DNA of 64,000 nt from Streptomyces mirabilis (GTDB taxonomy: Bacteria > Actinomycetota > Actinomycetes > Streptomycetales > Streptomycetaceae), in assembly GCF_018310535.1 (NCBI RefSeq), contig NZ_CP074102.1, positions 6,386,001-6,450,000 of the forward strand. The letters are read 5' to 3'. A program made the position numbers and the translations under genes. The notes below the pieces were generated by a model. It did no database searches and was not told the origin of the DNA. It saw only the letters and a program-made list of their open reading frames with translations. How positions within the stretch are numbered: the first letter of the stretch is position 1; each line of letters opens with the position of its first letter. Below are positions 1 to 64,000 of this stretch, in pieces.

Positions 1-279
1 CTCACCAATGTGCAGAAACACGCGGGCCCGGAGGCGAAGGCCGAGATCAGCGTCGTGCGCGTGGGACCGAACGTGGAAGTGACCGTCCTCGACAACGGAC
101 CCGGGCAGGACGACGGCCCGGAGGAGGGCGGTGGGCACGGGCTGCTCGGGATGCGCGAGCGGGTCACCGCGCTCGGCGGCACCTGCACGACAGGTCCCCG
201 CTACGGAGGCGGCTTCCGGGTGCATGCGATCCTTCCGGTCAAGAACCGCACCGCGCCCGCCCTGGGGGACTCCGCATGA
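1..279 (+). CDS. Sensor histidine kinase, C-terminal fragment
   Basis: Only the last 92 residues are in the window; the gene begins upstream of base 1. The fragment opens with the N-box of the ATP-binding (HATPase_c) domain (LTNVQKHA), then the G1 box LDNGPG and the G2 box GGHGLLGMRER, the order found in NarL/DesK-family kinases. Such kinases autophosphorylate on histidine and pass phosphate to a LuxR-type response regulator. The stop codon overlaps the start of the next gene by four bases (ATGA), so the two are translationally coupled and form one two-component system. The sensing domain is not visible and the signal cannot be stated. Confidence 0.93.
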   Translation, partial: LTNVQKHAGPEAKAEISVVRVGPNVEVTVLDNGPGQDDGPEEGGGHGLLGMRERVTALGGTCTTGPRYGGGFRVHAILPVKNRTAPALGDSA

Positions 280-959
280 CCATCCGTGTCCTGCTCGCCG
301 ACGACCAGGCGCTGCTGCGCAGCGCGTTCCGTGTCCTCGTCGACTCCGAGCCCGACATGGAGGTCGTCGGCGAGGCGTCCGACGGCGCGGAGGCGCTGCG
401 GCTCACCCGGGAGGCCCGCGCCGACGTGGTGTTGATGGACATCCGGATGCCGGGCACCGACGGCCTCGCCGCCACCCGGCTGATCAGCGCCGACCCGGGA
501 CTCGCGCACGTACGGGTGGTGATGCTGACGACCTTCGAGGTCGACGAGTACGTGGTGCAGTCGCTGCGGGCCGGCGCCTCCGGCTTCCTCGGCAAGGGCG
601 CGGAGCCGGAGGAGTTGCTGAACGCCATCCGGATCGCGGCGGGCGGCGAGGCACTGCTGTCCCCGGCGGCCACCAAGGGGCTGATCGCCAAGTTCCTCGC
701 CCAGGGGGACGGTTCGGACGAGGGCCGGGACTCCGCCCGGGCCGAGCGGCTCCAGGCGCTCACCGGGCGCGAGCGCGAGGTGCTCGTCCAGGTCGCGGGA
801 GGCCACTCCAACGACGAGATCGCCGAGCGGCTGGAGGTCAGTCCGCTCACCGTGAAGACGCACGTCAACCGGGCCATGGCCAAACTCGGCGCCCGCGACC
901 GGGCCCAACTCGTCGTCATCGCCTACGAGTCGGGCCTGGTACGCCCGAGGGTGGAGTGA
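276..959 (+). CDS. NarL/LuxR-family response regulator
   Basis: A 227-residue DNA-binding response regulator. The receiver domain (about 1-120) has the acidic pair D9-D10, phospho-acceptor D55 in LMDIRMPG and a conserved lysine in FLGKGAEP. A LuxR-type helix-turn-helix follows at about 158-222 (LTGREREVL through SPLTVKTHVNRAMAKL). It overlaps the upstream histidine kinase by four bases and is its likely partner. The target genes are unknown; neighbouring nadA is convergent and probably unrelated. The 3' end lies in a 26-bp-period direct repeat that crosses the stop codon. Confidence 0.96.
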   Translation: MTIRVLLADDQALLRSAFRVLVDSEPDMEVVGEASDGAEALRLTREARADVVLMDIRMPGTDGLAATRLISADPGLAHVRVVMLTTFEVDEYVVQSLRAGASGFLGKGAEPEELLNAIRIAAGGEALLSPAATKGLIAKFLAQGDGSDEGRDSARAERLQALTGREREVLVQVAGGHSNDEIAERLEVSPLTVKTHVNRAMAKLGARDRAQLVVIAYESGLVRPRVE

Positions 960-987
960 TCCCGGTACGCCCGAGGGCGGAGCGATC
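938..987 (+). repeat. Tandem direct repeat crossing a stop codon
   Basis: Two 24-base copies begin at 938 and 964 (period 26) and differ at two positions. The first copy contains the TGA stop of the response regulator; in the second the TGA has become CGA. It is one of several duplications in this window that straddle a gene's stop codon. Confidence 0.8.
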
Positions 988-993
988 TCCGAG

Positions 994-2178
994 TTACGGC
1001 AGCGCCAGCATCCGCTCCAGCGCCAGCTTCGCGAACGCCTCCGTCTCCTTGTCCACCTCGATGCGGTTGACCAGGTTGCCCTCGGCGAGGGACTCCAGGG
1101 TCCACACCAGGTGGGGGAGGTCGATGCGGTTCATGGTGGAGCAGAAGCAGACCGTCTTGTCGAGGAAGACGATCTCCTTGTCCTCGGCCGCGAAACGGTT
1201 CGCCAGGCGGCGGACCAGGTTCAGCTCCGTGCCGATCGCCCACTTGGAGCCGGCCGGAGCGGCCTCCAGCGCCTTGATGATGTACTCCGTGGAGCCGACG
1301 TAGTCCGCCGCCGACACGACCTCGTGCTTGCACTCGGGGTGGACGAGGACGTTCACCCCGGGGATGCGCTCGCGGACGTCGTTCACCGAGTCCAGCGAGA
1401 AGCGGCCGTGGACCGAGCAGTGGCCGCGCCACAGGATCATCTTGGCATCGCGCAGCTGCTCCGCGGTGAGGCCGCCGTTCGGCTTGTGGGGGTTGTAGAG
1501 GACGCAGTCCTCCAGGCTCATCCCCATGTCGCGGACGGCGGTGTTGCGGCCGAGGTGCTGGTCGGGGAGGAAGAGGACCTTCTCGCCCTGCTCGAACGCC
1601 CACTCCAGGGCCCGCTGGGCATTGGAGGAGGTGCAGATCGTGCCGCCGTGCTTGCCGGTGAACGCCTTGATGTCGGCGGACGAGTTCATGTACGAGACGG
1701 GCACGACCTGCTCGGCTATCCCGGCCTCGGTCAGCACGTCCCAGCACTCGGCGACCTGCTCGGCCGTCGCCATGTCGGCCATGGAGCAGCCCGCGGCGAG
1801 GTCGGGGAGGACCACCTTCTGGTCGTCGGACGTCAGGATGTCCGCGGACTCCGCCATGAAGTGCACACCGCAGAAGACGATGTACTCGGCCTCCGGGCGC
1901 GCGGCGGCGTCGCGGGCCAGCTTGAAGGAGTCGCCCGTGACGTCGGCGAACTGGATGACCTCGTCGCGCTGGTAGTGGTGGCCGAGCACGAAGACCTTGT
2001 CCCCGAGTTTCTCCTTGGCCGCGCGGGCGCGCTCCACGAGGTCCGGGTCGGACGGCGAGGGCAGGTCTCCGGGACACTCCACGCCGCGCTCGCTCCTCGG
2101 GTCGGCCTCACGGCCGAGCAGCAGCAGGGCGAGGGGCGTCGGCTGTACGTCGAGCTCCTGGGTCTGGGCGGTGGTCAC
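994..2178 (-). CDS. nadA: Quinolinate synthase NadA
   Basis: Cytosolic 4Fe-4S enzyme that condenses iminoaspartate with dihydroxyacetone phosphate to quinolinate, the second step of de novo NAD synthesis. The 394-residue length fits the long actinobacterial class. Cluster-ligand cysteines are visible in FCGVHFMAE (C103), HPECKHEV and VCFCSTMNR. The motif LGHHYQRDEVI is near residue 65. I chose the GTG start at 2178 because the protein then begins VTTAQTQ as in other streptomycetes and has AAAGGG upstream; an ATG 99 bases upstream adds a non-conserved extension. It is divergent from the Fe-S carrier gene erpA, which fits its need for a cluster. Confidence 0.95.
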   Translation of the reverse strand: MTTAQTQELDVQPTPLALLLLGREADPRSERGVECPGDLPSPSDPDLVERARAAKEKLGDKVFVLGHHYQRDEVIQFADVTGDSFKLARDAAARPEAEYIVFCGVHFMAESADILTSDDQKVVLPDLAAGCSMADMATAEQVAECWDVLTEAGIAEQVVPVSYMNSSADIKAFTGKHGGTICTSSNAQRALEWAFEQGEKVLFLPDQHLGRNTAVRDMGMSLEDCVLYNPHKPNGGLTAEQLRDAKMILWRGHCSVHGRFSLDSVNDVRERIPGVNVLVHPECKHEVVSAADYVGSTEYIIKALEAAPAGSKWAIGTELNLVRRLANRFAAEDKEIVFLDKTVCFCSTMNRIDLPHLVWTLESLAEGNLVNRIEVDKETEAFAKLALERMLALP

Positions 2179-2283
2179 GACACGCACCCTTTCTGTTCTG
2201 CGGCTCGCTTGGATCACGGGGGCGATCCAGCGGGACATTCGGACTAGCCTTTTCGTCGAAATGACGCTATCTATCATAACCGC

Positions 2284-2327
2284 TTCACGTCATGTTGACG
2301 ATGTCCATAGTGTCGATGTGACGTGAA
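2284..2327. promoter_or_regulatory. Inverted repeat between nadA and erpA
   Basis: The divergent 318-bp nadA/erpA spacer holds a perfect 9-bp inverted repeat, TTCACGTCA at 2284-2292 and TGACGTGAA at 2319-2327, 26 bases apart. It lies about 106 bp upstream of the nadA start. It could be an operator for a NAD or Fe-S regulator acting on either gene. No regulator gene adjoins it, and the assignment is inference. Confidence 0.45.
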
Positions 2328-2496
2328 TCCCGGAGGTTGTCCACAGGCCGCTGTCCGCGCTCCGGCGCGTGTGCGAGCATGGGAGAAGAGAACGGAAAGA
2401 CCACGGAAAGACAGACTCTCGGCCCGGAATGAATCCGCGGCCCCGGCGGTTGCAAACGTCGGCAAGCAGTCTCCGAACAACCCGGGAGAGAAGCAG

Positions 2497-2853
2497 ATGT
2501 CCGTATCGGACGAGACCACCACCGTGAGCGACGGCATCATCCTGTCCGACGCCGCCGCGGGCAAGGTCAAGGCCCTGCTCGACCAGGAAGGCCGCGACGA
2601 TCTGGCGCTGCGCGTCGCCGTTCAGCCCGGCGGCTGCTCCGGTCTGCGCTACCAGCTCTTCTTCGACGAGCGCTCCCTCGACGGCGATGTCGTCAAGGAC
2701 TTCGGTGGCGTCAAGGTCGTCACCGACCGCATGAGCGCTCCGTACCTGGGCGGCGCGTCCATCGACTTCGTGGACACCATCGAGAAGCAGGGCTTCACGA
2801 TCGACAACCCGAACGCGACGGGCTCCTGCGCCTGCGGCGACTCCTTCAGCTGA
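2497..2853 (+). CDS. erpA: A-type iron-sulfur cluster carrier (ErpA/HesB family)
   Basis: A 118-residue A-type carrier that binds a Fe-S cluster and delivers it to apo-enzymes. The three cluster cysteines are present: one in PGGCSGLRY and two in the C-terminal SCACGDSFS. The ATG at 2497 is preceded by GGGAGAGAAG, a usable ribosome-binding site; the open frame extends further upstream without family similarity. It is divergent from nadA, whose product carries a 4Fe-4S cluster, and shares a bidirectional terminator with the convergent gene downstream. The equivalent M. tuberculosis gene sits near adoK and the cta genes, as here. Confidence 0.95.
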   Translation: MSVSDETTTVSDGIILSDAAAGKVKALLDQEGRDDLALRVAVQPGGCSGLRYQLFFDERSLDGDVVKDFGGVKVVTDRMSAPYLGGASIDFVDTIEKQGFTIDNPNATGSCACGDSFS

Positions 2854-2880
2854 GTCCCGGCCGAACGCGTAACGCGTACG

Positions 2881-2915
2881 AAGGCGGCGTCCCCCTCCGA
2901 CAGGGACGCCGCCTT
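2881..2915. terminator. Bidirectional terminator hairpin
   Basis: Perfect 13-bp stem (AAGGCGGCGTCCC at 2881-2893, complement at 2903-2915) with a 9-base loop, between the ends of convergent erpA and the minus-strand gene that ends at 2962. Confidence 0.85.
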
Positions 2916-2961
2916 CGCGTATCCGGGGCCAGGTGCAGAACGGTCCGGACCGCTCCCGCGC

Positions 2962-4497
2962 CTATCGCGCCCGAGGCGTCTTCACCGAGGCGCCGGTCAC
3001 CTTGCCCTCCGGGATCGGCGTGCCGTCCGACCCGACGACCTTCCGGTCTCCGAGCGGCTGGTCGAGGTGCACCGTCTTCTCGTACACCTTGGCGATGAGG
3101 ATGCAGATCTTGCCCTGCCACGGTGTCTCGGTCACCTTGACGGTCACCTTGTCCGTGCTCTCGCTCGCCGAGGCGGAGTAGTCCGCGCACACCCCGCCCG
3201 TGAAGCTCACGGTCAGGTCCTTGCCGTCGGCCGTGTAGCCCTGCACCTTGACGTCGCGGGACGTGGGCGCCGCGGTCGGCCGCGGGCTGGGGGTGACGGT
3301 CGGTGTCGGCGCCCGGGTCGGCTCCGGCGAGGTCAGGTACTTCGGGTCGAGCGCCGGATGCGTCACCGTGAAGGCGGAGTCCGTGCCCGTCGGCCGTACT
3401 TCGAACAGCCAGGAAGGCACCAGCGTCTGGTGCCCGGACACGAAGTGCGAGGCCAGCCCGAAGACGGCCTTCTCGACGGCCACCGACTCCCGCTTCGGCA
3501 CCGCAGTCGACGCGCCGCACGGCGTCTCGTCACGGTCCTTCAGCGGTACGGCACTGGCGCAGCCGCCGGGTCCCATGTGCCCGCCGCCCGGCGTCGCGAG
3601 GGAGGCTGGGCTGTTCATCAGGTCCAGGGTCTTGCGCGCGCTGATCACGGGATACGTGTCGCCCTTGACCGGCGTCTTCAACAGACCGTTGCCGCCCACC
3701 ACCTGGCCGTCCGGGCCGACCTGGACGCCGGTCGTCCAGCCGTACGTGGGCAGGCCTCCGACCTTCGGGTCCGCGTTGACCACCCGTACGGCGCCCATGA
3801 GCTCGCTCGCGTCCAGCTTGGCGTCGTCCTGGCCCAGCGCCTTCAGCACGGGCACGGCGGCCTTCTTCGCGGCGGCCTCGGTCACCGCGTGGCTGCTCGG
3901 GGAGCCGGGGTCGCTCCTGCACACCGCGCCCTTGCAGTTGTCGGTGCCGGGCGCATACCGGCTGAACGTCCAGGTCCCGGGGGCCCGCTGGTTCACCTGG
4001 AGGCTGGGTCCCGAGCCGTCCTTGTCCTGGCCGACCTTCCAGGTCTCGCCGCTGAGCTTCGGGGTGCCCGCGATGTCGAGGGCCTTCGCGAGGCGGGCCA
4101 CCTCGGTCGCCGTGACCTCGCCCTTCGCCGCGTAGACGGGCGCGGAGTCCGGGCCGGCGGGCAGGGTGCCGTCCGCGTGGTAGGTCGCGCCGTAGGGGTT
4201 GGGCTCACCGGGCGCGATGTCCCCCGTACCGCCCGTGCCACCCGTACCGCCCTCGGTGTAGCCGTCGAGGGCCAGCGGCGGGGGAGCGCCGTCGGTGCCG
4301 GGGGTCGAGCTGTGGCCGCGATCGCTCCCGCCGCCGGACGCGGTAGCGGCGAAATAGGCCCCGCCACCGCCGACGAGCAGCACCGCCGCCGCGACCGACG
4401 CGACGGCCGCCGGGGAATGGCGGCGGCGCGGTTTCGCCTGCTCGCCGCCGTCCTCGGGGGGCTCGGGCGCTTCGGTCTCGGGTCGCTCGGTGCTCAC
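2962..4497 (-). CDS. Membrane-anchored extracytoplasmic protein of unknown function
   Basis: A 511-residue protein that I cannot assign to an enzyme family. Residues 1-32 are charged and cytoplasmic (Glu/Pro-rich), a single hydrophobic segment follows at about 33-58 (VASVAAAVLLVGGG), then a Gly/Thr-rich linker and a large extracytoplasmic region. Near the C terminus a Pro/Thr spacer (PTPTVTPSPRPTAAPT) precedes a final beta-rich domain of about 90 residues. The GTG at 4497 is chosen for its AGAAGGAG ribosome-binding site; ten codons upstream are also open. It is convergent with erpA. The layout suggests a surface protein, possibly a lipid- or cell-wall-binding module. Confidence 0.8.
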   Translation of the reverse strand: MSTERPETEAPEPPEDGGEQAKPRRRHSPAAVASVAAAVLLVGGGGAYFAATASGGGSDRGHSSTPGTDGAPPPLALDGYTEGGTGGTGGTGDIAPGEPNPYGATYHADGTLPAGPDSAPVYAAKGEVTATEVARLAKALDIAGTPKLSGETWKVGQDKDGSGPSLQVNQRAPGTWTFSRYAPGTDNCKGAVCRSDPGSPSSHAVTEAAAKKAAVPVLKALGQDDAKLDASELMGAVRVVNADPKVGGLPTYGWTTGVQVGPDGQVVGGNGLLKTPVKGDTYPVISARKTLDLMNSPASLATPGGGHMGPGGCASAVPLKDRDETPCGASTAVPKRESVAVEKAVFGLASHFVSGHQTLVPSWLFEVRPTGTDSAFTVTHPALDPKYLTSPEPTRAPTPTVTPSPRPTAAPTSRDVKVQGYTADGKDLTVSFTGGVCADYSASASESTDKVTVKVTETPWQGKICILIAKVYEKTVHLDQPLGDRKVVGSDGTPIPEGKVTGASVKTPRAR

Positions 4498-4626
4498 CGC
4501 ATCGCTCCTTCTGGTCGTACACCGCATCCCCTATACGGGGGACAGCGATGGGACGCAGCGGGGGAGCGCACGGTTCCCTGCGGGCGCCGTTCGGGGCCGC
4601 CCTTTTCGAGATCCTTTCGGGTCCTG

Positions 4627-4842
4627 TCAGTCGCCGTAGTCGGACATCGCGTCCAGCAGGCGGGCGGACGCGGGAGGCACGGTCACCCCGTGGATGCGCG
4701 ACGGGGACACGGGAAGGTCGGGACGGGAGATGATCGGGTCCGGTGCCGCCCAGTGCCGAGCCATGGCGCCGTCGCCGCGCAGCGACGCCAGGTCGCCTTC
4801 GAAGTCGTGCGGAGCGGAGCCGTGGACCTTGAGGTTCGTCAT
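4627..4842 (-). CDS. Small conserved hypothetical protein
   Basis: A 71-residue, probably soluble protein with no recognisable domain, signal peptide or membrane segment. It contains HDFEGDLASLRGDG and ends in SDYGD. Coding-type third-position GC and a clean ATG support it. It is divergent from adenosine kinase with a 134-bp spacer. Function unknown. Confidence 0.6.
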   Translation of the reverse strand: MTNLKVHGSAPHDFEGDLASLRGDGAMARHWAAPDPIISRPDLPVSPSRIHGVTVPPASARLLDAMSDYGD

Positions 4843-4976
4843 GACGGAACCGTATGCACGCCGAGCGTTACGAAGAAAGACCTACTATCGGGTAGTTTTG
4901 ACCGCTTCAGAGGGCACGTGTCGACCGGGTAGCGTGAACTGTCAATCCCCTTCCGTCGCAGGAGCGTGTCCTCGCC

Positions 4977-5951
4977 GTGCGTATCGCAGTCACCGGCTCC
5001 ATCGCCACTGACCACCTCATGACCTTCCCCGGCCGTTTCGCCGACCAGTTCGTCGCGGACCAGCTGCACACGGTCTCCCTCTCCTTCCTGGTCGACAACC
5101 TCGACGTACGCCGGGGTGGCGTCGGCGCGAACATCGCCTTCGGCATGGGACAGCTGGGCACCCGGCCGATCCTGGTCGGGGCCGCGGGCTCCGACTTCGA
5201 CGAGTACCGGGCGTGGCTCGACCGCCACGGCGTCGACACCGACTCGGTCCGGATCTCCGAGGTGCTGCACACCGCGCGCTTCGTGTGCACCACGGACTCC
5301 GACCACAACCAGATCGGCTCCTTCTACACGGGCGCGATGAGCGAGGCCCGGCTGATCGAGCTCAAGTCGGTCGCGGACCGGGTCGGCGGCCTCGACCTCG
5401 TCCTGATCGGCGCCGACGACCCGGAGGCGATGCTCCGCCACACGGAGGAGTGCCGCTCCCGCACGATCGCCTTCGCCGCGGACTTCTCGCAGCAGATCGC
5501 CCGTATGAACGGCGACGAGATCCGGATACTGCTGGACGGGGCGACCTACCTCTTCTCCAACGAGTACGAGAAGGGGCTCATCGAGTCCAAGACCGGCTGG
5601 AGCGACGAGGAGATCCTGTCGAAGGTCGGTCACCGTGTGACGACCCTCGGCGCACAGGGTGTGCGCATCGAGCGGGCCGGCGAGGACCCGATCGAGGTCG
5701 GCTGCCCGGACGAGGAGCGCAAGGCGGACCCGACGGGCGTCGGCGACGCGTTCCGCGCCGGTTTCCTCTCCGGCCTCGCCTGGGGAGTCTCCCTGGAGCG
5801 CGCCGCCCAGGTCGGCTGCATGCTCGCGACGCTGGTCATCGAGACGGTCGGCACCCAGGAGTACCAGCTCCGCCGCGCCCACTTCATGGACCGCTTCACC
5901 AAGGCGTACGGCGACGACGCGGCCATCGAGGTCCGGGCCCACCTGGCCTGA
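4977..5951 (+). CDS. adoK: PfkB-family adenosine kinase
   Basis: Ribokinase-fold kinase of 324 residues. It has the N-terminal glycine motif RRGGVGANIAFGMG (about 43-56) and the C-terminal PfkB signature DPTGVGDAFRAGF, which holds the catalytic aspartate and anion hole. The sequence closely resembles the M. tuberculosis adenosine kinase encoded at the matching position near erpA (GSIATDHLM, HTEECR, KTGWS and TGTQE are shared), so adenosine is the likely phosphate acceptor; another sugar cannot be excluded. The role would be salvage of adenosine released by SAM-dependent methylation through S-adenosylhomocysteine. GTG start with AGGAG upstream. An imperfect tandem repeat spans the stop. Confidence 0.9.
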   Translation: MRIAVTGSIATDHLMTFPGRFADQFVADQLHTVSLSFLVDNLDVRRGGVGANIAFGMGQLGTRPILVGAAGSDFDEYRAWLDRHGVDTDSVRISEVLHTARFVCTTDSDHNQIGSFYTGAMSEARLIELKSVADRVGGLDLVLIGADDPEAMLRHTEECRSRTIAFAADFSQQIARMNGDEIRILLDGATYLFSNEYEKGLIESKTGWSDEEILSKVGHRVTTLGAQGVRIERAGEDPIEVGCPDEERKADPTGVGDAFRAGFLSGLAWGVSLERAAQVGCMLATLVIETVGTQEYQLRRAHFMDRFTKAYGDDAAIEVRAHLA

Positions 5952-5983
5952 TCACCGAGGTCCGGGCCCGCCCCGTCTGATCA
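5927..5983 (+). repeat. Imperfect tandem duplication across the adoK stop
   Basis: Copies of 28 bases at 5927-5954 and 5956-5983 (period 29) match at 24 positions. Each contains TGATCA; the first TGA is the adoK stop. It has the same arrangement as the repeat at 938-987. Confidence 0.75.
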
Positions 5984-6005
5984 GGACACCCTTCCGGCCG
6001 ACCGC

Positions 6006-7397
6006 CTAGGACACCCGGCGGACCACATAGGCGAAGCCGTGGTCCGCCGGCTCCTCCCCGACGTACTCCTGCCCCCGCATCTCGCACCACGCCGGGATGT
6101 CCAGCCGGGCGGCCTCGTCGTCCGAGAGGACGCGAACCGTGCCGCCCACCGGCACGTCCCCGATGACCTTGGCCAGTTCGATGACCGGGATGGGGCAGCG
6201 CTTGCCGAGGGAGTCCACCACGAGCGCGTCGGAGTCGGAGGGGGACGGGGAGGGCGGCGCCGGCGCCGTCGGGGCGCCGAGTTTCTCGCGTACGTCCGCG
6301 ACCACGTCCGGCAGCACCGACAGGAACCGGTCGACATCCTCGGACGGCGTACCCGGCGGCAGCGAGATTCGGACGTTGCCCTCGCTCAGGACGCCCATCG
6401 CCTTCAGGACATGGCTCGGGGTCAGTGTGCTGCTCGTGCAGGAGGAGCCTGAGGAGACGGAGAAACCCGCCCGGTCCAGTTCGTGCAGGAGCGTCTCCCC
6501 GTCGACGTACAGGCAGGAGAAGGTGACGATCCCCGGGAGACGGTGAACCGCGTCCCCGACCACCTCCACGTCCGGGACCAGTTCGGGCACCCGTACGCGA
6601 ATCCGTTCCGTCAGTTCCCGCAGGCGCGCGGCCTCCGCGGCCGCCTCCGCCCGTACCGCCCGCAGCGACGCCGCCGCGGCCACCACGGCCGGGATGTTCT
6701 CGAAGCCCGCCGCCCGCCCCGACTCCCGCTCGTCCACGGGCCCTTGGGGAGCGAACCGCACCCCCTTGCGCACGACGAGCAGTCCGACCCCCGAAGGGCC
6801 GCCCCATTTGTGGGCACTTGCCGTCAGGAGGGACCAGTCGCCCTCCACCCGGCGCCAGGGCAGTGACTGCGCCGCGTCCACCAACAGCGGCACCCCCGCC
6901 GCCCGGCACGCCTCCGCGACCTCTCGCACCGGCTGCTCCGTGCCCACCTCGTGGTTGGCGGACTGGAGGCACGCGAGCGCGGTGTCGGGGCGCATGGCGG
7001 CGGCGTAGGAGGAAGGGGAGACGGTGCCCGCGCGGTCGACGGGCACCGTCGTCACCGAGCCGCCCGCCGTCTCGTGGACCTCTGCCGAATGGAGTACCGA
7101 CGAGTGTTCGACGGCTGACACGATCAGGTGGCGTCCGACGCGCCGGCGGCCCGCCAACGCACCCTCGATCCCGGAGTGCACCGCCCGGGTGCCGGACGAG
7201 GTGAAGGTCAGCTCGTCCGGGCGGCACCCCACCGCCTCGGCCGCCGCCTCGCGCGCCGCGTCGAGCAACAGCCGGGCCCGTCGTCCCTCCCGGTAGAGCC
7301 GCGAGGGATCGGCCCACCCCTCGTCGAGCGAGGCCTGCAGGGCCTGCCGGGCGACGGGATGAAGAGGAGCAGCGGAAGCAGCATCGAAGTAGGCCAC
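6006..7397 (-). CDS. Cysteine desulfurase-TusA fusion protein
   Basis: A 463-residue two-domain protein. Residues 1-370 form a class V PLP fold with Schiff-base lysine K197 in SAHKWGG, HEVGT near 149, and catalytic cysteine C320 in SSGSSCTSS, as in IscS/NifS enzymes that strip sulfur from cysteine as a persulfide. After a Pro/Ser linker (about 374-389), residues 390-463 are a TusA-like sulfurtransferase with the CPIP motif (C401). The fusion would let persulfide pass directly from donor to carrier. Targets may include tRNA thiolation, molybdopterin or Fe-S assembly. It is convergent with adoK and divergent from ctaC; ATG start. Confidence 0.93.
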   Translation of the reverse strand: MAYFDAASAAPLHPVARQALQASLDEGWADPSRLYREGRRARLLLDAAREAAAEAVGCRPDELTFTSSGTRAVHSGIEGALAGRRRVGRHLIVSAVEHSSVLHSAEVHETAGGSVTTVPVDRAGTVSPSSYAAAMRPDTALACLQSANHEVGTEQPVREVAEACRAAGVPLLVDAAQSLPWRRVEGDWSLLTASAHKWGGPSGVGLLVVRKGVRFAPQGPVDERESGRAAGFENIPAVVAAAASLRAVRAEAAAEAARLRELTERIRVRVPELVPDVEVVGDAVHRLPGIVTFSCLYVDGETLLHELDRAGFSVSSGSSCTSSTLTPSHVLKAMGVLSEGNVRISLPPGTPSEDVDRFLSVLPDVVADVREKLGAPTAPAPPSPSPSDSDALVVDSLGKRCPIPVIELAKVIGDVPVGGTVRVLSDDEAARLDIPAWCEMRGQEYVGEEPADHGFAYVVRRVS

Positions 7398-7424
7398 ACC
7401 CCAACGCTAAAGCCCCGCTCACAC

Positions 7425-7505
7425 CAGCGCCCCAAAGGGGCGCGAGGAACGGCGTGACAAGCCACAACGAGCCCGCAGCCGCCGAAGGACCTGGTCGACC
7501 GGGCT
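7425..7505. repeat. Intergenic hairpin repeat, copy A
   Basis: The 332-bp gap before ctaC begins with a Streptomyces-type repeat whose core is GCGCCCC, a 3-base loop and GGGGCGC (7427-7443), followed by a degenerate tail. Four related copies occur in the window. The rest of the gap is the ctaC promoter region. Confidence 0.7.
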
Positions 7506-7621
7506 ATGAGGCGCCCGAACCCCCCGTCAGAAAGCGACCCAGGGCGGGGCATCCCACCCCTTCAGAGTGACCCGCGGCGCGTTGGGCACCCTCCCCGCGC
7601 GACCCCAAATAGCGTCCAGTA

Positions 7622-7650
7622 GGGTTTGGTCCGCATAAACATCCAAACCC
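7622..7650. promoter_or_regulatory. Inverted repeat upstream of ctaC
   Basis: Perfect 8-bp arms GGGTTTGG (7622-7629) and CCAAACCC (7643-7650) flank an AT-richer 13-base centre containing CATAAA, about 80 bp before the ctaC start. It is a candidate operator or promoter core for the ctaCDF operon; no known regulator motif was recognised. Confidence 0.5.
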
Positions 7651-7729
7651 CTGCCCGACGCAGGGCGGCGACCGACCAGCGAGAAGGCCGCAGCCAACCG
7701 CGCGGGCGAGACTCTCGGGAAGGCGCTAC

Positions 7730-8689
7730 GTGAGTCCCAACGGCTCCGACCGCTCGCCGCGGCGCCCGATGCGGCGGAAGCTGCTGCAGGCACTGACTGC
7801 GGGCCTGGTCCTGGCGACCGCCACCGGTTGCACATACAAGGACTTCCCCCGCCTTGGTATGCCCACCCCGACCACGGAAGAGGGTCCGCGGATCCTCTCC
7901 CTGTGGCAGGGGTCCTGGGCGGCCGCGCTCGCCGTTGGCGTGCTGGTGTGGGGCCTGATCCTGTGGAGTGTGTTCTTCCACCGGCGCAGTCGCACCAAGG
8001 TCGAAGTTCCTCCGCAGACCCGGTACAACATGCCCATCGAGGCGCTGTACACGGTGGTCCCGCTCATCATCGTCTCGGTGCTGTTCTACTTCACCGCCCG
8101 CGACGAGACGAAGCTCCTCAGCCTCAAGCCGAAGCCGGACGTCACGGTCAACGTGGTCGGCTATCAGTGGAGCTGGGGCTTCAACTACATCGAGGACGTT
8201 CCCGGTGTCACCGGCAACGCCAAGATCGACCCGAACCTGAAGGCCATTCCGGACCGGTTCAAGAAGGACTTCCCGGCGAACGCCGGCGGTGTCTACGAGG
8301 TCGGTACGCCGGGTGAGCGGAACCCGCAGACGGGCAACCCCGGTCCGACCCTCTGGCTACCCAAGGGCAAGACGGTCCGCTTCGTCCTCACTTCGCGTGA
8401 CGTCATCCACTCCTTCTGGGTGGTGCCGTTCCTGATGAAGATGGACGTCATCCCGGGCCACACCAACTCCTTCCAGGTGACCCCCAACAAGGAGGGCACC
8501 TTCCTGGGCAAGTGCGCCGAGCTGTGCGGCGTCGACCACTCCCGGATGCTCTTCAACGTGAAGGTCGTCTCCCCCGAGCGCTACGAGGCCCACCTCAAGC
8601 AGCTCGCGGCGCAGGGACAGACCGGTTACGTCCCGGCCGGCATTGAGCAGACGGGCCACGAGAAGAACCGGGAGACGAACAACCTGTGA
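7730..8689 (+). CDS. ctaC: Cytochrome aa3 oxidase subunit II
   Basis: A 319-residue lipoprotein subunit that accepts electrons at the CuA centre and passes them to subunit I. The signal peptide ends in a lipobox ATGC with lipidated C34. Two membrane helices follow (about 60-85 and 100-125), then the cupredoxin domain. CuA ligands lie in [12 protein letters not shown] (C262, C266, H270, M273). GTG start with GGGAAGG upstream. First gene of ctaCDF; its stop overlaps the ctaD start (GTGA). It belongs to the actinobacterial bcc-aa3 supercomplex with the qcr genes downstream. Confidence 0.97.
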
Positions 8690-10422
8690 GCATCCTCAAC
8701 GAACCTCAGGGTGCCGGGGCAGCCGAAGACTCGTACGAGAACGAGCTGCCGGTGCGGCGCAAGCAGCCGGGCAACGTCGTGATCAAGTGGCTCACCACCA
8801 CTGACCACAAGACGATCGGCACGCTCTACCTCGTCACGTCGTTCGCGTTCTTCTGCATCGGTGGCGTCATGGCGCTGCTGATGCGCGCCGAACTGGCGCG
8901 CCCCGGTACGCAGATCATGTCGAACGAGCAGTTCAACCAGGCGTTCACGATGCATGGCACGATCATGCTGCTGATGTTCGCGACGCCGCTGTTCGCCGGT
9001 TTCACCAACTGGATCATGCCGCTGCAGATCGGCGCGCCCGACGTGGCGTTCCCGCGGCTGAACATGTTCGCCTACTGGCTCTACCTGTTCGGCTCGCTCA
9101 TCGCGGTCGGTGGCTTCCTCACCCCGCAGGGCGCGGCCGACTTCGGCTGGTTCGCCTACAGCCCGCTGTCGGACGCGGTCCGCTCGCCGGGCGTCGGCGC
9201 CGACATGTGGATCATGGGTCTGGCCTTCTCCGGCTTCGGCACGATCCTCGGTGCGGTCAACTTCATCACGACCATCATCTGCATGCGCGCCCCGGGCATG
9301 ACGATGTTCCGCATGCCGATCTTCGTGTGGAACGTGCTGCTCACCGCGGTGCTGGTGCTGCTGGCCTTCCCCGTGCTGGCGGCGGCGCTGTTCGCGCTGG
9401 AGGCGGACCGAAAATTCGGTGCGCATGTGTTCGACGCCGCCAATGGCGGAGCCTTGCTATGGCAACACCTCTTCTGGTTCTTCGGCCATCCAGAGGTGTA
9501 CATCATCGCTCTACCATTCTTCGGAATCATCTCCGAAGTCATCCCGGTGTTCTCCCGCAAGCCGATGTTCGGCTACATGGGCCTGATCGCCGCGACGATC
9601 TCCATCGCCGGTCTGTCCGTGACCGTGTGGGCGCACCACATGTACGTCACCGGTGGCGTACTGCTCCCGTTCTTCTCCTTCATGACGTTCCTCATCGCCG
9701 TGCCGACGGGCGTGAAGTTCTTCAACTGGATCGGAACGATGTGGAAGGGGTCCTTGAGTTTCGAGACCCCGATGCTCTGGGCGGTCGGCTTCCTGATCAC
9801 CTTCACCTTCGGTGGTCTGACCGGTGTCATCCTGGCCTCGCCGCCGATGGACTTCCACGTCTCGGACTCGTACTTCGTGGTGGCGCATTTCCACTACGTG
9901 ATCTTCGGTACGGTCGTGTTCGCGATGTTCTCCGGATTCCACTTCTGGTGGCCGAAGTTCACCGGCAAGATGCTGGACGAGCGCCTCGGAAAGATCACCT
10001 TCTGGACGTTGTTCGTGGGCTTCCACGGCACGTTCCTGGTGCAGCACTGGCTGGGTGTCGAGGGCATGCCGCGTCGCTACGCGGACTACCTCGCCGCCGA
10101 CGGCTTCACCGCGCTGAACACGATCTCGACGATCAGCTCGTTCCTGCTCGGCCTGTCGATCCTGCCGTTCTTCTACAACGTGTGGAAGACCGCCAAGTAC
10201 GGCAAGAAGGTCGAGGTCGACGACCCGTGGGGTTACGGCCGCTCGCTGGAGTGGGCCACGTCCTGCCCGCCGCCGCGCCACAACTTCCTCACGCTGCCGC
10301 GGATCCGTTCCGAATCCCCGGCCTTCGACCTGCACCACCCGGAGATCGCCGCTCTCGACCAGCTCGAGAACGCCGGTCACGGTGAGAAGGCCCTCGCTGG
10401 TGGCAAGGAGGCCGGCAAGTGA
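8686..10422 (+). CDS. ctaD: Cytochrome aa3 oxidase subunit I
   Basis: A 578-residue heme-copper oxidase subunit with about twelve membrane helices; it binds heme a and the heme a3-CuB centre that reduces oxygen to water. Visible hallmarks are the early heme a histidine in FTMHGTIM, the His-Tyr crosslink motif HPEVYI, the HH pair in [11 protein letters not shown] and the tandem histidines in VVAHFHYV. It overlaps ctaC and ctaF by four bases each. Codons about 242-288 use A/T third positions far more often than the rest of the gene. Confidence 0.98.
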
Positions 10423-10817
10423 AGGTCCAAGGCAAGATGTTCCTCTGGCTGGCTGCCTTCATCCTCGTCATGGCGATCGTCTATGGCGTGTGGTCGAAGG
10501 AGCCGGCCGGTACCACGGCGCTCTTCCTGGCCTTCGGCCTGAGCGTCATGATCGGCTACTACCTGGCCTTCACGGCCCGGCGGGTCGACCAGCTGGCGCA
10601 GGACAACGACGAGGCCGATGTCGCGGACGAGGCCGGCGAGGTGGGCTTCTTCAGCCCGCACAGCTGGCAGCCGCTCGCGCTCGGTGTCGGCGGCGCGCTC
10701 GCCTTCATGGCCGTCGTCTTCGGCTGGTGGCTGCTGTACTTCGGGTTCCCGCTCATCCTGATCGGCCTGTGGGGCTGGGTCTTCGAGTACTACCACGGTG
10801 AGAACCGCACCCAGTAG
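10419..10817 (+). CDS. ctaF: Cytochrome c oxidase subunit IV (actinobacterial CtaF)
   Basis: A 132-residue small oxidase subunit of the actinobacterial type. Two helices near the N terminus (about 7-27 and 33-52) and two near the C terminus (about 85-125) flank an acidic loop ([13 protein letters not shown]). It overlaps the ctaD stop by four bases and ends the operon just before a strong terminator. The family is required for assembly or stability of the aa3 oxidase. Confidence 0.93.
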
Positions 10818-10854
10818 CACGCTCGCGGTCCCGTAGCGATCGCTGGACACCCCG

Positions 10855-10898
10855 GAAGCCCGGATTCTCCTGACGGAGAGTCCGGGCTTCCTCTTTTG
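10855..10898 (+). terminator. ctaCDF terminator
   Basis: A 17-bp stem, nearly perfect, starts GGAAGCCCGGA at 10855, has the loop TGAC, and ends in CTTCC followed by TCTTTT. Confidence 0.9.
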
Positions 10899-10967
10899 CC
10901 GCACGTCGCATCCCCCGCACGGCTCACTCGCCGCGCCATGGTTGACGGGTGTTCATAGCGTGAGTCC

Positions 10968-12230
10968 ATGAATCACGCACCGCGAATCCGCACGGTCGTC
11001 AGCCGCACCACGCTGGTGGTCGCCCTCGGCGCGGCCGCCGCTGCCTGCGGCGGAAGCGGCCACCCGCTCTCCGCCAGGCCGTACGACGCGGCGGGTCAGC
11101 TCTCCTTCACCGACGTGGCCGGCGACAGCCGCAAGGTCGACCCGGACAAGCCCCTGGAAATCACCTCCAAGGGCGACGACGAGCGCATCACCGATGTGAC
11201 GGCCGTCGACGCGTCGGGGCGCTATGTGGCCGGCGAACTCGCCGCCGACGGCACCCGATGGCACAGCACCTCACCGCTGGCCGCGGGCGCCCACTACACG
11301 GTGCACGTGAGCACGGAGGACGAGGACGGCGCACCCGGACGTCAGATCGTCGACTTCGAGACGACCGCGCCCACCACGAACAAGCCCCTGGGCGTGACCC
11401 TGGGGCCCGTCTCGGGCGAGTACGGCGTCGGTCAGCCCATCACCGCCGAACTCAGCGCCCCGGTCAAGGACAAGGCCGCCCGCGCGATCGTCGAGGGCGC
11501 CCTGAAGGTCGACTCCTTGCCCGCCACGGAGGGCGCCTGGCACTGGGTGGACGACAAGACGCTGCACTACCGCCCCAAGGAGTACTGGCCCATCCACGCC
11601 ACCATCCAGGTCCACAGCAACCTCAAGGGCATCAAGGTCGCCGACCGGCTCTGGGGCGGCGACGTGAAGCCCCTGACGCTCACCACCGGGGACCGCTTCG
11701 TCGCCGTCACGGACGCCGCCGCGCACTCCATGACGATCTACCGGAACGACCAGGTGATCAACCAGATCCCCGTCACCACCGGCAAGCCGGGTTATGAGAC
11801 CCGCAACGGCGTCAAGGTCGTGCTGAGCAAGGAACCCTACGTACGCATGCGCGGTACCACCGTCGGCATCGCCGAGGGCAGCGCGGACTCCTACGACCTG
11901 CCCGTCTACTGGGCGACCCGGGTCACCTGGAGCGGCGAGTACGTGCACGCCGCGCCCTGGTCGGTGGGGGAGCAGGGGTCCGCCAACGTCAGCCACGGCT
12001 GCACGGGGATGAGCACCAGCAACGCCGAGTGGTTCTACAAGAACGTCCGCCCGGGCGACATCGTGAAGGTCCAGAACTCCAACGGCGACGCGATGACCCC
12101 GTTCAACAACGGCTTCGGCGACTGGAACGTCGACTGGAAGGACTGGCGCAACGGCAGCGCCCTGACAGCGGGCACCCCGGAGGGCCCGAAGCCGATGGAC
12201 CGGGCGAGGCTGCGCCCGGAGAGCGTTTGA
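10968..12230 (+). CDS. L,D-transpeptidase lipoprotein (Ig-like + YkuD)
   Basis: A 420-residue exported enzyme that forms 3-3 peptidoglycan crosslinks. The lipoprotein signal ends AAAAC at about C26. Ig-like domains occupy about 45-240 and the YkuD domain about 245-385. The catalytic motif SHGCTGMS places the nucleophile at C345 with H343 beside it. A Trp-rich C-terminal tail (FGDWNVDWKDW) is typical of actinobacterial LDTs and packs on the catalytic domain. Single transcription unit between the two respiratory operons; a hairpin repeat follows. Confidence 0.95.
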   Translation: MNHAPRIRTVVSRTTLVVALGAAAAACGGSGHPLSARPYDAAGQLSFTDVAGDSRKVDPDKPLEITSKGDDERITDVTAVDASGRYVAGELAADGTRWHSTSPLAAGAHYTVHVSTEDEDGAPGRQIVDFETTAPTTNKPLGVTLGPVSGEYGVGQPITAELSAPVKDKAARAIVEGALKVDSLPATEGAWHWVDDKTLHYRPKEYWPIHATIQVHSNLKGIKVADRLWGGDVKPLTLTTGDRFVAVTDAAAHSMTIYRNDQVINQIPVTTGKPGYETRNGVKVVLSKEPYVRMRGTTVGIAEGSADSYDLPVYWATRVTWSGEYVHAAPWSVGEQGSANVSHGCTGMSTSNAEWFYKNVRPGDIVKVQNSNGDAMTPFNNGFGDWNVDWKDWRNGSALTAGTPEGPKPMDRARLRPESV

Positions 12231-12235
12231 GATCC

Positions 12236-12312
12236 TGTCCCGCGCCCCGAAAGGGGCGCGGGGCTGCGTGCTGTTGCGGCTCCGCCGCGGGGCGCGAGCA
12301 ACCACGAATCAC
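12236..12312. repeat. Intergenic hairpin repeat, copy B
   Basis: CGCGCCCC, loop GAAA and GGGGCGCG (12241-12260), followed by the small hairpin GCGGCTCCGCCGC and GGGGCGCGAGCAACCACGA. It is closely related to copy E at 39836. It sits between convergent genes and may terminate both. Confidence 0.8.
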
Positions 12313-12346
12313 CTGCAGACGCCGGACTGCGTGGCGGACCGAGCTC

Positions 12347-12748
12347 TCAGGCGCCCAAAAGGGCCTTGCGGCGGAGCAGCGAGGCCAATGCGGAGGCGAA
12401 CTCGACCGGATCCACCGGAAGGGTCACCGCCGCGTCCGCACGGCTCCACGTGGCCAGCCAGGCGTCCTGAGGCCGCCCGATGAGCACCAGCACGGGCGGG
12501 CAGTTGAAGATCTCGTCCTTGATCTGCCGGCAGACGCCCATGCCGCCCATCGGAACCGCCTCGCCGTCCAGCACACAGACGTCGATCCCGCCCTTGTCCA
12601 GCTCCGTCAGGACGGCGGCGGGCGTGGCGCACTCGATGAACTCGACCTGGGGAACGTCGGGGGCCGGTCTGCGACCGGTCGCCAGCCGCACCTGCCCCCG
12701 GGTGTTGGAGTCGTCGCTGTAGACCAGCACCGTGGCGGTCGGCTGCAT
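12347..12748 (-). CDS. Orphan receiver-like (pseudo-receiver) protein
   Basis: A 133-residue stand-alone CheY-like fold with no output domain. The usual phosphorylation-site aspartate is retained in VCVLDGEAVP, but the N-terminal acidic patch is YSDDSNTRG and the conserved receiver lysine near the C terminus is not obvious. ATG 12748 has GGAGGAAC directly before it. No kinase adjoins. It is divergent from ctaE, a link kept in related genomes as far as I recall, so a role in respiration or oxygen signalling is possible but unproven. Confidence 0.78.
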   Translation of the reverse strand: MQPTATVLVYSDDSNTRGQVRLATGRRPAPDVPQVEFIECATPAAVLTELDKGGIDVCVLDGEAVPMGGMGVCRQIKDEIFNCPPVLVLIGRPQDAWLATWSRADAAVTLPVDPVEFASALASLLRRKALLGA

Positions 12749-12930
12749 TGTTCCTCCACGCATCTAAGAAGCACAGCATTGGTCGGGAACTCCTGGTACC
12801 GATGGCGCGGATGCTACCCCCTCGAACACCTCGTCAACACCGGTTCGGACAGGGCTTCGATGGGCCATACGGGCAGGACACACCCCATCAACACCCCGAA
12901 CGGCACCCCCGGGCGTGAGGGCGGGATAAG

Positions 12931-12951
12931 CGACCGACATAATGTCGGTCG
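12931..12951. promoter_or_regulatory. Palindrome covering the ctaE start codon
   Basis: Perfect 10-bp arms CGACCGACAT (12931-12940) and ATGTCGGTCG (12942-12951) around one central base. The second arm begins with the ctaE ATG, and a -10-like CATAAT (12938-12943) crosses the centre. It may be an operator or RNA hairpin controlling ctaE, or a promoter for a leaderless mRNA starting at GTG 12951. Confidence 0.6.
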
Positions 12952-13562
12952 TGGCGACAGCAACGACAGTAGAAACCGGGCACGCGCACCCGTCGGTCAA
13001 TCGACCGAACCTCACCAGCGTCGGAACCATCATCTGGCTGAGTTCCGAGCTGATGTTCTTCGCGGCCCTCTTCGCGATGTACTTCACCCTGCGATCGGTG
13101 ACCGGGCCGGATCACTGGAAAGAGATGGCGAGCCATCTCAACATCCCGTTCTCGGCCTCGAACACCACGATCCTGGTGCTCTCCTCCCTGACCTGCCAGC
13201 TCGGCGTCTTCGCCGCCGAGCGCGGGGACGTGAAGAAGCTCCGGATGTGGTTCAGCGTCACGTTCGTGATGGGTGCGATCTTCATCGGTGGTCAGATCTT
13301 CGAGTACACCGAGCTGGTCAAGAAGGACGGGCTCTCGCTCTCCTCCGACCCGTACGGCTCGGTGTTCTACCTGACCACCGGCTTCCACGGCCTGCACGTG
13401 ACGGGTGGCCTCATCGCCTTCCTGTTCGTCCTCGGCCGCACCTACGCGGCCAAGAGGTTCACTCACGAGCAGGCGACCGCCGCCATCGTCGTGTCCTACT
13501 ACTGGCACTTCGTCGATGTCGTCTGGATCGGCCTCTTCGCCACGATCTACTTGATCAAGTAA
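12942..13562 (+). CDS. ctaE: Cytochrome aa3 oxidase subunit III
   Basis: A 206-residue five-helix subunit III of the heme-copper oxidase; it stabilises subunit I and its proton pathways. Typical motifs are [17 protein letters not shown], the HGLHVTGGL helix and [10 protein letters not shown]. The ATG at 12942 lies inside a perfect palindrome and has no clear ribosome-binding site; GTG at 12951 in the same frame is a serious alternative. It heads the ctaE-qcrCAB operon, 92 bp before qcrC. Confidence 0.95.
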
Positions 13563-13654
13563 CCGGGCGGCGTCCGCGGCGAACCGATCGCACGCGACGA
13601 ACCGATCCATTTCCAGAAGCATCGACGCAGAAGATCCTGACACCGGGGTAATCC

Positions 13655-14464
13655 GTGAAAAAGCTCTCCGCACGACGACGCCATCCGCTGGCGGCGGTCG
13701 TCGTCCTACTCCTCGCGCTGGCGGCCACCGGGGGGCTGTACGCCGCGTTCGCACCCGCGAGCAAGGCTCAGGCCGATACGACCGCCCAGTCCCTTGCCAT
13801 CGACGAGGGCAAGAAGCTCTACTCCGTGGGCTGCGCCAGCTGCCACGGAACCGGCGGTCAGGGGTCCTCCGACGGGCCGAGCCTGGTGGGCGTGGGCGCC
13901 GCGGCGGTCGACTTCCAGGTCGGCACCGGCCGTATGCCGGCCCAGCAGCCGGGCGCTCAGATCCCGCGCAAGAAGGTCATCTACTCGCAGGCCGAGATCG
14001 ACCAGCTCGCGGCGTACATCGCCTCGCTCGGCGCCGGTCCCACGATTCCGACGAAGAGCCAGGTCAGCCCCGAGGGTGCGGACATCGCCAAGGGCGGCGA
14101 GCTCTTCCGTACGAACTGCGCGCAGTGCCACAACTTCACCGGCAAGGGCGGCGCGCTGACGCACGGCAAGTTCGCGCCGAGCCTTGAGGGTGTCGACCCC
14201 AAGCACATCTACGAGGCCATGCAGACGGGCCCGCAGAACATGCCGTCCTTCCCCGACACCACGCTGTCGGAGAAGAACAAGAAGGACATCATCGCGTACC
14301 TCAACGCGGTCAACGGTGACGACACCGAGAGCCCCGGCGGTCTGGAGCTGGGCGGCCTCGGGCCGGTCAGTGAAGGCCTCTTCGGCTGGATCTTCGGTCT
14401 TGGCGCCCTGGTCGCCGTCGCCGTCTGGGTCGCCGCTCGGACCGCAAAGGCCAAGAAGTCATGA
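13655..14464 (+). CDS. qcrC: Di-heme cytochrome c subunit QcrC
   Basis: A 269-residue membrane-bound cytochrome cc that replaces soluble cytochrome c in Actinobacteria and carries electrons from the Rieske protein to CuA. An N-terminal signal-anchor (about 11-32) is followed by two CXXCH heme sites, CASCH (C60-H64) and CAQCH (C155-H159), and a C-terminal helix (about 240-262). GTG start. The last bases overlap the qcrA ATG. The two hemes are diagnostic of the bcc-aa3 supercomplex. Confidence 0.97.
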   Translation: MKKLSARRRHPLAAVVVLLLALAATGGLYAAFAPASKAQADTTAQSLAIDEGKKLYSVGCASCHGTGGQGSSDGPSLVGVGAAAVDFQVGTGRMPAQQPGAQIPRKKVIYSQAEIDQLAAYIASLGAGPTIPTKSQVSPEGADIAKGGELFRTNCAQCHNFTGKGGALTHGKFAPSLEGVDPKHIYEAMQTGPQNMPSFPDTTLSEKNKKDIIAYLNAVNGDDTESPGGLELGGLGPVSEGLFGWIFGLGALVAVAVWVAARTAKAKKS

Positions 14465-15525
14465 GTAGCCAAGACATTCCAGAAGAGAACCTGCCCGCTG
14501 AGCAGGTCGACGAGCACGGTCACGGCGCGGTAGCCCTCGCGGACGAGACCAACCCGTTCGCGGACCCGGGGCTGCCGCCCCACGAGCCCCGCATCCAGGA
14601 CATCGACGAGCGGGCCGCCAAGCGGTCCGAGCGCGTCGTCGCCATGCTGTTCACGTTGTCGATGCTGGCCACCGTCGGCTTCATCGCCTCGTACGTGGCG
14701 ATCCCGAGGGACGAGTCGATCTTCGTCTTCCCGCTCGGGCACATCAGCGCGCTGAACTTCGCGCTGGGGATGACCCTCGGTGTGGCGCTGTTCGCGATCG
14801 GCGCGGGCGCGGTCCACTGGGCCCGCACCCTGATGTCCGACGTGGAGATCGCCGACCAGCGTCACCCGATCGAGGCGGAGCCCGAGGTCAAGGCCAAGGT
14901 CCTGGCCGACTTCAAGCAGGGCGCCAAGGAGTCGGCGCTCGGCCGCCGCAAGCTGATCCGCAACACGATGTTCGGCGCGCTGGCCCTGTTCCCGCTCTCC
15001 GGTGTCATGCTGCTGCGCGACCTGGGCCCGCTGCCCGGCACCAAGCTGCGCCACACGCTCTGGTCCAAGGGCAAGCTGCTCGTCAACATGAACACGAACG
15101 AGCCGCTGCGCGCCTCCGACGTCGCCGTCGGCTCGCTCACCTTCGCCAAGCCCGAGGGCCTGGAGGAGCACGACGAGGACTTCCAGCTCCAGATCGCCAA
15201 GGCGGCCCTGATGATCGTCCGGCTCCAGCCGGAGAACATCAAGGACAAGCGTGAGCTCGCCTGGTCACACGAGGGCATCGTGGCGTACTCGAAGATCTGC
15301 ACCCACGTCGGTTGCCCGATCTCCCTGTACGAGCAGCAGACGCACCACGTGCTCTGCCCCTGCCACCAGTCCACCTTCGACCTCTCCGACGGTGCCCGAG
15401 TGATCTTCGGCCCGGCCGGTCACGCCCTGCCGCAGCTGCGCATCGGCGTGAACGAACAGGGCTACCTCGAAGCGCTCGGCGACTTCGAAGAGCCCGTCGG
15501 TCCTGCCTTCTGGGAGCGCGGATGA
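14461..15525 (+). CDS. qcrA: Rieske iron-sulfur subunit QcrA
   Basis: A 354-residue menaquinol-cytochrome c reductase Rieske protein. Three predicted membrane helices (about 60-82, 93-120 and 165-185) match the actinobacterial type. The 2Fe-2S ligands are in CTHVGC (C280, H282) and CPCH (C299, H302), with the disulfide partners C285 and C301 present. It overlaps qcrC and qcrB by four bases each, indicating coupled translation. Confidence 0.97.
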   Translation: MSSQDIPEENLPAEQVDEHGHGAVALADETNPFADPGLPPHEPRIQDIDERAAKRSERVVAMLFTLSMLATVGFIASYVAIPRDESIFVFPLGHISALNFALGMTLGVALFAIGAGAVHWARTLMSDVEIADQRHPIEAEPEVKAKVLADFKQGAKESALGRRKLIRNTMFGALALFPLSGVMLLRDLGPLPGTKLRHTLWSKGKLLVNMNTNEPLRASDVAVGSLTFAKPEGLEEHDEDFQLQIAKAALMIVRLQPENIKDKRELAWSHEGIVAYSKICTHVGCPISLYEQQTHHVLCPCHQSTFDLSDGARVIFGPAGHALPQLRIGVNEQGYLEALGDFEEPVGPAFWERG

Positions 15526-17162
15526 GCACTACCACCACTTCCGACTCGCGCCCCTCGCGCGAGAAGGCCCCGGCCGGCGAGAAAGTCGCCGACTGGGCCG
15601 ACGGACGGCTCGGGATCTACTCCCTGGCCAAGTCCAACATGCGCAAGATCTTCCCCGACCACTGGTCGTTCATGCTGGGTGAGATCTGCCTCTACAGCTT
15701 CATCATCATCATCCTCACGGGTGTGTACCTGACGCTGTTCTTCCACCCGTCGATGAACGAGGTCACGTACCACGGCAGCTATGTCCCCCTGCAGGGACAG
15801 CTGATGTCCGAGGCGTTCAACTCGACCATGCACATCTCCTTCGAGGTGCGCGGTGGTCTGCTGGTCCGGCAGATCCACCACTGGGCGGCGCTGATCTTCC
15901 TCGCCGGCATGTTCGTGCACATGATGCGCGTGTTCTTCACGGGTGCGTTCCGCAAGCCGCGTGAGGTCAACTGGCTGTTCGGCTTCCTGCTGTTCGTCCT
16001 GGGCATGTTCACCGGCTTCACCGGTTACTCGCTCCCGGACGACCTGCTCTCCGGCACCGGTGTCCGCTTCATGGAAGGCGCGGTCCTGTCCGTGCCGGTC
16101 GTCGGCACGTACCTGGCGTTCTTCCTCTTCGGCGGCCAGTTCCCGGGCGGCGACTTCGTCGCGCGGTTCTACTCGGTCCACATCCTGCTGCTGCCGGGCA
16201 TCATGCTCGGCCTGGTGGTCGGCCACCTGATCCTGGTCTTCTACCACAAGCACACGCAGTTCGCGGGCCCCGGAAAGACGAACAACAACGTCGTCGGCAT
16301 GCCGCTGCTGCCGGTCTACATGGCCAAGGCCGGAGGCTTCTTCTTCCTGGTCTTCGGTGTCATCGCGGCCATCGCGGCGATCGCCTCGATCAACCCGATC
16401 TGGACCATGGGCCCCTACCGTCCGGACATGGTGTCCACGGGCGCCCAGCCCGACTGGTACATGGGCTTCTCCGAGGGTCTGATCCGTGTCATGCCGGGCT
16501 GGGAGATCAACGTCTGGGGTCACACGCTCGTCCTTGGCGTGTTCATCCCGCTGGTGATCTTCCCGCTGGTCCTGGTCGCGATCGCGGTCTACCCGTTCAT
16601 CGAGTCCTGGGTCACCGGCGACAAACGTGAGCACCACATCCTGGACCGCCCGCGCAACGTCCCGACCCGGACCGCGTTCGGTGCCGCCTGGATCAGCTGG
16701 TACTTCGTCCTGCTCGTCGGTGGTGGCAACGACATCTGGGCCACGCACTTCCACCTGTCGATCAACTCGATCACCTGGTTCGTGCGCATCAGCTTCTTCG
16801 TCGTGCCGGTCATCGTGTTCGTCATCACCAAGCGGATCTGCCTCGGCCTCCAGCGCCGCGACAAGGACAAGGTGCTGCACGGCCGCGAGTCGGGCATCAT
16901 CAAGCGCCTGCCGCACGGTGAGTTCATCGAGGTGCACGAGCCGCTCAGCCAGGAGGCCCTGCACACGCTCACGGCGCACGAGCAGTACCAGCCCGCCGAG
17001 ATCGGCGCGACGGTCGACGAGAACGGTGTCGAGCGCAAGGTGAAGGGTTCGGAGCGGCTGCGCTCCAAGCTCAGCGAGGGCTTCTACGGGGAGGAAAGCC
17101 AGATCCCCAAGCCCACGGTCGAGGAGTACAAGGAGATCACGAGCGGCCACGGCCACCACTGA
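15522..17162 (+). CDS. qcrB: Cytochrome b subunit QcrB
   Basis: A 546-residue cytochrome b that oxidises menaquinol. The first four helices carry the heme histidines, including the HH in [10 protein letters not shown] and the pair within [21 protein letters not shown]. The Qo-site region has PDWYMGF in place of the mitochondrial PEW. A hydrophilic C-terminal extension beyond about residue 440 is typical of Actinobacteria. ATG 15522 overlaps the qcrA stop; upstream in-frame sequence belongs to qcrA's reading region. Last gene of ctaE-qcrCAB, followed by a strong terminator. Confidence 0.97.
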
Positions 17163-17203
17163 TCTTCCGACCGGTTGACCGGTCTTTACTGATCGCCACG
17201 GCG

Positions 17204-17238
17204 AGAGCCTCCGTCCATTGCCTGGACGGGGGCTCTTT
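17204..17238 (+). terminator. qcr operon terminator
   Basis: A 14-bp stem (AGAGCCTCCGTCCA, loop TTGCC, then the complement with one T-G pair), ending CTCTTT. A small palindrome GACCGG-TTGA-CCGGTC at 17169-17184 precedes it. Confidence 0.88.
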
Positions 17239-17317
17239 GCCGTCTCCGGGCCTGGATAGGGTGTTCCCATCTACACAAGGAGTCCCTTTGCCGGGACGAC
17301 GGACCCAGGAGCGGCTT

Positions 17318-18382
17318 ATGAGCGCTGTGAACCCCGCTGGAGGCAACACCGCGGCGGGCCGTTCCTGGCCCGTGGTGCTGAACGGCCTGCTCGAGGGCCG
17401 CGACCAGAGCGCGGACGACACGGCCTGGGCGATGGACCGGATCATGAGCGGCGAGGCGACGGACGCGCAGATCGCCGGGTTCGCGGTGGCGCTGCGGGCC
17501 AAGGGCGAGACGGTCGAGGAGATCTCCGGTCTCGTCCGGACGATGTACGAGCACGCCAATGTGATCGAGGTGCCGGGGGACACGGTCGACATCGTCGGTA
17601 CGGGCGGTGACGGCGCGAAGACGGTGAACATCTCCACGATGTCGTCGATCGTCGTGGCCGGGACCGGCGCCAAGGTCGTCAAGCACGGCAACCGGGCCGC
17701 GTCCTCCGCGTCCGGTGCCTCGGACGTCCTGGAGAAGCTCGGCGTCAATCTGGACCTGACGACGAAGCGGGTGGCCGAGGTCGCGGAGGAGGCCGGGATC
17801 ACCTTCTGCTTCGCGGTGAAGTTCCACCCGGCGCTGCGTCATGTCGCGGCGGCGCGGGGGCAGTTGGGGATCCGGACCACGTTCAACGTGCTGGGTCCGC
17901 TGACGAACCCGGCGCGGGTGAAGGCACAGGCCGTCGGGGTCGCGGACCTGCGGATGGCGCCGATCGTGGCGGGCGTGTTCGCCGAGCGCGGCAACTCCTC
18001 GCTCGTCTTTCGCGGCGACGACGGCCTGGACGAACTGACCACCACCGCGACGTCCCGGGTCTGGATCGTCCGCGACGGCAAGGTCACCGAGGAGCGCTTC
18101 GACCCGCGTGACGTCGGCCTCGAACTCGTCCCCGTGGAGGCCCTGCGCGGCGCCGACGCGTCCTACAACGCGGACGTCGCCCGTCGCCTGCTCAACGGCG
18201 AGACGGGGCCCGTACGGGACGCCGTGCTCCTGAACTCCGCGGCGGCCCTCGTCGCCCTGTCCCCGACCGACGCACCGCTCGCGGACCAGCTCCGCGCCGC
18301 GATGGCGAAGGCGGCGGAAGCGATCGACTCGGGGGCGGCGAAGCGAACGCTGGAACGCTGGGTGGCAGCGAGCCAGTCGTAG
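17318..18382 (+). CDS. trpD: Anthranilate phosphoribosyltransferase
   Basis: A 354-residue cytosolic enzyme that transfers phosphoribose from PRPP to anthranilate in tryptophan synthesis. The PRPP loop [17 protein letters not shown] and the anthranilate-site [12 protein letters not shown] are intact. ATG 17318 has AGGAG upstream; the frame is open earlier, without similarity. It is separate from other trp genes and follows qcrB directly, the same neighbour as in M. tuberculosis. No attenuator was seen here, unlike trpE(G) at 46.4 kb. Confidence 0.96.
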
Positions 18383-18485
18383 TCCACTTCTCCGCCCGCG
18401 GACCGGTGGGGTTGCTCGCGAAGTTCCCCGCGCCCCTGGGGCGGGGCTGCGCCCCGATTCCCCGCCCGCCCCGGTTTTGTTCGTC

Positions 18486-18563
18486 CGCGCAGTTCCCCGC
18501 GCCCCTTTTTGGGGGCGCGGGGAACTGCGCGATCTTTTGGGGGTCTGGGGGCGGAGCCCCCAG
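18486..18563. repeat. Intergenic hairpin repeat, copy C
   Basis: Within the 611-bp gap after trpD, a perfect 20-bp stem (18486-18505 with 18512-18531, 6-base loop rich in T) is followed by CTGGGGGC-GGA-GCCCCCAG at 18545-18563. The first hairpin contains the typical Streptomyces core CAGTTCCCCGCGCCCC and may end trpD transcription. Confidence 0.85.
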
Positions 18564-18683
18564 GTGGGGATGGGAAGGGTAGGGGCGGCGGGGGCGAGGA
18601 ACGTGGGGCCGTCCCCCACTCGGCATCCCGGTATACGGACGCCGGGTTGCGGGCGGAAGATCTTGTGGCAGGATGCCGTATCA

Positions 18684-18797
18684 GGTCATGAGTGACAGCC
18701 ATCAGGCCCCGGCCGGCTGTCCGGCAACCCTCCGTCCGTGGCGGGGTGCCCCGGGTGAAGACCAGGCCGTAGGCAGCGAGGTCTACGGCAAGCGCGG
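18684..18797 (+). ncRNA. SAM-IV riboswitch aptamer
   Basis: The sequence follows the actinobacterial SAM-IV family almost base for base in its conserved parts: GGTCATGAGTGACAGCC, GGCTGTCCGGCAACCCTCC, GGTGGGGTGCC-like GGCGGGGTGCC, CCGGGTGAAGACCAGG and the distal GGTCTACGGCAAGCGCGG pseudoknot region. SAM-IV binds S-adenosylmethionine and usually lowers expression of sulfur/methionine genes. Here it precedes a six-codon ORF and a class V PLP enzyme. The helices were read by eye; a covariance-model score was not computed. Confidence 0.92.
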
Positions 18798-18835
18798 ACC
18801 CCTCGAGAATCCCAGGGGTCCTGGTCGTTCGAGGG
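18796..18835 (+). promoter_or_regulatory. Candidate SAM-IV expression platform
   Basis: Two exclusive pairings are possible. GGACCCCT (18796-18803) pairs perfectly with AGGGGTCC (18814-18821), while CCCTCGA (18800-18806) pairs perfectly with TCGAGGG (18829-18835), which holds the ribosome-binding site of the ORF at 18844. The second would hide that site; the first would free it. Which state SAM favours cannot be told from sequence. Confidence 0.6.
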
Positions 18836-18843
18836 AGCCTTCT

Positions 18844-18864
18844 GTGAGCAAGCGAATGCGATAG
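18844..18864 (+). CDS. Six-codon leader ORF (MSKRMR)
   Basis: GTG AGC AAG CGA ATG CGA TAG, with GAGGGAG 6-12 bases upstream. It lies directly behind the SAM-IV platform and 129 bp before the PLP enzyme. The peptide is basic and holds one internal methionine. It could be a true leader peptide whose translation, or stalling at CGA codons, relays the riboswitch state to the downstream gene; a chance ORF is possible given its size. Confidence 0.45.
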   Translation: MSKRMR

Positions 18865-18993
18865 GGCGTAGAGCCCCGCCTCCGCACACCCCTTTTGCCT
18901 TTCCTCCCTGCGCCGAGCCGTGCAGCCGCACACCCGTACCCCCGTGCACCCGGCCCGCGCAGCGATTCCGCCTGCCTCTCACAGGAGCTCGCC

Positions 18994-20355
18994 ATGTCTG
19001 TCTCCACCGCTGCCGCCGACCAGACCGTTTGCGCCCCCCTGCCCGTTCTGGGCCGAGACGTCACCGTCCCGCTCGTGACCGGCGGCGAGGTCACCTACGC
19101 CGCGCTCGACTACGCCGCCAGCGCCCCCGCCCTCCAGCGGGTGTGGGACGACGTCGCCGCGTACGCCCCGTACTACGGCAGCGTGCACCGCGGCGCCGGG
19201 TACCTCTCCCAGCTGTCCACCGACCTCTTCGAGAACGCCCGCAGGACCGTCGCGGAGTTCCTCGACTGCCGGGGCGACGACCAGGTCGTCTTCACCCGCT
19301 CCACCACCGACTCCCTCAACCTGCTCGCCGCCACCCTTCCGGCCGACTGCCAGGTGTTCGTCTTCGAGACGGAACACCACGCCTCGCTGCTGCCGTGGAA
19401 GGACGCCCGGGTCACCTACCTCAACGCGCCCCGCACCCCGCAGGAGGCTGTCACGGCCCTGGAGCGGGCCCTCGCCGCCCGTGACCCCCACGGCCCGGCC
19501 CTGGTCTGCGTCACCGGCGCCTCGAACGTCACCGGCGAGCTGTGGCCGGTGCGCGAGCTGGCCGCCGCCGCGCACGCGCACGGTGCCCGGATCGTCCTGG
19601 ACGCCGCCCAGCTCGCTCCGCACCACCCGGTCTCGGTGCGGGACCTCGACGTCGACTGGGTCGCCTTCTCCGGGCACAAGCTGTACGCGCCGTTCGGTTC
19701 GGGCGTGCTCGCCGGCCGTGCCGACTGGCTGCGCGAGGCCGAGCCGTACCTCGCGGGCGGCGGCGCGAGCCGCAAGGTCACGCGGCGGGTGGACGGCGGC
19801 GTGGACGTGGAGTGGCACGAGAGCGCGGCCCGGCACGAGGCCGGTTCCCCGAACGTCATCGGCGCCTACTCCATCGCCGCCGCCTGCAAGGCGCTGACCG
19901 AGGCCGGTTTCGACACGCTCGTCGCCCGCGAGGAGCAGCTGATCGGGGCCGTCCGGGCCGGTCTGGCCGAGGTGCCCGAGGTCCGCGTCCTGTCGCTCTT
20001 CGGTGACGACGCCCCGCGCGTCGGCGTCATCTCGTTCGTCGTCGAGGGCTGGAACAGCTCGCACTTCGCGGCCGCGCTGTCCGCCGAGTACGGGATCGGG
20101 GTGCGGGACGGTCTCTTCTGCGCCCACCCGCTGGTACGGACGCTGCTCGGCAGCGATCCGCAGACGCAGGGGGAGTGCGGGGCGCCCGAGGCGGCGCCCG
20201 GGGAGAAGTCCCTCAACGCGATCCGCGTCAGCTTCGGGGCCGGTACGCCCGACGAGCATGTGGAGCGGTTCGTGCGTGCGGTGAAGGAACTGGTGCGGGA
20301 CGGTGCGAAGTGGAACTACCGCACGGAGGACGGCCGCTGCGTCCCGGCGGTCTGA
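18994..20355 (+). CDS. Class V PLP enzyme, cysteine desulfurase-like, under SAM-IV control
   Basis: A 453-residue aminotransferase class V protein. The Schiff-base lysine is K229 in SGHKLYAPFG and the PLP-phosphate region TRSTTDSLN is near residue 105. A cysteine, C376 in VRDGLFCAHP, sits where group II (SufS/Csd) desulfurases have their catalytic cysteine, suggesting cysteine desulfurase or a related cysteine lyase. ATG 18994 has CAGGAG upstream. The SAM-IV riboswitch implies a role in sulfur or methionine metabolism. An epimerase-like or desulfhydrase activity would also fit; the exact reaction is not known. Confidence 0.88.
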   Translation: MSVSTAAADQTVCAPLPVLGRDVTVPLVTGGEVTYAALDYAASAPALQRVWDDVAAYAPYYGSVHRGAGYLSQLSTDLFENARRTVAEFLDCRGDDQVVFTRSTTDSLNLLAATLPADCQVFVFETEHHASLLPWKDARVTYLNAPRTPQEAVTALERALAARDPHGPALVCVTGASNVTGELWPVRELAAAAHAHGARIVLDAAQLAPHHPVSVRDLDVDWVAFSGHKLYAPFGSGVLAGRADWLREAEPYLAGGGASRKVTRRVDGGVDVEWHESAARHEAGSPNVIGAYSIAAACKALTEAGFDTLVAREEQLIGAVRAGLAEVPEVRVLSLFGDDAPRVGVISFVVEGWNSSHFAAALSAEYGIGVRDGLFCAHPLVRTLLGSDPQTQGECGAPEAAPGEKSLNAIRVSFGAGTPDEHVERFVRAVKELVRDGAKWNYRTEDGRCVPAV

Positions 20356-20370
20356 GGCCGTCGGCGGTAG

Positions 20371-20389
20371 GTGGGGGCTCCGCCCCCAC
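20371..20389. terminator. Terminator hairpin between convergent genes
   Basis: Perfect GTGGGGGC-TCC-GCCCCCAC between the ends of the PLP enzyme gene and the Lrp-type gene. Confidence 0.7.
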
Positions 20390-20416
20390 GCCCCCGAAGA
20401 GATTGTGCTGCTGTGT

Positions 20417-20698
20417 CTAGCTGTCCAGGCCGATGGCGAACGCCGCCTCCAGGTCGTGCTGGGAGTACGTGCGGAACGCGACGTGGGTGTCCGTCGCCTC
20501 GACGCCGGGGATCTTGCTGATCTTGCCGGGGATGACGTCCGCCAGGTCGTCGTGGGCCTTCACCCGGACCATGGCGATCAGGTCGTACGTACCGGTGACG
20601 GAGAAGACCTCGCTGACACTGTCCAGCGCGGCGATCGACTCGGCGATCTCGGGGATCCGGTCCACGCTGGTCTTGATGAGCACGATCGCGGTGATCAC
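20417..20698 (-). CDS. Lrp/AsnC ligand-binding (RAM) domain protein
   Basis: A 93-residue protein consisting only of the RAM ligand-sensing domain of Lrp/AsnC regulators (TAIVLIKTSVDRI, VTGTYDLIAMVRVK, IPGVEATDTHVAF); the DNA-binding helix-turn-helix is absent. Stand-alone RAM proteins form oligomers that bind amino acids or modulate full-length Lrp proteins. The GTG start overlaps the stop of the rhomboid gene, so the two are translationally coupled on the minus strand. Confidence 0.93.
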   Translation of the reverse strand: MITAIVLIKTSVDRIPEIAESIAALDSVSEVFSVTGTYDLIAMVRVKAHDDLADVIPGKISKIPGVEATDTHVAFRTYSQHDLEAAFAIGLDS

Positions 20699-21441
20699 GG
20701 CTGGTTTTCTCCCTCGGGGGCTGCTGTTGCTGGGGTTTTCACTCTAGTCGGCCGCCCGAACCGCACCCACGCGTAGACGAACCCCAGCGAGAAGCCCACC
20801 AGGTGGGCCAGATAGGCGACCCCGGGGCCCGAGGGGCTGCGGCCCGCCGCCAGCCATTGCAGGGTCACCCAGAAGGGCAGCACGACCCAGGCGGGGAAGC
20901 GCAGCGGCAGGAAGAAGAGGAACGGGAAGAGACTGGTCACCCGGGCCCTGGGGAACAGGTACAGGAACGCTCCCAGGACCGCGGAGATCGCCCCCGAGGC
21001 GCCGACCAGAGTCTGCTCGGAGCCGGAGTTGGCGATCGCGTAACCCAGTAGAGCGAGGTAGCCGCAGACCACGTAGAAGACGGCGAACTGGACGTGGCCC
21101 ATGCGTTCCTCGGTCATCGCTCCGAAGACGTAGAAGAAGAGCATGTTGCCCAGGAGATGGAGCCAGCTGCCGTGGATGAACAGGGCCGTGGCCGGGGTGA
21201 GCCAGGCGCTCGGGATCCCGTCGAAGAGCTCGGCGGGGATCACGCCCCAGCGCCGGAAATAGGCCCGCTGGGCGACCACGAGCGCATCCCCGGTGCCGAA
21301 CGACGGATTGAGCCCCGAGGCGGGGCCGATCAGGAAGATCAGGCAGCACAGGAAGATCAGTCCGTACGTCACCGGCGCGGACTGACCGCGCATCGTCCTG
21401 CCGACCGCCGTACCCCAGGTGCTGATCATGGGACAGAGCAT
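20695..21441 (-). CDS. Rhomboid-family intramembrane serine protease
   Basis: About 248 residues with six or seven predicted helices. The rhomboid hallmarks are HLLGNMLFFYVFG, the catalytic serine in GASGAIS, and the helix histidine in AHLVGFSLGF. Rhomboids cut membrane proteins within or near the bilayer; the substrate is unknown. The C-terminal tail is short and soluble. Start uncertain: ATG 21441 or ATG 21429, neither with a clear ribosome-binding site. The end overlaps the RAM protein start. Confidence 0.92.
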   Translation of the reverse strand: MLCPMISTWGTAVGRTMRGQSAPVTYGLIFLCCLIFLIGPASGLNPSFGTGDALVVAQRAYFRRWGVIPAELFDGIPSAWLTPATALFIHGSWLHLLGNMLFFYVFGAMTEERMGHVQFAVFYVVCGYLALLGYAIANSGSEQTLVGASGAISAVLGAFLYLFPRARVTSLFPFLFFLPLRFPAWVVLPFWVTLQWLAAGRSPSGPGVAYLAHLVGFSLGFVYAWVRFGRPTRVKTPATAAPEGENQP

Positions 21442-21581
21442 GACGTAACCGGACCGATGCGCGCAGAATGCCTCGCCGCCGTGGACGGCCGAGCGTCGAG
21501 TACCCGCCAGGCCGTAGGGTAACGAGCCACACGCGCCGGAGACCGGCGCTGGACGGACACTAGAAGGAAAGCGACTGCCAC

Positions 21582-21821
21582 ATGACGGTTCCCCTCCCGA
21601 CCGCCGAGACTCGCTGGCGCTGCACGCTCTGCGGCAACCTCACGCGATTCGACGTGACCCGCTCGTCCAAGGTCGTCGAGTATGTGCACCTCGACCTGGC
21701 CGGTGAGCCGAACGTCGAGGAGCGCAAGATGGTCAGTGAGACCATCGAGTCGGTGCGCTGCCGGTGGTGCAACGCGGTGGACCAGGTGGAACTGGTGGAC
21801 AGGCCGGGCGCCGGCTCCTGA
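21582..21821 (+). CDS. Small zinc-ribbon protein
   Basis: A 79-residue conserved protein with two CXXC pairs, CTLC at about 15-18 and CRWC at about 60-63, which should bind one zinc ion. The sequence between is polar (DVTRSSKVVEYVHLDLAGEP). ATG with AAGGAAAG upstream. It lies 35 bp before the NYN protein gene on the same strand, so they may be co-transcribed. Nucleic-acid or protein binding is plausible; function unknown. Confidence 0.88.
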   Translation: MTVPLPTAETRWRCTLCGNLTRFDVTRSSKVVEYVHLDLAGEPNVEERKMVSETIESVRCRWCNAVDQVELVDRPGAGS

Positions 21822-21855
21822 GGGAGCGGGCCCCGCACACACATTGGGGTGACGG

Positions 21856-23205
21856 ATGGTGGAGACCACAGGCGGGGAGCCGGACGACGGCGCCGCTGAG
21901 GTGCTCGACCGTCCGCTGCCCGACGGTGTGCGCCGACGGGTCGTACAGATCGTGTCGGACGGGTTCGGTGGGTTGACCGTCACCGAATTGCCCGCCCAAT
22001 TGCGGCAGTATGCGCGGTTCGCCCCCAATCGGCGGGCGAAGTTCGCCGGCAACGCCATGGCCGCCGCGCTGGAGACCGATCCGCTGTTCCGGCAGCGTAT
22101 CGCCGAGAAGCTCAGAGAGGCGCATCCGGAGCTCGCCGGTGCCCTCGACTCGGGCGCGCCGCCGCCGGCCGCGGATCCGCTGGACGTGGCGGCCGCGGCC
22201 TATGTGCTGCGCCCCACGGGCTGGGTGAAGCTGGTGACCGCCGCGGGCGAGGAGGCCCTGCGGGCGGACGCCGAGCGCGCGGACGAGGAGAGCCGGGCGG
22301 AGCTGGAGCGCCTGCGCGAGGAGCTTGCGCAGGCGCGTGGTCAGACCAAGGCCGAAACCGAGCGGTTGCGCACGGAGTTGGAGTCCGCGAAGAGGGAAGC
22401 CGAATCGCTTCACCGCAAGTTGCGCGGCGCCCTCAGCGACGTCAAGCGGGGCGAGGCCGCGCTGCGCAAGCTGCAGGGCGAGATGGACACCGCGCGGGCG
22501 GACGGGCAGGCCCAGGTGTCCGCCGCCGAGAGCGAGACCCGGCGGCTCAAGGCACGGCTCTCGGAGGCCGAGGCGGCCCTGGAGGCCACCCGCAAGGCGG
22601 CACGCGAGGGTCGCAGCGTCGAGGACATGCGCGTACGGCTGTTGCTCGACACGGTGCTGGAGGCGGCCCAGGGGCTGCGCCGGGAGCTCGCGCTGCCGCC
22701 CGTGTCCGTACGGCCGGCGGAGACCGTGGACGCGGTCGAACCGGGGCGCATGACGCCCAAGGACATCGCGGCCCGCGCCCTGTCCGAAAATGATCCCGCG
22801 ATCGTCGACCAGCTCCTCGCGCTGCCGCAGGCGCATCTGGTCGTCGACGGCTACAACGTCACCAAGACCGGTTATCCGCAGATGCCGCTGGAGAAGCAGC
22901 GGCTCAGGCTGCTGGGGCAGCTCTCGCAGCTCGCCGCGCAGACCGGGGCCGAGGTGACGTGTGTCTTCGACGGGGCCGAGCTGGCGGCGCCCGTGCTGCT
23001 CGCGCCGCCGCGCGGGGTGCGGGTGCTGTTCTCCAAAGCGGGTGTCACGGCGGACGAGTTGATCCGCCAGCTGGTGCGCGCCGAGCCGCCCGGGCGGCCC
23101 GTCATCGTCGTCTCCACCGACCGTGAGGTGGCCGACGGGATCGCCAAGGCGGGCGCCCGCCCGGTGGCCTCCGCGGTGCTTCTCAAGCGCTTTTCGCGCG
23201 GCTGA
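21856..23205 (+). CDS. NYN (YacP-like) ribonuclease-domain protein
   Basis: A 449-residue, actinobacterial RNA-binding type protein. Residues about 20-115 form an N-terminal alpha-helical domain, about 130-270 a long coiled coil rich in Glu/Arg/Ala, and about 310-449 a YacP-like NYN domain. The acidic metal-site motifs of that nuclease fold are present: VVDGYNVTK, CVFDGAEL and VVSTDREVADG. The PIN-like fold suggests RNA or tRNA processing, with the coiled coil serving for oligomerisation. GTG/ATG context: ATG at 21856. The stop lies at the head of a degenerate 12-base tandem repeat. Confidence 0.9.
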   Translation: MVETTGGEPDDGAAEVLDRPLPDGVRRRVVQIVSDGFGGLTVTELPAQLRQYARFAPNRRAKFAGNAMAAALETDPLFRQRIAEKLREAHPELAGALDSGAPPPAADPLDVAAAAYVLRPTGWVKLVTAAGEEALRADAERADEESRAELERLREELAQARGQTKAETERLRTELESAKREAESLHRKLRGALSDVKRGEAALRKLQGEMDTARADGQAQVSAAESETRRLKARLSEAEAALEATRKAAREGRSVEDMRVRLLLDTVLEAAQGLRRELALPPVSVRPAETVDAVEPGRMTPKDIAARALSENDPAIVDQLLALPQAHLVVDGYNVTKTGYPQMPLEKQRLRLLGQLSQLAAQTGAEVTCVFDGAELAAPVLLAPPRGVRVLFSKAGVTADELIRQLVRAEPPGRPVIVVSTDREVADGIAKAGARPVASAVLLKRFSRG

Positions 23206-23277
23206 AACAGCGGCTGAAAAGCGGCTGAAACAGCGACTGATCCGGCGGTCGAAACAGCGATTGAACAGCGGTCGGCG
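23198..23277 (+). repeat. Degenerate 12-base tandem array starting at a stop codon
   Basis: About seven units related to GCGGCTGAAACA (11-12 bases each) begin at 23198. The first unit contains the TGA of the NYN gene at 23203-23205. The first three units are nearly identical and the rest drift (GCGACTGATCCG, GCGGTCGAAACA, GCGATTGAACA). Confidence 0.85.
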
Positions 23278-23442
23278 ATCTGTGCGTTACGCCCCAAAGA
23301 GCACGTACGTCCCATCCGTAACATCCAGGCGTTGTGCCCGAATTGGCGAAACCTTCACGCAACGTAGCGTCAGGCTGGCATCACTGCACGTGAGTTGAGT
23401 GCAAAGAATGCGCTGGGTGACTAAGAATTTTCAGGTTTGGAT

Positions 23443-23472
23443 TTGAACTGATCACAGGAAGGTCACTAGGGT
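23443..23472 (+). promoter_or_regulatory. Promoter of the first nlpC/P60 gene
   Basis: TTGAAC (23443-23448) and TAGGGT (23467-23472) with an 18-base spacer match the main vegetative consensus well. The 374-bp gap before the gene otherwise holds the tandem array and a 5'-UTR hairpin; no c-di-AMP (ydaO) riboswitch pattern was found, though such elements often precede cell-wall hydrolases. Confidence 0.65.
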
Positions 23473-23483
23473 CTGGCCTCGAA

Positions 23484-23524
23484 CCTCCGCTCGGGTGATC
23501 GCTCATTGGGAGCGACGGCGGAGG
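23484..23524 (+). ncRNA. 5'-UTR hairpin before nlpC/P60
   Basis: Outer stem CCTCCGC (23484-23490) with GCGGAGG (23518-23524) and inner stem CGCTC with GAGCG enclose ATTGG. It would lie just after the predicted transcription start, in a leader of about 100 bases. Confidence 0.55.
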
Positions 23525-23579
23525 GACACCGCCCGTCGGCGTCTCGGCAGGCGGCTGGAGGAAGAAGGAGCTCGCCTTC

Positions 23580-24620
23580 GTGGCGTCCCACCGTCGACCC
23601 AAGCAGCCGAGCCGCACCCGTGTGACCGTGCTCACCACCGCCGCCGCTGCCGCCGTGGCCCTCAGTGCCAACGCCGCCAATGCCGCGCCCAGCGAGAAGC
23701 CGAGCAAGGACGAGGTCAAGAGCAAGGTCGACAAGCTCTACGAGGAGACCGAGCAGGCCACCGAGAAGCTCGACGGGGCCAAGGAGAAGCAGGACAAGCT
23801 GGAGAAGGAAATCAGCACCCTGCAGGACAACGTGGCCCGCGGCCAGGACGAGCTCAACGCCCTGCGGGACGGGCTCGGAACGATGGCCAGCGCCCAGTAC
23901 CGCACCGGCGGCATCGACCCCTCCGTGGCGTTGTTCCTCTCCTCGAACCCGGACGACTACCTGGACAAGGCGTCCGCGATGGACCAGCTGAGCAGTCAGC
24001 AGGTCGAGGCGCTGAAGAAGGTCCAGGAGAAGCAGCGTTCGCTCGCCCAGCAGCGGCAGGAAGCCTCTGCGAAGCTCAAGGACCTCGCCGACACCCGTAC
24101 GGAACTGGCCAAGCAGAAGAAGGCGGTCCAGACCAAGCTCGCCGCGGCGCAGAAGCTCCTCAACTCCCTGACGGCCAAGGAGAAGGCGGCTCTCGACGCG
24201 GAGCAGTCCCGCGCCACCCGCGCCAGCGAGCGCACCGTTCTCGGCAACCCCGGTACACCCGCGTCCGGGCGCGCCGGTGCCGCCTTCTCCGCCGGACAGA
24301 CCAAGATCGGATCGCCGTACGTCTACGGCGCCTCCGGCCCCAGCTCCTTCGACTGCTCGGGCTTCACCTCCTGGGCGTACGCCCAGGCCGGTGTCTCCAT
24401 CCCGCGTACCTCGGAGTCGCAGGCGACCATCGGCACCCGCATCTACTCGCAGAGCGATCTGCAGGTCGGTGACCTGGTCTTCTTCTTCGGCGACCTGCAC
24501 CACGTCGGCCTCTACGCGGGCAACGGCCAGGTGCTGCACGCCCCGCGTACCGGAACGGTCGTGCGCTACGAGTCGATGAGCACCATCGGCGGAGCGTTCC
24601 AGTTCGGCGTCCGGGTCTGA
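23580..24620 (+). CDS. Secreted NlpC/P60 peptidoglycan endopeptidase (1)
   Basis: A 346-residue secreted hydrolase. The signal peptide ends near residue 35 (ANAANA-AP). A Lys/Glu-rich coiled coil covers about 40-215 and the NlpC/P60 domain about 235-346. The catalytic cysteine is C259 in DCSGFTSW and the histidine lies in DLHHVGLYAGNG. Such enzymes cut stem peptides in peptidoglycan (RipA-like); the coiled coil may gate activity or bind FtsEX-type partners. GTG start with AAGGAG. Tandem paralogue follows 234 bp downstream; both catalytic cysteines fall at residue 259. Confidence 0.95.
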   Translation: MASHRRPKQPSRTRVTVLTTAAAAAVALSANAANAAPSEKPSKDEVKSKVDKLYEETEQATEKLDGAKEKQDKLEKEISTLQDNVARGQDELNALRDGLGTMASAQYRTGGIDPSVALFLSSNPDDYLDKASAMDQLSSQQVEALKKVQEKQRSLAQQRQEASAKLKDLADTRTELAKQKKAVQTKLAAAQKLLNSLTAKEKAALDAEQSRATRASERTVLGNPGTPASGRAGAAFSAGQTKIGSPYVYGASGPSSFDCSGFTSWAYAQAGVSIPRTSESQATIGTRIYSQSDLQVGDLVFFFGDLHHVGLYAGNGQVLHAPRTGTVVRYESMSTIGGAFQFGVRV

Positions 24621-24854
24621 TCCGGCCCCCCGAACCCTCCGAGATCCTTTCGAGGCCCCCTCTGCATGCCGCCCGAACGGGCGAATCGCGGTAACTCCCG
24701 CTGACCCCACGCCCCGTCGGTGACCTGCGTCTCCGGCGGGGCGCCGCGTTGTGCGCCCCCGGAGGTCTTTGGCCGGTGCGTAGTCGCACGGCTACTGTCT
24801 GGCGCGTTTCCCCCAACTCCGGGGGACCGTCAGCGGAAGGGAGAGCGGCTACTC

Positions 24855-25886
24855 GTGGGGTCCCATCGCCGCCGTCCACCGTCCGGGTTCGACCGGGGCG
24901 TCAGCGCCGCGGGCATCGCCGGCGTCGCCGTGACCGTGATGTCCGTCGCGGCCGCCGTCCTCGGGGCCGTACCGGCCGCCGCAGCACCGAAGGACGACAC
25001 CCGGGCCGAGGTGGACCGCCTGTACATGCAGGCGGAGAAGGCAACCGAGGCGTTCAACAAGGCCGACGAGCGCGCGGGAGTCCTGCGCAAAGAGGTGAGC
25101 ACGGCACAGGATCACATCGCCCGGCAGCAGGAGCGCATCAACACCGTGCGGGACGCGCTCGGTTCGCTCGCCGGGGCCCAGTACCGCGCGGGCGGCCTCG
25201 ACCCCTCCCTGGCGCTGCTCTTCTCCGACAACCCCGCCGAGTACCTCGACAAGGCCGCCGCGCTCGACCGGATCAACGCCCACCAGGCGGGCGAACTCAA
25301 GGACCTCCAGATCGCCATGCGCGACCTCGCCCAGGAACGCGAGGAGGCGACCGCCAAACTCGCCGAGCTGGAGAAGAGCACCAAGGCCGTCGCCCGGCAC
25401 AAGCGGACTGTCGAACAGAAACTCGCCAAGGCGCGCCTCCTGCTCAACTCGCTGCCGTCCGCCGAGCGCGCCGCCCATGACCGGGCCTCCCGCTCCGGAC
25501 ACTCCGACCTGCCCGAACTCGGCAGTGTCACGCCCGCCTCGGGGCGCGCCGCCGCCGCCCTCGCCGCGGCCCGCTCCGCACTCGGCCGCCCCTACGTGTG
25601 GGGCGCCAACGGGCCCGGCGGATTCGACTGTTCGGGCCTCATGCAGTGGTCGTACCGGCAGGCGGGCGTCGGTCTGCCGCGCACCTCCCAGGAACAGCGG
25701 TACGCCGGACGGCAGGTGCCGCTCTCCCAGGCGCAGCCCGGCGACCTCGTCACCTACCGCTCCGACGCGAGTCATGTCGCGATCTACGCGGGCAACGGCC
25801 AGGTGATCCACGCGCCCTATCCGGGGGCGCCGGTGCGCTACGACCGCGTGGGCATGATGCCCATCTCGTCCGTGACGCGGGTCTGA
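24855..25886 (+). CDS. Secreted NlpC/P60 peptidoglycan endopeptidase (2)
   Basis: A 343-residue paralogue of the preceding gene with the same plan: signal peptide (to about 46, PAAAA), coiled coil (about 50-215) and NlpC/P60 domain. The catalytic cysteine is C259 in DCSGLMQW and the histidine is in DASHVAIYAGNG. GTG 24855 has AAGGGAG upstream. It keeps the same IDPS/LDPS segment (YRxGGxDPSxAL) before the middle of the coiled coil. Tandem duplication with divergence is the simplest origin. Confidence 0.94.
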   Translation: MGSHRRRPPSGFDRGVSAAGIAGVAVTVMSVAAAVLGAVPAAAAPKDDTRAEVDRLYMQAEKATEAFNKADERAGVLRKEVSTAQDHIARQQERINTVRDALGSLAGAQYRAGGLDPSLALLFSDNPAEYLDKAAALDRINAHQAGELKDLQIAMRDLAQEREEATAKLAELEKSTKAVARHKRTVEQKLAKARLLLNSLPSAERAAHDRASRSGHSDLPELGSVTPASGRAAAALAAARSALGRPYVWGANGPGGFDCSGLMQWSYRQAGVGLPRTSQEQRYAGRQVPLSQAQPGDLVTYRSDASHVAIYAGNGQVIHAPYPGAPVRYDRVGMMPISSVTRV

Positions 25887-25918
25887 CCCCCGCGCCCGGG
25901 CGCCGTACGATCGGGAAC

Positions 25919-27115
25919 GTGGCTGGTCGAAGGCGTGCGTCGCGGGCGGGGTGCTCCCTGGTGCTGCTGCTCGCCGTGCTGGTGGGCTGCGGCGGCAGGC
26001 CGTCCCAGGACTCCGCGTCCGCCGATGTGCAGCGGGTCCTCGACCGGCGGGCGGCCGCGGTCCTGGACCGGAACGAGTCGGCGTACCGGGCCACGGAGGA
26101 ACCGTCCGGCTCGACCGCGGAGTTCACCAGGCTGCGCGCCGTTCCGCTGGCCGACTGGTCGTACCGCCTGACGGACCTGCACCGTTCCGGCGACCGCGCC
26201 ACCGCGGGCGCCGAGCTGCGCTACCGCATCGAGGGCTACGACAGGGCCCCCGTCACGGCGGCCCGCACCCTGCGCCTGGTCCGCGACGGCGGGACCTGGC
26301 GGGTCGCCTCCGACGTGCCCGCCGAGCGGGCCAGTCAGCAGCTGTGGGAGCAGGGGGCGGTGACGGTCGTACGGGGCGCGCACAGCCTCGTCCTGGGGGT
26401 CGGGCAGTCCGGTGAGCGGCTGCGGGCGTACGCCGGCCTCGCGGACCGCGCCGTGCCCGCCGTGACGGATGCCTGGGGCGCGGACTGGTCGGGGCACGTC
26501 GTCGTTGTCGTACCCAAGTCGTTGGAGGGCATGGCGGGGCTGCTCGGAGCGCCCGCGTCCGGGTACCGGGGGATCGCGGCGGTCACGACCGGAGAGGCGG
26601 GCGGGACGGCCAGGGCGCCCGCGGACCGGATCATCGTCAACCCCGATGCGTACGGCCTTCTCGGCGACTTCGGCCAGCAGGTCGTGCTCACCCACGAGAC
26701 GACGCACGTGGCCACCCGCGCCCACACCGCCGCCGCCACGCCCCTGTGGCTCTCCGAGGGCTTCGCGGACTGGGTCGGCTACCGCGGCAGCGGCCGTACG
26801 GCGACGCAGGCGGCGCCGGAGCTGGAGCGGGCGGTGCTGGACGGGCGCGTACCGGCCGCGCTGCCGGACGACAAGGACTTCGGGTTCGCCGGGGACGCGG
26901 CGCGGCTGGCGCGGGCGTACGAGGGCGGCTGGATGGCCTGCCGGCTGATCGCCGACCACTGGGGCGAGGTCCGGCTGAACGAGTTCTACCGGGCCGTCGG
27001 CGACCACGAGAAGCGGGCGGGGGCCGTCGAGGGCGCGCTGCGGGACGTCCTGCACACGACGCCGGAGCAGTTCACACAGCAGTGGCGGGCGTACCTGAAG
27101 GCGCAGCTCGGCTGA
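25919..27115 (+). CDS. Lipoprotein with gluzincin-type metalloprotease domain
   Basis: A 398-residue lipoprotein; the signal ends LVGC (C24). The N-terminal half (about 30-150) looks like a SnoaL/NTF2-type domain. The C-terminal half carries HETTH (H259, E260, H263), the zinc site of peptidase MA-clan enzymes, and a downstream acidic ligand candidate in WLSEGFADW. It should act outside the membrane on peptides or envelope proteins. It begins 32 bp after the second NlpC/P60 gene, so it is probably co-transcribed with it. GTG start without a strong ribosome-binding site. Confidence 0.87.
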   Translation: MAGRRRASRAGCSLVLLLAVLVGCGGRPSQDSASADVQRVLDRRAAAVLDRNESAYRATEEPSGSTAEFTRLRAVPLADWSYRLTDLHRSGDRATAGAELRYRIEGYDRAPVTAARTLRLVRDGGTWRVASDVPAERASQQLWEQGAVTVVRGAHSLVLGVGQSGERLRAYAGLADRAVPAVTDAWGADWSGHVVVVVPKSLEGMAGLLGAPASGYRGIAAVTTGEAGGTARAPADRIIVNPDAYGLLGDFGQQVVLTHETTHVATRAHTAAATPLWLSEGFADWVGYRGSGRTATQAAPELERAVLDGRVPAALPDDKDFGFAGDAARLARAYEGGWMACRLIADHWGEVRLNEFYRAVGDHEKRAGAVEGALRDVLHTTPEQFTQQWRAYLKAQLG

Positions 27116-27116
27116 A

Positions 27117-27650
27117 TCAGCCGGTCGGCGTGTCCAGCCGGGCGATGGCCTCGGCCAGCCACTCCCGCTCCGCCTCGCCCGTCGCCCGTGCCACCCGCAG
27201 CATCCCCTGCCGGAACAGGTCGCCGGCCTCCTCCGCCCGTACGGGCTCGCCGTCCCGGTAGAAGAAGCTCGCGGGCGTCAGCAGGAACTCCTGGCGGCGG
27301 CGCAGGACCGCGGCCTGCTCCCGCGGGTCCGGGAGGTGACGCAGGAACGCCAGCAGGGTGTTGAAGCGGACGTGGTCGGTGATCTCGGCCTGCTTGGGGT
27401 GGCGCAGCCGCTCCAGGAGCTCGGCACGGCCCTTCTCGGTGAGCGACAGGATGCGACGCGGGGCGGCGCCGCTGCCGGGCTCCGTGTGCTGGTCCAGCTG
27501 TCCTGCGGCCACCAGGCGGGTGATCGCCGGGTAGAGCGCGCCGTCGCTGACCGGGCGGACATGGCCGCTGAGTGCCTTGATGCGTTCCTTCAACTCATAG
27601 CCGTGCAAGGGCTCTTCGAACAGAAATCCGAGGATCGAGAGCTCCAGCAT
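27117..27650 (-). CDS. PadR-family transcriptional regulator
   Basis: A 177-residue regulator with an N-terminal winged helix-turn-helix (LELSILGFLFEEPLHGYEL, GALYPAITRL) and a C-terminal helical dimerisation domain (Vir-type). It is divergent from a MATE exporter, and a perfect palindrome lies between them, a common layout in which PadR represses an efflux pump and itself until a ligand binds. Its end is one base from the metalloprotease gene's end, in convergent orientation. Confidence 0.93.
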   Translation of the reverse strand: MLELSILGFLFEEPLHGYELKERIKALSGHVRPVSDGALYPAITRLVAAGQLDQHTEPGSGAAPRRILSLTEKGRAELLERLRHPKQAEITDHVRFNTLLAFLRHLPDPREQAAVLRRRQEFLLTPASFFYRDGEPVRAEEAGDLFRQGMLRVARATGEAEREWLAEAIARLDTPTG

Positions 27651-27699
27651 GCGGGGTGCTCCTTGCTTGCGGGTGTCGGACGGCCATGATACCTCTTAT

Positions 27700-27726
27700 C
27701 GAGCTACCTCTAAACGAGGTAGCTCG
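27700..27726. promoter_or_regulatory. Probable PadR operator palindrome
   Basis: CGAGCTACCTC (27700-27710) and GAGGTAGCTCG (27716-27726) form a perfect 11-bp inverted repeat with a 5-base centre, 50 bp upstream of padR and 36 bp upstream of the exporter. ATACCTC at 27689 may be a further half-site. The region is AT-richer than its surroundings. Confidence 0.75.
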
Positions 27727-27761
27727 AATCGAGGGAATCAAGGAAATCGAGGGAACCATCG

Positions 27762-29084
27762 GTGAACGCCCACCGGAAGCAGCTCATATCGCTCGCTCAC
27801 CCCGTGTACCTCTCCCTGCTAGCCTCCGTCGCCGCCGGGATCATCAACACCGTCTGGGTCTCCCGGCTCGGCGGTCCCGCCGTGGCCGCCGTCGCCGTCG
27901 CGACCAACACCGAGAACGTGCTCCTCGGCGTCGCCCTGGTCTTCGCCTCCGGCACGACCGTCCTCGTCGCCCACGCCAGAGGGGCCCGGGATCCGGGCGC
28001 GCTCCGGGCGGCCGTACGCGGCGGACGGGCCCTGTGCGCCGTCGTGACGCCCGTGGTCGCCGTGGGCGGGTACCTGCTGCGCGAACCGCTGGCCCGGCTG
28101 GTCCTGGGCGGCGACGGGCGCGCTCTCGCCCTGGCCGTCGCCTACTTCGGGATCTCCCTGCCGGGCATCGCCGTCTTCTTCGCCCAGAACCTCGTCGACG
28201 GCATCCTGAAGGGCGCCGGTGACACCCGCACCCCGATGCGCCTCGCCCTGCTGGCCAACGGGCTGATCCTCGGCCTCGACCCGCTGCTCATCCACGCCTA
28301 CGGCGTCCGGGGTGCCGCCGCCTCCACGGTCCTGTGCCGCTGCGTGGCCCTCGCCGCCGGCCTGCGCGCCCTGCGCCGCAACGCGCCGCTGCGCGAGGCC
28401 GCGGCCGTCCCTCCCGCCGAGCCCACCGGCCCCGCGCTGCGCCGCACCCTGCGGACCGGACTGCCCATGTCCGCCGACTTCACCGTGCGCCAGGGCGGAG
28501 CGCTGGTCCTGGTCGCGATCGTGGCCAGGCTCGGGGTGACGGCCGTGGCCGCGTACTCCATCGCGTACAAGGTCATGTACGTCGCGACCATGGCCTTCTA
28601 CGCGGTGCGGCAGGCCGCCTCGATCCACACCGCGCACACCCGGGGCGCCGGCCGGGACGAGCGGGGCGCGATCGGGCGGCAGGCGGTGATCGTCTCCGGG
28701 GCGGTGGGCCTGGTGGCAGCCGTCCTGCTCGGCGCGTTCGCCCCCTGGATCATGCGGGCCTTCGGCGCCGGGGGCGCGGTCGCCCACGACGGCGTGCTGT
28801 TCCTGCGCTGCGTCGGCCCGTACCTGCTGCTGATGGCCTGCTTCATCGCGCTGGGCGGGGTCTTCGAGGGGAGCGGGGGAGCGCCGTTGTTGCTGCGGGT
28901 GACACTGCTCGGCACCGCCGTCCAGCTGCCCGTGGCGTACGCCCTGTCGGGGCTCGGGCTGTCCGGGATCTGCCTCGCGCTGGCGCTGTCCATGGCGGTG
29001 CAGTGCACGGCCGTCGGACTGCTTCTCGCCCGCGCCCGCCGCCGTCAGGACGAGCTCAGGCGCTCCTTGGTCCGGGTGGCCTGA
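27762..29084 (+). CDS. MATE-family multidrug/metabolite exporter
   Basis: A 440-residue protein with about twelve membrane helices and the pseudo-twofold repeat of MATE (DinF-like) antiporters: conserved VSRLGGPAVAA near residue 30 and the internal counterpart after about 215. These exchangers expel organic cations or metabolites using H+ or Na+ gradients. GTG start; ribosome-binding site GAGGGA. Control by the divergent PadR protein is likely. Its last 40 bases overlap the convergent glycosyltransferase gene. Confidence 0.92.
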   Translation: MNAHRKQLISLAHPVYLSLLASVAAGIINTVWVSRLGGPAVAAVAVATNTENVLLGVALVFASGTTVLVAHARGARDPGALRAAVRGGRALCAVVTPVVAVGGYLLREPLARLVLGGDGRALALAVAYFGISLPGIAVFFAQNLVDGILKGAGDTRTPMRLALLANGLILGLDPLLIHAYGVRGAAASTVLCRCVALAAGLRALRRNAPLREAAAVPPAEPTGPALRRTLRTGLPMSADFTVRQGGALVLVAIVARLGVTAVAAYSIAYKVMYVATMAFYAVRQAASIHTAHTRGAGRDERGAIGRQAVIVSGAVGLVAAVLLGAFAPWIMRAFGAGGAVAHDGVLFLRCVGPYLLLMACFIALGGVFEGSGGAPLLLRVTLLGTAVQLPVAYALSGLGLSGICLALALSMAVQCTAVGLLLARARRRQDELRRSLVRVA

Positions 29085-30283
29085 GCGGGCAGGGTCGGGG
29101 CCGGGTCGGACACCGTGCCCCGCCACAGTTCGCGGGCTGCGAGCAGGGCCGCGACCACCAGCAGGCCGTTGCGCAGGAAGAGCAGGGTGATGCCCAGCCG
29201 GTCGCTGCCCACGACATGCGAGAACCAGATCGGGAACTCCAGGACGGTCACGAAGCACGTGGCCAGCACCAGCCCGACCGGCAGGGTCATCCGGCTGCCC
29301 CGGAAGCACAGGCAGACCGCGCCGATCCCGACCAGCCACACCATGTACTGCGGGCTGATGACCCGGCTGGTGGCCGTGAACATCAGCACCGCCACGAACG
29401 CGGCGTCGGCGAGCGTGTGCGGCCGGAAGCGCTGGGCGCGCAGCCGCCACAGCAGCAGCCACGCGAAGGCGATCGCGGTGAGCGCCAGGGCCAGCCTGCT
29501 CACCACGTCGACGTACGGGCCCAGGAACTCCACCGAGCCGTAGTTGAGCAGCACCTGACCGTCCCAGCCGAAGTGCCGGCCCACATGGAAGACGAGGGAG
29601 CCCAGTGACTCCACCTCGGTGCCCCGGTCGCGCTGGAAGGTCAGGAAGGAGAAGGCGCCGGGCATCGACAGCCCGAACAGCACCGCGATCCCGCCGGCGG
29701 TCACCGCCGCCGCGGCCCACGCACGCCGCTTCACGGCCCCCAGGAGCAGGAGCGCCGGCCACACCTTCACCAGCGCCCCGAAGCCCACGAGAGCGCCCAT
29801 CACCCGCGGATGGCGGGCTCCCGCGAGGAGCGCCGCGACCGCCACGGCCGTCACCATCACGTCGTAGCGGGCGTAGACGGTCGGTCCGAGCAGCGGGACG
29901 CCGATCACCCACACCCAGGCGCCGCGCAGCGTCTTGCCGGGGCGCCGGCCGGCGTAGTGGAGCAGCGCGTACACCACCAGGTCGGCGACGAAGGCCAGCA
30001 GGAAGAAGGCGTGCGCGTAGTCGAGGAAGGGCAGCAGCCCGGGGGAGAGGATCGCGAGCGCGGCGGCCGGCGGGTACTGCCAGGTCACGTCGTCGAGCGG
30101 GAAGGTGCCGGTGCGCAGGATCTCGTACCAGCCCTGGTAGATCACCGAGACGTCACTCGTGACGTCCGGGCCCGGGAAGACGAACACCTTGGAGACGAAG
30201 AGCAGAAGCAGAAGCCTCGTCAGGCCCCAGGTTCCCAGCAACGCGTACGGAAACCCTTCCCCCCGTGTGCCCTTCATGCTCAC
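29045..30283 (-). CDS. GT87-family membrane mannosyltransferase (PimE/Rv2181-like)
   Basis: About 412 residues with ten or more helices and the GT87 (DUF2029) layout: an acidic first loop (DVSVIYQGWYEIL), the YPPAAAL motif and RYDVMVTA. Actinobacterial members use polyprenyl-phosphate mannose to mannosylate phosphatidylinositol mannosides or lipoglycans outside the membrane. GTG 30283 has GAGG at good spacing; ATG 30277 is an alternative. It is divergent from a PimB'-like cytosolic glycosyltransferase, so both probably serve the same envelope glycolipid path. The 3' end overlaps the MATE gene. Confidence 0.87.
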   Translation of the reverse strand: MSMKGTRGEGFPYALLGTWGLTRLLLLLFVSKVFVFPGPDVTSDVSVIYQGWYEILRTGTFPLDDVTWQYPPAAALAILSPGLLPFLDYAHAFFLLAFVADLVVYALLHYAGRRPGKTLRGAWVWVIGVPLLGPTVYARYDVMVTAVAVAALLAGARHPRVMGALVGFGALVKVWPALLLLGAVKRRAWAAAAVTAGGIAVLFGLSMPGAFSFLTFQRDRGTEVESLGSLVFHVGRHFGWDGQVLLNYGSVEFLGPYVDVVSRLALALTAIAFAWLLLWRLRAQRFRPHTLADAAFVAVLMFTATSRVISPQYMVWLVGIGAVCLCFRGSRMTLPVGLVLATCFVTVLEFPIWFSHVVGSDRLGITLLFLRNGLLVVAALLAARELWRGTVSDPAPTLPAQATRTKERLSSS

Positions 30284-30306
30284 CTGGCCCTCGTTCGTCG
30301 GTGTCT

Positions 30307-30353
30307 GTGCGGTGGTGCGGTGCTGACATGGTGCGGTTGTGCGGTTGTGCGGA
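30307..30353. repeat. Period-8 GTGCGGT array
   Basis: GTGCGGT occurs at 30307, 30315, 30331 and 30339 and as GTGCGGA at 30347. All are in the same 8-base phase, with one unit (30323) degenerate. The array lies in the 204-bp divergent region between the two glycosyltransferase genes. It may be a regulator-binding array or a slippage-prone repeat. Confidence 0.8.
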
Positions 30354-30487
30354 AACATGATGACGTGCCGGGCTGTGGGAGGCCCATGAAGCGCGGCCGT
30401 ACGGAGCTGTGACCACTGGTGGAATACAGCTTCGCCGCTGTGGACCGCGCGCGTGGGGATTCGAAGGTTTCGGTAGTGTCGAACGCG

Positions 30488-31630
30488 ATGCACAAGACCC
30501 TGATCGTGACCAACGACTTCCCGCCCCGCCCCGGCGGCATCCAGGCGTTCCTGCACAACATGGCGCTACGACTGGACCCCGAGCGGCTCGTAGTCTACGC
30601 ATCCACGTGGAAGCGGAGCCGGGAGGGCATCGAGGCGACGGCCGCCTTCGACGCCGAGCAGCCCTTCACCGTCGTCCGGGACCGTACGACGATGCTGCTG
30701 CCCACGCCGGGCGCCACCCGGCGCGCCGTCGGGCTGCTGCGCGAGCACGGCTGTACGTCGGTGTGGTTCGGGGCGGCGGCCCCGCTCGGCCTGATGGCGC
30801 CCGCGCTGCGCAGGGCGGGCGCCGAGCGCCTGGTGGCCACCACGCACGGCCACGAGGCGGGCTGGGCCCAGCTGCCCGCCGCACGGCAGCTGCTGCGCCG
30901 TATCGGCGAGTCCACGGACACGATCACCTACCTCGGTGAGTACACGCGCTCGCGCATCGCGTCCGCGCTGACGCCCGAGGCCGCCTCCCGCATGGTCCAG
31001 CTCCCTCCGGGGGTCGACGAGAAGACCTTCCACCCCGGCTCGGGCGGCGACGAGGTCCGTGCCCGCCTCGGCCTCACCGACCGCCCGGTGGTGGTCTGTG
31101 TCTCCCGCCTGGTCCCGCGCAAGGGCCAGGACACGCTGATCCTCGCCATGCCCCGCATCCTCGCCAAGGAGCCGGAGGCGGTGCTGCTGATCGTCGGCGG
31201 TGGGCCGTACGAGCAGGACCTGCGCAAGCTGGCGTACGACACCGGGGTCGCCGCCGCGGTCCGCTTCACCGGCGCGGTCCCCTGGTCGGAGCTGCCGGCC
31301 CACTACGGCGCGGGCGACGTCTTCGCGATGCCGTGCCGCACCCGCAGGGGCGGCCTCGACGTCGAGGGCCTCGGCATCGTCTACCTGGAGGCCTCCGCGA
31401 CGGGCCTGCCGGTCGTCGCGGGCGACTCGGGCGGCGCCCCCGACGCGGTCCTCGACGGCGAAACGGGCTGGGTCGTCCGAGGCGACTTCCCTGACGACTC
31501 CGCCGACCGCATCATCACCCTCCTCGCCGACCCCGAACTCCGCCGCCACATGGGCGAACGGGGAAGGCAGTGGGTGGAGGAGAAGTGGCGCTGGGACCTG
31601 CTGGCGGAGGGCTTGAAAGAGTTGCTCTAG
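30488..31630 (+). CDS. pimB: GT4 glycosyltransferase, PimB'-like
   Basis: A 380-residue GT-B fold enzyme. The N-terminal NDFPPRPGGIQAFL and HGHEAGWAQ motifs and the C-terminal nucleotide-sugar site (SRLVPRKGQDTLI, GGGPYE, EGLGIVYLEASATGLPVV) match the mannosyltransferase PimB', which adds the second mannose to phosphatidylinositol monomannoside using GDP-mannose. The acceptor is inferred from family and synteny. ATG 30488 has no ribosome-binding site and TAGTGT lies at -10 distance, so the mRNA may be leaderless. The earlier in-frame ATG at 30419 lacks similarity. Confidence 0.87.
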   Translation: MHKTLIVTNDFPPRPGGIQAFLHNMALRLDPERLVVYASTWKRSREGIEATAAFDAEQPFTVVRDRTTMLLPTPGATRRAVGLLREHGCTSVWFGAAAPLGLMAPALRRAGAERLVATTHGHEAGWAQLPAARQLLRRIGESTDTITYLGEYTRSRIASALTPEAASRMVQLPPGVDEKTFHPGSGGDEVRARLGLTDRPVVVCVSRLVPRKGQDTLILAMPRILAKEPEAVLLIVGGGPYEQDLRKLAYDTGVAAAVRFTGAVPWSELPAHYGAGDVFAMPCRTRRGGLDVEGLGIVYLEASATGLPVVAGDSGGAPDAVLDGETGWVVRGDFPDDSADRIITLLADPELRRHMGERGRQWVEEKWRWDLLAEGLKELL

Positions 31631-31721
31631 GTGCGCGCCCGGCCGCAAATCACCCGCACTCTCCCCACTCATCGCAGCGCCCCCTGAAAACCCGGCAAAA
31701 AGCCTAGGCGGAAGCAAATAA

Positions 31722-33404
<1,683 letters not shown>

Positions 33405-33423
33405 GAACCGCCAGGTCGGGCTG

Positions 33424-35220
33424 TCAGCCCCGGTAGATGGCCTCGATCTCGTCCGCGTAGTCCTTCGCCACCACGTTGCGCTTGAGCTTCAGGGACGGCG
33501 TGAGGTGGCCCGACTCCTCCGAGAACTGGGAGGACAGAATGCGGAACTTCCGCACCGATTCCGCCTTCGACACCGCGGCGTTGCCGTCGTCGACCGCGTC
33601 CTGGATCGCAGCGATCAGATCCGGATCCTCGCGCAGCGACGCCGCGGTGGAACCCGCCGGCTTGCCGTGCTCCTCGGCCCAGCGGCCCAGGAACTCCTCG
33701 TCGACGGTGACCAGCGCGCCGATGAACGGGCGCCCGTCGCCGACCACCATGCACTCCGCGACCAGCGCGTGCGCGCGGATGCGGTCCTCGATCACGGCCG
33801 GGGCGACGTTCTTGCCGCCCGCGGTGACGATGATCTCCTTCTTGCGGCCGGTGATACGGAGGTAGCCGTCCTCGTCGAGGGTGCCGATGTCACCCGTGTG
33901 GAACCAGCCGTCCGCGAGCGCCTCGGCGGTCGCGGCCTCGTTGTTCCAGTACTCCTTGAACAGGTGCTCGCCGTGCAGCAGCACCTCGCCGTCGTCGGCG
34001 ATCCGGATCACGGAGCCGGGCAGCGGCTGGCCGACCGTACCGATCTTCGTACGGTCCCAGGGGTTGAAGGCGGTGGCCGCGCAGGACTCGGTCAGGCCGT
34101 AGCCCTCCAGGACCGTGAAGCCGATGCCGCGGAAGAAGTGGCCCAGGCGCTCGCCGAGCGGGGCGCCGCCGGAGATCGCGTACTCACCGCGACCGCCCAG
34201 CACCGCGCGCAGCTTGCTGTAGACGAGTTTGTCGAAGGTCTTGTACTTGATCTTCAGACCGAGCGACGGGCCGGAGGGGGTGTCCAGGGCGCGGCTGTAG
34301 GCGATCGCCGTGTCCGCCGCCTTGTCGAAGATCTTGCCCTTGCCGTCCGCCTGCGCCTTGGCACGCGCCGAGTTGTAGACCTTCTCGAAGACACGCGGCA
34401 CACCGAGGATCAGCGTCGGCCGGAACGCGGCCAGCTCGTCGGTGAGGTTCTTGATGTCCGGGACGCAGCCCAGCTTGATCGGCGCCATCATCGGCGCGAC
34501 CTGCACCAGCCGTCCGAAGACGTGCGCGAGCGGCAGGAAGAGAAGGACGGAACACTCGCCCGTACGGAACAGGGGACGCAGCCGCTCCACGATGTTGCCG
34601 CACTCCGCGAAGAAGGCGCGGTGGGTGAGGACACAGCCCTTGGGGCGGCCGGTCGTACCGCTCGTGTAGACGATGGTCGCCGGGTCGTCCGCCTTGGCGA
34701 GCGAGCTGCGCTCCTCGACGGTGGCGTCGCTGACGTCCTGGCCCGCGCGCCCCAGTTCCTCCACCCCGCCGGCCTCGATCTGCCAGACGTGCTTGAGGGC
34801 GGGCAGCCGGTCGCGCACCGACTCCACGGAGGCCGCGTGCGTGTCGAGCTCGACGATGCAGGCGGTCGCGCCCGAGTCGCCGAGTATCCACTGCACCTGC
34901 TCCGCCGAGCTGGTCTCGTACACCGGCACGGTGACCGCGCCCGCGCTCCAGATCGCGAAGTCGAGCAGCGTCCACTCGTAGCGGGTACGGGACATCAGAG
35001 CGACCCGGTCGCCGGGCTGTACGCCCGAGGCGATCAGACCCTTGGCCGCGGACCGCACCTCGGCGAGGAAGGTGGTGGCGGTGACGTCCGTCCACGTGCC
35101 GCCCACCTTGCGGGCGATGACGGCGACGTCGGGATGCTGCGCGGCGTTTCTGCGGACGATGTCGGTCAGATTTCCGTCCGCAGGGACCTCGTACAAAGCC
35201 GGAAGGCTGAACTCGCGCAA
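33424..35220 (-). CDS. fadD: Long-chain fatty acyl-CoA ligase
   Basis: A 598-residue AMP-forming ligase that activates long-chain fatty acids to acyl-CoA. The ATP motif YTSGTTGRPKG, GYGLTE, and the WFHTGDIG and ITGRKKEIIV core motifs are complete. The TTG start at 35220 is supported by GAGGAG nine bases upstream and by the conserved N terminus (REFSLPALYEVP). It corresponds in position and type to FadD15 next to pimB' in M. tuberculosis. Possible roles are fatty-acid entry for phospholipids or sterol side-chain use beside choD. Confidence 0.95.
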   Translation of the reverse strand: MREFSLPALYEVPADGNLTDIVRRNAAQHPDVAVIARKVGGTWTDVTATTFLAEVRSAAKGLIASGVQPGDRVALMSRTRYEWTLLDFAIWSAGAVTVPVYETSSAEQVQWILGDSGATACIVELDTHAASVESVRDRLPALKHVWQIEAGGVEELGRAGQDVSDATVEERSSLAKADDPATIVYTSGTTGRPKGCVLTHRAFFAECGNIVERLRPLFRTGECSVLLFLPLAHVFGRLVQVAPMMAPIKLGCVPDIKNLTDELAAFRPTLILGVPRVFEKVYNSARAKAQADGKGKIFDKAADTAIAYSRALDTPSGPSLGLKIKYKTFDKLVYSKLRAVLGGRGEYAISGGAPLGERLGHFFRGIGFTVLEGYGLTESCAATAFNPWDRTKIGTVGQPLPGSVIRIADDGEVLLHGEHLFKEYWNNEAATAEALADGWFHTGDIGTLDEDGYLRITGRKKEIIVTAGGKNVAPAVIEDRIRAHALVAECMVVGDGRPFIGALVTVDEEFLGRWAEEHGKPAGSTAASLREDPDLIAAIQDAVDDGNAAVSKAESVRKFRILSSQFSEESGHLTPSLKLKRNVVAKDYADEIEAIYRG

Positions 35221-35293
35221 GACTGCTGCTCCTCATAGGGCGCCGACGCCACGACGGTGTGTGATGCGACGGAGCGGTCCAAGGCTCGGGCAG

Positions 35294-35328
35294 GTACCCA
35301 GGAACATCATTGTTGAAATCCTGAGTAC
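35294..35328. promoter_or_regulatory. Inverted repeat upstream of fadD
   Basis: GTACCCAGGA (35294-35303) and TCCTGAGTAC (35319-35328) pair at nine of ten positions around an AT-rich 15-base centre, about 75 bp before the fadD start, in the 313-bp divergent gap. Candidate operator or promoter region. TACGCT at 35520-35525 is a possible -10 for the rightward gene. Nothing else was recognised in the gap. Confidence 0.45.
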
Positions 35329-35533
35329 GACTGGACTGCCCGGACGTTACCCACCGGTACGGCTTTTTCGATAGGGGGTCCCGCCGAGATGTTCCCTGCG
35401 TCACACAGGTTGGCGCGTCGCACCGGATGGCGTTCCTTCACGCACAGTAGTCCACGCTCTTCTTGCCATGCCAGTAACCGCAGGTCCGACCGCCTCTATT
35501 CACGTTTGCCCCACACGCCTACGCTTGATCGTC

Positions 35534-36331
35534 ATGGCACCCACACCAGGCGGTAACCGCAGGACGCGCATTCATGTGGTCAGTGACGTGCACGGCAACG
35601 CGCGTGACCTGGCCCGGGCCGGCGACGGCGCGGACGCCCTGCTCTGCCTCGGTGACCTGGTGCTCTTCCTCGACTACGCGGACCACGCGCGCGGCATCTT
35701 CCCCGACCTCTTCGGCGCCGAGAACGCCGACCGGCTGGTCGAGCTGCGCACCGCCCGCCGCTTCGCCGAGGCGCGGGAGTTCGGGCGGCGGCTGTGGGAC
35801 GAGATCGGGATGGACCATTCCGTGGCCATCGAGAAGGCGGTGCGCAAGCAGTACGCCGAGCTGTTCGCCGCGTTCCCGACACCGACGTACGCGACCTACG
35901 GCAATGTCGACATGCCCCCGTTGTGGGCGGAGTACGCCGGACCCGGCACGAAGGTCCTCGACGGTGAGCGGGTGGAGATCGGCGGCCGGGTCTTCGGCTT
36001 CGTCGGCGGGGGGCTGCGCAGCCCCATGCGGACGCCCTACGAGATCGACGACGAGGAGTACGCGGCGAAGATCGAGGCGGTCGGCGAGGTCGACGTCCTG
36101 TGCACGCACATCCCGCCGGACGTACCGGAGCTGGTCTACGACACGGTGGCGCGCCGCTTCGAGCGCGGCTCCCGTGCCCTCCTGGACGCGATCCGCCGCG
36201 TACGTCCCCGTTACTCCCTCTTCGGCCATGTTCACCAGCCGCTCGCGCGCCGGATGCGGATCGGGGCGACCGAGTGCGTGAACGTCGGCCACTTCGCGGC
36301 GTCGGGCCGCCCGTGGGTCCTGGAGTGGTGA
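35534..36331 (+). CDS. Metallophosphoesterase
   Basis: A 265-residue calcineurin-like phosphoesterase. The dinuclear metal site motifs are present: SDVHGN (about 17), LGDLVLF (D/G-D), GNVDMP (asparagine), CTHIPPD and GHVHQP. The substrate cannot be read; YfcE-like phosphodiesterase or nucleotide hydrolase activity is plausible. ATG 35534 follows TACGCT by eight bases and lacks a ribosome-binding site, so a leaderless mRNA is likely. Divergent from fadD and followed by a polyketide-cyclase-fold gene. Confidence 0.9.
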   Translation: MAPTPGGNRRTRIHVVSDVHGNARDLARAGDGADALLCLGDLVLFLDYADHARGIFPDLFGAENADRLVELRTARRFAEAREFGRRLWDEIGMDHSVAIEKAVRKQYAELFAAFPTPTYATYGNVDMPPLWAEYAGPGTKVLDGERVEIGGRVFGFVGGGLRSPMRTPYEIDDEEYAAKIEAVGEVDVLCTHIPPDVPELVYDTVARRFERGSRALLDAIRRVRPRYSLFGHVHQPLARRMRIGATECVNVGHFAASGRPWVLEW

Positions 36332-36438
36332 ACAGCAGGTGGGGTGGCGATGGTTCGGCGGGCGCGCGGTAGCCTTCACGCTGCACACACGTGCGTACCA
36401 CCCTCCCTCACCGGACCGCATCTGGAGGAGCCACCGCG

Positions 36439-36885
36439 ATGGCGGAACACACCAGCTCGAGCATCACGATCGAGGCGGCACCGGCTGATGTCATGGCGGT
36501 CATCGCCGACTTCGCCCGCTACCCGGACTGGACGGGAGAGGTGAAGGAGGCGGAGGTACTCGCCACGGACGGGCAGGGCCGCGCCGAGCAGGTACGCCTC
36601 GTCATGGACGCCGGTGCGATCAAGGACGACCAGACCCTCGGGTACACCTGGACCGGCGACCACGAGGTCTCCTGGACCCTGGTCAAGTCCCAGATGCTCC
36701 GCTCCCTGGACGGCTCGTACATCCTCAAGCCCGCGGGCGCCGGCGCCACCGAGGTCACCTACCGGCTCACGGTCGACGTCAAGATCCCCATGCTGGGCAT
36801 GATCAAGCGCAAGGCCGAGAAGGTCATCATCGACCGCGCGCTGGCAGGTCTGAAGAAGCGAGTGGAGTCGGGCGAGGCGGCCTGA
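36439..36885 (+). CDS. SRPBCC (START-like) family protein
   Basis: A 148-residue helix-grip protein with a hydrophobic ligand cavity (polyketide cyclase/dehydrase and lipid transport fold): SITIEAAPADVMAVIADFARYPDWTG at the start and a long C-terminal helix. ATG 36439 has GGAGGAG upstream. The M. tuberculosis counterpart also neighbours the ArsA-like gene, suggesting a lipid-handling role with the surrounding envelope genes, but no substrate is known. Confidence 0.9.
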   Translation: MAEHTSSSITIEAAPADVMAVIADFARYPDWTGEVKEAEVLATDGQGRAEQVRLVMDAGAIKDDQTLGYTWTGDHEVSWTLVKSQMLRSLDGSYILKPAGAGATEVTYRLTVDVKIPMLGMIKRKAEKVIIDRALAGLKKRVESGEAA

Positions 36886-36892
36886 TCCCGCT

Positions 36893-37030
36893 CCGCGGGC
36901 CGGTGGGGGCCGTTCGCGCGGCTCCCCGCGCCCCTGCGGGGCGCGCCCGCGTCTCCAGCCCGTCCGGCGTTTGAGGACGGGGCCGTTCAGGCCGATCGGG
37001 GGGCTGGGGGCGGAGCCCGGGGGCGCTCGA
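36893..37030. repeat. Intergenic hairpin repeat, copy D
   Basis: The 164-bp gap contains GCGCCCC-TGC-GGGGCGC (36928-36944) and then CCCGTCC and GGACGGG around GGCGTTTGA, a phrase repeated very often between Streptomyces genes, and a final GGGGGCGGAGCCC. It may act as terminator for the SRPBCC gene. Confidence 0.8.
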
Positions 37031-37049
37031 CGCAGGTAGCGTTCATCCA

Positions 37050-38219
37050 ATGCGCACCATCCTGATCACAGGCCAGGGCGGCACGGGCCGTACGACGGTC
37101 GCGGCGGCCACCGCGCTGAAGGCCGCCCGCGAGGGCACCCGCACCCTCCTGCTCACCGCCGACCGCACCGACACCCTCGGCGCCGTCCTCGGCGTACCCA
37201 CCGGCGCGGAACCCACCGACACCGCGCCCCGCCTCACGACGTGGCGCCCCGACGCGAACGCCCGCTTCCGCGAGGACCTCACCGCCTTCCAGGACCGCGC
37301 GACCACCGCCCTGGACCTGCTCGGCGCCTCCCGCCTGGACGCCGAGGAACTCACCCCCCTGCCCGGCGCCGAGGAACTCGCCCTGCTGCGCGCCCTGCGC
37401 GACGCGGCGACCTCGGAGACGTACGACCTGCTGGTCGTGGACCTCCCGCCGACCCCGCAGGCGCTCGCCCTCCTTGCCCTCCCGGAGGAGCTGCGCCGCT
37501 ACCTGCGCCGACTGCTCCCGCCGGAGCGCCAGGCGGCCCGCGCCCTGCGCCCCGTGCTGGGCCGCCTCGCGGGCGTCCCGATGCCCGCCGAGTGGCTGTA
37601 CGAGACGGCGGCACGCTGGGACATCGAGCTGGCCGCCGTCGCGGCGGTCGTCGAGGACCGCGCCACGACCGTACGGCTGGTCGCCGAGCCGGGCCCGGCC
37701 GGTACCGACGCCGTACACGCCGCCACCACCGCGCTCGCCCTGCACGGTCTGCGCGTGGACGCGCTGGTCGCGAGCCGGGTACTGCCCGCCGCCAGCGCGG
37801 ACGCCTGGCTGGGCGCCCTCGCCGCCCAGCAGCGCAAGGCGCTGGACGAGTGGCAGGAGACGTACACCGTCCACGAGGTCCCGCACCTCGGCCGCGACCC
37901 GCGCGGCACCGACGACCTCGGCGCGCTCCCCGTGCCCGGCGTCAACCGGGCGCCGACCCCGGTCGAGTGGCCCGTCCTGGACCACCTCGCCGACGACGGC
38001 GTCCTCGTATGGCACATCCCGCTGCCCGGCGCGATACGCGAGGAACTGGACCTGATCCGCCGGGGCGACGAACTCGTCGTCACCGTGGGCCAGTTCCGCA
38101 GGATCGTGCCGCTGCCGTCCGCGCTGCGCCGCTGCACCGTGGCCGGCGCCGCCCTGCGCGAGGGGGAACTCAGGGTGCGTTTCGCGCCGGACCCGGATCT
38201 GTGGCCCCGGACACGGTGA
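37050..38219 (+). CDS. ArsA/GET3-like ATPase with degenerate P-loop
   Basis: A 389-residue protein of the ArsA family (annotated in relatives as ion-transporting ATPase). It keeps the fold's motifs, with VVDLPPTPQALALL as switch and A-loop region. The P-loop at residues 8-16 reads GQGGTGRTT, so both lysines of the usual GKGGxGKT motif are replaced, by Gln and Arg. ATP binding or hydrolysis may therefore be impaired or altered. TAGCGT lies eight bases before ATG 37050, suggesting a leaderless mRNA. Possible role: tail-anchored or membrane-lipid protein handling with its SRPBCC neighbour. Confidence 0.88.
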   Translation: MRTILITGQGGTGRTTVAAATALKAAREGTRTLLLTADRTDTLGAVLGVPTGAEPTDTAPRLTTWRPDANARFREDLTAFQDRATTALDLLGASRLDAEELTPLPGAEELALLRALRDAATSETYDLLVVDLPPTPQALALLALPEELRRYLRRLLPPERQAARALRPVLGRLAGVPMPAEWLYETAARWDIELAAVAAVVEDRATTVRLVAEPGPAGTDAVHAATTALALHGLRVDALVASRVLPAASADAWLGALAAQQRKALDEWQETYTVHEVPHLGRDPRGTDDLGALPVPGVNRAPTPVEWPVLDHLADDGVLVWHIPLPGAIREELDLIRRGDELVVTVGQFRRIVPLPSALRRCTVAGAALREGELRVRFAPDPDLWPRTR

Positions 38220-38276
38220 ACGGCGTACCCCCGTTCGGGTACCGTCGAAAGGAAGAACCATAGGCAGGAGTCCGCC

Positions 38277-38744
38277 ATGAGCGAAGAGCGCCCCACGTCC
38301 GACGCCGCTCAGGAGGCGAACGACGAAGCGCGCGCGAGCGACGCCGACGCCTGGGCGAAGGCGTGCGCCGAGGACCTCGCGGCGGAGAAGGCCCGCCGCC
38401 GCGCCCAGTACGGCCCGCCGCCCGGCTCGGCCGCGGAGGAACTGCGCAAGCTGGTCGACACGGTCGCCGACAAGCTGTCCGGACTGAACTCGCCGCTGTT
38501 CGGTGTGGTCGCCTCCGGCACCGCCCAGCAGATGGTCAACCAGGTCGTACAGCAGGCCAAGGCCGCCGTCGAACCGGTCATAGAGCGCAACCCCGATGTT
38601 TTCGATCACCTCGCGGCCGCGGGCAACGAGCTGCTCGCCGCCTACCGCTCGGCCGTCGAGGCACAGGAACGACGCTGGACCACCCGGGAGCGTGGCCCCC
38701 GCGACGAGGGGACCGGTCCGGGGGAGCGGATTGACTTGGACTAA
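38277..38744 (+). CDS. Conserved actinobacterial protein upstream of glkA
   Basis: A 155-residue soluble protein with an acidic, Ala/Glu-rich N terminus (about 1-45), a helical centre (AAEELRKLVDTVADKLSGL to VIERNPDVFDHLAAAGNELLAAYRSAVEAQ) and a charged tail. No catalytic motif. It lies 54 bp before glkA, probably in the same transcript. In S. coelicolor a gene adjacent to glkA affects carbon catabolite repression; this may be the equivalent, by position only. ATG with AGGAG upstream. Confidence 0.85.
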   Translation: MSEERPTSDAAQEANDEARASDADAWAKACAEDLAAEKARRRAQYGPPPGSAAEELRKLVDTVADKLSGLNSPLFGVVASGTAQQMVNQVVQQAKAAVEPVIERNPDVFDHLAAAGNELLAAYRSAVEAQERRWTTRERGPRDEGTGPGERIDLD

Positions 38745-38798
38745 AGGCTGCTCGGGTACGGTTGGCCGTAGCGGGGCTCGACCGAAACTGAGGGATTC

Positions 38799-39752
38799 AT
38801 GGGACTCACCATCGGCGTCGATATCGGCGGCACGAAGATCGCGGCCGGTGTGGTCGACGAGGAAGGCAACATCCTCTCGACGCACAAGGTGCCGACCCCC
38901 ACCACGCCGCAGGCCATCGTGGACGCCATCGCCGCCGCAGTGGAGGGCGCGCGCGCAGGTCACGACATCGTCGGCGTGGGCATCGGTGCCGCCGGATACG
39001 TGAACCGCCAGCGCTCGACCGTGTACTTCGCGCCCAACATCGACTGGCGGCAGGAGCCGCTCAAGGCCGAGGTCGAGGCGCGCGTGGGGCTGCCCGTCGT
39101 CGTCGAGAACGACGCGAACGCGGCGGCGTGGGGCGAGTACAAGTTCGGCGCGGGCAAGGGTCACCGGAACGTCATCTGCATCACCCTGGGCACGGGCCTC
39201 GGCGGCGGCATCATCATCGGCAACAAGCTGCGCCGCGGGCACTTCGGCGTGGCCGCCGAGTTCGGCCACATCCGCATGGTGCCGGACGGTCTGCTGTGCG
39301 GCTGCGGCTCGCAGGGCTGCTGGGAGCAGTACGCCTCCGGGCGGGCCCTCGTCCGCTACGCCAAGCAGCGGGCCAACGCCACCCCCGAGAACGCGGAGAT
39401 CCTGCTCGCGCTGGGCAACGGCACCCCCGACGGCATCGAGGGCAAGCACATCTCGGTGGCCGCGCGCCAGGGCGACCCGGTGGCGGTGGACTCCTACCGC
39501 GAGCTGGCCCGCTGGGCCGGCGCCGGCCTCGCCGACCTGGCCTCGCTCTTCGACCCCTCCGCCTTCATCGTCGGCGGCGGCCTCTCGGACGAGGGCGAGC
39601 TGGTCCTCGACCCCATCCGTAAGTCGTACAAGCGCTGGCTCGTCGGCGGCAACTGGCGCCCCGTGGCCGAAGTGATCGCCGCCCAGCTCGGCAACGAAGC
39701 CGGCCTCGTGGGCGCGGCGGACCTGGCCCGGGAACCCGACCCGATCATGTAA
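38799..39752 (+). CDS. glkA: Glucokinase, ROK family
   Basis: A 317-residue ROK glucokinase that phosphorylates glucose with ATP and, in S. coelicolor, is needed for glucose repression. The phosphate loop GVDIGGTKIAAGVVD, catalytic region VENDANAAAWGEY and the ROK zinc site CGCGSQGCWEQYASG (three cysteines plus an upstream histidine in GHIRM) are complete, as is the C-terminal IVGGGLSDEG. ATG 38799 has GAGGGA upstream. It is placed with pfkA about 6 kb away, giving the first and third steps of glycolysis. Confidence 0.97.
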   Translation: MGLTIGVDIGGTKIAAGVVDEEGNILSTHKVPTPTTPQAIVDAIAAAVEGARAGHDIVGVGIGAAGYVNRQRSTVYFAPNIDWRQEPLKAEVEARVGLPVVVENDANAAAWGEYKFGAGKGHRNVICITLGTGLGGGIIIGNKLRRGHFGVAAEFGHIRMVPDGLLCGCGSQGCWEQYASGRALVRYAKQRANATPENAEILLALGNGTPDGIEGKHISVAARQGDPVAVDSYRELARWAGAGLADLASLFDPSAFIVGGGLSDEGELVLDPIRKSYKRWLVGGNWRPVAEVIAAQLGNEAGLVGAADLAREPDPIM

Positions 39753-39835
39753 CTCTGCGTGTCCTGTTCGTACGACCCGCCCGCCGCGCCCTTCAGGGGG
39801 ACGGCGGGCGATGTCGTACCGAACCCCTTTCGGCG

Positions 39836-39965
39836 GGGGAGCGGATGGCGCCCCGAAAGGGGCGCGGGGCCGGTCGCGCCCATGCGGCTCCGCCGCGTGG
39901 GCGCGACCAGCCACGGCCGGCCGGCAGACGACAAACCACCCGCAGCGTTCCGGCTCCCCCGAGCA
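39836..39965. repeat. Intergenic hairpin repeat, copy E
   Basis: GCGCCCC-GAAA-GGGGCGC at 39848-39865, then CGGTCGCGCCCA with its complement TGGGCGCGACC flanking the small hairpin GCGGCTCCGCCGC. Same order as copy B. It fills most of the 237-bp gap after glkA. Confidence 0.82.
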
Positions 39966-39989
39966 GCGCATCCACGTATGTTGATCCAC

Positions 39990-40742
39990 ATGGCGACGAC
40001 CCCGCTGCCCCGCTCCCACACCGAACCCGACGGCTCCGCCGTCATCCGCGTCCTCAGCTACAACATCCGTTCGATGCGCGACGACACCACCGCCCTCGCC
40101 CGTGTCATCCACGCCTGCGCCCCCGACCTGGTCCTCGTCCAGGAAGCCCCCCGCTTCTTCCGCTGGCGCAAGAAGCTGGCCCGGCTCGCGGCCGCGTCCG
40201 GCCAGACGATCCTGTCCGGCGGCGCGACCGCCGCGGGACCCGCGCTCCTGTGCTCGATGCGGGCCACCGTCGAACGCACCGAGGACGTCCTGCTGCCCCT
40301 CACCCCCGGCCTGCACCGCCGCGGCCTCGCCACCGCCGTCGTCCGCTTCGGTGCCGCCCGGCTCGGCGTGGTGAGCTGCCACCTCTCGCTCCAGAAGGAC
40401 GAGCGGTACACGCAGAGCGGTCTGCTCCTCGACCGCCTCGCGGCCCTCGGCACCCCGCACGCCCTCGCCGGCGGCGACCTGAACGAACGCCCCGACGGCC
40501 CCGCCTTCACCCGCCTCGCCGCCGGCCTCCAGGACTGCCGGGCCACCGCGCCCTGGGGCACGGAGTACACCTCGACGCCCACCGACCCCCACCAGCGCAT
40601 CGACGCGATCTTCGCCACCCGCGGCATCGAGGTCCTCGGCTGCGGGGTCCCGTACGGCCACCCCGGGGTCACGGAGACGGACCTGAGGGCGGCCACGGAC
40701 CATCTGCCCGTGCTGGCCGCCCTCAGAGTGCCCGCCGCGTAA
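39990..40742 (+). CDS. Endonuclease/exonuclease/phosphatase-fold protein
   Basis: A 250-residue EEP-superfamily hydrolase. Metal and catalytic motifs are visible: LSYNIRSM, LVLVQEAP (glutamate), VVSCHLSL (histidine), GGDLNERP (Asp and Asn) and TDHLPVLA (Asp-His). It could hydrolyse phosphodiesters in nucleic acids or phospholipid head groups. No signal peptide. Start ATG 39990 or ATG 39978, neither with a ribosome-binding site. Convergent with the small membrane protein gene downstream. Confidence 0.9.
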   Translation: MATTPLPRSHTEPDGSAVIRVLSYNIRSMRDDTTALARVIHACAPDLVLVQEAPRFFRWRKKLARLAAASGQTILSGGATAAGPALLCSMRATVERTEDVLLPLTPGLHRRGLATAVVRFGAARLGVVSCHLSLQKDERYTQSGLLLDRLAALGTPHALAGGDLNERPDGPAFTRLAAGLQDCRATAPWGTEYTSTPTDPHQRIDAIFATRGIEVLGCGVPYGHPGVTETDLRAATDHLPVLAALRVPAA

Positions 40743-40751
40743 CCGGCCGCG

Positions 40752-41438
40752 TCAGACCACCGCGCCCCGCCCGGGATCGTCCTCGTCCTCGTCGTCGGGC
40801 TTCATGCGCGCCACGAGGGTGGCGAAGCCGCCCAGAAAGCCGCCGATGCCGACCGTGGCGAGCCACCACGTCATGTCCCAGCCGAGAAGGATGGCCAGCA
40901 GCAGCACGATCGGGCCGCCGACGACGGCGAGCCAGGCGAACTTGGCCGTGGTGTCGGCGCTGGGCAGTGGGGGCGGCTCCGGGGGGACGAAGTGGCCCTC
41001 GTCGTCCCCGTCGAAGTCGTCCTCGGAGGGCTCGGGCGCCTGGTAGTCGCGCGGACCGCCGACGCCGGGCGCGAAGGAGACGGAGCCGCCGAGGGGCTTC
41101 GCCGCAGCGGGCGGCTCCCCGGCCTTGTCGCCTGCCCCGTCCTTCTCGCTCGTCCCGACGGTCCCGCCGGTCTCGTTCTTCTTGCCCTTCTCGGGCCTCT
41201 CGGGTGCGTCCTCGCCGCCCGGGGCGGCGTTCGTCACCGGGTCGAGGAGCGCCAGGTCCTCGATCGACTTGAACGGTTTCGCGCCAGGCGGGTCCGGCGG
41301 CTCCTCGCCGTACCCGGCGACGATCGCCTGCCACGCGGCGTCCTCGTCGAACGGCACACCCTGCTCGTCACCGAGAGGCTCGCCGACGGGTACGCCCTTC
41401 TCGTCGGGCTCGCCGCGCTCCGCGTCGTGCTCAGCCAC
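40752..41438 (-). CDS. Acidic protein with two C-terminal membrane helices
   Basis: A 228-residue protein without a recognised enzyme domain. Residues 1-155 are acidic and Pro/Gly-rich with low complexity; two hydrophobic helices follow at about 168-188 (AWLAVVGGPIVLLLAILLGW) and 192-212, and the tail is Asp/Glu-rich (DDEDEDDPG). GTG start with AGGGA. Its start overlaps the end of the hydrolase gene by eight bases, so both are expressed together. Function unknown. Confidence 0.85.
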   Translation of the reverse strand: MAEHDAERGEPDEKGVPVGEPLGDEQGVPFDEDAAWQAIVAGYGEEPPDPPGAKPFKSIEDLALLDPVTNAAPGGEDAPERPEKGKKNETGGTVGTSEKDGAGDKAGEPPAAAKPLGGSVSFAPGVGGPRDYQAPEPSEDDFDGDDEGHFVPPEPPPLPSADTTAKFAWLAVVGGPIVLLLAILLGWDMTWWLATVGIGGFLGGFATLVARMKPDDEDEDDPGRGAVV

Positions 41439-42243
41439 CAGTGGCCGTCCCTTCCTGCTGACCCACCTGACCCGTGTCGGACCGCTTGCCGACACTGGGC
41501 GCGAGCCGGGCGATGAACGCGTGGCTCTCCTCGAAGATCCGGTCCGCGTCATGGTCCAACGTCGCCACGTGGTAGCTCTGTTCCAGCAGGATCTCCGTCA
41601 CATCGGTGGACGACACCCGGCTCAGGATCCGGGCCGAGTCGACGGGCGGCACCACATGGTCCTGGGGGCTGTGCAGCAGCAGCATCGGCTGGGTGACCTG
41701 GGGCAGTTCACCGTCGACCATCCGGTAGAAGTTCCGCATGGAGTGGGCTGCGTGCAGGGGCACCCGGTCGTAGCCCACCTCCGCGACGCCCTCCTTGGCG
41801 ATGTCGCTGGTGATGCCGCTCACCGTCCGGACGAGGTGGCGGAGCACCGGAAGGGCGCGGGCGGCCGCCCCGTGCACCTTGTTCGCCGGGTTGACGACGA
41901 CGATGCCGCTCACCTCGTCCCCGTGCTTCGCGGCGAGCCGCAGGGTCAGCGCGGCGCCCATGGACAGGCCGAAGACGAACACGCGGGCGCAGCGCTCCCG
42001 CAGGGCGCGCAACTCGCGGTCCACCTCCGCGTACCAGTCCTGCCAGCCCGTGAGCTGCATGTCCTCCCAGCGCGTGCCGTGCCCCGGCAGCAGGGGCAGC
42101 GCGACGGTCAGACCGCGCTCGGCGAGATACTCCCCCCAGGGGCGCAGCGACTGCGGGGAACCGGTGAAGCCGTGGCAGAGAAGGACACCGACCTCTCCGC
42201 CCTCGTGGCGGAACGGCTCGGCTCCAGGAAGGACGACCGGCAC
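41431..42243 (-). CDS. Alpha/beta hydrolase (carboxylesterase/lipase type)
   Basis: A 270-residue hydrolase similar to monoacylglycerol lipases and the Est30 carboxylesterases. The oxyanion motif LLCHGFTGSP, nucleophile GLSMGAA, aspartate in HSPQDHVVP and histidine in SYHVATLD complete the catalytic triad. GTG 42243 is chosen for AGGAG seven bases upstream and the short N terminus; an ATG 18 bases upstream is also open. It overlaps the acidic membrane protein gene and is divergent from an acyltransferase gene, which suggests acylglycerol turnover. Confidence 0.92.
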   Translation of the reverse strand: MPVVLPGAEPFRHEGGEVGVLLCHGFTGSPQSLRPWGEYLAERGLTVALPLLPGHGTRWEDMQLTGWQDWYAEVDRELRALRERCARVFVFGLSMGAALTLRLAAKHGDEVSGIVVVNPANKVHGAAARALPVLRHLVRTVSGITSDIAKEGVAEVGYDRVPLHAAHSMRNFYRMVDGELPQVTQPMLLLHSPQDHVVPPVDSARILSRVSSTDVTEILLEQSYHVATLDHDADRIFEESHAFIARLAPSVGKRSDTGQVGQQEGTATGG

Positions 42244-42383
42244 CTTCGGTCTCCTGTTCATCAGGCGGGCGGAATGCGAGGCGTACTTCACCGTACGCGA
42301 CCGCACTGACACCGACCAGGGTCGTCGGGGCCTTTGACAGTGCTCCGGGATAAGGTCTCATCGACTACACAGGAGGCATTCGG

Positions 42384-43169
42384 TTGATCTACGGCGCCAT
42401 GAAGTTTTCCATCGGAGGGCCGCTGAAGCTTGCCTTCAGGCCCTGGGTGGAAGGCCTCGAGAACATTCCCGCCGAGGGCCCCGCCATCCTGGCAAGCAAT
42501 CATCTGTCGTTCTCGGACTCGTTCTTCCTGCCCGCGGTCCTCGACCGCAAGGTGACCTTCATCGCGAAGGCCGAGTACTTCACGACGCCCGGCGTCAAGG
42601 GCCGGATGACCGCCGCCTTCTTCAAGGGCGTCGGCCAGCTCCCGGTGGACCGCTCCGGCGCGCGCGGCGCGGGCGAGGCGGCCATCAAGAGCGGCATCGA
42701 CGTCATCGAGCGCGGTGAGCTGTTCGGTATCTACCCGGAGGGCACGCGCTCGCCCGACGGGCGGCTGTACCGCGGCAAGCCGGGCGGCCTCGCGCGCGTG
42801 GCGCTCGCCACCGGCGCCCCGGTCATCCCAGTCGCCATGATCGACACCGAGAAGATCCAGCCGCCGGGCAAGGTGATGCCCAAGCTGATGCGTCCGGGCA
42901 TCCGCATCGGCAAGCCGCTCGACTTCAGCCGCTACAACGGCATGGAGCACGACCGCTTCGTGCTGCGCGCGGTGACCGACGAGGTCATGTACGAGATCAT
43001 GAAGCTCTCCGGCCAGGAGTACGTCGACATCTACGCGACGGCCGCCAAGCGGCAGATCGCGGAGGTGGCGAAGGCCGAGAAGCAGGTGCTCAAGGAAGTA
43101 GAACAGGCGCAGAAGGAAGCCGCGAAGGCGGCCGAAGCCGAAACCGAAGAGGGACGGGCCGGCTCCTAG
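42384..43169 (+). CDS. 1-Acylglycerol-3-phosphate acyltransferase (PlsC family)
   Basis: A 261-residue membrane-associated acyltransferase of phospholipid synthesis. The catalytic box SNHLSFSDS (HX4D) is near residue 38 and the glycerol-phosphate site YPEGTRSPDG near 116; the C-terminal tail is a Glu/Ala/Lys helix. The TTG start at 42384 is supported by AGGAGG seven bases upstream; ATG 42399 is possible. It sits 23 bp ahead of the MacS-like sensor gene region. Matches the acyltransferase near the ArsA-like gene in M. tuberculosis. Confidence 0.93.
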   Translation: MIYGAMKFSIGGPLKLAFRPWVEGLENIPAEGPAILASNHLSFSDSFFLPAVLDRKVTFIAKAEYFTTPGVKGRMTAAFFKGVGQLPVDRSGARGAGEAAIKSGIDVIERGELFGIYPEGTRSPDGRLYRGKPGGLARVALATGAPVIPVAMIDTEKIQPPGKVMPKLMRPGIRIGKPLDFSRYNGMEHDRFVLRAVTDEVMYEIMKLSGQEYVDIYATAAKRQIAEVAKAEKQVLKEVEQAQKEAAKAAEAETEEGRAGS

Positions 43170-43180
43170 ACGCTTGCGTC

Positions 43181-43199
43181 GGGGGGCGGGGGGTGGGGG
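43181..43199 (+). promoter_or_regulatory. G-quadruplex-prone tract over the macS ribosome-binding site
   Basis: Runs of 6, 6 and 5 guanines separated by single bases end three bases before ATG 43202 and contain the only plausible ribosome-binding site. Such a run could fold into a G-quadruplex in the mRNA and affect translation. Confidence 0.55.
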
Positions 43200-43201
43200 A
43201 C

Positions 43202-44437
43202 ATGGCCAAGCGCGAGAGAGTCATGAGGATGTCGGTCGAGCAGCCGCTGTGGCGTGCGCTCACCGCCTACCGCGTGCTGACAATGCTGTACGCGATCGGG
43301 CTCTTCGCCACCGCGTTCCGCAAGTTCGCCCACCCCTGGGTGGCCATCGGGTACTTCGCCGTCCTGTCCGTCTGGACGCTCGCCACCCTGCCCAGGGTCG
43401 CGAACGCGGCGAGCTGCACCAAGCGCTTCCTCGCCGTCGACCTGACCATCGCGCTCACCGGCATCATGCTCACGCCCGTCGCGGACGCCCACCACCGCGT
43501 GGTGACCGGTGGTCCCACACTCCCGTCGATATGGACCGCGGGCTCCGTCCTGGCCTTCGCCATCAAGGGCGGCTGGCGCTGGGCGGCGTTCGCCTCGACG
43601 CTCGTCGCGGTCGCCAACCTCGTCGAGCGCGGCGCCCCCACCCGCGACACGATCCACAACGTGATCCTCGTCTGGGTCGCCTCCATCGCCATCGGATACG
43701 TAGTCGAGGTCGCCCGCGCCTCCGAGCTCACCCTCGCCCGCGCCCTGGAGATCGAGGCCGCGACCCGCGAGCGCGAGCGCCTCGCCCGTGACATCCACGA
43801 CGGCGTCCTGCAGGTCCTCGCCATGGTGCAGCGACGGGCCTCCGCGCTCGGCGGCGAGGCCGCGGAGCTGGGCCGGATGGCCGGCGAGCAGGAGGTCGCG
43901 CTGCGCACCCTGGTCTCGGGCGGCCTGGTGCCCGTCTCGCGGGTGTCCGAGGACGCCTCCCTCGGCGCCGTCGTACGGGCCGTCGAGGAACCGGACGACG
44001 ACCAGGACTCCCGGGGCCCTGTCGACCTGCGCGCCCTGCTCGCCCCGTACGCGACCGCGCGCGTGACCTTCTCCGAGCCGGGCGCCCCGGTTCCTCTTTC
44101 CCCGGCCGCCGCCCGGGAGTTGGCCGCCGCTGTCGGTGCCGCCCTGGACAATGTCCGCAAGCACGTCGGCGAGGACGCCCGCGCCTGGATCCTCGTCGAG
44201 GACGAGCCGGACGAGGTGATCGTGACCGTACGCGACGACGGCCCGGGCATCCCGGAGGGGCGGCTCGCCCAGGCCGAGGGGGAGGGGCGGCTCGGTGTGG
44301 CCCTGTCGATCCGGGGCCGGCTGCGCGACCTCGGCGGCGCCGCCGAACTGATCTCGGTGCCGGGCCAGGGCACGGAGGTCGAGCTGAAGATACCGAAGGT
44401 TTCCAGGGTTTCACGGGGGAAGGCGGAGCAGCGATGA
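43202..44437 (+). CDS. macS: MacS-family sensor histidine kinase
   Basis: A 411-residue kinase. Five or six membrane helices occupy about 15-175 (PspC-less MASE-like sensor), followed by the HisKA_3 dimerisation helix with phospho-acceptor H199 in ERLARDIHDGVLQ and the ATPase domain (ALDNVRKHVGED, VRDDGPGIPEG). In S. coelicolor MacRS beside phosphofructokinase controls aerial growth and actinorhodin production, and position here matches. Start ATG 43202 after a G-run; GTG 43193 is also in frame. The end overlaps macR by four bases. Confidence 0.92.
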   Translation: MAKRERVMRMSVEQPLWRALTAYRVLTMLYAIGLFATAFRKFAHPWVAIGYFAVLSVWTLATLPRVANAASCTKRFLAVDLTIALTGIMLTPVADAHHRVVTGGPTLPSIWTAGSVLAFAIKGGWRWAAFASTLVAVANLVERGAPTRDTIHNVILVWVASIAIGYVVEVARASELTLARALEIEAATRERERLARDIHDGVLQVLAMVQRRASALGGEAAELGRMAGEQEVALRTLVSGGLVPVSRVSEDASLGAVVRAVEEPDDDQDSRGPVDLRALLAPYATARVTFSEPGAPVPLSPAAARELAAAVGAALDNVRKHVGEDARAWILVEDEPDEVIVTVRDDGPGIPEGRLAQAEGEGRLGVALSIRGRLRDLGGAAELISVPGQGTEVELKIPKVSRVSRGKAEQR

Positions 44438-45126
44438 CGGAGGTCACCGACGTGGCGGGGCAGGATCCGATCAAGGTCATGGTGGTGGACGACCACCCCA
44501 TGTGGCGCGACGCGGTCGCCCGCGACCTGGACGCGTCGGGTTTCGCCGTGGTCGCCACCGCGGGCGACGGCGAGCAGGCGGTGCGCCGTGCCCGGGCCGC
44601 CGCGCCCGACGTCCTGGTGCTCGACCTGAACCTGCCCGCCAAGCCCGGCGTCCAGGTCTGCAAGGAACTGGTCGCCACCAACCCGGCGCTGCGCGTCCTC
44701 GTCCTGTCGGCCAGCGGCGAGCACGCGGACGTCCTGGAGGCGGTGAAGTCCGGCGCCACCGGCTATCTGCTGAAGTCGGCGTCCACGGAGGAGCTGATCG
44801 ACGCGGTGCGCCGCACGGCCGTCGGCGACCCCGTGTTCACGCCGGGCCTCGCGGGCCTGGTCCTCGGCGAGTACCGCCGGCTGGCCTCCGAGCCCGCCCC
44901 CGCCGCGGGCGCCGACGAGCCAAAGGCCCCGCAGCTCACCGACCGCGAGACCGAGGTGCTGCGCCTGGTCGCCAAGGGCCTGAGCTACAAGCAGATCGCC
45001 GAGCGCCTGGTCATCTCCCACCGCACGGTCCAAAACCATGTGCAGAACACCCTGGGCAAGCTCCAACTCCACAACCGGGTGGAGCTGGTGCGCTATGCCA
45101 TAGAGCGCGGTCTCGACGAGGCATAG
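44434..45126 (+). CDS. macR: MacR-like LuxR-family response regulator
   Basis: A 230-residue regulator with receiver acid pair D19-D20, phospho-acceptor D64 (LVLDLNLPAKPG), conserved lysine in YLLKSAS, an Ala/Pro linker and a LuxR helix-turn-helix at about 165-228 (LTDRETEVLRLVAKGLSYKQIAERLVISHRTV). It is translationally coupled to macS. The promoter targets cannot be predicted here. Confidence 0.94.
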   Translation: MTEVTDVAGQDPIKVMVVDDHPMWRDAVARDLDASGFAVVATAGDGEQAVRRARAAAPDVLVLDLNLPAKPGVQVCKELVATNPALRVLVLSASGEHADVLEAVKSGATGYLLKSASTEELIDAVRRTAVGDPVFTPGLAGLVLGEYRRLASEPAPAAGADEPKAPQLTDRETEVLRLVAKGLSYKQIAERLVISHRTVQNHVQNTLGKLQLHNRVELVRYAIERGLDEA

Positions 45127-45293
45127 GCCCCCACGAGTGGCCGGCGTAAACCCTGGTTGACCCACCATCGAGTGAAGGCATGTGATCAACACCCGCACAA
45201 TTCACCGGAATTGCCCTTCCGCACCATGCCGAAGTGACCTGGATCACTATTAGCGTGAGTCTCATCAGGCAACCGCGGCGAAGGGACTTTTCC

Positions 45294-46322
45294 ATGCGGG
45301 TCGGAGTACTGACCGGAGGCGGCGACTGCCCCGGACTCAACGCCGTCATCCGGGGCATCGTCCGCAAGGGCGTGCAGGAGTACGGGTACGACTTCGTCGG
45401 CTTCCGGGACGGCTGGCGCGGACCTCTCGAGAACGACACCGTCCGGCTGGACATCCCCGCCGTGCGCGGCATCCTGCCGCGCGGCGGCACCATCCTCGGC
45501 TCCTCGCGGACGAACCCGCTCAAGCAGGAGAACGGTATCCGCCGCATCAAGGAGAACCTCGCCAAGCTGGAGGTCGAGGCGCTCATCGCGATCGGCGGCG
45601 AGGACACGCTCGGCGTCGCCGCGCGCCTCACCGACGAGTACGGCGTGCCCGTCGTCGGCGTACCGAAGACCATCGACAACGACCTGTCCGCCACCGACTA
45701 CACCTTCGGCTTCGACACCGCCGTCGGTATCGCCACCGAGGCGATCGACCGCCTGCACACCACCGCCGAGTCGCACATGCGCGTCCTCGTCTGCGAGGTG
45801 ATGGGCCGTCACGCGGGCTGGATCGCCATCCACTCGGGCCTGGCCGGCGGCGCCAACGTCATCCTCATCCCCGAGCAGCGCTTCGACGTCGACCAGGTGT
45901 GCGCCTATGTGACCTCGCGGTTCAAGGCCTCGTACGCGCCGATCGTGGTCATCGCCGAGGGCGCGATGCCCAAGGACGGCCAGATGGTCCTGAAGGACGA
46001 GTCCCTCGACTCCTTCGGCCATGTGCGCCTCTCCGGGGTCGGCGAGTGGCTGGCCAAGGAGATCGAGAAGCGCACCGGCAAGGAGGCCCGCACCACGGTC
46101 CTCGGGCACATCCAGCGCGGCGGCACCCCCAGTGCCTTCGACCGCTGGCTCGCCACCCGCTTCGGGCTGCACGCCATCGAGGCCGTCCGTGACGGCGACT
46201 TCGGCAAGATGGTCGCCCTGCGCGGCACGGACATCGTCCGGGTCCCGATCGCGGAGGCCACGGCCAAGCTGAAGACGGTCGACCCGAAGCTGTACGAGGA
46301 GGTCGCGGTCTTCTTCGGCTGA
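45294..46322 (+). CDS. pfkA: 6-Phosphofructokinase (PfkA family, PPi-type active-site residues)
   Basis: A 342-residue group III phosphofructokinase that makes fructose 1,6-bisphosphate. Motifs GGGDCPGLNAVIRG, PKTIDNDLS, MGRHAGWIA and GHIQRGGTPSAFDR are intact. At the phosphoryl-donor site it has GGEDT (D104) and PKTIDND (K125), where ATP enzymes such as E. coli have Gly at both positions; Asp and Lys there are typical of pyrophosphate enzymes. ATP use by related actinobacterial enzymes is reported, so the donor is not settled. ATG 45294 has AAGGGA upstream; single gene, convergent with trpE(G). Confidence 0.95.
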   Translation: MRVGVLTGGGDCPGLNAVIRGIVRKGVQEYGYDFVGFRDGWRGPLENDTVRLDIPAVRGILPRGGTILGSSRTNPLKQENGIRRIKENLAKLEVEALIAIGGEDTLGVAARLTDEYGVPVVGVPKTIDNDLSATDYTFGFDTAVGIATEAIDRLHTTAESHMRVLVCEVMGRHAGWIAIHSGLAGGANVILIPEQRFDVDQVCAYVTSRFKASYAPIVVIAEGAMPKDGQMVLKDESLDSFGHVRLSGVGEWLAKEIEKRTGKEARTTVLGHIQRGGTPSAFDRWLATRFGLHAIEAVRDGDFGKMVALRGTDIVRVPIAEATAKLKTVDPKLYEEVAVFFG

Positions 46323-46347
46323 CGCGCCCCCTCCCCGCGATCCCGTC

Positions 46348-46379
46348 GGCCGCACGGGCCTCCCGACACCCGTGCGGCC
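46348..46379. terminator. Bidirectional terminator between pfkA and trpE(G)
   Basis: Perfect 11-bp stem GGCCGCACGGG (46348-46358) with its complement at 46369-46379 and a 10-base loop, between convergent genes. Confidence 0.85.
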
Positions 46380-46405
46380 GGCGTCCTCGACCACGGCTGC
46401 CACGA

Positions 46406-48307
46406 CTACACGGAGGGCCGCCGCTCCGACAGCGTGCCGGTGCCCCGCAGGCGACCGACCAGCTCCCGCACGACGGCCGTCCCGTTCAGCGTCAGCACCG
46501 ACTCCGGGTGGAACTGCACGCCCGCGAACCCGGGCCCGCGCAGCGCGTGTACCTCGCCGCCTCCGGTGCGGCTGACCTCGATGCCATGGGCCGACAGCTC
46601 GGCCGCCGTCTCCTCGTCGCAGTGCGCCACGAAGCTGTTGTAGAAACCGACGGTCTCGGCCCGCCCGAAGAGATCGATCCGCGTCTGCGCGCCCTGGTAC
46701 GGGACCTCCTTGCGTACGATCCCCAGGCCCAGCTCCGCCGCGATCAGCTCGTGGCCGAGGCAGACGCCGAGCACACCGTGCCCGTGCCCCCCGATCACCT
46801 CGGCGGTGAGCTCCCGCAGGAACCGCATCTTGGGATCGTCCATGTCCAAGGGGTCGCCCGGGCCGGGGCCCAGGACCAGCGGCCCCTCGTGCGCCCGCAC
46901 CGCCTCCCGCAGCCCCGGCTCGTCGTAGCGCCGCACGGTCACCGTGAGTCCCGAGGACCGCAGCACATGCGCGAGCATCGCCGTGAAGGTGTCCTCGGCG
47001 TCCACGACCAGCGCATGCCCCTGCAACTCGCGCGCCTGCTCCTGCATGCGCAGCCAGAACGGCGCGAGCGAGGCCCGCCGCCCGTCCAGCGCCGCCCGCA
47101 CCCGGGGATCGTCGGCCAGCCTCGGCCGTACGCCCTCCGTGCGAGCCCCGGCCTCCACGACCCCCAGCGCCGCCAGCACCCCCGCCGCCTTCGCGTGCGT
47201 CTCGGCGACCTCGCCCGCCGGATCCGATCCCCGGACGAGGGTGGCGCCGACCGGCACCCGCAGCCGCCCGTCCGCGTCGATGTCGGCGGTCCGGATGAGG
47301 ATGGGCGAGTCGAGGGTCTGGGCACCGACAGACCCATCCCGCCCGCCACCCGCGTTCCGGCCGATGAGGGCCAGCGCGCCCGCGTAGTAGCCCCGTCCGC
47401 CGACCTCGTGCCGCTCGATCACCCGGCACGCGTTCTGCACCGGTGACCCCGTGACGGTCGCCGCGAACATGGTCTCCTTCAGGACCTCGCGCACATCCAG
47501 CGAGGACCGGCCCCGCAGCTCGTACTCGGTGTGCGCGAGGTGGGCCATCTCCTTGAGCCGCGGACCGATCACCACGCCGCCCATGTCACCGACCGTGCAC
47601 ATCATCTTGAGCTCCTCGTCGACGACCATCGAGAGCTCCTCGATCTCCTTGCCGTCGGCGAGGAAGCCGAGCAGGTCCTCCGCGCAGGGCCCCTCGGCGG
47701 GATAGCGGTACGTGCCGCTGATGGGGTTCATCACGACGGTCCCGCCCGACATCCGCACGTGCACCTCGGGGCTCGCGCCCACAAGCGTGCGCTCCCCGGT
47801 GTGCACGACGAACGTCCAGTACGCGCCCCGCTCACCGACAAGCAGCCGCCGGAACAGGGCCAGCGCGTCGGCCCTCCCGAACCCCGGGATGGAGCCCTCG
47901 TACGTACGCCGGATCACGAAGTTCGCGCCCTCGCCGCGCCCGATCTCCTCCTCCAGCACGCGCCCGACGATCCCCGCGTACTCCTCGTCGGCGACGTCGA
48001 AGCCCCCGCCGGTGACACGCACCTCGTGCGTCGGCAGCTCCGCCAGCGCCTGCTCCAGCGGCAGGACGTGCGTCTCCTCGGGGGTCAGCACCGAGAGCGG
48101 CGTGCCGTCGTCACGGACGTCGAAGCCGCGCTCCCTGATCTGGCGGAAGGGAACGAGCGCGAGGCCCTCGTCGGGGAGGTCGGCGAGGCGGTCGCAGGTG
48201 CTGACCGGGCCGAGCAGCAGCTCGACGGTGTCGTGATCGTGACCGGGGGTGCGGCGGCGCAGCAGGGCGAACGGACGGGGATCGTCCAGTAGGTCGAGCA
48301 GGTTCAT
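46406..48307 (-). CDS. trpE(G): Fused anthranilate synthase TrpE(G)
   Basis: A 633-residue fusion of the chorismate-binding component (about 1-420; GTYRYP, ELxMVVDEELKMMC, FAATVTGSPVQNACRVIE) and the glutamine amidotransferase (about 435-625; nucleophile in GVCLGHE, HPES motif). It makes anthranilate from chorismate and glutamine, the first step of tryptophan synthesis. PhzE-type enzymes share this fusion, but the Trp leader peptide and attenuator upstream argue for tryptophan. ATG 48307 has AAGGA upstream. DAHP synthase lies beyond the secreted protein, supplying chorismate. Confidence 0.94.
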   Translation of the reverse strand: MNLLDLLDDPRPFALLRRRTPGHDHDTVELLLGPVSTCDRLADLPDEGLALVPFRQIRERGFDVRDDGTPLSVLTPEETHVLPLEQALAELPTHEVRVTGGGFDVADEEYAGIVGRVLEEEIGRGEGANFVIRRTYEGSIPGFGRADALALFRRLLVGERGAYWTFVVHTGERTLVGASPEVHVRMSGGTVVMNPISGTYRYPAEGPCAEDLLGFLADGKEIEELSMVVDEELKMMCTVGDMGGVVIGPRLKEMAHLAHTEYELRGRSSLDVREVLKETMFAATVTGSPVQNACRVIERHEVGGRGYYAGALALIGRNAGGGRDGSVGAQTLDSPILIRTADIDADGRLRVPVGATLVRGSDPAGEVAETHAKAAGVLAALGVVEAGARTEGVRPRLADDPRVRAALDGRRASLAPFWLRMQEQARELQGHALVVDAEDTFTAMLAHVLRSSGLTVTVRRYDEPGLREAVRAHEGPLVLGPGPGDPLDMDDPKMRFLRELTAEVIGGHGHGVLGVCLGHELIAAELGLGIVRKEVPYQGAQTRIDLFGRAETVGFYNSFVAHCDEETAAELSAHGIEVSRTGGGEVHALRGPGFAGVQFHPESVLTLNGTAVVRELVGRLRGTGTLSERRPSV

Positions 48308-48325
48308 CGGTCCTGTTCCTTCTCT

Positions 48326-48349
48326 CGGATTCCCGGATTCTCGGATTCC
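48326..48349. repeat. Period-8 CGGATTC repeat in the trpE(G) leader
   Basis: CGGATTC at 48326, 48334 and 48342 (units CGGATTCC, CGGATTCT, CGGATTCC) lies between the attenuator and the trpE(G) start. Confidence 0.75.
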
Positions 48350-48388
48350 CGAAAACTCGGAGAGGAACGGCCCGTGTCCGCAAACACC

Positions 48389-48413
48389 GAAGGCCGCCCC
48401 TCGGGCGGCCTTC
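48389..48413 (-). terminator. trp attenuator hairpin
   Basis: Perfect 11-bp stem GAAGGCCGCCC with its complement around a 3-base loop, 22 bases after the leader peptide stop. It is followed on the minus strand by GGTGTTTG. With ribosomes stalled on Trp codons an alternative pairing should form; that antiterminator was not mapped in full. Confidence 0.8.
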
Positions 48414-48435
48414 GCGAAGTCTTGCGTACGCGCAG

Positions 48436-48492
48436 TCAGTGGGCCGCCGGATGAGCGGTCCACCACCAGTTCTGGGTCGAGTGCGCGAACAT
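48436..48492 (-). CDS. trpL: trp leader peptide
   Basis: Eighteen codons reading MFAHSTQNWWWTAHPAAH, with three consecutive tryptophans. This is the leader described for fused trpE(G) genes in Streptomyces: shortage of charged tRNA-Trp stalls the ribosome and prevents the downstream terminator. It lies 128 bp upstream of trpE(G). Confidence 0.93.
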   Translation of the reverse strand: MFAHSTQNWWWTAHPAAH

Positions 48493-48616
48493 GCGCCGCA
48501 CCTTACCCGACGTCGAGGGGCGGGCAACAGCGTGAACCGTCCGCCCCCTGCGTTCCTACTGCTCGGTCACCGGCCATGGATGGCATGGCCCAGGAAGCCC
48601 GATCGAGGAGAGAACC

Positions 48617-51314
<2,698 letters not shown>

Positions 51315-51343
51315 CGGGTTCGCCTGTTACACCTGAGTGAAGT

Positions 51344-51373
51344 GGGGCGCGGATCACATACGATCCGCGCCCC
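51344..51373 (+). terminator. aroH terminator
   Basis: Perfect 12-bp stem GGGGCGCGGATC with GATCCGCGCCCC, 6-base loop, followed by CTCCCACTTTTG. Confidence 0.9.
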
Positions 51374-51408
51374 CTCCCACTTTTGCGGCTCCTGAGTGAT
51401 GGGTAAGG

Positions 51409-51427
51409 TTAGGTTAGCCTCACCGAT
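51409..51427 (+). promoter_or_regulatory. Iron box (DmdR/IdeR-type operator) before bfd
   Basis: TTAGGTTAGCCTCACCGAT matches the Streptomyces DtxR-family iron box TTAGGTTAGGCTCACCTAA at 16 of 19 positions. It lies 46 bases upstream of the bfd start and should give repression when iron is plentiful. Confidence 0.85.
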
Positions 51428-51472
51428 TAACGGGACGGCGCCAGACATCAATCCCGCCGGGAGGTGAACCGC

Positions 51473-51715
51473 GTGTACGTATGCAGTTGCTTCGGGGTCA
51501 CCGAACAGCAGGTCAAGCAGCACGCGGAGAACGGCGCCTGCACGCCCCGCCAGATAGCCTCCGCCAGCAAGGCGGGCACGGACTGCGGCTCCTGCGTCCG
51601 CAGTATCCAGGCGATCCTCGGCCGTGGCACCTGCCCCCGCCGTGAGCTGGCCGAACAGGGCAAGCCGGTGCTGGCCGAGCTGTCCCCGGCGCGGAGCCTG
51701 GAAGAGGCCGCCTAG
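51473..51715 (+). CDS. bfd: Bacterioferritin-associated ferredoxin
   Basis: An 80-residue 2Fe-2S protein that docks on bacterioferritin and supplies electrons to release stored iron. The four ligands are C4 and C6 (VCSC) and C38 and C41 (DCGSC). GTG 51473 is chosen because GGGAGG lies eight bases upstream; GTG 51464 overlaps that site. An iron box precedes it, and bfr is convergent 44 bp downstream. The C-terminal 25 residues extend past the usual Bfd core. Confidence 0.93.
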   Translation: MYVCSCFGVTEQQVKQHAENGACTPRQIASASKAGTDCGSCVRSIQAILGRGTCPRRELAEQGKPVLAELSPARSLEEAA

Positions 51716-51759
51716 GGCACGCCTAGGGCCTGTCCGGCGGATCGCGCCGGAGAGGCGGG

Positions 51760-52239
51760 TCAGCTGTCGGGCTGCTCGATCACCTGGGCGATGTAGAGCG
51801 CCTCGCCGAGCTTTTCCACCAGCTCCAGCTGGGTGTCCAGGTAGTCGATGTGGTGCTCCTCGTCCTCGAGGATCGACTCGAAGATGTTCGCGGACGTGAT
51901 GTCGCCCTTGTTGCGCATCACCTCGATCCCGCGCTTGAGGCGGTCGATCGCCTCGACCTCCACCTGCCGGTCGGCCTGGAACATCTCGGTGACGGTCTGC
52001 CCCACCCGGACGTGGAAGAGCCGCTGGTAGTTCGGCAGGCCCTCCAGGAAGAGGATCCGGTCGGTGAGCACCTCCGCGTGCTTCATCTCGTCGAAGGACT
52101 CGTGGCGCGTGTACTTCGCGAGCTTCGTCCAGCCGAAGTTCTCCTGCATCTTCGCGTGCAGGAAGTACTGGTTGATCGCGGTCAGCTCGCCGGTCAGCTG
52201 CTCGTTGAGGAATTCGATGACCTCGGGGTCGCCCTGCAT
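51760..52239 (-). CDS. bfr: Bacterioferritin
   Basis: A 159-residue heme ferritin that forms 24-mer iron-storage shells. Ferroxidase ligands E18, E51 and H54 and the heme ligand M52 (DEMKHAE) align exactly with E. coli numbering, and EDEEHH near 127-132 provides the rest. ATG 52239 opens MQGDPEVIEFLNEQL. Convergent with bfd; divergent from a molybdoenzyme. TAAGTGCATGCTTA (about 52313-52326) in the 155-bp upstream gap is a near-palindrome that may be its control site. Confidence 0.97.
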   Translation of the reverse strand: MQGDPEVIEFLNEQLTGELTAINQYFLHAKMQENFGWTKLAKYTRHESFDEMKHAEVLTDRILFLEGLPNYQRLFHVRVGQTVTEMFQADRQVEVEAIDRLKRGIEVMRNKGDITSANIFESILEDEEHHIDYLDTQLELVEKLGEALYIAQVIEQPDS

Positions 52240-52394
52240 CGCAGAGGCTCCTTCCAAGCGGGGGACTGGGCAGATTGCGCCGCATCCTCGCATCGGCGTC
52301 CCGGGTCGTCCAGTAAGTGCATGCTTAGTATGAGTTGCCCGATTCCGTACTGGGCTGGTCATGTGCACTGTCCCGGGTCTGTCAGGATGGAGTC

Positions 52395-53027
52395 ATGGGT
52401 CAGCCGGTGGAACGTGGAACGGGAGAAGCGGCACAGTCGGACCTTCCGCCGGGGCAGCGACTGCAGCGCGGCTGGCCGGTCACGCACTACGGTCCCGTAC
52501 CCAAGTTCCGTCCCGAACGCTGGGAGTTCAGGGTCTTCGGTGCCACCGCCGACGGTGAGAAGCACTGCTGGACCCACGAGGAGTTCACGGCCCTGCCGTA
52601 CACCTCGGTCGTGGCCGATCTGCACTGCGTCACGAAGTTCAGCATGATCGGCGCCGAATGGGGCGGTATCCCGGCGCGCACGATCCTGGAGATCGCCCCG
52701 CCCGCGCCCACCGTCACCCATGTCATGGTCTGGGCGGAGTACGGCTTCAGCTCGAATCTGCGCCTCGACGACTTCGCCTCCGACCGCGCGATCTTCGCCA
52801 CCCACAAGGACGGCGAACTCCTCACCGCCGAGCACGGCTTCCCGCTCCGCCTCGTCGTCCCGCACCTCTACGCCTGGAAGGGCCCCAAGTGGGTCCGCGG
52901 CGTCGAGTACATGACGGCCGACCGCCGCGGCTTCTGGGAGGAGCGCGGCTACCACAACATCGGCGACCCCTGGCGCGAACAGCGCTACTCCTACCAGGAG
53001 GAGCCCGGGGACGGCCCCGAGCTCTGA
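52395..53027 (+). CDS. Sulfite oxidase-like molybdopterin oxidoreductase
   Basis: A 210-residue single-domain SUOX-fold protein of the YedY/MsrP-like kind without signal peptide. The molybdenum-ligand cysteine is in DLHCVTKFS (about residue 76), followed by WGGIPARTI and LVVPHLYAWKGPKWVRGVE. ATG 52395 has GGAG close upstream. Its cytosolic location and short length leave the substrate open; nitrate or sulfoxide compounds are possible. A short hairpin ends the gene. Confidence 0.9.
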   Translation: MGQPVERGTGEAAQSDLPPGQRLQRGWPVTHYGPVPKFRPERWEFRVFGATADGEKHCWTHEEFTALPYTSVVADLHCVTKFSMIGAEWGGIPARTILEIAPPAPTVTHVMVWAEYGFSSNLRLDDFASDRAIFATHKDGELLTAEHGFPLRLVVPHLYAWKGPKWVRGVEYMTADRRGFWEERGYHNIGDPWREQRYSYQEEPGDGPEL

Positions 53028-53032
53028 CTCGG

Positions 53033-53050
53033 GCCGCCTTTTCGGGCGGC
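53033..53050. terminator. Short terminator hairpin
   Basis: GCCGCC and GGCGGC around TTTTCG, between the convergent molybdoenzyme and endonuclease IV genes. Confidence 0.6.
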
Positions 53051-53051
53051 G

Positions 53052-53921
53052 TCAGCCGTCCCTGAGTTTTTTCAGGCGCTCCACGTCCGCCGCGTGCCCC
53101 TCCTTCCCGCCCGGCGTCTCGATGATCAGGGGTACGCCCTCGGTGGCGGGGTGGGTCATCAGCGCGCGGAACGGGTCCTCGCCGATGTGACCGGAGCCGA
53201 TGTTCTCGTGGCGGTCCTTGTGGGCGCCGACCACGTCCTTGGAGTCGTTGGCGTGGATCAGCTTGAGCCGGCCCTCGCCGACCGTGTCCACCAGCAGGTC
53301 GAGTGTCTGGTGCATGCCGCTCGGCCCGGTCAGGTCGTGCCCCGCCGCGTAGATGTGGCAGGTGTCGAGGCACACGCCCAGCTTCGGATGGGCGTCCAGC
53401 GCCTCGAAGTACGGCCCGAAGTCCCAGGTGCGCGAGCAGAGCGAGGCGCCCTGGCCCGCGGTCGACTCCAGGAGCAGATACGGGTCGTCGTCATGCGTCA
53501 GCTCGTCCAGCAGGGGCAGCAGATGCTCACGTACCTGCTCCAGGGCGACGGACCGCTCCCGGCCCCCGGTGGCGCTCCCCGTGTGCACGACCACGCCGAG
53601 CGCCCCGATCTCCCGGCCCCGCCGCAGCGAGTGCCGCAGCGACTCCACCGACTTCTCGACCGTCGCCTCGGTGTGCGAGCCGAAGTTGATCAGATACGGG
53701 GCATGGACGTACGCGGGGATCGACTCGGCGGCACAGGCCGCCCGGAACTCCTCGTCCTGGCGGGGACTGCCGACGGGCGTCGCCCAGCCGCGCGGGTTGG
53801 CGACGAAGACCTGGACGGTCTCGGCGCCCATCTCGCGTGCGTAGGTCAGGCCGACGGAGCTGAGGCCGCCGGCCACGGGGACATGGCCGCCGACGGGGTT
53901 GCGGAGCTGCTTGCTGGTCAC
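53052..53921 (-). CDS. nfo: Deoxyribonuclease IV (AP endonuclease)
   Basis: A 289-residue TIM-barrel endonuclease IV that cuts at abasic sites in DNA repair. Zinc-site motifs appear in order: AYVHAPYLINFGS, VVHTGS, LLLESTAGQG, CLDTCHIYAAGHD, IHANDSK, GAHKDRHENIGSGHIG and IIETPGG. GTG start. It is downstream of the PASTA kinase gene on the same strand, 93 bp apart, with a tandem repeat between them. Confidence 0.96.
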   Translation of the reverse strand: MTSKQLRNPVGGHVPVAGGLSSVGLTYAREMGAETVQVFVANPRGWATPVGSPRQDEEFRAACAAESIPAYVHAPYLINFGSHTEATVEKSVESLRHSLRRGREIGALGVVVHTGSATGGRERSVALEQVREHLLPLLDELTHDDDPYLLLESTAGQGASLCSRTWDFGPYFEALDAHPKLGVCLDTCHIYAAGHDLTGPSGMHQTLDLLVDTVGEGRLKLIHANDSKDVVGAHKDRHENIGSGHIGEDPFRALMTHPATEGVPLIIETPGGKEGHAADVERLKKLRDG

Positions 53922-53971
53922 GCCCTTCAGGGTGTCACGTGCTCCCGGGCGGCCCGTCGGCGCACCTCACC

Positions 53972-54019
53972 GCCGTGGCCTCGGCGCTGCCGTGGCCTCA
54001 GCATCGCCGTGGCCTCAGC
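53972..54019 (-). repeat. Three-copy tandem repeat crossing the kinase stop codon
   Basis: GCCGTGGCCTC(G/A)GC at 53972, 53989 and 54006 (period 17) as read on the plus strand. The third unit contains the complement of the kinase TGA (54015-54017); the other two lie in the 3' flank. Confidence 0.85.
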
Positions 54020-55982
54020 GGATCACGATGGTGATCGTGGATCCCTTGGGCGCGGTCTTGCCGCCCTCCACAGACTGGCTCTTGACGTGGTCCCCGAAGA
54101 GCCCGAGCAGCCCGCGGTCCTCGTTGACCTGGAACCCGGCGTCCTCCAGCGTCTTCTTCGCGTCGTCCACGCTGTTGCCCACCACGTCCGGCACCGAGAG
54201 CATCTCGGGGCCCTTGGAGACCGTCAGTGTGACGGTGTCGCCCCCGGCGACCTGGCTGCCCGCCTTCGGCGACTGCTGGGCGATCTGGCCCTGGTCGAAC
54301 TCCGAGTTGACCCGCTGGGTGGCGATCTTCACCTTCAGGCCCGCCTGCTCCAGCTCCGAGGTGGCGTCCGCGACGGACGCGCCCGTGACGTCCGCGACCT
54401 CCACCGGGCTGCCCTTGCTGACGGTGAGGGCGATGGCCGAACCGGCGTGCCGCTCCGTGCCCGCGCCCGGATCCGAACTGATCACGAAGCCCTTGGGAAC
54501 GTCCTGGTTGAACTCCCGGGTGACCATGCCCGCGGCGAGCCCGTCCCCCTTCAGGACCTCCCGCGCCTTGAACAGCGCGAGTCCCGTCAGGTCGGGCACC
54601 TTCACCGTCTCCGGGCCGTTGGAGATCGTCAGCGTCACGGAGTCGTTGTCCCGGATGCGCGCGCCGGGCGCCGGGTCGCTGCTGATGACGGTGCCGCGCT
54701 TCACGGTGTCGCTGTACGCGTGCTTGACCTGCCCGACGTCGAGACCGGCCTGCTCGATCCGGGCCTTGGCCTGCGCCTCGGTCTTCGCCAGCAGCAGCGG
54801 GACCTTGGTGAACTGGCCGGAATTGATGTACCAGATTCCCGCGCCGAGCCCGAGCACCAGCACGACCGCGGCGATGATCGCGAACATTCCGCGCCGGGGC
54901 CGTGAGCCGCGCCGCGGGGGAGCGGGCGGTCCGGACTCGAACGGGCTGGTCTGCTCGAACCGGCTGGTCCGGTTCAGCGGGTCGCCGCCGTCGCCGCCGT
55001 CGCCGCCGTCCTCGTAGCCCTCGTTCACCGGCAGCAGGCGGGGCACGGAGAGCGAGCGCGGGATCACGCTCGTACGGTCGCCCGCGTTGTCGTGCCCCAC
55101 GGCGAGCGCCTGCGGGGGTATGGCGTCGAGCTGCTCGGCGGTGAGGCCCGCCCGCGCCTGGAGGACCTGGCCGAGCAGCGCCACCGCGTCGTGCGGGCGC
55201 ACCTCGGGATTGCGGGCGGTCGCCGCGGCGACCAGCTCGTCGAGGGCGTAGGGCATTGAGGGCACGGCGGCCGAAGGAGGCGGCACATCCGCGTGCAGGT
55301 GCTGGTAGAGCACCTGGGCGGGGGAGTCCCCGGAGTGCGGCTTGCCGCCGGTGAGCATCTCGTAGAGGACGACCCCGCAGGCGTAGACGTCGACGCGGGT
55401 GTCCGCGGTGCCGTGCTCGATCTGTTCGGGGGCGAGGTACGACACGGTGCCGAGTACGGCCCCTGTCGTGTTCGTGACGGTGTCCACGGCCCGGACGAGG
55501 CCGAAGTCGGCCACCTTGACCCGGCCGTCGTCTCCTATCAGGACGTTCTCCGGCTTCATGTCGCGGTGCACGAACCCGGCGCGGTGCGCGGCGCCGAGCG
55601 CGGCGAGCACCGGCTCCAGGACGTCCAGGGCGGCCCGCGGTTGCAGCGCCCCGCGCTCGCGCAGCACGTCGCGCAGGGTGCAGCCGGCGACGTACTCCAT
55701 GGCCAGATAGACGTACGACCCGTCCGCGCCCTGGTCGAAGACCTGCACCGCGTTGGGGTGCGCGAGCCGGGCCACCGACTTGGCCTCCCGGATGAACCGC
55801 TCGACGAACGAGCCGTCGGCGGCCAGCGTCGGGTGCATCACCTTGAGCGCGAGCACGCGGTCGAGGCGGGTGTCCAGGGCCCGGTAGACCGTGGCCATCC
55901 CGCCGACCGCGATCCGTGCGTCGACGCGGTAGCGGCCGTCGAGCACTTGCCCGACAAGCGGGTCCTGAAGGGTCGTATCCAC
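54015..55982 (-). CDS. PASTA-domain Ser/Thr protein kinase
   Basis: A 655-residue transmembrane kinase. The kinase domain (about 12-275) has IAVGGMATVYRA, VAIK-type LALKVMHP, HRDMKPENVL, ADFGLV and YLAPEQ. A linker with a GGDGGDGGD run leads to one helix (about 372-394), then four PASTA repeats (about 400-655) that sense muropeptides or lipid II. It should control growth and cell-wall synthesis. GTG 55982 (VDTTLQDPLVGQ) is chosen as the family N terminus; GTG 56006 is also possible. The 257-bp gap upstream to thiG holds no recognised element. Confidence 0.95.
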   Translation of the reverse strand: MDTTLQDPLVGQVLDGRYRVDARIAVGGMATVYRALDTRLDRVLALKVMHPTLAADGSFVERFIREAKSVARLAHPNAVQVFDQGADGSYVYLAMEYVAGCTLRDVLRERGALQPRAALDVLEPVLAALGAAHRAGFVHRDMKPENVLIGDDGRVKVADFGLVRAVDTVTNTTGAVLGTVSYLAPEQIEHGTADTRVDVYACGVVLYEMLTGGKPHSGDSPAQVLYQHLHADVPPPSAAVPSMPYALDELVAAATARNPEVRPHDAVALLGQVLQARAGLTAEQLDAIPPQALAVGHDNAGDRTSVIPRSLSVPRLLPVNEGYEDGGDGGDGGDPLNRTSRFEQTSPFESGPPAPPRRGSRPRRGMFAIIAAVVLVLGLGAGIWYINSGQFTKVPLLLAKTEAQAKARIEQAGLDVGQVKHAYSDTVKRGTVISSDPAPGARIRDNDSVTLTISNGPETVKVPDLTGLALFKAREVLKGDGLAAGMVTREFNQDVPKGFVISSDPGAGTERHAGSAIALTVSKGSPVEVADVTGASVADATSELEQAGLKVKIATQRVNSEFDQGQIAQQSPKAGSQVAGGDTVTLTVSKGPEMLSVPDVVGNSVDDAKKTLEDAGFQVNEDRGLLGLFGDHVKSQSVEGGKTAPKGSTITIVIR

Positions 55983-56239
55983 GCAGGCGAGTCTACGAGC
56001 CGCCACTGTCACCCCCACCCTTCCGGCCAATTCCGGAGCGGGACTGCAGCCGACCTGTGACGCTTCTCGCACGCCTGATCGATGCGGTCCACATGTCGTG
56101 CACAGGGGATGTAAGGCAGGCTGCCCCGCCACCCCGCAGCCGCCGACGGCGCCGCACCCCCACAGGCGACCCCCGCTTTCCGGCCGACCGGAAACGGGCG
56201 GTGCGCGGACGGGAGAAAAGACACACCAGCGCCGGGTGC

Positions 56240-57037
<798 letters not shown>

Positions 57038-57238
57038 TCAGCCTCCTTGGACTGCGGTGAGGACTTCGACGCGGTCTCCCTCGGAGAGGGCCGTGGACGA
57101 CCACTGCGTGCGCGGGACAACGGTTTCGTTGAGCGCGGCGGCGACGCCGGAGGGCGCGACGGTGAGGGTGGCGACGAGCGTGTCGAGGGCCGTGTCGGCG
57201 GCGACGTGCCGTCGCTCTCCGTTGACGAAGATGTTCAT
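57038..57238 (-). CDS. thiS: Sulfur carrier protein ThiS
   Basis: A 66-residue ubiquitin-fold carrier ending in the required Gly-Gly, which is adenylated and thiocarboxylated before donating sulfur to ThiG. Its ATG overlaps the thiO stop. Confidence 0.95.
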   Translation of the reverse strand: MNIFVNGERRHVAADTALDTLVATLTVAPSGVAAALNETVVPRTQWSSTALSEGDRVEVLTAVQGG

Positions 57239-58440
57239 ACGGTCTGCTCCGTGAGTGCTGTGCTGAAGCGCCCGGGGGCGAAGGGGCGGGCCTCTTCCGG
57301 AAGCTCGCCGGTGGTCAGGACGTGCGCCATGGCGTCCCCGGTGACGGGCGTGAGCAGGACGCCGTTGCGGTAGTGCCCGGTGGCCAGCAGCAGCCCGTCG
57401 AGCGCGGTCGGGCCGAGCAGTGGAGCGTTGTCGGGCGACCCCGGCCGCAGGCCCGCGCGCGTCTCGGTGAGCGGCAGCTCGGTGATTCCGGGCACCAGCT
57501 CATGGGCGTCGCGCAGCAGCTCGTAGACCCCGCCCGCGGTCACCGTCGTGTCCCAGCCCAGCTCCTCGCTGGTGGCGCCCACGACGAGCTCACCGTTCTC
57601 CCGCGGCACCAGATAGACCTGGCTGCCGCGCACCACGGCCCGCACGGTCCGGCTCAGGAACGGCGCGTACCGCTTCGGCACGGTCAGCCGCAGCACCTGA
57701 CCCTTCACGGGCCGTACGGGCGGCAGTACGTCGGCGGGCACGCCCGGGAGCTTTCCGCTGAGGCTCCCGGCGGCGAGCACCACCTGCCCCGCCGCCAGCC
57801 GTTCATCGTCCGTCGTGACGACCCCGGCGGCCCGGTCCCGTACGACGGTCAGGCGCTCCGCCCACGTCCGGTGGAACTCCACTCCGGCCCGCTCACACGC
57901 CGTGACCAGGGCCTTCGCAAGCCGGCGCGGGTCGATCTGGTGGTCTGCGTCGACCCGCAGCCCGCCGCGCACGCCCGGCGCGAGCATGGGCTCCAGACGG
58001 CGGCACTCCCGGCCGCTGAGCCACTCCGATTCGAGCCCCGAGCGGTGTTGCAAGGCATGCAGTTCGCGCAGGTGGGCGCGGTCGTCGGCGTCCAGCGCGA
58101 CGGCCAGCGTGCCGCACCGGCGGTAGCCGAGGTCCTGGCCGCTCGCCTCGGTGAGTTCGGCGGCGAAGTCGGGATAGCGGCGTGCGGAGGCGAGGTTCAG
58201 GCCCAGCAGGGTCTGCTCGCCGTAGTGCAGTTCGGTGACGGCGGCGAGCATTCCGGCGGCCACCCGTGCCGCTCCGCCGCCCGGCTCGGGGTCCACGACC
58301 GCGACGGTGAACCCGCGCTGCGCGGCCCGCCAGGCGGTCACGAGACCGATGATCCCGCCCCCGATGACGAGGACGTCCGACGTACGTGCGTCCGATGACG
58401 GCGCGTCCGATGAACGTGCAGGTGTACGCGTAGGCGACAT
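57235..58440 (-). CDS. thiO: Glycine oxidase ThiO
   Basis: A 401-residue FAD amine oxidase that converts glycine to dehydroglycine for ThiG. The N-terminal FAD motif VLVIGGGIIGLVTAWRAA follows an Ser/Asp-rich leader of about 20 residues; GLRPGSPDNAPLLG and HYRNGVLLTP are at the C terminus. ATG 58440 is just downstream of the TPP riboswitch. First gene of thiOSG. Confidence 0.95.
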   Translation of the reverse strand: MSPTRTPARSSDAPSSDARTSDVLVIGGGIIGLVTAWRAAQRGFTVAVVDPEPGGGAARVAAGMLAAVTELHYGEQTLLGLNLASARRYPDFAAELTEASGQDLGYRRCGTLAVALDADDRAHLRELHALQHRSGLESEWLSGRECRRLEPMLAPGVRGGLRVDADHQIDPRRLAKALVTACERAGVEFHRTWAERLTVVRDRAAGVVTTDDERLAAGQVVLAAGSLSGKLPGVPADVLPPVRPVKGQVLRLTVPKRYAPFLSRTVRAVVRGSQVYLVPRENGELVVGATSEELGWDTTVTAGGVYELLRDAHELVPGITELPLTETRAGLRPGSPDNAPLLGPTALDGLLLATGHYRNGVLLTPVTGDAMAHVLTTGELPEEARPFAPGRFSTALTEQTV

Positions 58441-58444
58441 GGGC

Positions 58445-58556
58445 GTCCAGCCCCTCCCTTCGCCGGCATGACCCGGATCAGGTTCGTACGGTCGGAGGCC
58501 GCCAGCCTCCCTCTCAGCCCGGTGCGTCCGGGCTCCCGCGAGTGCTTTACTTCGCC
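58445..58556 (-). ncRNA. TPP riboswitch (THI element)
   Basis: On the minus strand the conserved blocks occur in order: GGGAGCCCGG, CCGGGCTGAGAGGGAGG, CGAACCTGATCCGGGTCATG, and CCGGCGAAGGGAGGGG, the TPP-binding consensus. It ends about five bases before the thiO ATG and overlaps the ribosome-binding region (GGGAGGGG), so translational repression by thiamine pyrophosphate is likely. Confidence 0.96.
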
Positions 58557-58696
58557 ACCCTAGCCCGCTGCCGTATGTCTCAGTAAGGGAGCGTCCGTCC
58601 AGGGCCCGTTCGCGGGTCGGTACGCGCACGCGGTTCGCGTACGACGAGCAGGACGGCGAGATCCGTTGTGGAACAGGTCACTGCGCACGTCCCCTG

Positions 58697-58713
58697 ACTG
58701 ACAGATTGTCAGT
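58697..58713. promoter_or_regulatory. Palindromic operator-like site before the oxidoreductase
   Basis: ACTGACA-GAT-TGTCAGT, a perfect 7-bp inverted repeat, lies in the promoter spacer just ahead of a -10-like TATGGT (58718-58723) and 17 bases before GTG 58730. The shape suits a TetR-type repressor; none is encoded nearby. Confidence 0.6.
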
Positions 58714-58729
58714 TGTCTATGGTGATCAG

Positions 58730-59968
58730 GTGAGCGAGCAGACGCGGGCACAGGTGCGGACGCAGGGGCGTACGGCACGGCGGGTCGTCATCGTGGGCGC
58801 GGGCATGGCCGGCGTGCAGACGGCGGTCGCCCTGCGGGAACAGGGTTTCACCGGGGACGTGACGCTGATCGGCGCCGAGCCGCACCAGCCGTACGACCGA
58901 CCACCCCTGTCCAAGGCGGTGCTGCTCGGCAAGGCCGAGGGCTCCGCCTTCGACATCGACTTCGAGGCGCTGGGCATCGAACTGCGACTCGGCTGCGAGG
59001 CGCTGGGCCTGCGCCCCGCAGACCACGAGCTGGACACCGAGGCAGGACCGGTGCCGTACGACGTCCTGGTCCTCGCGACCGGCGCGGAACCGATCCAGCT
59101 GCCCGGCGCGCAGGGCGTCCCCGGCGTCCATCTGCTGCGGACCCTGGACGACGCCGAGCGACTGCGCCCCGTGCTCGCCCAGCAGCACGACATCGTGGTC
59201 GTCGGGGCGGGCTGGATCGGCGCGGAGTTCGCGACGGCGGCGCGTGAGGCCGGGTGCGCGGTCACGGTCGTCGAGGCCGCCGACCGGCCGCTGGCCGGGG
59301 CGCTGCCCGCGGAGGTGGCCGCGCCGATGACCGCCTGGTACGCGGACAGCGGCGCGTCGCTGCGCACCCACGCGCGCGTGGAGCGCGTCGAGCCCGGTGC
59401 GGTGGTCCTCGACGACGGCTCGCGGGTGCCGGCGGGCGCCGTGGTCGTCGGTATCGGCGCGCGCCCCGCCACCGCCTGGCTGGCCGGCTCCGGCGTCGAG
59501 CTCGGCGCCCACCGGGAGGTGGTGGCCGACAGCCACCTGCGCACCTCCGTACCGGACATCTACGCGGTCGGCGACTGCGCCTCCTTCCCGTCGGGCCGCT
59601 ACGAGGAGCGGCTCCTCGTCCACCACTGGGACAACGCCCTCCAGGCGCCGCGCACGGTCGCGGCGAACATCATCGGCGAGGCCCCGGCGGCGTACGACCC
59701 GATCCCGTACTTCTGGTCAGAGCAGTTCGGCCGCTTCGTCCAGTACGTCGGCCATCACGCCCCCGCCGATACGACCGTCTGGCGGGGCGACCCGTCGGGC
59801 GCGGCCTGGACGGTCTGCTGGCTCCGCGAGACCCGCCTCGTCGCCCTCCTGGCCGTGGGGCGTCCCCGTGACCTGGCCCAGGGCCGCCGCCTGATCGAGG
59901 CAGGCATGCCCATGAACCCGGACATCCTGGCCGACCCGTCCCGCCCTCTGAAGGACGCCACGGCATGA
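58730..59968 (+). CDS. FAD-dependent ferredoxin-reductase-type oxidoreductase
   Basis: A 412-residue NAD(P)H-dependent flavin reductase of the kind that serves ferredoxins for P450s and dioxygenases. FAD motif VVIVGAGMAGVQTA (about 20-33), NAD(P) motif VVVGAGWIGAEFA (about 157-169), DIYAVGDCASFP near 275 and a C-terminal reductase domain with YFWSEQF. GTG start. It is divergent from thiO beyond the TPP riboswitch. The partner protein is not nearby. Confidence 0.93.
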   Translation: MSEQTRAQVRTQGRTARRVVIVGAGMAGVQTAVALREQGFTGDVTLIGAEPHQPYDRPPLSKAVLLGKAEGSAFDIDFEALGIELRLGCEALGLRPADHELDTEAGPVPYDVLVLATGAEPIQLPGAQGVPGVHLLRTLDDAERLRPVLAQQHDIVVVGAGWIGAEFATAAREAGCAVTVVEAADRPLAGALPAEVAAPMTAWYADSGASLRTHARVERVEPGAVVLDDGSRVPAGAVVVGIGARPATAWLAGSGVELGAHREVVADSHLRTSVPDIYAVGDCASFPSGRYEERLLVHHWDNALQAPRTVAANIIGEAPAAYDPIPYFWSEQFGRFVQYVGHHAPADTTVWRGDPSGAAWTVCWLRETRLVALLAVGRPRDLAQGRRLIEAGMPMNPDILADPSRPLKDATA

Positions 59969-60049
59969 CCGCCCGGTTTCCGTCGCCCGGACGGCGGTCC
60001 GGGGGGCGCTCGGGTACCGAGTGTCAGTCCGGGATGGCAGGCTTGTCCC

Positions 60050-60421
60050 GTGACCGAGATTGACGCAAAGATCGATGCTCTCGTCCCTGCCTGGCTCACC
60101 CTCCCCGACATCGCCGAACAGCTCGGCGTCGAGGTGACCCGCGTCCGGCAGCTGGTCAAGGAGGGCCAGCTGATCGCCGTACGCCGTGGTGAGAACCGCG
60201 CGCTGCACGTCCCCGCCGCCTTCATCGACGGGAACGAGCAGAAGGTCGTCAAGGGCCTGGCCGGTACCTTGACGCTCCTGCGGGACGACGGCTTCTCCGA
60301 CGAAGAGATGCTCGAGTGGCTCTTCACCCCCGACCCGAGCCTGCCCGGCACCCCCGCGCAGGCTCTGAGCGAGAATCGCGGCACGGAGGTGAAGCGCCGC
60401 GCCCAGGCGCTCGCCGTCTGA
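60050..60421 (+). CDS. Rv2175c-family DNA-binding protein
   Basis: A 123-residue actinobacterial regulator with an N-terminal winged helix-turn-helix of the excisionase/MerR kind (WLTLPDIAEQLGVEVTRVRQLVKEGQLIAVRRGENRALHVP) and a C-terminal helical part. In M. tuberculosis Rv2175c binds DNA and is a substrate of the neighbouring kinase PknL at Thr9; here residue 9 is Asp. The PASTA kinase lies 4 kb away. GTG start after CTTGTCCC. Confidence 0.9.
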   Translation: MTEIDAKIDALVPAWLTLPDIAEQLGVEVTRVRQLVKEGQLIAVRRGENRALHVPAAFIDGNEQKVVKGLAGTLTLLRDDGFSDEEMLEWLFTPDPSLPGTPAQALSENRGTEVKRRAQALAV

Positions 60422-60483
60422 TTCGACCGACCGTCCGGCGTACGGACCACGGCCGGCCCCGGACCACCCCGGCCGCCGCGGTC

Positions 60484-60533
60484 CGTACGCACCGCACCAC
60501 GTCCGTAGGGTGCGTACGACAGCCGTACGCACC
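60484..60533 (+). promoter_or_regulatory. Alternating hairpins upstream of thiE
   Basis: CGTACGCACC at 60484-60493 and again at 60524-60533 can each pair fully with the single GGTGCGTACG at 60509-60518, giving two exclusive 10-bp hairpins 21 bases or more before thiE ATG. The surrounding CCGTACGCACCGCACCACG is a 19-base direct repeat (60483 and 60523). It may be an RNA switch or a DNA operator pair. Confidence 0.65.
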
Positions 60534-60553
60534 GCACCACGGGGGATACACGC

Positions 60554-61204
60554 ATGCCCGAGAACGCCGCCCGCACCCGCCTCGCCGACGCCCGCGTCTA
60601 CCTCTGCACGGACGCCCGCAAGCGCCAGGGCGACCTCGCCGAGTTCCTGGACGCGGTCCTGGCAGGCGGCGTCGACATCGTGCAGCTGCGTGACAAGGGC
60701 ATGGAGGCCGCCGAGGAGCTGGAGCACCTCCAGGTCTTCGCGGACGCCTGCGCCCGCCACGGCAAGCTCCTCGCGGTCAACGACCGCGCGGACGTCGCCC
60801 ATGCCATCGGCGCCGACGTACTCCACCTGGGCCAGGGCGATCTCCCGGTCCCCGCCGCCCGCGCGATCCTCGGCGACGAGGTCCTGGTGGGCCGCTCCAC
60901 GCACGCCGAGTCCGAGGCGGCGGCCGCCGCCGTCCAGGACGGCGTGGACTACTTCTGCACCGGCCCCTGCTGGCCCACCCCCACCAAGCCCGGCCGCCAC
61001 GCCCCGGGCCTCGGCCTGGTCCGATACACGGCCTCCCTCGCCACCGACCGCCCCTGGTTCGCCATCGGCGGCATCGACCTCGGCAACCTCGACGAGGTAC
61101 TGGAGGCGGGCGCCCGCCGCGTCGTCGTCGTACGGGCGATCACCGAGGCGGCGGATCCCGGCGCGGCGGCGGGAGAATTCGCCAAGCGGCTGCGTCAGGC
61201 GTAA
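60554..61204 (+). CDS. thiE: Thiamine phosphate synthase
   Basis: A 216-residue TIM-barrel enzyme that joins the pyrimidine and thiazole phosphates into thiamine phosphate. [42 protein letters not shown] and [28 protein letters not shown] are complete. ATG 60554 has GGGGGA upstream. No TPP riboswitch was found here; the repeat pair upstream is the only candidate control site. A 15-base repeat spans its stop. Confidence 0.96.
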
Positions 61205-61222
61205 GCGGCGGCTGCGTCAGGC
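61186..61222 (+). repeat. Direct repeat across the thiE stop
   Basis: GCGGCTGCGTCAGGC at 61186-61200 and 61208-61222, identical, period 22; TAA stop lies between at 61202-61204. Confidence 0.85.
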
Positions 61223-61327
61223 ACAGCGCGCTCGTCGATGGTCCGGTCAACGGTTGGACCGGTTGTCCCACCGGTGTCCGAGGGGTGGACAAGAAGTCGA
61301 CAAATCGGACAATTGGCGTCGGTTCGG

Positions 61328-62286
<959 letters not shown>

Positions 62287-62342
62287 ACCGGTCGCACCCA
62301 CGTACGACACACTGCGTAGCGGCCACTGGGAGAGGGGCGTAC

Positions 62343-63341
62343 ATGGGCTGGACGGTCCTCTATATCGCGTTCGGCATCGTCGCGCTGTGGCTGCTCGGCG
62401 AGGTCTTGCTGCAGTACAAGGCGCGGTTGCGCTGGCGCCTGCTCGCGTTCGTGGGCTTCCTCGGCGTCGTCTTCGGCGTGCTGATCCCCTCCGTGATCGT
62501 CATCGGGCTCGGCGCGGCGGCCTTCGCGGTCGGCCAGACGTACGTCACCCTGTCGTTCCGCCGCGGTTTCGCGGAGGGCTGGGCCGTGGGCAACCGGCAG
62601 GGCGCCGACAGCGGCGCCGGCAAGGGCTTCGGCAAGAGCAAGCGACGCCGCGGTGAGGACCACCAGGACCCGGCGCTGGAGGTCTCCGACCTCGAAACGG
62701 CCGAGGGAGCCGAGGCCAGGGCCGAAGGAACGGCCCGAGGCGCGGCGTATTCCCAGGACGACGACTTCACCCGCGAGGACGACGTGTTCTCGCCCGCGCA
62801 CTCCGACCGGTTCATGCCGCCCGGCTCCGGCGACCTGACGGCCGCCGAGGCCACCGCCGTGTACGAGCCCCAGCCCCTGCCCGACGACACCGGCTCCTAC
62901 GGCGTCTACAGCGACACCGCCTACGCGGGCGCCACCGACCAGTCCTACGCCGCCGCGGCCCAGTCCCAGGACCAGCAGGCCTACGCGTACGACGGCTACT
63001 CGACCGGGTACGACCAGCAGCAGTACGGCTACGACAACGGCCAGCAGCAGTACGCGGCCTACTCCGACCCGTACATCGGCACCCAGACCTACAGCGGCGC
63101 CTCGTACGACACGACCTACGGCGGCGGCGACCAGCAGTACGCGCAGCAGCAGGCCTACGGCCAGGACCAGTACGCCACCGGCGGCTACGGCGGCGAGACC
63201 CCGGCCGGCGGTGTCTGGGTCCCGCAGCAGCGCAGCACCGACGACCCCTACGGCGGCGAACTCCCGCCGGAGCAGCCCTACCCGTACCAGGGCAACGGTA
63301 ACGCCAACGGCGCCGGGTACGACGAGCAGTACCGGTACTGA
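62343..63341 (+). CDS. Membrane protein with Tyr/Gln-rich low-complexity tail
   Basis: A 332-residue protein. Two helices lie at about 4-22 and 32-62 (SVIVIGLGAAAFAVGQ), a basic linker at about 92-105 (GKGFGKSKRRRGED), an acidic stretch, then about 150 residues rich in Tyr, Gln, Gly, Asp and Ala with QQQYGYD-like repeats. The tail should be disordered and facing the cytoplasm. Such tails are prone to phase separation in other systems. ATG 62343 with GGGAGAGGGG. Function unknown; possibly a scaffold at the membrane. Confidence 0.87.
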   Translation: MGWTVLYIAFGIVALWLLGEVLLQYKARLRWRLLAFVGFLGVVFGVLIPSVIVIGLGAAAFAVGQTYVTLSFRRGFAEGWAVGNRQGADSGAGKGFGKSKRRRGEDHQDPALEVSDLETAEGAEARAEGTARGAAYSQDDDFTREDDVFSPAHSDRFMPPGSGDLTAAEATAVYEPQPLPDDTGSYGVYSDTAYAGATDQSYAAAAQSQDQQAYAYDGYSTGYDQQQYGYDNGQQQYAAYSDPYIGTQTYSGASYDTTYGGGDQQYAQQQAYGQDQYATGGYGGETPAGGVWVPQQRSTDDPYGGELPPEQPYPYQGNGNANGAGYDEQYRY

Positions 63342-63342
63342 G

Positions 63343-63363
63343 GGCCGCCCTCCCCGGGCGGCC
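63343..63363. terminator. Bidirectional terminator
   Basis: GGCCGCCC-TCCCC-GGGCGGCC then CTTCGG, between convergent genes. Confidence 0.78.
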
Positions 63364-63381
63364 TTCGGCGCGCCGGTGCGC

Positions 63382-64000
63382 TCACTGAGAGCCCCGGAAC
63401 TGCGGTCCCTCCACGATCAGTCCGGACACCAGGGCGCCCGACATGCCCGCGTGCGGGAGGCCACCGCCCGGGTGGGCCCAGCCGCCGACCACGAACAGCC
63501 CCGGCACGCGGGTGGTGTTCGACGCGTGCAGCAGCCGACCGTCCGCCGCGGCGAGCGCCGGGGCGGGGACGGCGCCGCCGTCCGTGCCCGTCTCCTCGGC
63601 GAAGTCGGCCGGGGTGCGGACCTCGTGCCACAGCAGACGGTCGCGCAGGCCCGGTATCGCGCGCTCGGCGATAGCGAGCACCCCCTCCACGTCCGCCTCG
63701 GACACCGACAGGCCCGACGGCACGGTGACGCTCAGCGTGACCGCCTCGTGCCCCGTGTCCGGCGCGAGGGCGGGGTCGTCAGGGCGCGACACCGTCACGG
63801 TGGGCGAGGAAGGGAACCCCGGACGCTCACCGAAGAGCCGGTCCAACTCCTCGGCCCGGTCCGCCGCGTGCACCACCGTGCGGTGTGCCACTCCCTCGGG
63901 ACGCCCTCCGTGCAACGCCAGTAGCACGGTCAGCCGACTCGGCGCCCCGCGCTGCGGCGCGACCTCGTCACCGCCCCGCAGCGCCGCCCCGGGGACCAGA
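63382..64000 (-). CDS. CrtI-like FAD oxidoreductase, C-terminal fragment
   Basis: The last 206 residues of a phytoene-desaturase-type NAD(P)/FAD oxidase; the gene continues past the window edge at 64000. The C-terminal signature GLFVVGGWAHPGGGLPHAGMSGALVSGLI is diagnostic for the CrtI/CrtO family, where it binds the flavin. The upstream part contains AERAIPGLRDRLLW, also typical. The substrate may be a carotenoid or retinol-like compound, but many streptomycete members are uncharacterised. An internal ATG at 63927 is not the true start because similarity continues before it. Confidence 0.87.
   Translation of the reverse strand, partial: LVPGAALRGGDEVAPQRGAPSRLTVLLALHGGRPEGVAHRTVVHAADRAEELDRLFGERPGFPSSPTVTVSRPDDPALAPDTGHEAVTLSVTVPSGLSVSEADVEGVLAIAERAIPGLRDRLLWHEVRTPADFAEETGTDGGAVPAPALAAADGRLLHASNTTRVPGLFVVGGWAHPGGGLPHAGMSGALVSGLIVEGPQFRGSQ

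Follow-up and report, generated by a model that had tools for sequence, protein, structure and literature searches.

Does the SAM-IV riboswitch ahead of a cysteine-desulfurase-like gene of Streptomyces mirabilis act on that gene, or on a much smaller reading frame placed between the two? The question comes from a 64,000-nucleotide stretch of the chromosome (the window), for which a sequence-only reading had listed a SAM-IV aptamer, two exclusive pairings behind it, and a Shine-Dalgarno sequence (SD) serving a six-codon open reading frame, MSKRMR. The enzyme gene would follow, its ATG at 18994 lying 129 nt past the stop of this upstream ORF (uORF). All these elements are present where that reading had placed them:

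18684..18800, + strand: SAM-IV riboswitch aptamer (Rfam RF00634)
18734..18739, + strand: GUCCGU of the P3 loop, one strand of the aptamer pseudoknot and the complement of the tail GCGGAC
18794..18799, + strand: 3' pseudoknot strand GCGGAC, whose GGAC is common to it and the 5' arm of hairpin H1
18831..18837, + strand: SD of the uORF, GAGGGAG, with a 6 nt spacer (from sequence)
18844..18864, + strand: leader ORF GTG AGC AAG CGA ATG CGA TAG (MSKRMR*), with a homologue in 141 of 144 Streptomyces loci
18853..18858, + strand: codons 4 and 5 of the uORF, CGA-AUG (Arg-Met), invariant throughout the 138 parsed loci
18983..18987, + strand: the enzyme gene's own SD, AGGAG (from sequence)
18994..20355, + strand: PLP enzyme of 453 aa, aminotransferase class V / cysteine-desulfurase-like (PF00266, 252.3 bits)

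The aptamer matches its covariance model on the + strand with 114.7 bits (E 1.8e-20; gathering score 38), and SAM binding is predicted from this membership. SAM-IV riboswitches feature a pseudoknot of the P3 loop with the 3' tail: in the window, GUCCGU and GCGGAC pair at 6 of 6 positions. Across the Streptomyces loci described below, 5 or 6 of the 6 positions are paired in 133 of 137 readable loops and 4 of 6 in the other four, the base of this count being 137 of the 138 uORF loci, with the loop of L122 unreadable.

A long terminator-like inverted repeat of 20 pairs (18486-18531) lies between the SAM-IV unit and an upstream gene that we take to be trpD-like. In many loci a -10-like hexamer, [TC]ANNNT, recurs about 14-15 nt ahead of the aptamer. 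As the hairpin cuts the unit off from the upstream gene and the hexamer recurs, transcription probably begins at the aptamer. At the other end of the unit, the best NCBIfam match of the enzyme is SufS (TIGR01979), with 251.8 bits under a cut-off of 475.1: SufS-type cysteine desulfurases are its closest kin, although it misses the curated cut-off. The window also contains a TPP riboswitch (58438-58549, - strand, 64.9 bits).

The proposal had been made to depend on the leader ORF recurring in other Streptomyces, and it does recur. SAM-IV matches occur in 147 of 150 Streptomyces genomes, and the main locus was read in 144 of these 147 (G055, G073 and G096 were left out). The uORF is found in 141 of the 144 loci; the remaining three gate the enzyme start codon directly. 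Automatic parsing covered 141 loci, 138 with a six-codon ORF and SD and three without (L085, L112, L120), while three more, read by eye (L121, L124 and L125), carry MIQRMR, MIQRMR and MRMRMR.

Among the 138 parsed loci the start codon is GTG in 131, ATG in 6 and TTG in one, always 6-9 nt from the SD. Codons 2 and 3 are variable (MSKRMR 103, MNQRMR 6, MIQRMR 4, MMQRMR 4, and others). Codons 4 and 5 are CGA-AUG in every one of the 138, as is the UAG stop with a G after it; codon 6 is CGN in 130, and all four wobble bases occur. The surroundings drift freely: the linker ahead of the uORF measures 25-97 nt, and the interval from uORF to coding sequence (CDS) 66-298 nt, with a median of 111 (101 Streptomyces leaders with a mapped CDS start). 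Start codons, spacer, wobble and stop, set between widely varying flanks, form a pattern that position by position looks like that of a translated ORF. The initiation site behind SAM-IV belongs, as proposed, to a leader ORF conserved as coding sequence.

The same alignment could be read differently, with the conserved CGAAUGCGNUAGGGC stretch as an RNA element, a binding site for protein or RNA in which the ORF is incidental. Nucleotide conservation indeed exceeds what the peptide needs, the rare CGA and the UAG being invariant in 138 of 138 loci. Per 1000 codons, 33 long ORFs of the window contain CGA 3.8 times and CGC 37.1 times; invariant though rare, CGA was chosen at the codon or RNA level and not at the peptide level. 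Such an element would not, however, explain the pattern of start codons and wobble bases, nor a TGA-ended variant: at L363 a TGA at codon 6 cuts the uORF to MSKRM*, as if codon 6 were dispensable and CGA-AUG not.

The conservation itself goes beyond chance: 131 of 150 Streptomyces genomes contain the 15-mer AGCGAATGCGNTAGG, against 2 of 150 for its reversed control. Copies of the motif outside the riboswitch context speak against an RNA element as well. Scanning the named genomes for the motif AGCGAATGCGNTAGGGC gave at least 119 stretches, 114 of them with enough upstream sequence. Among the matches listed, an in-register start codon and SD are present in 102 of 102 copies with SAM-IV upstream and in 0 of 12 without it; SAM-IV was judged here by a core regular expression, and only L264 was re-scored by cmscan, whose 99.5 bits placed it in the SAM-IV group. 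Directly gated loci are free of CGAATG, save L341 and L354, where it lies within a conserved coding motif. Finally, the longest run of pairing between the uORF core and the aptamer is 3.9 versus 4.3 in shuffles, and between the core and the downstream interval 5.1 versus 4.7, a small excess with no convincing partner for the invariant CGAAUG. We therefore regard an RNA element with an incidental ORF as highly doubtful, and continue with a presumably translated leader.

Between the aptamer and this leader lie the two proposed pairings, termed here H1 and H2:

18796..18803, + strand: 5' arm of H1 (GGACCCCU / GGACCCCT), in 131 of 138 loci; the CCCU in it is a candidate anti-SD
18814..18821, + strand: 3' arm of H1 (AGGGGUCC / AGGGGTCC), candidate anti-anti-SD, from its conservation and pair-preserving changes
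18800..18806, + strand: CCCUCGA, 5' strand of H2, the alternative helix, which has 7 bp in the window
18829..18835, + strand: 3' strand of H2 (UCGAGGG), overlapping the SD; 7 bp, in the minimum free energy (MFE) structure of the isolated linker

The first pairing is borne out. H1 (GGACCCC:GGGGUCC) occurs in 131 of the 138 uORF loci, where shuffled linkers give a mean of 41 and a maximum of 52, and it covaries: pairs 1-7 are kept in 131 of 131 loci with the arm, through one-sided and two-sided changes. Pair 3 is A-U in 102 loci and G-U in 29; pair 4 is C-G in 100, U-A in 16 and U-G in 15; pair 7 is U-G once, and pair 8 is not kept. Since GGAC is common to the 5' arm of H1 and the pseudoknot tail, H1 competes with the pseudoknot, and H1 and the ligand-bound form are mutually exclusive. 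In the seven loci without H1 the SD lies within a few nucleotides of the pseudoknot, which is a simpler way of covering it.

Only the core of the second pairing holds up. H2 measures 7 bp in the window, and a core of 3-4 bp is common to the loci: its 5' side is CCCU in 127 of 130, its SD side AGGG in 104 and AGGA in 26. The CCCU is conserved because H1 itself contains it. Pairings of at least 5 bp reach the SD region in 104 of 138 loci, only a slight excess over 50 shuffles, which average 92 and peak at 103; many of the 104 use partners other than those of H2. Past its core H2 shows no covariation, with a total of 186 for the loci's own strands versus a permuted mean of 201.5 (117 versus 123.3 on 81 distinct rows).

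Folding of the isolated platform gave little change in SD accessibility: the median is 0.25 when free and 0.26 with the pseudoknot tail blocked. With blocking, 11 of 131 loci lose more than 0.2 and two gain more than 0.2; of the shuffled controls, 3.5% fall and 5.2% rise. H1 is in the MFE structure of just 30 of 131 loci; that of the window is the SD-covered form, the H1 form being 4.1 kcal/mol worse. The region of the H1 5' arm pairs with the SD over 5 bp or more in 95 of 131 loci, as an uncontrolled count. An equilibrium switch of the SD is thus unsupported, tail blocking having given no general accessibility change. A kinetic, co-transcriptional switch of the platform is possible.

The sign of the control can be argued from loci in which the leader is exchanged for the enzyme. 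In the three Streptomyces loci without a uORF (L085, L112 and L120), the gated SD serves the enzyme's own start codon. In other genera of Streptomycetaceae, SAM-IV is found in 118 of 121 genomes, and 34 loci from 15 genera were read. An RM(R)-type ORF, in the variants MSKRMR, MTKRMR, MKQRMR, MKRMR and MSKRM, is present in genera g117, g119, g121, g122, g124, g126, g129 and g130 and in three of five g120 loci. The enzyme is gated directly in the other two g120 loci and in all seven read loci of g115, g123 and g127. Longer DL-type leaders, plus one MQMMR, are found in g116 and g128, and two loci (L381 of g118, L394 of g116) fit no class.

The MQMMR locus (L390, g128) has a five-codon ORF after SAM-IV, with two internal Met codons and no CGA; it is possibly a Met-codon form of the leader. 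Genus g116 also has back-to-back SAM-IV pairs on opposite strands, about 145-216 nt apart (G464:C1:1096541-1096906, G454:C2:180862-181262, G474:C169:14065-14498), from which two divergent leaders would run out of one intergenic region.

Outside the family a class search matched 188 of 296 genomes, and 84 loci were read from a search with at least 150 matches listed. In 36 of the 84, which have this enzyme type by motif, the enzyme looks directly gated; in six of these 36 another ORF came first in the scan and was taken as chance. Unclassified among the 84 are L312, L329, L340, L348, L350 and others without the motif.

A single gating site serves the leader in some loci and the enzyme in others, an argument for one sign throughout. 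Where the CDS is gated directly, blocking its SD can have no effect other than repression; parsimony then gives the uORF form the same sign, with SAM turning expression off and leader translation turning it on. We consider it quite likely that SAM blocks translation of the uORF, and reasonably likely that the uORF acts positively on the gene. With the opposite sign, a ribosome ending just before the C-rich stretch that follows the uORF would aid Rho loading or trap ribosomes, and SAM would raise the enzyme. The metE uORF of Mycobacterium tuberculosis does suppress its gene according to the accessible text of PMC11260477, but the relatives and the three Streptomyces loci that put the enzyme CDS at the gated SD make a repressive leader very improbable here.

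How a positive leader could reach the gene depends on the interval after it, which contains one candidate element:

18873..18930, + strand: C-rich, G-poor stretch, candidate Rho-utilisation region (from base composition)

The intervals have a mean composition of 45% C and 22% G; over the 40 nt that start 10 nt past the stop, C is at 51% and G at 16%. Of the 101 leaders with a mapped CDS start, 62 contain a 40-nt stretch in which C reaches at least 50% and G does not exceed 15%, the other 39 having no stretch that reaches this threshold. Random 111-nt pieces of the window contain one in 1.65% of cases, and one is present in 2 of 37 ORF-upstream controls, a small set of fixed length. A search of 18380-19020 in the window gave no terminator-like site 3' of the aptamer or uORF: the only sites there are those at 18486-18531, upstream of the aptamer. 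In Streptomyces clavuligerus, the part of PMC8269248 available to us reports from Term-seq and RNA-seq a premature transcript unit, with a predicted SAM-IV, upstream of CRV15_21540; this gene encodes an aminotransferase class V PLP enzyme, and its read drop into the CDS is among the most extreme.

The C-rich interval, the lack of a terminator-like site and the premature unit of S. clavuligerus together favour early termination of the Rho type. Translation by itself would leave the C-rich stretch exposed, since the six-codon ORF stops short of it, and pausing must be assumed. Another element of the interval was considered and rejected: CCUCC occurs within 45 nt after the uORF in 86 of 138 loci, and its sequestration of the enzyme SD scores -11.3 kcal/mol for a locus's own pair, -10.7 for other loci and -11.2 for shuffled sequence.

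Translation could also be handed on without any termination of transcription, if ribosomes finishing the uORF restarted at the enzyme gene and SAM gated their loading. Reinitiation of this kind is reported for the ppe2 uORF of M. tuberculosis (PMC11260477, in its accessible text), and a possible counterpart occurs at L159, where the ORF behind SAM-IV has 13 codons and its TGA and the downstream CDS ATG overlap by 4 nt, resembling the coupling arrangement reported for ppe2. The Streptomyces leaders, however, have to bridge 66-298 nt (median 111 over 101 leaders) to a CDS with a good SD of its own, and we find reinitiation improbable for them.

We now propose that the SAM-IV signal is probably passed on via translation of the leader ORF, and not directly to the enzyme gene. 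The proposal builds on the aptamer, the overlap of pseudoknot and H1, the conserved, translated-looking uORF and the C-rich interval, all of which are read from sequence. Taking the mechanism as a whole, we lean modestly towards a SAM-IV OFF switch whose translational platform gates a leader ORF, the translation of which keeps the gene on.

At low SAM the tail GCGGAC would be free, H1 would form as the RNA emerges, and the SD would stay open for a ribosome to translate GUG-AGC-AAG-CGA-AUG-CGN-UAG. At high SAM the pseudoknot would capture GCGGAC and H1 would be lost; the freed CCCU could then cover the SD as an anti-SD and leave the leader untranslated. Leader translation would be needed for, or would favour, expression of the enzyme gene: a ribosome parked on CGA-AUG or at the UAG, just before the C-rich stretch, would keep Rho off the nascent RNA, and with no leader ribosome the transcript would end early. 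In the geometry of tnaC, likewise, a ribosome at the end of the leader stands directly ahead of a Rho-utilisation region, and CGA is a slow codon. We hold the Rho step to be plausible, if somewhat short of likely, and put forward ribosome pausing at CGA-AUG tentatively.

The codon pair is not confined to Streptomycetaceae. Outside this family, short SAM-IV uORFs mainly precede a type of gene that we take to be O-acetylhomoserine sulfhydrylase-like (by motif only, among the 84 loci). In-frame CGA-AUG is found in eight of these uORFs, from seven other families: MCIRRMCCR, MSCQRMPRR, MTCRMPF, MTCRMRR, MCCCRMN, MNHHRMRR, MCRCRMTGVAGA and MCCCCRMTRR. A ninth short uORF, MRCCPLTRSH, is without it, as are the Cys-rich uORFs of family f4, presumably mycobacterium-like. 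Elsewhere among the 84 loci CGAATG is found only in L341 and L354, inside the coding motif mentioned above. Cys codons lie within three codons of CGA-AUG in seven of the eight uORFs. Counting 16 short peptides from outside the family, hand-picked with and without CGA-AUG, we find 31 Cys in 158 residues, and Cys in 14 of the 16; left out of this set were L337 (31 residues, MCCC start), L348, L350, L342, L159 and the DLxRV-type leaders L321 and L353.

Another form of leader stands in the S. mirabilis genome itself. Its second SAM-IV copy (G000:C1:483192-483338; L002, 1501-1758; 73.7 bits) is followed by a 24-residue leader, MARRSTNGLTRRLHIDLQRVSSAY, that belongs to NCBIfam NF042934 with 31.9 bits (cut-off 27), and then by an ORF that we assume, from its looks, to be a glutathione S-transferase. 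The leaders of L321 and L353 are members as well, with 28.0 and 40.2 bits. Reading by eye shows leaders of a similar kind behind five more second copies in Streptomyces (L127-L131); tried as NF042934 members, those of L127 and L128 score 17.9 and 17.7 bits, below the cut-off of 27, and they resemble the DLLRVNSALC type. MSKRMR, with 6 residues, is too short to be scored against this profile, 20 residues being needed for the comparison. Given the Streptomyces uORF, its Cys-rich relatives and the NF042934-type second copies, SAM-IV with a leader peptide is, at the level of sequence, a recurrent combination that comes in at least three forms.

These relatives raise the alternative of a SAM-gated leader-peptide attenuator. 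The uORF would report the supply of aminoacyl-tRNA, through Cys and Met codons in the relatives and Met in Streptomyces, and stalling, allowed only at low SAM, would open the gene: two inputs, one output. The Cys content of 14 of the 16 peptides, the Cys codons near CGA-AUG in seven of eight and the NF042934 'putative leader peptide' behind the second SAM-IV of this genome all fit such an attenuator. So do published systems: in mycobacteria, polycysteine leaders reportedly work as attenuators that respond to cysteine (Canestrari 2020, as cited in the available part of PMC13236596), and for Cys-rich, terminator-less leaders of actinobacterial cys operons the accessible portion of PMC1262725 suggests Rho. 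MSKRMR, however, has no Cys and one internal Met, with no run of codons for a regulating amino acid, and its Arg codon, which a Met sensor would not need, is as invariant as its Met codon. Nor does the searched part of the window (18380-19020) offer a terminator-like site past the aptamer, or the loci a leader-specific pairing to the enzyme SD (-11.3 kcal/mol versus -10.7 and -11.2, as above). For the Streptomyces leader an attenuator thus seems unlikely, though it deserves to be kept in mind.

A wider picture is more speculative than probable. SAM-IV in Actinobacteria would often gate leader peptides and not genes: SAM would decide on ribosome loading, and the ribosome would then be timed by a short ORF through its fixed, slow CGA-AUG (beside Cys codons in the relatives). 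One mRNA leader would then read both SAM and the charging of sulfur-amino-acid tRNA. The Streptomyces leader would have shrunk to six codons, leader and enzyme CDS would have been swapped behind the same switch, and in at least eight families the conserved CGA-AUG would serve as a pause signal written in codons.

If SAM does work through the six-codon ORF, annotation and reporter designs that consider only the enzyme start overlook the real target of the SAM-IV unit. The conserved CGA-AUG pair would, if all this is true, offer a minimal and testable system for control by very short ORFs in high-GC bacteria. The loci in which nature has put the enzyme CDS in the leader's place, behind the same switch, already amount to a comparative experiment on whether the uORF acts positively or negatively.

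Several known systems share parts of this arrangement. In E. coli tnaC the ribosome stalls through the peptide and tryptophan, and no riboswitch is involved. The likeness lies in a ribosome that has reached the end of a short leader, with a Rho-utilisation region, a candidate one in our case, immediately following; the difference is the stalling by peptide and tryptophan without a riboswitch, stalling at MSKRMR being our assumption. The tna operon is also mentioned in the accessible portion of PMC1262725. The polycysteine leaders, with NF042934, NF042936 and NF042933, are likewise short; NF042934 members stand behind the SAM-IV copies of L002, L321 and L353, and Cys-rich uORFs follow SAM-IV elsewhere. 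MSKRMR differs in having no Cys and in being too short for these models, and since the mycobacterial polycysteine leaders are leaderless by the title of Canestrari 2020, they should have no riboswitch. In Xanthomonas a SAM-I riboswitch also senses uncharged initiator tRNA, according to the abstract of PMC7270179: it too is a SAM riboswitch with a second, translation-linked input at the anti-SD, but there the tRNA binds the platform directly, and that abstract names no uORF.

For Streptomyces lividans, the reannotation in PMC8079986, in its available part, places a SAM-IV unit before SLIV_26975 (cysteine desulfurase), and its leader-peptide table has, to the same extent, no entry at this unit. 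The sequence-only reading had stated that no SAM-IV example relayed through a peptide was known, and we likewise found none in the open-licence literature searched. Riboswitch-to-uORF relays as such have nevertheless been published (PMC11260477 and PMC12810186, in their accessible text), which narrows the claim of novelty to the SAM-IV variant.

Between aptamer and gene, such relays contain a conserved ORF that has its own SD, a feature shared by 141 of 144 Streptomyces loci. The metE and ppe2 B12 riboswitches of M. tuberculosis act with uORFs (PMC11260477, accessible text). There, as in our proposal, riboswitch and uORF act jointly on one gene, and translation of the ppe2 uORF is required for expression; that uORF, however, shares 4 nt with the start of the CDS and acts for the most part through reinitiation, whereas the Streptomyces gap is 66-298 nt. 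Similar in another way is the pe20 Mbox of M. tuberculosis, which controls a uORF together with Rho-dependent premature termination (PMC12810186, in the part available). As in our proposal, this is an actinobacterial riboswitch whose translational platform has a conserved uORF, ahead of the annotated gene, under its direct control. The ligand of the Mbox is Mg2+, its aptamer is a different one, and its uORF is a named gene (rv1805A) with a homologue outside the riboswitch context; the Streptomyces uORF has six codons behind SAM-IV and a rare-codon core, and off-context copies of its motif, among the matches listed, are not ORFs. Riboswitch-to-uORF relays are therefore known; the one proposed here is a SAM-IV variant, unusual for its conserved codon pair and for the swapping of leader and CDS behind one switch.
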